From contig UQZS01000013.1 of the NCBI GenBank assembly GCA_900545625.1, forward strand, positions 1 to 36,796: a DNA stretch of 36,796 nucleotides. Direction: 5' to 3'. The DNA comes from an uncultured Oscillospiraceae bacterium. Its GTDB lineage: Bacteria; Bacillota; Clostridia; Oscillospirales; Acutalibacteraceae. Shown here piece after piece: positions 1 through 36,796 of this stretch. Under the pieces are notes generated by a model. That model saw nothing but the letters and a program-made list of their open reading frames with translations. It was not told the DNA's origin and did not search any database. Positions within the stretch are counted from its first letter, which is position 1. Every line of letters starts with the position of its first letter. A program made the translations under genes and the position numbers.

Positions 1-31
1 GGGTATGCCCCCCACCATGTAATATTTTTCA

Positions 32-61
32 GGACGCTCCTTACTCGGGCGTCCTTTTTTT
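32..61 (+). terminator. Intrinsic terminator of an upstream gene outside the window
   Basis: An 8-bp stem (32-39 with 47-54, one T-G wobble) closes a 7-base loop and is followed by a run of seven T at 55-61. It ends a plus-strand transcript whose gene lies before the window and insulates the sigma-factor operon from it. Confidence 0.85.
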
Positions 62-95
62 GTTTCCCATGCGTGGTAAAATTTCCCCAAAATTT

Positions 96-125
96 TGCAA
101 CACTTCGGTCAAAACCGCAGTCTAT
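96..125 (+). promoter_or_regulatory. Possible ECF-type promoter of the sigma-factor operon
   Basis: TGCAACACTT at 96-105 resembles the AAC-containing -35 element used by many ECF sigma factors. AGTCTAT at 119-125 resembles their CGTC-type -10 element, and 17 bases separate AAC from AGTC. It lies about 40 bases before the start of an ECF-like sigma gene, so autoregulation is a reasonable inference. No good housekeeping promoter was seen here. Confidence 0.45.
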
Positions 126-165
126 TTGGGTGAAAGGGCTTGAAAATGAAAAAGGGGGCGTTTGT

Positions 166-705
166 ATGGAAAATTCTGCCGCGGCACTGCTTTTGCGCGC
201 ACAAGCTGCGGACGCCGAGGCGTTCGGACAGCTTTACGCATTATATGCCAATGAGCTTTATGCCTATGCGCTCGCCGTTCTGCGGGATCCGCACGACGCC
301 GAAGACGCCGTACAGGAGGCGTGCGTGCGCGTATACCGCGCGGTGCGCAGCATTCGAAAGCCCGAACGCTTCAAAGCCTATTTTTTCAAGACCCTTTCCA
401 ACACCGTAAAAACCTTAGCGCGAAAGCGGACGCTGACCGTCGTTACCGACGAGATCGAACCGACCGCGCCCGACATCACAAACGACGTACATACCGCGGA
501 ACTGCGCGCCGATCTGCAAAAGGCGCTCGCCGCCTTAAAAGACGACGAGCGGCAGGTGGTGCTGCTCTCCGCCATAGCGGGGCTGCGCTCTGCGGAGATT
601 GCCGAAGCCTTAGGGATGACGGCGGGCACGGTGCGTTCCAAGCTCTCGCGCGCGCTTCGCAAAATGCGGCCTTTCCTCACAGAAACCGGGAGGGAATCCG
701 AATGA
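166..705 (+). CDS. ECF-type RNA polymerase sigma factor
   Basis: This is a 179-residue sigma-70 family protein with only regions 2 and 4, the usual ECF layout and size. Region 2 covers about residues 20-85 (including DPHDAEDAVQEA, the core-binding and -10 recognition part). Region 4 covers about 120-172, with a helix-turn-helix around LRSAEIAEALGMTAGTVRSKL that reads the -35 element. I start at ATG 166, preceded by AAAGGGGGCG at 151-160; an upstream in-frame ATG at 73 lacks such a site. The stop overlaps the next start as ATGA (702-705), so the propeller protein downstream is probably translationally coupled and may be its membrane-bound controller. The signal it answers to is unknown. Confidence 0.9.
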   Translation: MENSAAALLLRAQAADAEAFGQLYALYANELYAYALAVLRDPHDAEDAVQEACVRVYRAVRSIRKPERFKAYFFKTLSNTVKTLARKRTLTVVTDEIEPTAPDITNDVHTAELRADLQKALAALKDDERQVVLLSAIAGLRSAEIAEALGMTAGTVRSKLSRALRKMRPFLTETGRESE

Positions 706-2777
706 AACGACAAACGCCGAATCAAGATATTTTAAATCGCATAAAAGCCGAAACCACAGTACCCCTGCCCGAAAGTCTCACGCCCGAGCGCATTGCAGAA
801 CACGTGGCAGGCGAAACCGTGCAGCCGAAAAAACGGCATATCGCGCGGTATGTGTCCGTCGCGGCGGCATTCGTGCTGTTTGTGCTCGCGGGGCTTGCGG
901 TTTGGCAGCTCGCCGACGGCACGCCGACGCTCACGGCGCCTCTGGAATTGGAGAATGCGCAGGAAGCGGACGCGGGCGACGCGTATTTGCAGACGGCGGA
1001 AAGCTACGAGCAGATCGAAGACCTGTTTGTTGCGCTGCGCGATGAAAACGCGCCGGTCAGCCGGTTTTCGCTTTCCGAATTGTTCAACGGTTCCGACAAG
1101 GCCACCGCGTCGGAGGGCTTCGACCTCGGCGGCGTTGCGGGCGCTGTCACAGACGGCGGCATGGGCGACGCCGTCTTCGGCGGGACGAACGTACAGGTCG
1201 AGGGTATAGAGGAGGGTGACATCCTCAAAAACGACGGTTCGTATCTGTACGTCCTGCGCTGGACGACTGAGATGGGCTATGTGGATATCGTGGATATCCG
1301 CGACAAAGCGCAAATGCGTTCCGTGTCCCAAATCGAGGTGTGCCGTGCGGAAACCGCCGACGGAACAAGCACCTATACAAACATCTCGGAGCTTTTTATC
1401 ACGGGTAACACACTTACCGTGCTGTATACGGAGTCCACGTATTCCGTTTCGAGTGAAATGCCGGAGATATACGGCGCAGGCACCGCGGGCACGACGCAAA
1501 CCGTCGCCGCCGTATACGATGTCACGGACCGCGCCGTCCCCGTTCTTCGCTATACCTATGCGGTGGATGGAAGCTTGATCTCCTCGCGCATGGCGGGCAA
1601 CACGCTGCTGCTCGTGACAGAATACAGCGTCCCGCTTTACAGGAACAACGACGACCTGAAAAACGCCAGCGTCCCCTGCTTTTACAAAGACGGCGTAAAA
1701 ACGCGTTTTCCCGTAAATACGGTATGCCTGACGGCAAACACGGATTCGCAGAGCTATCTTACGGTCACGCTTTTGGACACGGCTTCCGACGGTACAAACG
1801 CGCAGATGAAGGCGGTGCTCGGCGGCGGCACGGATATTTACTGCACCGAGGACACGCTGCTGGTCGCGGCACAGGATCTAAGCGACACGACCGCCAACTC
1901 GAACGCGGCGGGCGACATGATCGCGTCCTTTGTGTCCGGGGCTGTTGACACACGATTGTTCGCCTTTTCGCTCTCGGACGGCATACGCTATCAGGGCAGT
2001 ACCGAGATCGACGGCAGCTTGCTCAACCAATTCGCCATGGATGCCTACGGCGGCTATTACCGCATCGCCACCACGGCAGAGGACGGCAGCTGCCTGACCG
2101 TCTTAAACGAATCGCTCGAAACGGTCGGGAAACTCGGCGGCATCGCGCCGGGCGAGGACATTTATGCCGTCCGCTTTTTGGGCGATACGGCGTATCTTGT
2201 AACCTTTTATCAGACCGACCCGTTGTTTATCGTGGATTTGAGCGATCCCACAAGCCCTGAGATCACAGGCGAATTAAAGATCCCCGGCTTTTCCAGTTAC
2301 CTGCATCCCTACGCAGAAAACTTACTCATCGGCATAGGCGAGAGCGGTGACGAAAACGGTGCAACGGGCAAGGTGAAGGTGTCGCTGTTTGATGTCAGCG
2401 ATATGCAGGATCCAAAAGAAATCTCCTCGGTCGTGTTTGACGGCGCGCAATATACGTCCAGCACGGCGCAATCCGACCACCACGCCTATTTGACGCTGCC
2501 CGACGGGGCGTTCGCCATCCCGGTTTATGAAAGCGGCACCGTCTCGCAGCCCGGTGTAAGCCTTGCCTGCGTGCTCACGGTCGAAAACGGCACGCTGCGC
2601 GTGATCGAAACGTATTCGCCCGACTTGGAGGGCGAGGATGTCTACGCCATTGCGCGCCTGACCTTTGCAGGGGACACCCTGTATACGCTCTCCGACACGG
2701 CGCTGGTCGCGTTTGACCGAGGCACGGGCGAGCAGCTTTCGCGCATCGACTATCCGGAAAGGGGCGCGCTCGCATGA
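702..2777 (+). CDS. Membrane-anchored beta-propeller protein, putative sigma-factor partner
   Basis: The 691-residue protein begins with a short cytoplasmic part (about 1-48, with a PESLTPERI motif), has one transmembrane helix at about 49-70, and then a large external part. That part carries repeated blade-like segments such as YLYVLRW, VDIVDI and LFIVDLSDPTSPEI, as in the bacterial 'beta propeller domain' family PF09826. Its coupling to the ECF sigma gene (ATGA overlap at 702-705) suggests that the cytoplasmic tail restrains the sigma factor and the propeller senses an envelope signal. This role is inferred from context, because I see no zinc-binding anti-sigma motif. The reading frame stays open back to 321, but that extension lies inside the sigma gene in another frame and is not real. 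Confidence 0.85.
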   Translation: MKRQTPNQDILNRIKAETTVPLPESLTPERIAEHVAGETVQPKKRHIARYVSVAAAFVLFVLAGLAVWQLADGTPTLTAPLELENAQEADAGDAYLQTAESYEQIEDLFVALRDENAPVSRFSLSELFNGSDKATASEGFDLGGVAGAVTDGGMGDAVFGGTNVQVEGIEEGDILKNDGSYLYVLRWTTEMGYVDIVDIRDKAQMRSVSQIEVCRAETADGTSTYTNISELFITGNTLTVLYTESTYSVSSEMPEIYGAGTAGTTQTVAAVYDVTDRAVPVLRYTYAVDGSLISSRMAGNTLLLVTEYSVPLYRNNDDLKNASVPCFYKDGVKTRFPVNTVCLTANTDSQSYLTVTLLDTASDGTNAQMKAVLGGGTDIYCTEDTLLVAAQDLSDTTANSNAAGDMIASFVSGAVDTRLFAFSLSDGIRYQGSTEIDGSLLNQFAMDAYGGYYRIATTAEDGSCLTVLNESLETVGKLGGIAPGEDIYAVRFLGDTAYLVTFYQTDPLFIVDLSDPTSPEITGELKIPGFSSYLHPYAENLLIGIGESGDENGATGKVKVSLFDVSDMQDPKEISSVVFDGAQYTSSTAQSDHHAYLTLPDGAFAIPVYESGTVSQPGVSLACVLTVENGTLRVIETYSPDLEGEDVYAIARLTFAGDTLYTLSDTALVAFDRGTGEQLSRIDYPERGALA

Positions 2778-3043
2778 AAAAACGTGTTACCGAGATCGCC
2801 GCCTTTTGCGGTACAATGCTTTTGTCCTGGCTGCTTTTGAGTTTTTACTTTTTCCCCATAAAATGGTCATTCCCCGTAACAGGCGTAACGTCCACAGAAT
2901 TTCAGGCATTTTTCCTTGCTTCTCTTGCGGATATGGCGGCGCTCAAAATTATCATTTCCCTGCTGTTCGCCGTGTTTGCGCTGTTCGTGTGTGAGCGCCG
3001 GTTTGAAAAGCGGGCGCGTAAAAATCCCGAAAAAAAAGATTGA
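2774..3043 (+). CDS. Small two-helix membrane protein
   Basis: This 89-residue protein of unknown function has two hydrophobic segments at about residues 7-28 and 55-78 and a lysine/arginine-rich tail ending EKKD. Its ATG overlaps the propeller gene stop as ATGA (2774-2777), the same coupling as between the first two genes, so all three proteins are probably made together. The last codons overlap the -35 element of the T-box promoter at 3040. I do not recognise the family. Confidence 0.7.
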   Translation: MKKRVTEIAAFCGTMLLSWLLLSFYFFPIKWSFPVTGVTSTEFQAFFLASLADMAALKIIISLLFAVFALFVCERRFEKRARKNPEKKD

Positions 3044-3068
3044 CAAAGCAGAACATCTGTGTTTTAAT
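3040..3068 (+). promoter_or_regulatory. Sigma-A promoter of the T-box/malQ/trpB transcript
   Basis: A perfect TTGACA at 3040-3045 lies 17 bases before TTTAAT at 3063-3068 (five of six matches to TATAAT). The -35 element overlaps the stop codon of the preceding small gene. Transcription would start near 3075, just before the T-box leader. Confidence 0.75.
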
Positions 3069-3074
3069 AAGCTA

Positions 3075-3328
3075 AACCGATGAAACGGAAGTAAAACTGC
3101 ACGACGCGCTTACAGAGAGTGGGCGGCGCTGAGAGCCCCGCAGCAAACGCGGCAGACAAATGGTCCGTTGAGGGCGCATTGAAAAGATGCGACGGGGCTT
3201 TCCCGTTACAGAGAGAGGGATATGTTTGTATCCTGTTTGAGCGGGCGGCGTTCAGCCGTCAAGCAAGGTGGTACCGCAGGTATATTTTTCGCCTGTCCTT
3301 GTATATGCAAGGGCAGGCGTTTTGCTTT
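3075..3328 (+). promoter_or_regulatory. T-box riboswitch leader, probable tryptophan (UGG) specifier
   Basis: The leader shows the T-box landmarks in order. AGAGAG at 3114-3119 is on the 5' side of stem I, and GGCGCTGAGAGCC at 3123-3135 lies in its distal part. The codon TGG at 3161-3163 is nine bases before the stem-closing GAG, the place of the specifier. A CCCGTTA linker lies near 3203-3209, and the T-box proper AAGGTGGTACCGCAG is at 3265-3279. A terminator at 3290-3328 follows. T-boxes bind a matching uncharged tRNA and then prevent termination. With UGG the sensor would be tRNA-Trp, which fits trpB as the second gene. The T-box call is very firm; the codon call rests on spacing and on the downstream gene. 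Confidence 0.92.
3290..3328 (+). terminator. T-box regulated intrinsic terminator
   Basis: A 12-bp stem pairs 3290-3301 with 3308-3319 (one G-T pair), with a 6-base loop followed by TTTTGCTTTT. It lies directly after the T-box sequence and about 40 bases before malQ, as expected for the conditional terminator of this leader. Confidence 0.9.
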
Positions 3329-3369
3329 TATCTTATTTTTCGTTTCAGCCTAATAAAGGAGGGCTTTTC

Positions 3370-4875
3370 GTGCTGCACACAAGAGCGAGCGGTGTTTTGA
3401 TGCCGCTTTCTTCCCTGCCGTCGCGCTTCGGCTGCGGGACATTCGGCGAGCAGGCGCGGCAGTTCGTGCGCCTTATTAAGGAAATGGGATTTTCCTATTG
3501 GCAGGTGCTGCCCTTGAACCCGCCGGATATGCACGGCTCGCCCTACGCTTCATACGCGGCGTTTGCCGTCTCGGCGCTGTATATCGACCCGGACGCGCTC
3601 ATAAAAGCGGGGCTTGTCTCACAGGCGGATGCAGACCGTGCCGCCTATAGCGGTTCGCCGTTTACGGCAAATTACGATTTTGCAGCAGAAGCGCACCGCA
3701 CGCTGCTGCAAACGGCATACCAAAACGCGCCCGAAGCGCTGCGCGAAGAGGTGCGCGCGTTTTGCGCGAAACACCGATGGTGCGCGGACTATGCACGCTT
3801 TTCGGCACTGCGCGAGCGCTTTGCGGGGAAGCCGTGGTACGAATGGGATGCGGACTTTGCCTGCTATGAGAATGCGTTGCAGAACATGGATGACGCATTG
3901 CAAAAGGCGGCTGACTTTTTCGCCTTTGAGCAATATATCGCCTGCACACAGTGGTATGCGCTCAAGCAGTTTGCCAACGAAAACGGCGTGAAAATCCTCG
4001 GCGACATGCCGATCTACGTTTCCGCAGACAGCGTGGATGTTTGGAGCAACCGGCAGCTTTTTGAGTTGGATAAGCGCACCTATCTGCGCAAGCGCGTTTC
4101 GGGCGTGCCGCCCGATTACTTTTCCGCAGACGGTCAGCTATGGGGCAACCCGCTGTATGACTGGGCGGCGATGGAAAAGGACAATTACCGATGGTGGTGC
4201 GACCGCATTGCCGCCGCAAGGACGCTCTATGACACGGTGCGCATCGACCATTTCCGCGCCTTTGCTTCGTATTGGGCGGTGCCCGCCGACGCCGAGACCG
4301 CGCGCGAGGGCGTTTGGGAAAAAGGCCCCGGTAAAAAACTTTTTGACGCGGTGGAAGCCGCGTTCGGTGAAGTCCCCATTGTTGCGGAAGACCTCGGCAC
4401 CTACGGTGAAGATGTGGTACAGCTTTTGGAGGACACGGGCTTTCCGGGGATGCGCGTCATCCAATTCGGCTTTTCGCCCGATGCGGACTCCACGCACCTG
4501 CCGCACAATTATCCGCAAAACTGCGTCGCCTATGTCGGCACGCACGACAACACCACCCTGCTCGCGTGGCTTTGGGAGGCTGCGGAACGCGACCGCCGCT
4601 TCGCACTCGACTACTGCGGCTTTGACGGCGGCAATTGGGGCGAGGGCGGCTTTCACAGCCCCGCCTGCCGCAAGATCATCGAAACGGTCTGGCGCTCGAG
4701 CGCCAAGCTTGCGGTCATCGCCTTTCAGGACCTGTGCGGCTTCGGCTCGGACGCACGCATGAATGTGCCCGGCCGCGCCGACGGCAACTGGCTGTTCCGT
4801 ACAACGAAGGAAACGATCGAGCAGATCGACAAAGCGTATTATCAAAAAATCAATCGAATTTTCAAACGAGGATAA
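3370..4875 (+). CDS. malQ: 4-alpha-glucanotransferase (amylomaltase, GH77)
   Basis: This cytoplasmic enzyme moves maltodextrin segments between alpha-1,4-glucans and releases glucose, in glycogen and maltose use. The 501 residues match the usual length. The N-terminal signature ASGVLMPLSSLPSRFGCG is present, as are the GH77 catalytic regions VRIDHFRAF (nucleophile Asp), IVAEDLG (acid/base Glu) and GTHDNTT (transition-state Asp). The start is GTG 3370, preceded by AAAGGAGGG at 3356-3364; a longer in-frame extension would run back into the T-box. It is the first gene after a tryptophan-type T-box and is followed 13 bases later by trpB, an odd pairing of sugar and amino-acid genes. Confidence 0.93.
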   Translation: MLHTRASGVLMPLSSLPSRFGCGTFGEQARQFVRLIKEMGFSYWQVLPLNPPDMHGSPYASYAAFAVSALYIDPDALIKAGLVSQADADRAAYSGSPFTANYDFAAEAHRTLLQTAYQNAPEALREEVRAFCAKHRWCADYARFSALRERFAGKPWYEWDADFACYENALQNMDDALQKAADFFAFEQYIACTQWYALKQFANENGVKILGDMPIYVSADSVDVWSNRQLFELDKRTYLRKRVSGVPPDYFSADGQLWGNPLYDWAAMEKDNYRWWCDRIAAARTLYDTVRIDHFRAFASYWAVPADAETAREGVWEKGPGKKLFDAVEAAFGEVPIVAEDLGTYGEDVVQLLEDTGFPGMRVIQFGFSPDADSTHLPHNYPQNCVAYVGTHDNTTLLAWLWEAAERDRRFALDYCGFDGGNWGEGGFHSPACRKIIETVWRSSAKLAVIAFQDLCGFGSDARMNVPGRADGNWLFRTTKETIEQIDKAYYQKINRIFKRG

Positions 4876-4888
4876 GGAGAGAACAAAA

Positions 4889-6268
4889 ATGGCTAAAATC
4901 CCCCACAGATTATATTTGACCGAAGACCAGATGCCCAAGCAGTGGTACAACCTGCGCGCGGATATGAAGGAGCTGCCCGACCCGATGCTCAATCCCGCGA
5001 CGCTGCAGCCCGCAAAAGAAGAGGATCTGTACCCCGTATTCTGCAAGGCGCTGGCGCATCAGGAAATGGACGACCAAACGCGCTACGTGGACATTCCCGA
5101 CGAAGTGCAGGAAATGTATAAGGTCTACCGCCCCTCGCCGCTGATTCGCGCCTACAATCTGGAAAAAGCGCTGGGCACGCCCGCAAAAATTTATTATAAA
5201 TTTGAGGGCAACAACACCTCCGGCAGCCACAAGCTCAACTCCGCCATCGCACAGGCGTACTACGCGAAAGAGGAGGGCTTGACCTCCCTGACGACGGAAA
5301 CGGGCGCGGGGCAGTGGGGCACGGCGCTTGCCGAGGCCTGCGCGTACTTCCACCTGCCGCTGACCGTATACATGGTCAAGGTCTCGTATGAGCAAAAGCC
5401 ATTCCGCAAAGCGATCATCCACACCTTCGGCGCAGACGTGATCCCCAGCCCCTCCAACACCACCGAAGCAGGCCGCAAGATCCTTGCCGCCGACCCGAAC
5501 AATTCCGGGTCGCTCGGCACAGCGATCTCGGAAGCGGTCGAGAAAGCGGTCACGACCGACGGCTGCCGTTATGTGCTGGGCTCCGTGCTCAACCAGGTGC
5601 TGCTGCACCAGTCCATCATCGGCCTTGAAAGCAAAATCGCCATGGAAATGCTCGACGAATATCCCGACATTGTCATCGGCTGCGCAGGCGGCGGCTCAAA
5701 CCTCGGGGGGCTGATCGCACCGTTCATGCAGGATAAGCTCACGGGCAAGGCCGACCCGCGCTTCATCGCCGTGGAGCCCGCCTCCTGCCCGTCGCTCACG
5801 CGCGGCAAATACGCCTACGACTTCTGCGACACGGGCAAGATCACGCCCATGGCAAAGATGTATACGCTCGGCTGCGAATTCAAGCCCTCGCCCAACCACG
5901 CGGGCGGGCTTCGCTACCACGGGATGTCGCCGATCCTCTCGAAGCTCTATCACGACGGCTACATGGAGGCGGTCGCCGTAGAACAGACCAAGGTCTTCGA
6001 AGCCGCGACCATGTTTGCAAAGATCGAAACCATCCTCCCCGCCCCCGAAAGCGCGCACGCCATCCGCGCTGCGGTAGACGAGGCGCTCAAATGCAAAGAA
6101 ACGGGCGAGGCCAAGACCATACTCTTCGGGCTGACGGGCACGGGCTATTTCGATATGACCGCCTACACCGCCTATAACGAAGGGAAAATGGCGGATTACA
6201 TCCCCACCGATGCGGATCTGCAGGTCGGCTTTGATAAGCTGCCGAAGCTCCCCGGCATCCAGGAATAA
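4889..6268 (+). CDS. trpB: Tryptophan synthase beta chain, TrpB2 type
   Basis: This PLP enzyme joins indole and serine to make tryptophan. The 459 residues are longer than standard TrpB (about 400) and match the TrpB2 group, which usually lacks a partnered TrpA. The PLP lysine lies in NTSGSHKLNSA, followed by ETGAGQWGTA; the phosphate-binding loop is GCAGGGSNLGG. No trpA or other trp gene is nearby, so it may work alone, perhaps on salvaged indole. ATG 4889 has AAGGAGAG 7 bases upstream. It lies 13 bases after malQ and is presumably controlled by the same tryptophan T-box, which supports a tryptophan-supply role. Confidence 0.92.
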   Translation: MAKIPHRLYLTEDQMPKQWYNLRADMKELPDPMLNPATLQPAKEEDLYPVFCKALAHQEMDDQTRYVDIPDEVQEMYKVYRPSPLIRAYNLEKALGTPAKIYYKFEGNNTSGSHKLNSAIAQAYYAKEEGLTSLTTETGAGQWGTALAEACAYFHLPLTVYMVKVSYEQKPFRKAIIHTFGADVIPSPSNTTEAGRKILAADPNNSGSLGTAISEAVEKAVTTDGCRYVLGSVLNQVLLHQSIIGLESKIAMEMLDEYPDIVIGCAGGGSNLGGLIAPFMQDKLTGKADPRFIAVEPASCPSLTRGKYAYDFCDTGKITPMAKMYTLGCEFKPSPNHAGGLRYHGMSPILSKLYHDGYMEAVAVEQTKVFEAATMFAKIETILPAPESAHAIRAAVDEALKCKETGEAKTILFGLTGTGYFDMTAYTAYNEGKMADYIPTDADLQVGFDKLPKLPGIQE

Positions 6269-6290
6269 TTCTTCTTCTGATACTTATGAA

Positions 6291-6331
6291 GGACGACTCT
6301 GTATTCAAACCGATACAGAGCCGTCCTTTTT
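6291..6331 (+). terminator. Terminator of the malQ-trpB transcript
   Basis: A 14-base stem with one mismatch pairs 6291-6304 with 6313-6326, with an 8-base loop followed by TTTTT. It lies 22 bases after the trpB stop. Confidence 0.88.
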
Positions 6332-6335
6332 ATAC

Positions 6336-6370
6336 GCTGCCTGTAAAAACGCAGGCAGCTTCGTTTTTGT
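6336..6370 (+). terminator. Second hairpin, backup terminator
   Basis: A perfect 8-bp stem (GCTGCCTG at 6336-6343 with CAGGCAGC at 6352-6359) is followed by TTCGTTTTTGT. It follows the first terminator directly and further isolates the GntR/ABC operon. Confidence 0.6.
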
Positions 6371-6392
6371 ATTCATTTTTTCAAAAAAGGTG

Positions 6393-6421
6393 TTGACAAC
6401 CGAACTTTTCTCGGGTATACT
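6393..6421 (+). promoter_or_regulatory. Near-consensus promoter of the GntR/ABC operon
   Basis: TTGACA at 6393-6398 and TATACT at 6416-6421 are separated by exactly 17 bases. Such a strong promoter fits a transcript held down by a repressor. Confidence 0.88.
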
Positions 6422-6435
6422 CCACTTGTAAGGTA

Positions 6436-6453
6436 GTTAGTTACTCAACTAAC
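6436..6453 (+). promoter_or_regulatory. Inverted repeat, candidate operator of the GntR regulator
   Basis: GTTAGTT (6436-6442) and AACTAAC (6447-6453) form a perfect 7-bp inverted repeat around ACTC. It starts 15 bases after the -10 element and 29 bases before the regulator gene, where a bound repressor would block transcription. The symmetry is seen directly; that the GntR protein binds it is inferred. Confidence 0.65.
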
Positions 6454-6481
6454 AAAACAGCAAGCTAAGGCGGTGATCCTA

Positions 6482-6859
6482 TTGCAAGTGCATCCGAGCA
6501 TAGATAAGCCCATATTCCTTCAAATCGCGGAGCAGCTGGAAGATTCGATCTTCACAGGCGTTTTCCCCGAGGAGACGAAGATCCCCTCCACCAATGAGAT
6601 CGCCGCTGTGCTGAACATCAATCCCCACACGGTGCTCAAGGGCATGAATCTGTTGGTCGACGAGGATATCATCTACAAAAAAAGAGGACTTGGGATGTTC
6701 GTAAAAACAGGCGCTGTTGAAAAAATACGGCAAAAAAGGCAAGGACAGTTTTATGAGCAGTATATCGCGGCGCTGATCCGTGAAGCGGAAAAGCTGCAAA
6801 TGTCAAAGGAAGATATCATGGCACTGATTGAAAGAGGGTATGACGATGAACGCCATTGA
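6482..6859 (+). CDS. GntR-family regulator, YtrA subfamily
   Basis: This is a short one-domain GntR regulator of 125 residues. An N-terminal winged helix-turn-helix (KPIFLQIAEQLEDSIFTG, then STNEIAAVLNINPHTVLKG) is followed by only a brief helical tail, as in the YtrA subfamily that controls neighbouring ABC transporters. Start choice is uncertain. GTG 6473 has AAGG only two bases before it; TTG 6482 sits better behind AAGGCGGTGAT (6467-6477) and gives an N-terminus like its relatives. It overlaps the ATPase gene by 14 bases. It probably represses its own operon through the inverted repeat at 6436-6453 and responds to an unknown, possibly cell-wall-related, signal. Confidence 0.87.
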   Translation: MQVHPSIDKPIFLQIAEQLEDSIFTGVFPEETKIPSTNEIAAVLNINPHTVLKGMNLLVDEDIIYKKRGLGMFVKTGAVEKIRQKRQGQFYEQYIAALIREAEKLQMSKEDIMALIERGYDDERH

Positions 6860-7715
6860 AATTCAGAATGTTACAAAGCGATATAAGGACGTAACGGCGC
6901 TGGAGGATGTTTCCCTTTCTTTCGCATTCGGGAAAATCTATGGGCTTTTAGGCAGAAACGGCGCCGGGAAATCCACCCTTATCAACATTATTGCGAACCG
7001 TATTTTTGCGGACTGCGGTGAGGTCCGGATCGATGGGATCCCGGCAAAGGAGAACATGGGCGTTCATGAAAAGCTCTTTTGCATGAGCGAAGCGGATCTG
7101 TATGATCGGGATCTGAAAGTGAAAGAGCTTTTCAAATGGACGGATCGCTTTTATGATGCCTTTGATTCCGATAAAGCCTTGGCGCTTTCCGAGAAATTTA
7201 ATTTGGATATCCATAAGCGGTTCAAGGCATTATCCAAAGGCTATCAGTCCATTTTCAAGCTGATCGTTGCACTGTCGCTTCGTGTTCCCTATGTCATTTT
7301 CGACGAGCCCGTTTTAGGGCTTGACGCAAACCACCGGGAACTGTTTTACGAATTGCTTCTGGAAGAGTTTGAAACCGGCGAACGAACATTTATCCTTGCA
7401 ACGCACCTGATCGAAGAGGTCGCGAACCTGATCGAGGAAGTTGTTTTAATTGACAAAGGGAAGGTGCTCCTGCAGGAAAGCGTTGAAGCCTTATCGGAAA
7501 CCGGATACAGCATTTCAGGCACGGCGCAGGAAGTAGACAGCTATTGCGAAGGCAAAAACGTGATCGGGCAGGATACGCTGGGCGGTATGAAGATCGCTTA
7601 TGTTTTAGGGGAAAAAGCAGCGCTGCCGCAGGGCAGCAATTTGCAGATCGCGGCGATCAATCTGCAAAAGCTGTTTGTCAAGCTGACGGAGAAAGGCGGC
7701 AACGGAAATGAATAA
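6846..7715 (+). CDS. ABC transporter ATP-binding protein, YtrB-like
   Basis: This 289-residue ATPase powers the permease encoded next. It shows Walker A GRNGAGKST (about residues 36-44), a signature LSKGYQ (129-134) in place of the usual LSGGQ, Walker B VIFDEPVLGLD (from about 150) and an H-loop in LATHLIEE. The variant signature is common in the ATPases of GntR-linked exporters. I start at ATG 6846, seven bases after GAGGG (6834-6838); ATG 6840 would be too close to that site. It overlaps gntR by 14 bases and the permease by 8, so translation is tightly coupled. Its substrate cannot be read from the sequence. Confidence 0.9.
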   Translation: MNAIEIQNVTKRYKDVTALEDVSLSFAFGKIYGLLGRNGAGKSTLINIIANRIFADCGEVRIDGIPAKENMGVHEKLFCMSEADLYDRDLKVKELFKWTDRFYDAFDSDKALALSEKFNLDIHKRFKALSKGYQSIFKLIVALSLRVPYVIFDEPVLGLDANHRELFYELLLEEFETGERTFILATHLIEEVANLIEEVVLIDKGKVLLQESVEALSETGYSISGTAQEVDSYCEGKNVIGQDTLGGMKIAYVLGEKAALPQGSNLQIAAINLQKLFVKLTEKGGNGNE

Positions 7716-8430
7716 ATTAAAAGCGGCGGTTCTATACGAATACGCAACAAAAATCAAGGCTATGGGCGTCTTTTATTTGATCCAGTATGCGATCACGGCG
7801 TTGATTTTCGCGATCGTCCTCCTTTTCACGGACGGGAGCCAGACCGGTTCCAATGCTTTGGAAATCAGCTCGGTCGTTTTTGTAAGCGTGATCGGGGTAT
7901 TGGGCTACAAGGAAGACTTTAAGGCACTGCTGCAAAACGGATACACCCGCAAATCCATCTTTCTTTCGACCGTTTGCATGTTTGCGCTGCTTTGCGGGAC
8001 CATGGCTCTGATCGACACTGTAATCGGCAACACCATCCACCATTTTGCAAAGCAATATTTCACCCTGTTCGGCAGCCTGTACGGATACAGCAGCCTTTTC
8101 GCGAATTGGTTATGGCTCACGGTTTTATATCTATTGTTTTGCAGTCTGTCCTACTTAGCGATTTTAGTGATCCACAGGATCGGGAAAACGGCGTCGCTTT
8201 TGCTTGCCGTTGGGCTCGGCGGCAGCGTACTGCTGGTGATCGCGCTGTTTCGATTCGTACTCTCTGACAAAGCCGTGCGCGCGGTCGCGGATTTTTGGAT
8301 ACGGGCGATGGGCTTTACGGGCGACGGAACGACAAATATTTTCTTCCCCGTGATCACGTTTCTTGTGATCGGCCTCGTTTTCGGGCTCGGCGCTTTTGCA
8401 CTGATCCGCCGTGCGGAGCTGAAAGGATAA
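7708..8430 (+). CDS. ABC transporter permease, ABC-2-like
   Basis: This 240-residue integral membrane protein has about six hydrophobic helices, for example around residues 15-40, 50-65, 85-105, 130-155, 160-185 and 205-230. Its start overlaps the ATPase stop (7708-7715), and the two presumably form an export or sensing complex in the cytoplasmic membrane. I find no substrate motif. A strong terminator 20 bases downstream closes the operon. Confidence 0.82.
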   Translation: MNKLKAAVLYEYATKIKAMGVFYLIQYAITALIFAIVLLFTDGSQTGSNALEISSVVFVSVIGVLGYKEDFKALLQNGYTRKSIFLSTVCMFALLCGTMALIDTVIGNTIHHFAKQYFTLFGSLYGYSSLFANWLWLTVLYLLFCSLSYLAILVIHRIGKTASLLLAVGLGGSVLLVIALFRFVLSDKAVRAVADFWIRAMGFTGDGTTNIFFPVITFLVIGLVFGLGAFALIRRAELKG

Positions 8431-8449
8431 GATGAGGAACTGACAAGGA

Positions 8450-8490
8450 GGACGGGTCTGTGTCTTTGGTGACACAGACCCGTCCCTTTT
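8450..8490 (+). terminator. Terminator of the GntR/ABC operon
   Basis: A perfect 15-bp stem (8450-8464 with 8471-8485) with a 6-base loop is followed by CTTTT. Confidence 0.88.
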
Positions 8491-8562
8491 ACGCTCTTAT
8501 ATGGATTTGCGTACAGCCGCAAGGGCTGTCCCTGCGGATTTAAGGTATCTTTCAGCGCGCGG

Positions 8563-8597
8563 AAAACTTAAAGTGCTCCGTTGCGGGGCGGGCACTT
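8563..8597 (-). terminator. Weak candidate terminator of the rarA operon
   Basis: On the minus strand AAGTGC (8592-8597) pairs with GCACTT (8571-8576), with an inner three-pair extension across a bulged A, followed by TAAGTTTTCC. It lies about 75 bases after the rarA stop. The stem is short and the U-run modest. The rest of 8491-8670 holds one bulged hairpin (8517-8538) and no gene. Confidence 0.35.
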
Positions 8598-8670
8598 AAA
8601 ATCTGCCCTACAAGTTATACAGGTTTTCGGCTTTGCACACGTTTCCCACGCCGCGTCTGACTTCCGCCAA

Positions 8671-9948
8671 CTAACTTCTGTCCTCTGATTTGATCGCGTC
8701 CCAATACGCTTTGGCGGCTTGCTCGTTACGGTTGTCGCCGTAGAAATAATACTGCTTTCCCAAAAGCGCGTCGGGCATATACTGCTGCTCGACCCAGCGG
8801 TGCGGGAAGTCGTGCGGGTATTTGTAAAACTGGCCCGGGCGCGCGGCGTCCGCGCCGTCGTAATGCTTATTCTGCAGGCACCGCGGGATGCGCCCGTAGT
8901 TCCCCTTTTGCACATCCTCCATCGCGGCGGTGATCGCCATATCGCCCGTGTTGGACTTCGGCGAGGTCGCCACCAAAATGACGGCATCCGCAAGCGGGAT
9001 CTTTGCTTCGGGCAGCCCCACGGAAAGCGCGATGTCACACGCCGCTTTGACAATGGGGATAATCTGTGGGTAGGCAAGCCCCACATCCTCGCACGCGCAG
9101 ACCATCAGCCGCCGCACGGCGGAGGGCAGGTCGCCGCCCTCCAAAAGCCTTGCGAGATAATGCAGCGCCGCGTCCGGGTCGGAGCCGCGCATGGATTTCT
9201 GGAAAGCGGAGATCACGTCGTAGTGCTCATCGCCGTCCTTGTCATAGCGGAAGGTGTTGCCGCCCGTGAGCTTCACCGCCGCTTCGAGCGTAACGGTCTT
9301 GCCGCCGTCCGCGTCGCGCGGGGCGGCAAGGACGGAGAGCTCCGTAAAATTGAGCGCGCGGCGTACATCTCCGCCGCAGGCCTGCGCAATGTGCGCCACC
9401 ACCTCTTCCGGCGCAGTAATGCGCACACCCTGTTCCGCTTCGAGAAAGGCAAAGCCGCGGCGCACGGCAGGCTCGATCTCCTTTGCCGTAAGTGCCTTAA
9501 ACTCAAAAACCGTCGAGCGGCTGAGCACGGCGTTATAGACATAAAAATACGGATTTTCCGTGGTGGAAGCGATCAGCGTAATCTTGCCGCTTTCCATGTA
9601 TTCCAAAAGCGACTGCTGCTGTTTTTTATTGAAATACTGGATCTCGTCCAAATACAGCAGCACACCGTTCGGTGCGGCAAGCGTACCGATCTCCCCTACG
9701 ATCTCCTTGATGTCCGCTGTGGAAGCATTCGTACCGTTGAGCTTTCTAAGCGTCAGGTTGGTGGTTTTGGCAAGAATGCGCGCAAGTGTCGTTTTGCCCG
9801 TGCCGGGCGGGCCGTAAAACACCATGTTCGGAAGCACACCGGACTGCGCAATATTGCGAAGCGGCGCCCCCTCGCCTAAGAGGTGGCGCTGCCCGACCAT
9901 ATCGTCGATCGTTTCGGGGCGGAGCCTGTCCGCCAGCGGTGCTGTCAT
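8671..9948 (-). CDS. rarA: Replication-associated recombination protein A (AAA+ ATPase)
   Basis: This 425-residue AAA+ protein is of the RarA/MgsA/WRNIP1 family, which acts at stalled replication forks and interacts with single-strand-binding protein. Walker A FYGPPGTGKTT, Walker B LLYLDEIQ, sensor 1 STTENP and the C-terminal tetramer region (GGDLPSAVRRLMVCACEDVGLA, then HYDGADAARPGQFYKYPHDFP) are all present, and the length is normal. I choose ATG 9948 because GAGG lies 7 bases upstream; a TTG at 9954 is too close to it. It starts 2 bases after the HAD gene stop, so the two are probably co-translated. Confidence 0.93.
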   Translation of the reverse strand: MTAPLADRLRPETIDDMVGQRHLLGEGAPLRNIAQSGVLPNMVFYGPPGTGKTTLARILAKTTNLTLRKLNGTNASTADIKEIVGEIGTLAAPNGVLLYLDEIQYFNKKQQQSLLEYMESGKITLIASTTENPYFYVYNAVLSRSTVFEFKALTAKEIEPAVRRGFAFLEAEQGVRITAPEEVVAHIAQACGGDVRRALNFTELSVLAAPRDADGGKTVTLEAAVKLTGGNTFRYDKDGDEHYDVISAFQKSMRGSDPDAALHYLARLLEGGDLPSAVRRLMVCACEDVGLAYPQIIPIVKAACDIALSVGLPEAKIPLADAVILVATSPKSNTGDMAITAAMEDVQKGNYGRIPRCLQNKHYDGADAARPGQFYKYPHDFPHRWVEQQYMPDALLGKQYYFYGDNRNEQAAKAYWDAIKSEDRS

Positions 9949-9950
9949 AG

Positions 9951-10616
9951 TCAATCCTCAAAAAGCAATTTTTGCACATCGGCGGGCGTTTCGGCAATAT
10001 GATCCGCGCCGTATTCCTCGAATTCCGCACGGCTGCCGAAGCCGTACAGCACGGCGATACAGGGGATCTCCGCCGCCTTTGCCCCGCAGATGTCGTAAAG
10101 CCGGTCGCCGACCATGACCGTGTCGGCGCCTGCAACACCGAGCATCCGCATAGCGGTGCGCATGATCTCCGCCTTATCGGCGCTTTTTTCATCGAAACTC
10201 GTGCCGCCGATATAGTCTACATACTGTATGAGCCCCTGCTCGCGTAAGATCTGCTCAATATAGGGTATGGGCTTGGAAGACGCGGTCGCCGTTTTTACAC
10301 CGCTTTCGCGAAGCGTGCGCAAAAGTTCAGGGATCCCGTCGTAAATGCGCGCTTCACGCCAGCCTCTCGCCCGGTAGCGTTCGCGGTATTTTTCAATCAT
10401 AAAGCCGATCTTATCATCCGGGTAGCCGAACAGCGTCTGGAAGCTGTCATAGATCGGCGGGCCGATAAATTTGCGCAGCGTCGAAAGCGGGGGCGAAGGC
10501 TTGCCGTCCGCCTCGAACGCATATTGCAGGCTTTTGAAGATGCCCTCCGAGGTATCCGCCAGCGTTCCGTCAAAATCAAATAATACTGCCTTGTAACGGG
10601 GTTTCATGGTTTCCAT
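9951..10616 (-). CDS. HAD-family phosphatase, Gph-like
   Basis: This 221-residue soluble hydrolase of the haloacid dehalogenase superfamily shows motif I FDFDGTLAD (nucleophile and acid Asp), motif II TASSKP, a motif III Lys around SADKAEI and motif IV MVGDRLYD. The helical cap inserted after motif I (about 20-85) puts it with phosphoglycolate phosphatase and pyrophosphatase PpaX-like proteins; the substrate is not certain. ATG 10616 is kept as start, but the ribosome site is weak and ATG 10607 is also possible. It lies 47 bases after the propeller-like gene and directly before rarA, in the same operon. Confidence 0.87.
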   Translation of the reverse strand: METMKPRYKAVLFDFDGTLADTSEGIFKSLQYAFEADGKPSPPLSTLRKFIGPPIYDSFQTLFGYPDDKIGFMIEKYRERYRARGWREARIYDGIPELLRTLRESGVKTATASSKPIPYIEQILREQGLIQYVDYIGGTSFDEKSADKAEIMRTAMRMLGVAGADTVMVGDRLYDICGAKAAEIPCIAVLYGFGSRAEFEEYGADHIAETPADVQKLLFED

Positions 10617-10663
10617 TTTGCGGCGTGTGCCGTTCCTTTCTTTTTACTGCCTTCTTACTGCCG

Positions 10664-11968
10664 TCAGCGGATCGCCGAAAGATCCAGCACCACGTTTTCA
10701 TAGCCGTCCACGTTGATGACATAGAACATGACGGTCGTGTCATCGATAAAGCGCATGTTGCCGTGCTGGGCATAATTCGTTTCGGTATACGTCACAGACC
10801 TGCCCGTTTCGGTGTTATAGACATAAATACGGTAGTCAAGCGCATTCGCAACCGTGCCTGCCATAACGACATACTTCCCGTCGGGGCTGACAGCAAACGC
10901 GAGCGGATTGATCTTGTAATCCTGCGGTGTGATGACCGTCGTATCATAGGTCGTGTAGATGCGGCCGTCCTCCTTGGCAAGCAGGTAATCCCCGCTGCGG
11001 ATATACGAAGAGTCATACGTCGCATAAAAGCTGGAGATCACACTCTCCTCGCCGTTTTCGTAGCGCACGGTCCGGAAGCCGCCGTCCGTTTCGCGGATAA
11101 AGGCGAACGCGCCGTTTTCCAGCGGCTTGACATAGCATTCCGCCACGGAAAGCGCCGCCGAATCCTCACGGTTGTCGGTTTTCACGTAAATATCGATCGG
11201 CGTTTCACCGTCCGCACTCTGCTCATGGTTACGGCTCGAGAAAAACGGGATGGAGGAGCCCGTCGCGGTGAGCGCCTCGTCCGTGATCATACAGAAATCC
11301 TCCCGCATGGCACCTGAGATCCCGACGGTGCGGTTGTTTTCGCTCAAGAACCGCGTCATGCTCCCATCCGAACGGTTGACAATATACGATTCCTCCCAGA
11401 CGGGTTCTTCCGAATACGCCTGTGTGCGGTCGGAGTGCGCAAGCAGCAGGCAGCGTCCGTCCGCGGCATAAGCAGTGGGAAGATCCGTGACCTTAAACAT
11501 CATAAAACTGTAAATATATACATCCTCGTCCGTCGAACCGTCTGTTGAGAACACGCCGTAGCCGCAAATGTGCCCGTCACGCTCGATATAGTGGATGCTT
11601 GCGGGGATTTGCTGACCGCTCAACGGCACGGAAAGCTCCATGGTACCGGTCTCGGCAAGCTCTACAAAATCTGTTCCGTTGAATTCATAAAACAGCACGT
11701 TGCCCGCCGCGTCCGCCGTATAAAAGACATTGTCGAAATCGGTGGACATGTAGGGAATGGACGTAATGGTGCGTGCAAGCTCTACCGTTTCGAGCTGCTC
11801 CGGATTGCCCAGCGCTGATGCATCGTCCTCCTGCGGCGGGTTGCGGTACAGCCAAACGGCAGCGAGCACGGCAGCGACCGCCAAAACGGCAACTATGATC
11901 GTGATCACATTCTTTTTTGCCGAGGTCTTGTTTTTGCCGCTCGGCGCGGCCTCCTGTGTGAAAAGCAC
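10664..11968 (-). CDS. Single-pass membrane protein with propeller-like external domain
   Basis: This 434-residue protein has a basic cytoplasmic start (about 1-20), one transmembrane helix (about 21-42) and an external domain. That domain has repeated strands such as NVLFYEFNG, YVVMAGTV, YRIYVYNTETG and TTVMFYVINVDGY, suggesting a beta-propeller. I do not recognise a named family; it may be a surface sensor or scaffold. The only sensible start is GTG 11968, since TGA lies nine codons upstream, and the ribosome site is weak. It is the first gene of the operon with the HAD phosphatase and rarA, behind the promoter at 12062-12090. It is not closely similar by eye to the propeller protein at 702. 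Confidence 0.75.
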   Translation of the reverse strand: MLFTQEAAPSGKNKTSAKKNVITIIVAVLAVAAVLAAVWLYRNPPQEDDASALGNPEQLETVELARTITSIPYMSTDFDNVFYTADAAGNVLFYEFNGTDFVELAETGTMELSVPLSGQQIPASIHYIERDGHICGYGVFSTDGSTDEDVYIYSFMMFKVTDLPTAYAADGRCLLLAHSDRTQAYSEEPVWEESYIVNRSDGSMTRFLSENNRTVGISGAMREDFCMITDEALTATGSSIPFFSSRNHEQSADGETPIDIYVKTDNREDSAALSVAECYVKPLENGAFAFIRETDGGFRTVRYENGEESVISSFYATYDSSYIRSGDYLLAKEDGRIYTTYDTTVITPQDYKINPLAFAVSPDGKYVVMAGTVANALDYRIYVYNTETGRSVTYTETNYAQHGNMRFIDDTTVMFYVINVDGYENVVLDLSAIR

Positions 11969-12061
11969 CTGCGTTCCGCCTTCCTGTCCTAAAAATCATC
12001 GCCCCTGCGGCAGAGTTCACTGCGCGGTGCGGGCGTTTTATGCGCGTATGGCCACGCGATC

Positions 12062-12090
12062 ATTTTAGCATGTTCCCCATGAAAAAGCAA
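12062..12090 (-). promoter_or_regulatory. Promoter of the propeller-HAD-rarA operon
   Basis: On the minus strand TTGCTT (12085-12090) and TAAAAT (12062-12067) are separated by 17 bases. The gene start at 11968 is about 94 bases from the -10 element. Confidence 0.65.
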
Positions 12091-12172
12091 GCAGCGCGGG
12101 ATGTTTCTATTTTGCCGCGCGCACGCATATATATTGGATAAAACGACGGAAAACAGAAAATAGGTGAACAGC

Positions 12173-13108
12173 ATGGAAAAATTTCTGCCGGAGGGCGTTT
12201 TATTTGAGACAGAGGAAAACCAAAAGCGGATCGCGAGTTTTCCGCGGCTGCGGGAGGCGTTTTACGAGGACGCCGTCTTGGAAGCGCGCGCTGTGCTGTG
12301 CGACCGCGCGCACAATCTGCATGTCGATCTCGGCGAAATCAAAGGCTTTATGCCGCACGCGGAATGCGCGCTGGGGATCGCAGAGGGCACGGTGCGCGAC
12401 ATCGCGGTGATCTCCCGCGTCAACAAACCTGTCTGCTTTCGCATTACCTCTTTTTACGACGATGAAAACGGCGCGCGCACCGCTGTGCTCAGCCGCCGCG
12501 CCGTACAGGAGGCATGCCGGCGTGAATACGTCGCCTGTCTTTCTGTAGGGGATGTGATCGATGCCGTCGTCACACGCAACGAGGCGTTCGGCACATTCTG
12601 CGACATCGGTGCGGGGCTGACGGCTCTGCTGCCCATCGACGGCATTTCCGTTTCGCGCATCCCGCACCCGCGCGTGCGCTTCGCCGTAGGACAGCGCATT
12701 CGCGCCGTGGTGCGCGGACGCGACGAAATGGGACGCATCACCCTTTCGCACAAGGAGCTTTTAGGAACGTGGCAGGAAAACGCCGATCGCTTTTCGGTGG
12801 GCGAGACCGTGCCCGGCATAGTACGCTCGGTGGAAAGCTACGGTATTTTTGTGGAACTTACGCCCAACCTTGCTGGGCTTGCAGAACTAACGCCGGGCGT
12901 GCAGGCAGGCGAGGGCGCGAGCGTATACATCAAAAGCATTTCTCCCGATCGCATGAAGATCAAGCTGATTTTAGTTGACCACTTTCCCGCACCGGAAACG
13001 CCGCAGCACATTTCCTACCCCGACACACAGCACCTCGACCGCTGGGTCTATTCCCCGCCGGGATGCCTAAAAACGGTAGAAAGCGTTTTTGCGCAGGCAG
13101 GAGCGTGA
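12173..13108 (+). CDS. RNA-binding protein with S1 domains
   Basis: This 311-residue cytoplasmic protein has three S1-type OB-fold modules, at about residues 35-105 (degenerate), 120-190 (VGDVIDAVVTRNEAFGTFCDIG, then GRITLSHKELLG) and 200-270 (VGETVPGIVRSVESYGIFVELTP). Such short multi-S1 proteins in Clostridia are related to ribosomal protein S1 and are thought to bind RNA or ribosomes; a precise role is not known. ATG 12173 is preceded by AGGTGA (12162-12167); a GTG nine bases upstream overlaps that site. It is divergent from the propeller-HAD-rarA operon. Confidence 0.85.
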   Translation: MEKFLPEGVLFETEENQKRIASFPRLREAFYEDAVLEARAVLCDRAHNLHVDLGEIKGFMPHAECALGIAEGTVRDIAVISRVNKPVCFRITSFYDDENGARTAVLSRRAVQEACRREYVACLSVGDVIDAVVTRNEAFGTFCDIGAGLTALLPIDGISVSRIPHPRVRFAVGQRIRAVVRGRDEMGRITLSHKELLGTWQENADRFSVGETVPGIVRSVESYGIFVELTPNLAGLAELTPGVQAGEGASVYIKSISPDRMKIKLILVDHFPAPETPQHISYPDTQHLDRWVYSPPGCLKTVESVFAQAGA

Positions 13109-13133
13109 TTTTTGCGAATTTTGCGGTCTTGGT

Positions 13134-13162
13134 TTGCATTTTTTTGTGAAATATAGTAGAAT
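13134..13162 (+). promoter_or_regulatory. Promoter of the dockerin hydrolase gene
   Basis: TTGCAT at 13134-13139 and TAGAAT at 13157-13162 have a 17-base spacing. The AGGGAGG-type ribosome site and ATG 13207 follow 45 bases later. Confidence 0.7.
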
Positions 13163-13206
13163 GTATTTGTAGATTTCCCAAATGGTTTACGAGGGAGGAT
13201 TTTGAA

Positions 13207-15114
13207 ATGAAAAAGGGTGTTTTTCGGAAATCGTTGAGCCTTTTGCTCTCGGTGGTGCTTGCCCTGCTTCTGTTCGTTCCGGCGCTTGCCGCTTCGGACA
13301 AACAGGGAGAAACACCGGTTTTGATCGTCACGGGGTTTGCGGAGTATCCGTTGGGAAACCCGCAGACGGGGGAATCCGCATTCCCGCCTGAAACGCAGGA
13401 CATCATCAACACCGTCGCAGGCGCAGCCCCCGCGCTGCTCCAGCTGCTGGCAAGCGGGCGGACACAGGCGGATTACGACGCGCTTTGCGATGCGGTGCTG
13501 CCTGTGGTGAACGAGCTGTTCGACCCCATTGCCTGCAACCCTGACGGCACCGTTCGCCACAGCGACGTGGGGCTTTTATATCAGTATCCCGAATCGGCGG
13601 CCGATTATCCGGACGGCACCATCACCAACGGGCTGGCGCTTGCCGCCATGCAGGCGGTCGGTGCGGAAAACACCTTTGTCTACGGGCTGGACTGGCGGCG
13701 CGATCCTATGGACGTGGCGGATGAGCTCAACGAGTGGGTGCAGCACATCAAAGAAAAAACCGGGTCCGACAAGGTCTCTATCGCAGGGATCAGCATGGGG
13801 ACCGGGATGGTCTCGGCATACCTTTGGAAATACGGTACGGAAGATATTTCCAATATCACCATGATCTCCGGCGCGTTTACAGGGCTGGAATATGTCGGCA
13901 GGCTGTTCCGCGGGGAGCTGGAGATCGATGCGGACGGGCTGTATCGTCTCTTGGAGCAGGTCATCGGCTCGGATGTGCTTACACGCATTTTCGGTTCGAC
14001 GGGGATCGTGCGGGATCTGATCGCTCTGGTAGACGATCTGTACGCCGCCTGCGGCGACCGCATTTTCACGGAATGCCTGATCCCCGCCTTCGGTTATAAT
14101 CCGGGGATATGGTCCTTTGTACCCGCGGCGGATTATGAAGCCTGCAAGGCCTTTATGTTCGCCCGCATGGATTCCACCGACGAAGAAAAAGCGGTGCTGG
14201 AGGCAAAGATCGATGCGTATCATACCGTACAGGCGAATGTCGGCGATACGCTGAAAGCCGCCAAGGCTGCAGGTGTGAATGTTGCGATCGTCTCAAACTA
14301 CAACTATCAAATGCCGCCCGTCTCCACCGCATCTGAAATGACCGGCGACCAGGTGATCGAAACGATGCACACGAGCGGCTTTGCCACTTGTGCAAATATC
14401 GGCGAAACGCTTCTGGAAAGCGTTTCGGGGCCGTACGTTTCCCCTGACCGCGTCATTGACGCCTCCACCTGCCTGCTGCCGGACGAGACCTGGTTCATCA
14501 AAGATATGAAGCATGTGGAATTTTCCGATGTGCAGAACCAATGCGATTTCTATCTTTGGCTGATGACGACCGACACGCAGGTCAACATTCACTCTGACCC
14601 CGCCTACCCGCAGTTCATGCGGTACAATTCCGAAACCGGCGTCCTTGTTCCCCAAGCCATGCTGCAAGGTGATGTGAACTTTGACGGCGTGGTCAACCTT
14701 GTGGATGCGCGGCTGGTACTGCGGCATGTCCGTTCGTTTGCCGCGCTTTCCGCCATAGCTCTGGAGGCGGCGGATATGGACGGGAACAACATCGTGCAGC
14801 ATGCGGACGCACAAACGATCCTGAACAATTATGCAGGTGCGAAGCCGCAGACACAAACCACCCTGTCCGCCATCGACGACCTTCTGAACGCAAACGGCGC
14901 AGACACGAGCACAGACAGCGGCGCCGGCTCGCAGGTGCAGGAAGCTCTGGAAAACGCCGCGAACGGTCTGCGGGATACGATCGGCAGCCTGGATCTCGGC
15001 AGCCTGCTGCAATTCGGCAGCAGCGCTGCTGCACAAACCCGGCAAACGCAAGCATCCGAGACGCAAACCACGCAGGCGCAAAACGAAGCTGATGCGACCG
15101 AGCCCGCCGCGTAG
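13207..15114 (+). CDS. Secreted LCAT/lipase-like alpha/beta hydrolase with dockerin
   Basis: This 635-residue exported protein has a signal peptide (about 1-29, ending PALAA). Its alpha/beta-hydrolase domain shows the early strand PVLIVTGF, the LCAT-like YGLDWRRDP near 159-167 and the nucleophile elbow GISMGTG with Ser196. A dockerin I-type pair of calcium-binding segments lies at about 488-545: GDVNFDGVVNLVDARLVL, then ADMDGNNIVQHADAQTIL. A tail of about 90 residues rich in Ala, Gln, Thr and Ser follows, so the dockerin is internal. The family acts on lipid esters; the real substrate is unknown. The dockerin suggests docking to a cohesin protein on the cell surface. It is a single-gene transcript with its own promoter and terminator. 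Confidence 0.87.
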   Translation: MKKGVFRKSLSLLLSVVLALLLFVPALAASDKQGETPVLIVTGFAEYPLGNPQTGESAFPPETQDIINTVAGAAPALLQLLASGRTQADYDALCDAVLPVVNELFDPIACNPDGTVRHSDVGLLYQYPESAADYPDGTITNGLALAAMQAVGAENTFVYGLDWRRDPMDVADELNEWVQHIKEKTGSDKVSIAGISMGTGMVSAYLWKYGTEDISNITMISGAFTGLEYVGRLFRGELEIDADGLYRLLEQVIGSDVLTRIFGSTGIVRDLIALVDDLYAACGDRIFTECLIPAFGYNPGIWSFVPAADYEACKAFMFARMDSTDEEKAVLEAKIDAYHTVQANVGDTLKAAKAAGVNVAIVSNYNYQMPPVSTASEMTGDQVIETMHTSGFATCANIGETLLESVSGPYVSPDRVIDASTCLLPDETWFIKDMKHVEFSDVQNQCDFYLWLMTTDTQVNIHSDPAYPQFMRYNSETGVLVPQAMLQGDVNFDGVVNLVDARLVLRHVRSFAALSAIALEAADMDGNNIVQHADAQTILNNYAGAKPQTQTTLSAIDDLLNANGADTSTDSGAGSQVQEALENAANGLRDTIGSLDLGSLLQFGSSAAAQTRQTQASETQTTQAQNEADATEPAA

Positions 15115-15146
15115 CGAAAGCGCGCACAGCAATACAGCTTCATTCC

Positions 15147-15174
15147 CCGCCCCGATTTTTGGGGCGGTTTTTTT
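15147..15174 (+). terminator. Terminator of the dockerin hydrolase gene
   Basis: CCGCCCC (15147-15153) pairs perfectly with GGGGCGG (15161-15167), followed by seven T. Confidence 0.92.
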
Positions 15175-15230
15175 CGACCTTTTTACGCCGCATTCGCTTT
15201 CCCGTAATAAAATTGTAACCATTCTGCGGC

Positions 15231-15309
15231 TTGTTTTGTTAGAATATCCTGCTACAATACAGAAAACGGGAGAGAAAGGCTTTCACTTTGCCGACAAATT
15301 TGGTATGAT
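15231..15309 (+). promoter_or_regulatory. Two candidate promoters of the two-component operon
   Basis: The upstream candidate is TTGTTT (15231-15236), 16 bases, TACAAT (15253-15258). The downstream candidate is TTTCAC (15281-15286), 17 bases, TATGAT (15304-15309). Both lie between the preceding terminator and the response-regulator start at 15344; which is used cannot be decided by eye. Confidence 0.5.
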
Positions 15310-15343
15310 ACAAAGGTAATTTGAAAGCAAAGAGGGAAACAGC

Positions 15344-16033
15344 ATGTACACGGTTTTGGTTTGTGACGACGATAAGGCGATTTTGGATTCTCTGGAGATC
15401 TATCTGCACCTGGAAGGGTACGAGGTCATCAAGGCGACCAACGGTAAGGAGGCGCTTGCAGCAGCCGCGAGCCACGAGCTGCACTGCATCATTCTCGATA
15501 TCATGATGCCGGGGCTGGACGGCTTAAATGCCACGCTCAAACTGCGCGAGCGCCACAATGTGCCGATCATCCTGCTCTCTGCAAAAAGCGAGGACACCGA
15601 CAAGATCACCGGGCTTTCGTTCGGCGCAGACGACTATGTCACCAAGCCGTTCAATCCGCTGGAGCTCATGGCGCGCGTCAAATCGCAGATCCGCCGCTAT
15701 GCGACGTTTGGGAGCCTTGAAACGCGCGAGAACGTGCTGACCACGGGCGGTCTTACGCTTGACCCCGACTCCAAGGAGGTCACGCTCGACGGCGAACCCG
15801 TACGCCTGACCGCTACGGAATACGGGATTCTGGAGTTTTTGATGAAAAATATGGGCAGGGTGCTTTCCACGAACCAGATCTATGAAGCGGTCTGGAACGA
15901 GCCCGCCTTTTCCACCGAGAAAACCGTGACCGTACACATCCGCCGCATCCGCGAAAAAATCGAGATCAATCCCAAGGACCCAAAGTATCTGAAGGTGGTG
16001 TGGGGCATTGGCTACAAAATTGAAAAATATTAA
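15344..16033 (+). CDS. OmpR/PhoB-family response regulator
   Basis: This 229-residue DNA-binding regulator is activated by the kinase encoded next. The receiver domain (1-120) has the acidic pocket CDDD, phospho-acceptor Asp52 in LDIMMPG, Ser/Thr near LLSAKS and Lys101 in VTKPF. The C-terminal winged helix (about 130-229) has LTATEYGILEFLMKN and the recognition region STEKTVTVHIRRIREKIE. It resembles VanR-type regulators. The gene overlaps the start of the kinase gene by 26 bases, so their synthesis is coupled. Its target genes cannot be told from this window. Confidence 0.93.
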   Translation: MYTVLVCDDDKAILDSLEIYLHLEGYEVIKATNGKEALAAAASHELHCIILDIMMPGLDGLNATLKLRERHNVPIILLSAKSEDTDKITGLSFGADDYVTKPFNPLELMARVKSQIRRYATFGSLETRENVLTTGGLTLDPDSKEVTLDGEPVRLTATEYGILEFLMKNMGRVLSTNQIYEAVWNEPAFSTEKTVTVHIRRIREKIEINPKDPKYLKVVWGIGYKIEKY

Positions 16034-18521
16034 ATACGCCTATGGCTTGAAAACCGTAGCGTTCCTGCTGGCAGCGGCATGCGTGTTTTCGGGCGCATGG
16101 AGCGCGGGCAGCATCATGAACATCCTCAACGATTTCGGCTGGGAAAACACCATGGTGCGCGAAAAGCCTGTGTTCACGGACACCGCACTGTTCCAAAACG
16201 AGGTGGACAGCGCATCGCAAAACCTATGCAGCGCTTATATTTATAACGACTGGGAGACCGATGCGCTGCCGAATTATGCCACCCTTGCAGAAGAGCAGGC
16301 TGCCGCCGAACAGGTGCGCCGGCAGCTGCGCGAGAGCGTATACAACGAGCTTTCGGGTGAATATTCCTATCTTTATAACGAATACGGCGAGCCTGTGACC
16401 GCTGTATCCGGCAGCGAGACGCAAACCTACACGCCCACCGAGGAGGAGCTCGAGGAAGCGTACAGCACCGCGTCCTCCTTCTATTCACTGCGCGACTTTG
16501 ATGTAGATGTCTATATCAATGCGTCGATGACCGCCGAGGAGCTGGCGGCGGATGTGGCGGAACTTTACACCGCACAGCTCAATTACGCACAGCGCTCGTT
16601 CCGCGCGGGCGTACTGCGCGCAGAGGAAGCGATTTCTTCGCTTCGCAATTTCCGCTATCTGCTTGTCAACACGCAGACCGGCGAAGTGCTGACGAACATG
16701 GCGGGTGTTTCTACCGCCGCCGACTTTTTCAATGCGTTTTCCGACGATGATTGGTACTTTGGCTACACGGTTGAAAGCGGGCTGATCCGCTATTCCGAAT
16801 CGGCGGCACAAATGGCACTGGACAGCACCCAAAGCAGCGGTATGAACAGCTTTTTGATGCCCTTCCTGGATTCCAATTTTTCAGAGGAAGGCTTTGACGT
16901 CTATTTCGGCGTATCGCAGCAGCTTTCAGAGGGCGACAGCTTTTGGACGGCTGCGCAGACCTTTGAAACGAGCTCCGCACAGATCGACCGCCTGATGGCG
17001 GTGCTCGTTTGCACGCTGACTGTCGCACTGGCGCTTTCCGTCTACCTGCTTTTGACCGCCGGGCGCGTGCGCGGCAGCGATGAGATCCAATTTCTGCCGC
17101 AGGACCGTCTGCCCTGCGACATACACCTTTTCCTCTCCGGTGTGATTTGTCTCGGCTTGACGATCCTTGCCCTTTGGCTTATGGACGGCTTTATCGGCAC
17201 CTCGGACACCTCTTACCAGATCCGCAGCGTCTCACTGCTGCAGCTCGGCGCCTCTTTCTGCGCGGCGCTGTTGTATGCCTTTTTAGCGGAATGGGTGCTG
17301 TCGGTCACAAAATATGCAAAATCCCGCCGACCGTATTTCGGCTCGATGCTGCTTGTACGCGGTGCACGGCGTTTTGCCGCCTGGGCACGCCGCACGCGGC
17401 ACCGTATGACGCACATCTCCAAGAAAGCGATCGTGCTCGCGTGCGTGTATCTGCTCGTGAACTTCCTGCTGTTTGCGACCGGCAATTCCGTGATGCTGCT
17501 GCCGGCGATCGTATTCAATGTGATCGCGCTGGTCCTCATTTGGAAATACCTTTCTTCGCTTGACAAGATCATGGATGCTGCCGAGGCCGGCAAGCGCGGC
17601 GAAAAAACCGCGCCGCTCAACGCCGACCGCATGCCGGAACCGCTGGGGAGCTTAGCGCGCAATCTGACCGTTACGCAGGAGGAAATGCAGAAAGCCGTGC
17701 AGGAAGCGATCCGTGGCGAGCGCATGAAAGCGGAGCTGATCACCAACGTCTCGCACGATTTGAAAACGCCGCTGACCTCGATCATTTCCTATGTGGATCT
17801 GCTCAAGAAATGTGACATCGACGACCCGAACGCGCAAAGCTATATCACGGTGCTCGACGAAAAATCCACCCGCTTAAAGCGGCTCATTGAAGATCTGGTC
17901 GAAGCGTCAAAGGCGTCTTCCGGTGCGGTGACCCTGCACAAGATGCACGTCAACCTGTATGAATTGGCGGTGCAGGCGATCGGCGAGATGGAGGACAGTT
18001 TTGCCGAGCGCGATCTGCAGATCGTGCTGAACACCCCGGAAGAAGCTCCCGTTGTATTCGCCGACAGCCAAAAGACTTGGCGCGTCATTGACAATCTGCT
18101 GAGCAACGCACGCAAATACTCCCTGCCCGGCTCACGGGTCTATGTGGAAGTGTTCCCCGATGGTTCGAACGGCGTGTTCCGCATCAAGAACGTATCGGGC
18201 GAGCCGCTGAACATCGACCCCGACGAGCTGACCCAGCGCTTCGTGCGCGGCGACGCTTCGCGAACGCTCGAGGGCAGCGGGCTGGGGCTCTCCATTGCAA
18301 AAGACCTGTGTGCGCTGCAGGGCGGCAAGCTGAAGCTTGAGATCGACGGGGATCTGTTTAAGGCGACCGTTTCGCTTCCCGCTTCGGGCGCAGCCCGGCT
18401 TGCAGAAGCCGTGCAGGCGCAGCAGGCACAGATGCCGTCGACCCCCGCGCAGGAAAATCCATCTGCAGCGGATACGTCCCCCACGACCGCCGACGCGCCG
18501 TCGGCAGAAAGGCAGGTATGA
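16008..18521 (+). CDS. Sensor histidine kinase with large external domain and six helices
   Basis: This 837-residue membrane kinase is the partner of the preceding regulator. A first helix (about 13-35) leads to a large external sensory region (about 36-325), followed by five more helices (about 327-349, 373-392, 408-430, 473-491, 494-513). The HisKA domain has phospho-acceptor His583 in NVSHDLKTPLTS, and the ATPase domain has DNLLSNARKY (Asn700) and GSGLGLSI (from about 757). A tail of about 40 residues rich in Ala, Gln and Pro ends the protein. The start is probably TTG 16008, behind AAGGTGGTG (15992-16000); TTG 16020 is the alternative. The external part is not a family I recognise. It overlaps the next small gene as ATGA. 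Confidence 0.9.
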   Translation: MATKLKNIKYAYGLKTVAFLLAAACVFSGAWSAGSIMNILNDFGWENTMVREKPVFTDTALFQNEVDSASQNLCSAYIYNDWETDALPNYATLAEEQAAAEQVRRQLRESVYNELSGEYSYLYNEYGEPVTAVSGSETQTYTPTEEELEEAYSTASSFYSLRDFDVDVYINASMTAEELAADVAELYTAQLNYAQRSFRAGVLRAEEAISSLRNFRYLLVNTQTGEVLTNMAGVSTAADFFNAFSDDDWYFGYTVESGLIRYSESAAQMALDSTQSSGMNSFLMPFLDSNFSEEGFDVYFGVSQQLSEGDSFWTAAQTFETSSAQIDRLMAVLVCTLTVALALSVYLLLTAGRVRGSDEIQFLPQDRLPCDIHLFLSGVICLGLTILALWLMDGFIGTSDTSYQIRSVSLLQLGASFCAALLYAFLAEWVLSVTKYAKSRRPYFGSMLLVRGARRFAAWARRTRHRMTHISKKAIVLACVYLLVNFLLFATGNSVMLLPAIVFNVIALVLIWKYLSSLDKIMDAAEAGKRGEKTAPLNADRMPEPLGSLARNLTVTQEEMQKAVQEAIRGERMKAELITNVSHDLKTPLTSIISYVDLLKKCDIDDPNAQSYITVLDEKSTRLKRLIEDLVEASKASSGAVTLHKMHVNLYELAVQAIGEMEDSFAERDLQIVLNTPEEAPVVFADSQKTWRVIDNLLSNARKYSLPGSRVYVEVFPDGSNGVFRIKNVSGEPLNIDPDELTQRFVRGDASRTLEGSGLGLSIAKDLCALQGGKLKLEIDGDLFKATVSLPASGAARLAEAVQAQQAQMPSTPAQENPSAADTSPTTADAPSAERQV

Positions 18522-18721
18522 CCATGCTGATTTCCCTAAGTGTTTTTGTCATTCTCAGCGGCACAGCAGCTGCGCTGCTCATTGCCCGCCGTTTGCGCCG
18601 CAGCCCCTCGGAGGGTGTGGTTTGTGAAGTTTTAGAGGGCGTGCAGTTTTGCAGCTATTGTATGGTCGCGTTAGGCCTTGTGGCGCTGTATGGGCTTTTG
18701 TCGGGGCAGATCCGGTTTTGA
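18518..18721 (+). CDS. Small membrane protein after the kinase
   Basis: This 67-residue protein has two hydrophobic segments (about 3-24 and 44-62) joined by an arginine-rich loop (RRLRRS). Its ATG overlaps the kinase stop (18518-18521), with AAAGG (18508-18512) upstream; ATG 18524 is also possible. Coupling to the two-component genes suggests that it could modulate the kinase in the membrane, but the family is not recognised. Confidence 0.6.
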   Translation: MTMLISLSVFVILSGTAAALLIARRLRRSPSEGVVCEVLEGVQFCSYCMVALGLVALYGLLSGQIRF

Positions 18722-18744
18722 AGTTAGATATATTCACAAATAAA

Positions 18745-18790
18745 TTGACACAGCAAAACACAGGGCGCAGTCGTTTGACTGCGCCCTGTG
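18745..18790 (-). terminator. Terminator of the gltX-glnS-membrane protein operon
   Basis: A perfect 14-bp stem (18759-18772 with 18777-18790) has a GTTT loop on the plus strand. Read on the minus strand it is followed by TGTTTTGCTG, so it best serves the minus-strand gene ending at 18816. On the plus strand the T-run is missing, though the stem may still slow the convergent transcript. Confidence 0.75.
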
Positions 18791-18815
18791 GATCTGTATG
18801 CGCTTCTGTTTTGGT

Positions 18816-19490
18816 TTACGCCGCTTTTTCCTTTTTCACCTTCGGCGGCTTGTCGCCGAGTTCCACCAGCTTGTTCGCCCCCGCCCACAAAAGCATGGCG
18901 ATAAACAGGAACAGCTCGATGAAATACCCCGTTGTCAAGCGGAACACCGTGACCGTGATCAGCCCGCCGAGCAGCGTCCCGACGACGGACTCCGGCAAAA
19001 ACGAAGACAGCGTGATCGTCCCGTCCAAAAACGGCGCCGCTACATAGTGGAACGAGATATACATGGCGATCATCACTAAGATCCCCGCGCCCGCAATGCA
19101 CATCGGCACGGTCTTTTTCTTGGACACGATCGCGAACACCAGCAGCACCACGGCGAGCACCACCGCGAGCACAAAGCATACGGCGAAGGCGATCGCTGCG
19201 GGCTTGATCGCATTCAGGGATTCGGGCAGCGACACCGAATCGCCGCCGAAATAGCTCTCGAGCATCGGCAGGAATTCCGTGCGCAGCTCGTGCAGACTCA
19301 AGGATTCCACCGTCTCGCCCGTGTCCTCGGAATTGCCCGCAAGCTGCGAAAGCAGCTGAAACGCGGAGGACTGTGTCAAAACATATATATAGTCGCAAAA
19401 ATATGCCGCGATCGGCACGCACACGGCGAGTACCGCCATCACCAGACGGTACAGCACCGCTTTGCCGCCTTTTTGCTTGACCTTTGCCAT
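18816..19490 (-). CDS. Hypothetical membrane protein, four helices
   Basis: This 224-residue protein has hydrophobic helices at about 12-34, 97-123, 131-152 and 175-205 and an external region of about 60 residues (35-95) between the first two. The C-terminus is lysine-rich (PPKVKKEKAA). ATG 19490 has AAAGGAG 8 bases upstream. It lies 43 bases after glnS with no terminator between, so it is likely cotranscribed with the two aminoacyl-tRNA synthetase genes. The function is unknown. Confidence 0.7.
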   Translation of the reverse strand: MAKVKQKGGKAVLYRLVMAVLAVCVPIAAYFCDYIYVLTQSSAFQLLSQLAGNSEDTGETVESLSLHELRTEFLPMLESYFGGDSVSLPESLNAIKPAAIAFAVCFVLAVVLAVVLLVFAIVSKKKTVPMCIAGAGILVMIAMYISFHYVAAPFLDGTITLSSFLPESVVGTLLGGLITVTVFRLTTGYFIELFLFIAMLLWAGANKLVELGDKPPKVKKEKAA

Positions 19491-19533
19491 ATTCGTTTCT
19501 CCTTTATCGCACCTTTTTCACCGCGCAGCCCGT

Positions 19534-21222
<1,689 letters not shown>

Positions 21223-21267
21223 TCGTCAAAACCTCCTTCGCGCCGCAAAGCGCGCTGTATGTCAAAG

Positions 21268-22935
21268 TCAAATGCTTTTGTAATGCGCCGCCGCCGCAGA
21301 CAGCCGCGCGCGCACGGTCTCGCGCCCTAAAAGCCGCAGAATCGTGCAAAGATCCGGAGTGTTGGTGCGGCCCGTGACCGCCACGCGGATCACCGTAGAC
21401 ACGTCGCTGACATTGCCTTTGTAGCTTTCCGGGTCCGCTTTCCAGTCGCGCATTTCCGGGGCGAAGCCCAGCGGCGCGCAGATGGATTTGACCTTCGCAA
21501 ACCACTCGTCTTTGTCATCCTCGGGCGACCAGACGGTCAAATACTGCTCCAAGATCGCCGCCGCGTCACGCGGGTCGATGTGTTCGGGCAGGGTATAATC
21601 CGCTTCGTACAGATCGTCATACATATAGGAAAAATACGGCTGTACTTCCGAAAACGCCGCCAAGTCTTTGCGCGGCTTTTTGCCGCCGCGGTCGAGCGCA
21701 AGCATGCCGAGCGCCTTTTCGCGGTCTGCATCAAGCCGCTGTGCAAACGCATCGTCATAAGTCTTTGCCCACGCGAGCGTGCGTTCATATACCTCTTCGG
21801 CGGTCATGCGGGAGATACACAGCTTGCTGACGTCGCGCAGCTTCACCATATCGAACAGCGCGCCCGACACGGACAGTTTTTTCAGGTTAAAGGGGAAGGC
21901 AGTCAGTTCTGCGGTCGGATTCGCGCGCCGCCAGTCCTCGAAATTGGAGTTGAGCAGCGTCAGCAGGTATTCCTTGACGCTCTCTGCCGGGTACCCTTCC
22001 TCGGCAAAATGGCTGACCGCCGCTTCGGGGTCCTTGCGCTTGGAAATTTTGCGCTTGCCGCCGGTTTCCTCGTCGATCTTCATGATCTGCGGGGTGTGGG
22101 CGTATTTCGGCACGCGGAAGCCGCATGCCCGAAACAGCGCGATATGCTTCGGCAAAGAGGGCAGCCACTCTTCACCGCGAATGACGTGCGTGGTGCGCAT
22201 AAAGTGGTCATCGCAGACGTGCGCGAAATGGTAGGTCGGCACGCCGTCGCTTTTTAACAGCACCTCGTCGATGATGTTTTCGGGCATTTCGAGGCGGCCT
22301 CTCGCCATATCTTCAATCACGATACGGCGCGCTTCGTCGCCGTCGGAACGCAGCCGCAGCACATAGGGCTTGCCGGCTTTCAGGTTCGCCTCGATCTCTT
22401 CGTCCGAAAGGTCGCGGCACTTGGCATATTTGCCGAAGTAGCCGCGCAAAAGCGCGCCCTCGCGCTCCTGCCGGTCGCGCAATTCCGTAAGCTCTTCCGC
22501 TGTACAAAAACAGGGGTACGCAAGCCCGCGGCGCACCAGATCCTTTGCCATGATCTGATAGATCTCCACCCGCGCAGACTGCGTATACGGGCCGTATGTA
22601 CCGTTCTCGCCGTCTTTGGTCACACCCTCGTCGAAGGTGATGCCGAACGCTTCGAGCCCATCTAAGATCGCCGCCACGCCGTCGCCGATCTCGCGTTTTT
22701 TGTCGGTGTCCTCAATGCGGAGATAGACAATGCCCCCCGACTGCCGCGCGGTCATATAATCCGCAAGCGCGCCGAACAGCCCGCCGATGTGCAGATACCC
22801 CGTGGGGCTCGGCGAAAAGCGGGTCACGCGTGCGCCCTCGGGAAGACTACGGGGCGGGTATTGCGCCTCAAGGTCGGCAGGCGTTTTTTGGATATGCGGG
22901 AACAGAAGCTCCGCGATTTTTGCACAGTCGGTCAA
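21268..22935 (-). CDS. gltX: Glutamyl-tRNA synthetase, long form
   Basis: This 555-residue class I synthetase attaches glutamate to tRNA-Glu. It has RFSPSPTGYLHIGG (HIGH motif at 49-52), FCTAEE-type acceptor-binding parts and the KMSKS motif KISKRKD at 296-302. It is longer than common bacterial GluRS (about 480) because of an N-terminal extension of about 35 residues and a larger C-terminal part, a form seen in Clostridia. The start is TTG 22935, supported by GGGAGG 7 bases upstream; no in-frame ATG sits near the conserved N-terminus. It is the first gene of an operon with glnS. Confidence 0.93.
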   Translation of the reverse strand: MTDCAKIAELLFPHIQKTPADLEAQYPPRSLPEGARVTRFSPSPTGYLHIGGLFGALADYMTARQSGGIVYLRIEDTDKKREIGDGVAAILDGLEAFGITFDEGVTKDGENGTYGPYTQSARVEIYQIMAKDLVRRGLAYPCFCTAEELTELRDRQEREGALLRGYFGKYAKCRDLSDEEIEANLKAGKPYVLRLRSDGDEARRIVIEDMARGRLEMPENIIDEVLLKSDGVPTYHFAHVCDDHFMRTTHVIRGEEWLPSLPKHIALFRACGFRVPKYAHTPQIMKIDEETGGKRKISKRKDPEAAVSHFAEEGYPAESVKEYLLTLLNSNFEDWRRANPTAELTAFPFNLKKLSVSGALFDMVKLRDVSKLCISRMTAEEVYERTLAWAKTYDDAFAQRLDADREKALGMLALDRGGKKPRKDLAAFSEVQPYFSYMYDDLYEADYTLPEHIDPRDAAAILEQYLTVWSPEDDKDEWFAKVKSICAPLGFAPEMRDWKADPESYKGNVSDVSTVIRVAVTGRTNTPDLCTILRLLGRETVRARLSAAAAHYKSI

Positions 22936-22985
22936 AAGAATTCCTCCCGGGCGACATTTGCCGTCGGTTCAAAATGTATGCGTCT

Positions 22986-23014
22986 ATTATCGCAGAAATC
23001 GGCGCAAGTATCAA
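22986..23014 (-). promoter_or_regulatory. Promoter of the gltX-glnS operon
   Basis: On the minus strand TTGATA (23009-23014) and GATAAT (22986-22991) have a 17-base spacing, about 50 bases before the TTG start of gltX. Confidence 0.7.
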
Positions 23015-23060
23015 CAGTTTTTTCACTTTCAAGGGATTTTTTTGCGAAAACACGCCGTTC

Positions 23061-23100
23061 TATCGCAAAAAGCAGCAGCCCGCATACGCAGACTGCTGCT
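23061..23100 (-). terminator. Terminator of the alcohol dehydrogenase gene
   Basis: On the minus strand AGCAGCAGTC (23091-23100) pairs with GGCTGCTGCT (23071-23080, one wobble) around a loop, followed by TTTTTGC. It lies 14 bases after the gene stop. Confidence 0.82.
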
Positions 23101-23114
23101 TGGAAAAATCCGTC

Positions 23115-24323
23115 TTATTCCTCGATCTTCAACTTGCGGACGATGTCGCACAGGTGTTCTTTCGTGAAGATCACCGGCGTGGGATACAGCGGGTGCGCTT
23201 CTTTCATGGCGCGTTCGACGATCAGATCGATATCCTCATCGCGGATCTGTGCAAAGCCCGTGGGGATGTTCATACGCGCGTTCATGCCCTTGATGGCTTC
23301 AATGAATTTGCACGCTTTATCCGCTTCGCTCACACCGGGGACGCCCGCGATATCGGCAAGCTTTGCCAAGCGCGGATAGATCGCGCTGCCGTACTCCTCC
23401 AGCACGACGGGCAGTATCACGGCATTTGCAAGCCCGTGCGGAATACCGTACATACCGCCGAGGTTGTGCGCAATGGCGTGGACATAGCCGACGTAAGCGC
23501 GCGTGAACGCCATGCCGGCATAGAACGATGCAAGCAGCATGTTGTTGCGCGCTTCTATGTTCTTGCCGTCGTTGTAGGCGGTCTCCAGATTTTCAAAGAT
23601 GAGCTTCGTCGCCTTTTCGGCATATTCGGAGGTGGATTTCACATTGCTCTTGCCAATATACGCCTCTACCGCGTGGGTGAGCGCATCCAACCCCGTTGTT
23701 GAAGTGATGTGCGGGGGAAGACCCACGGTAAGTTCGGGGTCGAGAACCGCAAATTTGGGACGGAGCGAGGGGTCGTTGATGGCATATTTTTCATGCGTCT
23801 GCGTGTTGGAGACGACCGCCGCAAGCGTCGTTTCCGAGCCTGTGCCCGCCGTCGTGGGCACGGCATAGAACGGCGGCAGCTTGTGCATGACCTTTAAGAC
23901 GCCGCGCATCTGCGGAATGGATTTATTCGGGCGCGCCACACGCGCCGCAGCAGCTTTTGCGCAATCCATGGGGCTGCCGCCGCCGAAAGCGATGATCCCC
24001 TCGCAGTTGTTCTGCAAGAACAGCTCACGCGCTTCCTCGATATTCTCAATGGAAGGATTCGGCTGTACGCCGTCGTAAACAACATAGTGGATGTTCTTCG
24101 CCTTCAGCTCTTCAAACAGGCCGTCGAGCAGATGCAGGTTCATAAGTCCCTTATCCGTAACGATCAGGATATTCTGGATACCCTTATCCGCGATCACGCC
24201 CGGCAGCTGCCGAATGCAGCCGGGGCCGGTCAGCAGCTGCGGCTCCGACCAGTCAAGGAAGTACATAAACACCTTCATGATTTTTTGGAATGCGCGGTAA
24301 TACGCAACTTTCAAAGCCCACAT
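23115..24323 (-). CDS. Iron-containing alcohol dehydrogenase
   Basis: This 402-residue group III dehydrogenase interconverts alcohols and aldehydes or ketones with NAD(P)H in the cytoplasm, typically in fermentation. The nucleotide-binding loop is GGGSPMD (114-120). The metal ligands appear complete: Asp213 and His217 in GLDALTHAVEAY, His282 in VHAIAHNLGG and His296 in GIPHGLAN. I choose ATG 24323 with AAAGGA about 11 bases upstream; the frame stays open to a TTG at 24368, which lacks a site. The substrate (ethanol, butanol, propanediol and so on) cannot be told. It is a single-gene transcript. Confidence 0.93.
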   Translation of the reverse strand: MWALKVAYYRAFQKIMKVFMYFLDWSEPQLLTGPGCIRQLPGVIADKGIQNILIVTDKGLMNLHLLDGLFEELKAKNIHYVVYDGVQPNPSIENIEEARELFLQNNCEGIIAFGGGSPMDCAKAAAARVARPNKSIPQMRGVLKVMHKLPPFYAVPTTAGTGSETTLAAVVSNTQTHEKYAINDPSLRPKFAVLDPELTVGLPPHITSTTGLDALTHAVEAYIGKSNVKSTSEYAEKATKLIFENLETAYNDGKNIEARNNMLLASFYAGMAFTRAYVGYVHAIAHNLGGMYGIPHGLANAVILPVVLEEYGSAIYPRLAKLADIAGVPGVSEADKACKFIEAIKGMNARMNIPTGFAQIRDEDIDLIVERAMKEAHPLYPTPVIFTKEHLCDIVRKLKIEE

Positions 24324-24376
24324 AGCTTCGCACCGTCCTTTATTGATTTTGGCAGAAACATTTGCCAATATGGTAT

Positions 24377-25279
24377 TTATTTTACAGGATTTTCACAAAG
24401 ATTGCAACCCTTTTCCAAATATTCCCGTGCACATTGCGCGTCGCGGCCGATAGCTGCGGAAAGCGCGTCGAGCGACGAAAACCTCTGTTCCGGGCGCAGA
24501 TACTTTAAAAGCTCCACGCGTATGCGCTGCCCGTACAGGTCGCCCTCGTAATCAAGAATACACGTCTCGCTTCGCACACTTTCCGTCCCGATGGTCGGTC
24601 GCACGCCGAAATTTGTCACGGCGGGGTGATACACGCCGTCTATGCTTACACGCGCGGCATACACGCCGTATTTCGGGCGCACGAAGCCCTCCGGGAAAAA
24701 TTGGTTGATCGTCGGGAAGTGCAGCTGTCTGCCGCGCCGGTCGCCGTGCGCGACTTCGAACGCGTAGGAAAAGGGCCTGCCGAGCATGGCGTTCGCCTGC
24801 TCCACTTCGCCGTTTTCGAGCGCGCGGCGGATGCGCGACGAGGACACGGGCGCGCCGGCAAAGCAGGCGGTCCGCGCTACGCGCAGTTCTACGCCTGCTG
24901 TTTCGCAGAAAGATCGTAAAAGTGCGGGGTCACCGGTCTTGCCTTTCCCAAACGTGTAATTTTCGCCGCAGCAGAGCGCGCCTGCCGAAAACCGTTTCAG
25001 CAGGATCTCTTCAAAAAAATCCCGCGCGGAAAGCGCATGGATAGCGCGGAAATCCACATACAAAGGCGTGATCCCGTTTTGCCGCAGCAGCGCTTCGCGA
25101 TCCTCGGAAGTCAAAAGTGCAGGGGGCGCAGCGCCAAACAATATCTTAGCGGGGTGTTCGGGGAACAACAGCGCACAAGGCGCACCGCCGCCGCGTTTGG
25201 TCAGTTCGAGCACCTGCCTGTGACCGCGATGCAGTCCGTCAAAGGTGCCCAGCGCGACGCAGTTTTTTTGTTCAGCCAT
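24377..25279 (-). CDS. ribF: Bifunctional riboflavin kinase/FAD synthetase
   Basis: This 300-residue enzyme makes FMN from riboflavin and then FAD. The N-terminal adenylyltransferase domain has GTFDGLHRGHRQVL and the SSSRIR motif (about residue 150). The C-terminal kinase domain has FPTINQ and PKYGVYAARV with TNFGVRPT. The N-terminus is short before GTFDG but complete. ATG 25279 overlaps the truB stop by 8 bases and has GAGGG upstream; TTG 25285 is too close to that site. It is the last gene of the rimP operon, a common place in Bacillota. The end of the gene carries the promoter for the next gene. Confidence 0.95.
   Translation of the reverse strand: MAEQKNCVALGTFDGLHRGHRQVLELTKRGGGAPCALLFPEHPAKILFGAAPPALLTSEDREALLRQNGITPLYVDFRAIHALSARDFFEEILLKRFSAGALCCGENYTFGKGKTGDPALLRSFCETAGVELRVARTACFAGAPVSSSRIRRALENGEVEQANAMLGRPFSYAFEVAHGDRRGRQLHFPTINQFFPEGFVRPKYGVYAARVSIDGVYHPAVTNFGVRPTIGTESVRSETCILDYEGDLYGQRIRVELLKYLRPEQRFSSLDALSAAIGRDAQCAREYLEKGCNLCENPVK
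24379..24407 (-). promoter_or_regulatory. Promoter of the alcohol dehydrogenase gene, inside the end of ribF
   Basis: On the minus strand TTGCAA (24402-24407) and TAAAAT (24379-24384) have a 17-base spacing. The elements lie in the last codons of ribF, about 55 bases before the dehydrogenase start, so the latter can be made independently of the large operon. Confidence 0.72.
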
Positions 25280-26162
25280 CGACAAACACCCTCTTTACAA
25301 GCAGGCTTTCGCCGTTTTCGGGCAGTTCGCCGAGCCCCAAAAAGCGGTTTTCCGGCGCATACACGCGGTAAAGCCCCGCTTGTTCCAACCCTTTGACGCG
25401 CGCGGCAAGCAGCTCGCCGCCGTTTTGGAAGCGCACGCCCTGCGCAGCCGTCACCGTCAGCGCGGGGTACGCGGACAGGCACGCATCCACGGGGCGCAGG
25501 ACTTCGCCGAGACGGTTTTCATCACGCAGGCATTCGAGTTCTTCAAGGGTAACGCAGTCCTTTTCCGTAAACCCGTTCGCCGCCGTGCGGCGCAGCGCCG
25601 TCAGCACCGCCCCTGTCCCGAGTTTTTGTCCGATGTCGTGTGCGAGCGAGCGGATATAAGTCCCCGCCGAGCAGGTGACGCGCAGGGTAAATTCCGCAGC
25701 CGTCATATCTGAAAGCACGAGCTCGGAAATACGGATGTGCCGCGACTTGCGCTCGACCGTCTCCCCGCGGCGCGCCAATTCGTAAAGCCGCACGCCGTTT
25801 TGCGACACAGCGGAATACATCGGCGGAAGCTGCTCGCTCTCGCCGAGAAAGCTTTGCACCGTTTTTTGCACCTGTTCGGACGTGACGTTCACGGGGCATT
25901 CGCCCGTCACCTCGCCTGTGATGTCCAGCGTGTCGGTCGTGATCCCTAACCGCACGCGTGCGACATAGGTCTTTTCGTGCTCGGGCAGAAGCGCTATAAA
26001 ACGCGAAGCGCCCGAAAGCGCCACGGGGAGCACCCCGGTCGCCATCGGGTCGAGCGTGCCGGTATGCCCGGCTTTTTTTGCACTGAGGATCGCCCTCGCG
26101 CGGTTCGTCGCGGTAAAAGAGGTGAGCCCCTGTGGTTTGTCTATGCAGATAAATCCTGTCAT
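25272..26162 (-). CDS. truB: tRNA pseudouridine(55) synthase
   Basis: This enzyme makes the universal pseudouridine 55 in the T-loop of tRNAs. The 296 residues fit the family. The N-terminal motif FICIDKPQGLTS and the catalytic loop GHTGTLDPMATGVL with Asp38 are intact, and a C-terminal PUA-like part (about 235-290) follows. ATG 26162 overlaps the nrnA stop as ATGA. Confidence 0.96.
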   Translation of the reverse strand: MTGFICIDKPQGLTSFTATNRARAILSAKKAGHTGTLDPMATGVLPVALSGASRFIALLPEHEKTYVARVRLGITTDTLDITGEVTGECPVNVTSEQVQKTVQSFLGESEQLPPMYSAVSQNGVRLYELARRGETVERKSRHIRISELVLSDMTAAEFTLRVTCSAGTYIRSLAHDIGQKLGTGAVLTALRRTAANGFTEKDCVTLEELECLRDENRLGEVLRPVDACLSAYPALTVTAAQGVRFQNGGELLAARVKGLEQAGLYRVYAPENRFLGLGELPENGESLLVKRVFVDG

Positions 26163-27121
26163 TGTGTTTCCAATTCTGTTCTGACCGCGTCTAAAAGCCG
26201 GTCCTTCCCTGTTTTGAGCGCGCCTGCCTCGATCTCACAGCCCGCCGCACGCGCGTGACCGCCGCCGCCGAGCTTTGCACAAATCGCAGAAGCGTCATAC
26301 GGGGCATAGGTGCGCACAGACACCTTAAAGCTGCCGTCCTCGCGCTCGCGCAAAGTAAGCCCCACCGAAACGCCCTCTATCTTGCGCGGCAAGGAGGCGA
26401 TGCCGTCGCACTCCGTTTCGTTCGAGCCGCTTTTGCAAAACATCTCCTGTGTGATGGTCACAAGTGCGCAGCGCCCGCCGAACAGCAGTTCGAGCGAGTC
26501 GAGCACCAGTGCTTCGAGCTTTAAATACGTCCTGGTTTTAGTCTCAAACATGACGCGGTTGATATCGTCAAAATTTGCGCCGCTTCGCAGCATGTCGGCG
26601 GCAAGCTCCAGCGTTTCGGGCGTGACATTGGAATAACGGAAGCACCCCGTATCGGTAGAAAGCCCGGTATAAATGCAGTCGGCGATCACAGGCGTGAGCT
26701 TGACGCCCATTGCTGCGATCACGCGGTAGATGAGCTCGCAGGTCGCCGCACACTCCTCTAAAAACAGTGCGTCCGCGTATTTGGTGTTGGAAAGGTGGTG
26801 GTCGATGCACAGATCCACCCGTTCGCCGTATGCCGCATCGAGCCGCGCGCCGAGGAGCTTTGTATCGGCAATATCCACCGCGACAACAAACGCTTCCTGA
26901 AAGTCCGCTTCGCTTTGGAGATCCCGACGCATATAGTCGTATTTCGGCGGGATCTTGTCACCGCAGACGACGCGCGCCGTCTTGCCGAGATGTTGCAGCG
27001 CGTGCAGCAGCGCAAACCCGCTGCCGAGCGTGTCGCCGTCCGGATTGCGGTGCGTCAAAATCAAAATGCGGTCTTTGGAACGAAGCAGCGCTGCCGCCTG
27101 TTCTGCGGTCACGTTATGCAT
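26159..27121 (-). CDS. nrnA: DHH-family oligoribonuclease/pAp phosphatase NrnA
   Basis: This 320-residue phosphoesterase degrades very short RNAs and dephosphorylates pAp in relatives. The DHH domain shows THRNPDGDTLGS, VAVDIAD and CIDHHLSN as manganese ligands. The DHHA1 domain carries GGGGHARAAGC near the C-terminus. It sits between rbfA and truB, its usual place, and overlaps rbfA by 8 bases and truB by 4. Confidence 0.94.
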   Translation of the reverse strand: MHNVTAEQAAALLRSKDRILILTHRNPDGDTLGSGFALLHALQHLGKTARVVCGDKIPPKYDYMRRDLQSEADFQEAFVVAVDIADTKLLGARLDAAYGERVDLCIDHHLSNTKYADALFLEECAATCELIYRVIAAMGVKLTPVIADCIYTGLSTDTGCFRYSNVTPETLELAADMLRSGANFDDINRVMFETKTRTYLKLEALVLDSLELLFGGRCALVTITQEMFCKSGSNETECDGIASLPRKIEGVSVGLTLREREDGSFKVSVRTYAPYDASAICAKLGGGGHARAAGCEIEAGALKTGKDRLLDAVRTELETQ

Positions 27122-27470
27122 CTTCCCCTCCCGAAATGTGTTTCATCTTCTCAAAGATCTCCATGCCGCGTTCAACGGAATCGTCCGCAATAAAGCGCAG
27201 CTCCGGCGTTTTGCGAAGCCCAAGCCGCCCGCCGACCTCGCGGCGCAGATACCCCGTCGCGCTTTTTAAGCCCTCCACCGCCTCTTTGGCGGTCGAAAGC
27301 CCCTCAAGCGCACTGACGTACACTTTCGCTACCGAAAGGTCACGGCTGACCTCCACACGCACGACCGTGAGCATTTTATCCTTGACGCGCGGGTCTTTGA
27401 GCTCGCGCAGGAGCGCAACCAGCTCGCGCTTGATATCCTCGGAGGTCCTGTCTGTTTTATATCCTGCCAT
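27114..27470 (-). CDS. rbfA: Ribosome-binding factor A
   Basis: This small KH-fold protein helps mature the 30S subunit by acting on the 5' end of 16S rRNA. The 118 residues fit the family, with DIKRELVALLRELKDPRV and the conserved LTVVRVEVSRDLSVAKVYVS. ATG 27470 is preferred because AGGGG lies 7 bases upstream; ATG 27476 overlaps that site. It follows infB by 45 bases. Confidence 0.93.
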   Translation of the reverse strand: MAGYKTDRTSEDIKRELVALLRELKDPRVKDKMLTVVRVEVSRDLSVAKVYVSALEGLSTAKEAVEGLKSATGYLRREVGGRLGLRKTPELRFIADDSVERGMEIFEKMKHISGGEDA

Positions 27471-27515
27471 TGTCATCCCCTGCCGCCCGTAATATCGAAT
27501 GTAGTTTGCGCGGCG

Positions 27516-29834
27516 TTAATCGCGGTATTCTTCCATGATGAAGGCTTCGAGCACGTCGCCCTCTTTGATGTCGTTAAACTTTTCAAGCCCCACGCCGCAT
27601 TCATAGCCCTGTGCGACCTCTTTGACATCGTCTTTAAAGCGCTTAAGCGACGCGATCGCATCCTCGGTAATGACGACGCCGTCGCGCACGACACGGATCT
27701 GCGCGTTTCGGGTGATCTTGCCGTCGAGCACATAGGAGCCTGCGATCGTACCCGCGGAGGAAAGTTTGAACACATTGCGCACCTCGGCGCGGCCGAGCTG
27801 CACCTCGCGGTATTTCGGCGCAAGCATGCCCTTGATGGCGGCCTCGATCTCCTCAATGCAGTCATAAATGACACGGTACATGCGCATATCAATGCCGTCG
27901 CGTTCGGCAAGCTGCGTTGCCACCGGATCAGGGCGCACATTGAACCCGACGATGATGGCGTTCGAAGCGTTGGCGAGCATCACATCGGATTCGCTGACCG
28001 CACCGACGCCGCCGTGGATAACCTTGACATGCACCTCGTCGTTCGACAGCTTTTCGAGGCTTTGGCGAACCGCCTCCACAGAGCCCTGCACATCCGCCTT
28101 GACGATGATGTCGAGTTCCTTGACTTCACCCTCGTTGATAGAAGCAAACAGGTTGTCGAGCGTGACTTTGTGGAACTGCTTGAATTCCTCTTCCTTGGCG
28201 TCGTGCTTTCTCTGCTCCACAAGCTCGCGCGCAAGTCTTTCATCGGAAACCGCGTCAAAGGCGTCGCCTGCCTGCGGGACATCCACAAGGCCGGTGATCT
28301 CCACAGGAACAGAGGGTCCCGCCGTTTCCACACGCTGCCCGCGGTCGTTGGTCATGACGCGCACACGGCCGACCGCCATGCCTGCGACGATGGTATCGCC
28401 CGCTTTGAGCGTACCGTTCTGCACAAGCAGCGTTGCCACGGGGCCGCGGCCCTTGTCGAGCCGCGCCTCAATGACTACGCCCTTGCCGGGGCGGTTCGGG
28501 TTGGCCTTGAGTTCTTTCATCTCCGCCACAAGCAGGATGGATTCAAGCAGCTTGTCAATGTTCATGCCCGTTTTTGCCGAAACCGGCACGCAGATCACGT
28601 CGCCGCCCCATTCTTCGGGGATAAGCTCGTATTCGGTGAGCTGCTGCATGATTTTTTCGGTCGAAGCGCCGGGCTTATCCATTTTGTTGATCGCAACAAT
28701 GATGCTGACGTCCGCGGCTTTTGCGTGGTTGATGGCCTCTATGGTCTGCGGCATGATGCCGTCATCCGCCGCGACCACCAGCACGGCGATGTCCGTCGCC
28801 TGTGCGCCGCGTGCACGCATGGCGGTGAACGCCGCGTGGCCGGGGGTGTCGAGGAAGGTGATTTTCTGCCCGCCCACATCAACGCGGTATGCGCCGATGT
28901 GCTGCGTGATGCCGCCCGCTTCGGTCTCGGTGACCGCAGTATGGCGGATCGTATCAAGCAGGGAGGTCTTGCCGTGGTCGACGTGGCCCATGACCACCAC
29001 GACCGGATCGCGCGGAAGCAGGTCTTCTTCGGCGTCCTCGGTATCGTCAATGATGCGTTCCTCGATCGTCACAACGACCTCTTTTTCGACCTTTGCGCCA
29101 AGCTCGGATGCAACGATCGCCGCCGTCTCATAGTCAATGACCTCGTTGACGGTCGCCATCTGCCCCAAAGAGAACAGCTTTTTGATGACCTCCGCCGCCG
29201 TCATTTTCAGGCGGGAGGCAAGCTCGCCGACGGTGATCTCGTCGGGGATCGTGACCTTGATGGGCTTCTTCGCGCGCTCGGCGGCGATACGCGCCATGCG
29301 CTCCTTTTCGGTCTCGCGCTTGCGTGAACGCATGCCCTGACGGCGGTACTGCTGCGACTTCTGCTTGAGCTTTTGCTTGTGTACGACATTATCGCCGTTG
29401 TTGCGGTTGTTGACAGGCGCGATATTCTCATAGCGCTCGTTGTATTTGTCCAGCTCAACGTTGCCCGCACGCGTATCCACGTGGCGCACCTCGCCTTTGG
29501 TGCGGGATTGCATGGGTTTCGCGGGATCCTTTGCTTTTTTCGCGGGTGCAGGTGCAGTATCCGCCTTTTTGTCCGCCGCAGCCGCCGGCTTCTCGGCGGC
29601 GGGAGCTTTTTCTTTTTTCGGCGCGGAAGTACGCTGCATGGCAAAATAGCTGTCCAGAGATTCCACCGCGTTTTCAGCGGTCAGCACATCGAACAGCACA
29701 TCCAATTCTTTTTCTTCAAGCGCCGTCTGGGATTTCTTTTCGCCGGGGAAATATTTGCCCAGCAGATCCGCCAGCTTTTTGCTGGGGACATTGAAATCCT
29801 TTGCGGCTTCGTGGAGTTTATATTTTTTCGTCAT
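27516..29834 (-). CDS. infB: Translation initiation factor IF-2
   Basis: This GTPase brings initiator tRNA to the ribosome. The 772 residues comprise an N-terminal IF2N helix region (1-55, [23 protein letters not shown]), a low-complexity Ala/Lys/Pro stretch (about 65-125), a second IF2N module (about 185-240), and the G domain with [18 protein letters not shown] and a SAK-type motif. The C-terminal domains with the fMet-tRNA-binding barrel follow. The start is ATG 29834. The frame stays open to 30089, but that part overlaps the L7Ae-like gene in another frame and has no conserved sequence. It starts 4 bases after that gene. Confidence 0.96.
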
Positions 29835-29838
29835 CCTG

Positions 29839-30156
29839 TCATTCCCTCCCGATGTGGTCTTGTATGCGCGCGGCAAAACCGGCATCGTTGACGGTGAGCA
29901 CCGCCGTAGGTTTTGCGCCGATCGTTTTGCCGAGCTCCTGCATGGTAAAAGCACCGCGTACCGTCGCGGCATTCGGGGAAAAGCGGGCAGCGGCGCGTTC
30001 CATTTCCGTCTGCAGCCGCTCTGACGCGTCCGATGCGAGCAGGCAAAGGCTCGCAGACCCGTTTTGAATTGCGCCGAGCGCCGCGTCATGTCCGGCGCTC
30101 AAAAGCCCTGCGCGGCGGGCGATCCCCAGCAGCCCGCCTGCTTTGTTATCCGTCAC
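29839..30156 (-). CDS. L7Ae-family ribosomal protein-like (YlxQ)
   Basis: This 105-residue protein of the L7Ae/L30e/YlxQ family, presumably binding kink-turn RNA, has the start [21 protein letters not shown] and the central [12 protein letters not shown] strand. The start is GTG 30156, behind GGAGGAGG and overlapping the ylxR stop by 11 bases; the longer in-frame ATG at 30204 lies within ylxR. Its place between ylxR and infB is the standard one. The exact role in Bacillota is not settled. Confidence 0.88.
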
Positions 30157-30415
30157 GCTGCAGCGCCTCCTCCAATTCGGCGTACACGGCGTCGGGGACG
30201 GCACAGCCGAACACGCGTTCGAGCCGCTTCGCTTTTTTCGCTTTCAAAAGGCAGCCGACGTCGGGGCAGATATAGGCGCCCCTTCCGGGCATTTTCCCGG
30301 TCGTGTCGAGCGAGATGACGCCCTCTTTCGAACGCACCACACGCACAAGCTCACGCTTCGGCTTCTGCGTACCGCAGCCCGTGCACAGACGCATCGGTAT
30401 GTTTTTGGTCTTCAC
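30146..30415 (-). CDS. ylxR: YlxR-family nucleic-acid-binding protein (DUF448)
   Basis: This 89-residue basic protein has the family motifs PMRLCTGCGTQKPKREL and GRGAYICPDVGCL. The cysteines (CTGC and CPDVGC) are arranged as a possible metal site. Relatives are linked to RNA or DNA binding and transcription control. The start is GTG 30415, with GGGAG upstream. It follows nusA by 39 bases. Confidence 0.92.
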   Translation of the reverse strand: MKTKNIPMRLCTGCGTQKPKRELVRVVRSKEGVISLDTTGKMPGRGAYICPDVGCLLKAKKAKRLERVFGCAVPDAVYAELEEALQRDG

Positions 30416-30454
30416 GCTGTCAGCTCCCTTGTTGCCTGTAAATCCTTTTGGGTC

Positions 30455-31504
30455 TTAGCCCTCGTAAAAGCCGCTTTCGGGCTTGATATCGATCTTCCAG
30501 CCGGTAAGGCGCGCCGCAAGGCGGGCGTTCTGGCCCTTATTGCCGATAGCAAGCGAAAGCTGGTTATCGGGCACGGTCGCCTGGCAGGAACGCGCTTCGG
30601 CGTCCACGATCTCGACGCCCAGCACCTTTGCGGGTGCAAGCGCCGCGGCGACGAATTGCTGCGGATCCTCGCTGTATACGACGATATCGATCTTCTCGCC
30701 GCCGAGCTCCTCGACGATCTTATTCACACGCGCGCCGCGCGGGCCGATGCACGCGCCGACGGCGTCCACGTTTTCATCCTTGCTGTGCACGGCGATCTTC
30801 GTGCGCGCGCCCGCTTCGCGCGAGACGGCCTCGATCGTCACAGTGCCGTCGTAAATTTCGGGCACCTCCGTTTCAAACAGCCGCTTGACAAGACCCGGAT
30901 GCGTGCGGGAGATCATAGCCTTCGGGCCCTTTTCGGTCTCGCGGACATCCACGATAAACACCTTGGTAAGGCTCCCCTCGGTGAAGGTCTCGCCGGGGAC
31001 CTGCTCGCCTTTCGGGAGGATCGCCTCCGCCTTGCCGATCTCAAGCGTCACGTTGCCCGTTACGGGGTCGATGCGCTGCACCTTGGCGGTGACCAGCTCC
31101 TGCTGCTTGGACTGGAACTCCATCATGATCTGCCCGCGCTCCGCGTCGCGGATGCCCTGGCGGATAACGTGCTTCGCGGTCTGTGCCGCGATCCTGCCGA
31201 AGTCCTTGGCTTCGAGCGCGATTTGGATCTCGTCGCCCACCGCCGCGTCGGATTTGAACTGCTGTGCTTCCTCAACGGTCATTTCGCAGTCGGGATCTTC
31301 CACCGTTTCCACGACCGTCTTGTGGAGAAACACGTTCATGATGCTATTCTCTGGATCGATCTCGCAGGAGATGACGTCCTTGCCGTTGTAGTCCTTTTTG
31401 ACCGCGACCAAAATTGCCGCCTTGATCTTTTCATACAGGTATTCGGCGGGGATGCCCTTTTCCTTTTCCAGCGCCTTGACCGCCTCGAAAAACTCCTTGT
31501 TCAT
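30455..31504 (-). CDS. nusA: Transcription termination/antitermination factor NusA
   Basis: This RNA-polymerase-binding factor affects pausing, termination and antitermination. The 349 residues are normal for Bacillota, which lack the C-terminal acidic repeats. The N-terminal polymerase-binding domain (about 1-125) is followed by an S1 domain (about 135-200) and two KH domains (about 205-345, with GACIGPRGARVNKIVEEL and LAIGNKGQNARLAARLTGWKIDI). I choose ATG 31504; GTG 31507 is directly before it, and both lie behind GGAGG. It starts 3 bases after rimP. Confidence 0.96.
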   Translation of the reverse strand: MNKEFFEAVKALEKEKGIPAEYLYEKIKAAILVAVKKDYNGKDVISCEIDPENSIMNVFLHKTVVETVEDPDCEMTVEEAQQFKSDAAVGDEIQIALEAKDFGRIAAQTAKHVIRQGIRDAERGQIMMEFQSKQQELVTAKVQRIDPVTGNVTLEIGKAEAILPKGEQVPGETFTEGSLTKVFIVDVRETEKGPKAMISRTHPGLVKRLFETEVPEIYDGTVTIEAVSREAGARTKIAVHSKDENVDAVGACIGPRGARVNKIVEELGGEKIDIVVYSEDPQQFVAAALAPAKVLGVEIVDAEARSCQATVPDNQLSLAIGNKGQNARLAARLTGWKIDIKPESGFYEG

Positions 31505-31507
31505 CAC

Positions 31508-31987
31508 TTAAAAACCTCCAAAATCATCGAGCTTTATCCACGATGCTTCTTTTTTGTCAAATGCGCGCGTCGCGCCGTCGTCACACCGGACGGTCACTGT
31601 GCCGTCCGAAAAGTCTTCCAGAACGCCCCTGTATTCGCGTCTGCCGTCTACGGCGCGGATGAACCGCACCATAACGTTTTCGCCCAAATACCGTTTAAAA
31701 TGGAAGTCGCGCGTCAATTCACGTTCGATCCCCGGAGACTGCACCTGCAGGCTGTAGCTGCGGTCGATGGGATCGGCTTCGTCCAGCGGCGTATCGAGCG
31801 CCTGGCTCATCGCCACGCAGTCCTCAATAGAGACAGGCTCATTTTCCTTGTCAATAATAATGCGCAAATACCACTCGGTGCCCTCTTTTAAAAAGCGCAC
31901 GTCCCAAAGCAGCAGACCGAGCGATTGTGCGAGCGGTTCGGCGATTTCCCAGACCACCGCCGCCGTATTCTGCTTTTTTTCTGCCAT
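31508..31987 (-). CDS. rimP: Ribosome maturation factor RimP
   Basis: This 159-residue 30S maturation factor has an N-terminal alpha/beta domain (LGLLLWDVRFLKEG, LRIIIDKE, VSIEDC) and a C-terminal SH3-like barrel (from about 90, with VQSPGIERELTRDFHFKRYLG). The start is ATG 31987, where conservation begins; the frame continues to 32080 without family sequence. The nearest good ribosome site (AAAGGAG, 32023-32029) is about 35 bases away, with a perfect hairpin in between. It is the first gene of the operon running to ribF. Confidence 0.9.
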   Translation of the reverse strand: MAEKKQNTAAVVWEIAEPLAQSLGLLLWDVRFLKEGTEWYLRIIIDKENEPVSIEDCVAMSQALDTPLDEADPIDRSYSLQVQSPGIERELTRDFHFKRYLGENVMVRFIRAVDGRREYRGVLEDFSDGTVTVRCDDGATRAFDKKEASWIKLDDFGGF

Positions 31988-31999
31988 ATTGGTTTGCGG

Positions 32000-32078
32000 C
32001 GCGCCGAGTTGTCGGCGCGGCACTCCTTTCTGCCGCGAAGTCCGCACAAAACGAGGAGAGCGGGTCGCCCCACTCTCC
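32000..32078 (-). promoter_or_regulatory. Structured leader of the rimP-nusA operon
   Basis: Read on the minus strand, the first hairpin pairs 32069-32078 with 32055-32064 (10 bp, one wobble) around a GCGA loop (GNRA type) and is followed by TCGTTTTG. The second, a perfect 8-bp stem (32012-32019 with 32000-32007, loop CAAC), lies between AAAGGAG and the rimP start. The first could be a weak attenuator. The second could bring a distant ribosome site nearer to the start or modulate it. The structures are seen; the functions are inferred. Confidence 0.5.
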
Positions 32079-32105
32079 AATCGCAGCCTGTATTCTTACG
32101 CTGCA

Positions 32106-32134
32106 ATCATAGCACAAGTGCAAAAGAATTGCAA
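32106..32134 (-). promoter_or_regulatory. Promoter of the rimP-to-ribF operon
   Basis: On the minus strand TTGCAA (32129-32134) and TATGAT (32106-32111) are separated by 17 bases. Transcription would start near 32099, giving a leader of about 110 bases. Confidence 0.75.
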
Positions 32135-32148
32135 GCCTTTTTTCCCGC

Positions 32149-32337
32149 TTACAGGTCGTCGGCGTCCTGTACGGGATTTGCCGTGTGATCCGTCGGCGTG
32201 CCCGTGTAGCTGCCGAGCACGTCTGTATCGGCGCCCTCGTTGTCAAAGCCGTGCCAGATGTCGGCGATCTCCTCGGTGACCTCGCTGATCTTTTCGACCG
32301 CACGCTGCGACGGTTTTTTCTTCTTGTCCTTCGACAT
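32149..32337 (-). CDS. Small acidic hypothetical protein
   Basis: This 62-residue protein has a lysine-rich start (MSKDKKKKPSQ), a helical middle (RAVEKISEVTEEIADIWHGF) and an acidic, probably disordered end rich in Asp, Thr and Gly. It has no membrane segment or cysteine. ATG 32337 has an excellent ribosome site (AAAGGAG, 7 bases away), which makes it a real gene despite its size. It stands alone between the mgtC terminator and the rimP promoter. The family is not recognised. Confidence 0.65.
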   Translation of the reverse strand: MSKDKKKKPSQRAVEKISEVTEEIADIWHGFDNEGADTDVLGSYTGTPTDHTANPVQDADDL

Positions 32338-32460
32338 ATTTGCGCTCCTTTCCGCTTTTGCGCGATTTCGGGCGGCTGCCCGAATTTAGTTTTTGCGGAA
32401 AAGATACAAACATACGCGTGCTTTCGGCTTTGCGCGTCTGACAGCTCACATCTGCAATCT

Positions 32461-32490
32461 GAAAACGGACGGCTTCTGCCGCCCGTTTTC
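32461..32490 (-). terminator. Terminator of the rlmB-999aa-mgtC operon
   Basis: A 13-base stem with one mismatch pairs 32478-32490 with 32461-32473 around a 4-base loop. The T-run (GTTTTC) forms part of the 3' arm on the minus strand. It lies 12 bases after the mgtC stop. Confidence 0.65.
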
Positions 32491-32502
32491 TCGCTTTACG
32501 CT

Positions 32503-33225
32503 TTAATCCATATATACGTCCACAACGTTTTCGTCCGCCTGCAGGGTAGAAACGATGATCTTCAGCGCGTTGTCCGTTTTCGGGAAAATAAGCGCCTTGA
32601 TGGTGGCGGTATCCTTTTTCTTGCGGAATTTCGAGTCATTGTCGTAAAGGATCTCCATCGAGTGCACCACCGTGCCCGTGCGCTTGATGAGCCCCGAGAT
32701 CTTCGGCACCTGCTCGGCGAGATCCTTGACCTCGATATACAGCGCCTTGCCCGCTTTGCCGCGGACGATGACCTTTTTGAGCGAATTGAGCGTCATATAG
32801 ATCACAAAGGTCGCAACGATCGCACCCGTTACAAAGCCTGCGCCGACGGCGATACCGATGCACGAGACCGCCCACAGGCTTGCCGCCGTGGTAAGGCCTT
32901 TGACGGAAAAGCCCTCACGCAAGATCGTGCCAGCGCCCAAAAAGCCGATACCGCTTACGACCTGCGCCGCCATGCGGGTGATGTCCACATTCGCCTGCCC
33001 CTCATAGGTCCTGGATATGTATACGGAGGTCAGCATGATAAGCGTTGAGCCGACCGCCACGAGGATGTGCGTACGGAAGCCCGCGGGGCGGTGCGAATGC
33101 TCGCGTTCAAAGCCGATGATCCCGCTGAGCAGCACGCTTAAAGCCAGCTTCCACGCCGCGTCGATCACAAAGCGGAACTCCTGGTTGTTCCAAAGCCACA
33201 GTGCGGCTTCCTTGAGCCATTCCAT
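32503..33225 (-). CDS. MgtC/SapB-family membrane protein
   Basis: This 240-residue inner-membrane protein has the MgtC domain of about five helices (30-150) with the family motifs GFEREHSHRPAGFRTH and VVSGIGFLGAGTILREG. A C-terminal cytoplasmic ACT-like domain (about 160-240) follows. MgtC proteins in pathogens affect survival at low magnesium and inhibit the F-type ATPase; the role in commensal Clostridia is not known. ATG 33225 has GGAGG upstream. It follows the P-type ATPase-like gene by 13 bases, so the two are cotranscribed. Confidence 0.92.
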   Translation of the reverse strand: MEWLKEAALWLWNNQEFRFVIDAAWKLALSVLLSGIIGFEREHSHRPAGFRTHILVAVGSTLIMLTSVYISRTYEGQANVDITRMAAQVVSGIGFLGAGTILREGFSVKGLTTAASLWAVSCIGIAVGAGFVTGAIVATFVIYMTLNSLKKVIVRGKAGKALYIEVKDLAEQVPKISGLIKRTGTVVHSMEILYDNDSKFRKKKDTATIKALIFPKTDNALKIIVSTLQADENVVDVYMD

Positions 33226-33238
33226 TCGTGCGCCTCCT

Positions 33239-36238
33239 TTACACTTTTTTGAATTTCGGGATGAGCAGCACGACCACTGCCCAGAAAAGCTCGAAAATCA
33301 AGATCTCGGGGATTCCTGCCTGCCCGAGATTCGAGAAAAAGCTGAGCACCGCCATGAGCAATACGCTAAGCCCCACACCGATATACAATAAAACCTGTGA
33401 AAGCCTGTATTTTTCTTCCAGCACGAACGCTGCCAGAAACGCGCGCAGGGCGGCAGCGGTCGAACCGCTGTGCAGGATCGCACAGGGCTCCGGGCGCGGG
33501 GGTTCCTCGCAAAGCTCGCGGAACATGTCGCCCGCGACGGGGTTGATGATCTTAACAAGGTTGTGCGGCAGGTCAAAGTACTGCTCCACAAGGGTCTCGG
33601 TAATATTCGGGTCAGAGGTGCGAAGCAAAATCGTCACACCGTATTTTTCAAGCCGCTGCAAATAGACGGAAATTTGTTTATCGGACGCATATTCCACCAC
33701 GAACAGCGCGGCGGTCTTGCCCTCCACCGCCAGATACAGCACCTCACAGCCGTCTTTTTTGAAACGCTGCTCTTCCTCACGCGTGGGGGCGTCCACATTG
33801 TGCTTCAAAAGCAGATCGCGGCTGCCCACGAGCACCCGCTGGTTATAGATCCAGCCCGAACAGCCCAGCCGCTCCTCATAGGCAAGAGATTCCACGGGCG
33901 GCAGGATCTCGCGCTTTGAAAGGATCACTGCGTCGAACACGTCGGACAGCGTCCCACCCGAGCGGATGGTCATCGCCGCCGTATATAAGAGCGCCTCGTC
34001 CACACGCATTTTGTGATAGGTCTTCATGCCGCAAAGCCGGCATCGGCAGCCGTCAAACAGCTCGGCAGCGTCGAGCACCACGGCGTTCGCCGTGACCGCA
34101 TCAAAGGCGGCATCATAGCTGCTCAACAGCGAGTTCTGCGCGCGCAGGCGGCGGTTGACACCGCCAAGCGCTGCGGCAGAGCCGGGCACGGCGGCAACAG
34201 GCAGCCCCACTAACACCGTGGCGACAATGGCGGAAATGCCCGCGAACACGTCGTTGCGCACAAAGCTCGTGACCGCGCCGATGAGGAAGGCGGCGATGAG
34301 CACCGCGGGCAGCGCGTTTGCGTACACATCAAAATCCCGGTTGTTGGTTTTGGAAACGCGCACGAAATCCGACGGGAACGCGATCTTTTTGGAATAGCGA
34401 ACGTCCGGATCACCGAGCAGCAGCCCGCGCCCGATCTCAAACGCCGTTTCGGGCGATTCAATGCGCGCGACACTCGAAAAACGGCTGCTGCGTTCGGCGA
34501 CCAGCATAAAGTCCTGAATGTCCTCTTTTAAGCCGCGCCGTCTGCCCGCATAATATAAGGTCAACAGCAAAAACGCCGGTGCAGAATACAGAGGGATCTC
34601 CGTAAGCCGCTCCGGGTACGCCAGCGAAACGGCAGCCTGCACAAGCGCGAACAGCAGCGCGACTAAAAGCCCTGTTTCCGCTGTGGTGCGGCGATGCACG
34701 ATCCCCGAAAAGGCAATTTTCATCTGCGGCAGGCAAATCAGGAATCCGCCGAGCAGCAAAACCAGATGTAAAGCGCTGTATACGGCGGGATCGCCGCCGA
34801 GCAGTGTGAAATCCCCCGTAAAGCGCACGAGCAGCGCGGCAGCGGCGGCAGCGGCCAAAAAGATGAGGCTCAACCACATGCGCACGGTAAAGCCGCGCTT
34901 TTCGGCGGTAAAAATATCAAAGACTGCCTGTGCATCCTTTGGCCCGTAAAATTCACGCAGCACGCGTATCGGCGCCCTTTCCGGCTTTGGTGCACGGCGT
35001 CTGCGGCGGCGCGGGGCTTCCTCTTCCTCTTCAAAGGGTTCGTCGGTGTCGGCATCCGCCTGTGTTTCGGGCAGCTCCGGCACGGCGCGGGTGCGCGCTT
35101 CCGCTTCGTCCGGCTGCATTTCGTCAACTTCGGCGTCCGGGCGCGTGCTTTCGGCATCCTCTGCGGTCGAAAGCCCCGGGAACAGGCGAAAATCCTTCGC
35201 CCGTTCGCGTCGGCGGCGGCGAAGCGACGCTTCGGCAATCTCCTCGTCGATCTGCTCCACAGGCGCCTCATGGGTATCATAGCCGTCGAGCATCATCTGA
35301 TTCTCCAACGGCGCTTCTTTATCTTCAGCTGCGAACGCGTTTAAATCCCCTGCCTGCCGTTCGGGATGTGCTTTCTGATCCTTGAGCACATCCTCCGGGG
35401 TAACGAGCGTCGGGATCGCCTGCAGGTCGCCCTCGGCCGCCTCTTCCGCTTTGCGCACGATCACGCCCGGCTTTTCGATCGTTTTCGGCGGCATCTGCTC
35501 CAAGAGGCGCTTATGCTCCTGCGTTTTTTCCAGTTTTTGCTGCGGGCGGTTCAAAAAGCGGTCGCGCTTTTCATCCGTCTCCATGACGCGCCGTTTGGGT
35601 ACGACGGCGTCGAATTCGCCCGTTGTGGTGCGCAAAACGCGGTTGCCGATCTGGTGTTCGATCCCGCTGCGGTGCACCGCGTGCGACTCCACCTCGTTGA
35701 ACACACGGGTCTTTTCAATGGAGATCTGCCCGGGCAGATCCTCCGGCAAAGGCTTTGCTTCTTCTTGGTTCGGTGCCTCCGCCTGCGGGGTCGCGCCCGT
35801 AAGCAGCGGCTCGATCTCACCGTCCGCCGCCTGCGACGGGACTTCAGGCGACAGTTCGTCTGCGGACTCCATCCGTGCCGCACGACGCGCAGCCTCTTTA
35901 AGCGACACACCCTTTTTCGGCGGCTCACGCTTTTCGGGCTCCGGCGCAGGCGTTTCTTTTCGTGCGGCAGTTTCGGGGGCTGCCGCAGGCGCTTCGATTG
36001 GTTTTTCCGACTGTACTTCGGGCTTTGCACCCGTCGCAGGATCTTGCGGCATGTCGGACAAAACGGGGCGCGGCGAAGCCTCCCCGCCGTTTTTTGCGGC
36101 GGGCTTTTCTTCGTCGGAAAGCAGCGCGTCCACTTCGGAAAGCGACCAGAGCCTGCTCCCTTTTTCCCCTTGCAGGTGCTTGACGTCGTCTAAAATCTTA
36201 TCTACCGCAAGCCCCGACAGAATGTCCTTTTGCGACAT
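33239..36238 (-). CDS. P1B-ATPase-like membrane protein, probable pseudoenzyme, with long disordered N-terminus
   Basis: This is a 999-residue protein. Residues 1-450 are charged, rich in Glu, Ala, Pro and Arg and probably disordered, with basic clusters near 340-347 and 410-416. Eight helices follow in 4+2+2 order (about 453-473, 486-505, 520-541, 547-564; 639-660, 664-689; 945-968, 975-995), as in P1B metal ATPases. The sixth has GLPVAAVPG where CPC-type metal motifs sit. The domain after it keeps Asp723 but reads LDAAELF instead of DKTGT. VLVGSRDLLLKHNVD resembles the nucleotide-binding domain, and TGDN appears as TSDPN. No TGES or GDGxND is seen, so transport by the normal cycle is unlikely; a sensor or scaffold role is possible. 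It starts 3 bases after rlmB and is followed by mgtC. Confidence 0.78.
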   Translation of the reverse strand: MSQKDILSGLAVDKILDDVKHLQGEKGSRLWSLSEVDALLSDEEKPAAKNGGEASPRPVLSDMPQDPATGAKPEVQSEKPIEAPAAAPETAARKETPAPEPEKREPPKKGVSLKEAARRAARMESADELSPEVPSQAADGEIEPLLTGATPQAEAPNQEEAKPLPEDLPGQISIEKTRVFNEVESHAVHRSGIEHQIGNRVLRTTTGEFDAVVPKRRVMETDEKRDRFLNRPQQKLEKTQEHKRLLEQMPPKTIEKPGVIVRKAEEAAEGDLQAIPTLVTPEDVLKDQKAHPERQAGDLNAFAAEDKEAPLENQMMLDGYDTHEAPVEQIDEEIAEASLRRRRRERAKDFRLFPGLSTAEDAESTRPDAEVDEMQPDEAEARTRAVPELPETQADADTDEPFEEEEEAPRRRRRRAPKPERAPIRVLREFYGPKDAQAVFDIFTAEKRGFTVRMWLSLIFLAAAAAAALLVRFTGDFTLLGGDPAVYSALHLVLLLGGFLICLPQMKIAFSGIVHRRTTAETGLLVALLFALVQAAVSLAYPERLTEIPLYSAPAFLLLTLYYAGRRRGLKEDIQDFMLVAERSSRFSSVARIESPETAFEIGRGLLLGDPDVRYSKKIAFPSDFVRVSKTNNRDFDVYANALPAVLIAAFLIGAVTSFVRNDVFAGISAIVATVLVGLPVAAVPGSAAALGGVNRRLRAQNSLLSSYDAAFDAVTANAVVLDAAELFDGCRCRLCGMKTYHKMRVDEALLYTAAMTIRSGGTLSDVFDAVILSKREILPPVESLAYEERLGCSGWIYNQRVLVGSRDLLLKHNVDAPTREEEQRFKKDGCEVLYLAVEGKTAALFVVEYASDKQISVYLQRLEKYGVTILLRTSDPNITETLVEQYFDLPHNLVKIINPVAGDMFRELCEEPPRPEPCAILHSGSTAAALRAFLAAFVLEEKYRLSQVLLYIGVGLSVLLMAVLSFFSNLGQAGIPEILIFELFWAVVVLLIPKFKKV

Positions 36239-36241
36239 GCC

Positions 36242-36796
36242 TTACACCTCAGCCTCCAAAGATCTGTGTGAAGAGATTTCATACAGCAAAATGCCCGCCG
36301 CCACCGAAGCGTTGAGCGAATTGATCTTCCCTTTCATGGGCAGGGACACGATAAAATCGCATTTTTCCCGCACGAGCCGCCCAAGGCCCTTGCCCTCCGC
36401 ACCGACAACCAGCGCGACGCCGCCGGAAAAATCCGTTTTTTTGTAATCCGTGCCGTCCATGTCCGCGCCGTAGACCCAGCAGCCGTGCGCCTTGAGTTCG
36501 TCGAGCGCCGCAGGCAGATTCGGCACACGCGCGACGGGGATATATTCGAGCGCACCCGCCGAGGTCTTAGCGACCGTCGCGGAAAGCTGTGCACTGCGGC
36601 GTTTGGGGATGACCACCCCGTGCGCGCCCGCCGCCTCCGCCGTGCGCAAAACCGCGCCGAGGTTGTGCGGATCCTCCAGCTCATCGCAGACGACCACAAA
36701 CGGCGGTTCGCCGCGCGCTTCGGCAACGGCGAGAATATCCGAAAGATTCGCGTAATCGTGCGCGGCGGTAAACGCCGCCACGCCCTGGTGCACCCC
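36242..36796 (-). CDS. rlmB: 23S rRNA 2'-O-ribose methyltransferase RlmB (SpoU/TrmH family), 5' end missing
   Basis: The 184 visible codons hold the SPOUT catalytic domain of an RNA 2'-O-methyltransferase that uses S-adenosylmethionine: motif 1 DELEDPHNLGAVLRTAEAAGA, motif 2 ALVVGAEGKGLGRLV and motif 3 SLPMKGKINSLNASVAAGILLYE, the knotted SAM site. The visible start VHQGVAAF is the linker after the N-terminal substrate-binding domain, so the true start lies outside the window. Which rRNA or tRNA position it modifies is inferred from RlmB/TrmH-type relatives. It ends 3 bases before the P-type ATPase-like gene and is probably in the same operon. Confidence 0.9.
   Translation of the reverse strand, partial: GVHQGVAAFTAAHDYANLSDILAVAEARGEPPFVVVCDELEDPHNLGAVLRTAEAAGAHGVVIPKRRSAQLSATVAKTSAGALEYIPVARVPNLPAALDELKAHGCWVYGADMDGTDYKKTDFSGGVALVVGAEGKGLGRLVREKCDFIVSLPMKGKINSLNASVAAGILLYEISSHRSLEAEV

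Follow-up and report, generated by a model that had tools for sequence, protein, structure and literature searches.

The 36,796-nucleotide stretch of DNA analysed here (the window) carries a gene for a protein that looks like a metal pump and has lost the motifs by which such pumps work. Is this a decaying pump gene, or a pump fold kept for another task? An earlier note on the sequence had described the frame as fully open, and indeed it starts with ATG, has no internal stop and encodes 999 aa. To our knowledge, few pseudoenzymes with a P-type ATPase fold are known. Coordinates are collected in Table 1.

Table 1. Features of the window, and loci of the second dead pump in family f19 (coordinates within each locus).
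Feature	Coordinates	Strand	Basis
Putative pseudo-P1B-ATPase gene, 999 aa	33239..36238	(-)	open frame; CopA-like by NCBIfam and PDB sequence; predicted fold; homologues
N-terminal tail, residues 1-430	34949..36238	(-)	mostly low pLDDT (AlphaFold); length varies among relatives
Conserved tail motif GQISIEKTRVFNEVE, residues 170-184	35687..35731	(-)	alignment of 37 close relatives
Pump-fold core, residues 431-999, 4+2+2 long helices	33242..34948	(-)	AlphaFold model
Dead P and N domains, residues 700-925, with D723, G792, G805 and D876	33464..34141	(-)	column counts, dN/dS
Shortened actuator region without TGES, residues 583-634	34337..34492	(-)	motif search, alignment, AlphaFold
rlmB, 23S rRNA (guanosine-2251-2'-O)-methyltransferase, 5' end cut by the window	36242..36796	(-)	TIGR00186
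MgtC/SapB-like membrane protein gene, 13 bases downstream of the pseudo-ATPase gene	32503..33225	(-)	NCBIfam PRK09977
Second dead pump, f19 loci	L054 1563-4013; L183 4022-6478; L184 3-1916; L185 2-1978		
Second dead pump, f19 loci	L180 2040-4250; L182 3768-5978; L181 3751-5961		

Pump ancestry and lost motifs

The resemblance to P1B ATPases claimed by the earlier note proved to be above chance. The best family model for the protein was that of CopA, the Cu(I)-exporting P1B-1 ATPase (PRK10671; 3rfu, 4bbj), with E 4e-12 and 45.1 bits, which does not reach the curated cut-off of 1316; a phmmer comparison with LpCopA 3rfu gave E 1e-9. A Pfam scan of the protein named no family and returned just a weak coiled-coil match below cut-off (E 0.12), while PF00702 (the HAD family) was matched by one of 48 family cores.

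The spacing of the former motifs also follows CopA. The distance from the Pro of the CPC site to the Asp is 43 residues, the same as in the five pumps measured, and the distance from the Asp to the Thr of TGD is 151 residues, where three CopA-like pumps have 149-151 and another two P1B pumps have 143. From TGD to the C-terminus, on the other hand, there are 125 residues against 162-163 in the three CopA-like pumps; therefore, the part that bears GDGxND is shortened.

The AlphaFold model has the 4+2+2 long helices of the CopA core, a layout that had been read from the sequence beforehand, and has both P and N domains. Among the predicted models, the A, P and N domains sit on a P1B membrane bundle, with the A domain shortened. 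The actuator region, put at about 75 residues by the earlier note, is short as stated, but spans 52 residues between the helices and reaches about 75 only if the helix ends are counted. The Pro-containing sixth helix (Pro680) and the VLVGSRDLLL segment are present as described. Both the sequence matches and the model support the view that the protein is a catalytically dead P1B-type (CopA-like) ATPase relative.

In the window protein the DKTGT site reads DAAEL (VVLDAAELF, with Asp723) and the TGDN site reads TSDPN (RTSDPNIT); these replacements, as well as the lack of TGES, CPC and GDGxND, agree with the earlier note. For the order-wide counts we used 68 family sequences, with 11 duplicate loci left out beforehand. 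The order carrying the family is presumably Oscillospirales (GTDB). The losses are shared: a motif search found DKTGT in 0/68, exact TGES in 0/68 (L030 has SGET elsewhere, off the aligned site), GDGxND in 0/68 (the string GDGRIDD in L028 is off the aligned site) and CPC at the sixth-helix metal site in 0/68. A single Cys beside the sixth-helix Pro was seen in three of the 68 (LPC in L009 and L025, CPA in L029), and the N-domain His-Pro is absent from the family rows shown. The phosphorylation, dephosphorylation and metal-binding motifs have been lost across the order, and such motif-free P1B relatives call for caution against annotation as metal pumps. Compared to CopA, which has these motifs, the window protein also has no Pfam-detected metal-binding domain, its A and P domains are shortened, and it comes with a variable tail and an rlmB partner gene.

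What stays is a small set of residues. Among 24 columns counted over the 68 sequences, only G792, G805 and D876 were invariant; Pro680 was kept in 59 and W986 in 64. In the GxG of the N-domain nucleotide pocket the second Gly (G792) is present in 68/68 and the first in 17/68. TGD itself does not mark the family, as its Gly is lost in the window protein (TSD), and what was once the phosphorylation loop now follows another consensus, roughly D-A-x-D/E-L-F-P. Asp723, noted earlier as kept, is indeed found in 37/37 close relatives, but order-wide in only 45/68. Its absence from the remaining 23 weakens the idea of Asp723 as the remnant active site of the family.

Constraint on the core, the variable tail and descent

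We computed dN/dS between the window protein and five relatives. Against L001, L002 and L003 the values were 0.21-0.24 for the tail, 0.059-0.067 for the core and 0.009-0.032 for the P/N region; for L005 and L013, with their high dS (0.90-1.69), they were 0.26-0.33, 0.18-0.22 and 0.106-0.136, respectively. Purifying selection is strongest on the dead P and N domains, and the former catalytic region is the most constrained one since its dN/dS is the lowest. The earlier description of a conserved pseudo-ATPase, rather than a decaying gene, holds: dN/dS is well below 1, the frames are long, and the family forms one group in a tree. Decay can be rejected on three grounds: the dN/dS values, the long open frames and the conservation of the gene throughout the order.

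The dead pump core is the constant and most constrained unit of the family, because the tail evolves faster and varies in length, from none (the 545-548 aa relatives L048-L051) to about 900 residues (L079). A disordered N-terminus of 450 residues had been proposed; it is mostly of low confidence in the model, but comprises about 430 residues and is not wholly low-confidence. The proposal that such a tail was gained as a defining feature had to be given up, as the 545-548 aa forms have none.

Short conserved motifs do occur in the tail. GQISIEKTRVFNEVE is conserved in an alignment of 37 proteins, the window's own and 36 from the 120 listed of 167 relatives. An FSLDDIL-like N-terminal motif was found in 34/68 family proteins versus 9/513 neighbouring ORFs, with the pattern derived from the same sequences, start codons uncertain and conservation computed over 54 of the 68 rows. 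Motifs of the form [DE][KR]T occurred 47 times in 46 tails, compared to 28.8 expected, and one of 500 shuffles was as high; this was one of 17 patterns tried, the related tails are not independent, and 16 close-clade rows, the tails of L073 and L079 and the tail-less proteins were left out. For kinase or FHA docking via the tail these motifs may serve as a lead only. Neither Pfam nor NCBIfam models detected an RNA-binding domain in the tail. The predicted tail of L073 is an expanded array of eleven near-identical repeats beginning VTEQPYQE[KR]TAP.

A protein search gave 167 relatives at E<=1e-3; among the 120 listed there were no precomputed Pfam domains, and the few source names read 'hypothetical protein'. 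Two further searches with divergent members gave 363 and 265 relatives, 120 listed in each. For L046, the query with 265, PF00702 was precomputed in 21 of the 120 listed, which fits descent from a P domain. A profile of close relatives matched 252/394 same-order genomes at E<=0.001, the weakest of which may be real pumps. With a broader profile of the core, long matches were obtained in 142/147 order genomes with completeness of 90% or more (best E-value 1.8e-43 or lower; the matches in G082 and G085 are partial). Thus, most sampled members of the order appear to keep the dead pump. Homologues are widespread, with long and open frames, rather than confined to one strain with disrupted ones. 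One in-frame TGA each was seen in L157 4164-6560 (G023) and in G078:C4, for which recoding, decay or a mistake in the assembly may account.

A class-wide sample comprised 393 genomes. The whole core was matched in 21 of the 22 from the order; in the remaining 371, the listed matches were confined to roughly positions 197-529 of 571. The nine top non-order matches among those listed were ordinary pumps with DKTGT, GDGIND or GDGVND, TGES and CPC. In a tree of the P/N region, which is unrooted, has long branches and leaves out 11 P2 rows, one branch (100/100) separated 48 family members from 27 DKTGT proteins; the CopA and P1B2 labels used there come from crude motif criteria, and the tree departs from them in part. 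Since the family forms one group, the simplest reading would be that the motifs were lost once, in the ancestor of the order, and that the dead pump has since been passed on mostly vertically; mostly vertical inheritance inside a single bacterial order is probable. It is kept in nearly all sampled genomes of that order, with the strongest constraint on its dead catalytic domains. A literature search, which captures few subscription papers, showed among the matches listed no paper on this bacterial family.

Placement behind rlmB

The earlier note did not mention the gene at the window edge, rlmB, which ends 3 bases before the ATG of the pseudo-ATPase gene. Its product is an ordinary RlmB family member (219 bits against TIGR00186, cut-off 160.15). 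We found rlmB upstream on the same strand in 59/68 family loci; the remaining nine have less than 300 bp upstream. Two of the 59 pairs have odd spacings (-226 and 803), perhaps due to start-codon choice or a split frame. Among 20 further loci, mostly of divergent families, rlmB was upstream in 18; the gene of L155 runs off the contig, and G002 is an exception. In 11 further genomes the coordinates place rlmB and the family gene adjacent on one strand. The near-constant placement directly behind rlmB is what one expects of an RlmB-associated, order-specific family, with G002 as the one real exception. The pairing is not absolute, since in G002 the family gene has obgE before it, with rlmB on a different contig. 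At that locus (L146 3024-6671) an L21-like gene, read by eye, precedes obgE, again a ribosome-related place.

Outside the order, 15 rlmB loci had no family gene in the flanks examined. Within the order the other flanking genes vary between families and the rlmB pair stays. Joint absence was observed as well. In four of five order genomes without the dead pump, a 249-aa query did not find RlmB: best E-values were 7.4e-17, 4.2e-14, 6.7e-7 and 4.5e-7, the level of paralogues, compared to 6.7e-58 to 8.5e-98 elsewhere. These absences are to be counted with care, as G064 and G134 belong to one genus, G105 perhaps reflects an assembly gap, the query could overlook a strongly diverged RlmB, and a single deletion can take out two neighbours. 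In the fifth genome, G028, the sequence examined stops 416 bases after the end of rlmB.

Gene adjacency of this kind suggests shared expression, not interaction. Other translation-related genes lie nearby in some loci. In the window, a RimP-like ORF (by eye), NusA and IF-2 occupy 27516-32080, beyond the MgtC-like gene on the same strand. An EF-G-like gene (one read by eye) is next or next but one downstream in L042, L044, L047, L053, L059, L067, L071 and L073.

In family f19 the gene upstream of rlmB encodes another P-type relative, 637-818 aa long, with two of the genes truncated where the contig stops. The search covered eight f19 genomes; in the seven with loci read, this gene is directly upstream of rlmB, and the match in the eighth (G143) has two stops. 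The aligned rows have no TGES (six rows reaching the site) and no DKTGT or GDGxND (seven rows). Identity to the first of these proteins is just 21-24% in three of the seven, so that one family is likely, not certain. Among four pumps tried with BLAST, the G076 protein was nearest to a P2-type one (25% over 346 aa, 1.7e-21). Two kinds of dead pump at rlmB favour a shared function in RlmB action or ribosome maturation over accident.

Possible functions of the dead pump

The near-constant placement at rlmB suggests a regulatory job. Our preferred explanation, held tentatively and at somewhat less than even confidence, is that a dead CopA-like ATPase, kept next to rlmB, acts as a membrane-bound sensor or scaffold. 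The protein would not pump; its membrane bundle would be an anchor, and its P and N domains, perhaps with what is left of a ligand pocket, would offer a surface for binding or conformational sensing. The variable tail would be a flexible tether that carries short motifs for docking. Produced along with RlmB, the protein would most likely convey a signal from the membrane or from a metabolite to RlmB, to ribosome maturation or to translation, or else keep factors of this kind at the membrane. The signalling or scaffolding job at the membrane suggested by the earlier note is plausible in this light. In either form, the pairing makes of a 'hypothetical protein' a candidate, open to test, for connecting the membrane with rRNA modification.

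A bolder version, which we consider unlikely, is that throughout the order a former copper pump now controls ribosome maturation or translation from the membrane. RlmB and the dead pump would then be one module tying envelope or metabolite state to 23S rRNA G2251 methylation, which a separately killed P2-like pump would have joined in one family.

Of the other explanations, the strongest, if still rather unlikely, is that the dead pump regulates ion or metal homeostasis, with an active P-type ATPase or, in the close clade, MgtC as its partner, and that rlmB only provides a promoter. Descent from P1B pumps fits, and so does the MgtC/SapB-like gene directly downstream in the close clade (E 3.5e-32 against PRK09977, below cut-off). 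Possible partners exist, as nine order genomes have 35 PF00122 matches besides, at least two of them degenerate. However, the MgtC cluster directly adjoins downstream in only 7/47 other loci compared, where rlmB is nearly constant; the greedy ORF choice used in that comparison missed the window's own MgtC gene, and other misses are possible. MgtC as a general partner is not supported in the wider family. The CPx site is gone in all 68 sequences, and the last two helices are unlike those of pumps. In the Salmonella mgtCB operon, MgtC stands beside an active P3-type pump; the window has an MgtC/SapB-like neighbour, but its protein is a dead P1B relative, so that operon is not matched.

Transport without ATP hydrolysis, with the P-type bundle serving as a passive channel, exchanger or lipid scramblase, seems quite improbable. 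The predicted bundle is kept, with Pro680 and W986 largely conserved, and human TMEM94 (ERMA), a P-type-like protein, has lipid in its bundle in the accessible part of a report that argues against pump activity (PMC12134183). Nevertheless, the strongest constraint falls on the cytoplasmic P/N region and not on the membrane part. TMEM94, the best-known case of a P-type pseudoenzyme that we found, is itself disputed, as pump activity is argued for in the part available of another report (PMC13322241). It shares with the window protein a P-type-like architecture with disputed pump activity, but has ten helices and, according to PMC12134183, is nearest to SPCA; the accessible part of that report mentions no rRNA methyltransferase.

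We regard as decidedly improbable a structural or housekeeping membrane protein whose place at rlmB arose by accident and became fixed as a relic of operon history. Descent can preserve gene order, and contact between RlmB and the dead pump was not indicated by the computations here; yet the pair stays where other flanking genes change between families, the two genes are absent together, and f19 has its second dead pump at the same gene pair. An active ATPase or HAD phosphatase working by a non-standard route is highly improbable: Asp723 in the close clade, D876 throughout and the PF00702 matches would suit it, but Asp723 is missing in 23/68, the Lys of DKTGT, GDGxND, TGES and the N-domain His-Pro are all gone, and about 38 residues after TGD are missing compared to CopA-like pumps.

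A P-type domain in a signalling setting is found in the apicomplexan guanylyl cyclase with its P4-ATPase domain, according to the parts available of PMC7858053 and PMC6592433. There the domain is joined to the cyclase and is P4, not P1B, and its activity is essential, as the accessible text of PMC7858053 has it.

Among the 35 PF00122 matches, one is the second dead pump found in f19. Another, L108 (G017:C1; E 7e-25), has an 811-residue frame without DKTGT, TGES and GDG and perhaps represents a further dead P-type ATPase.
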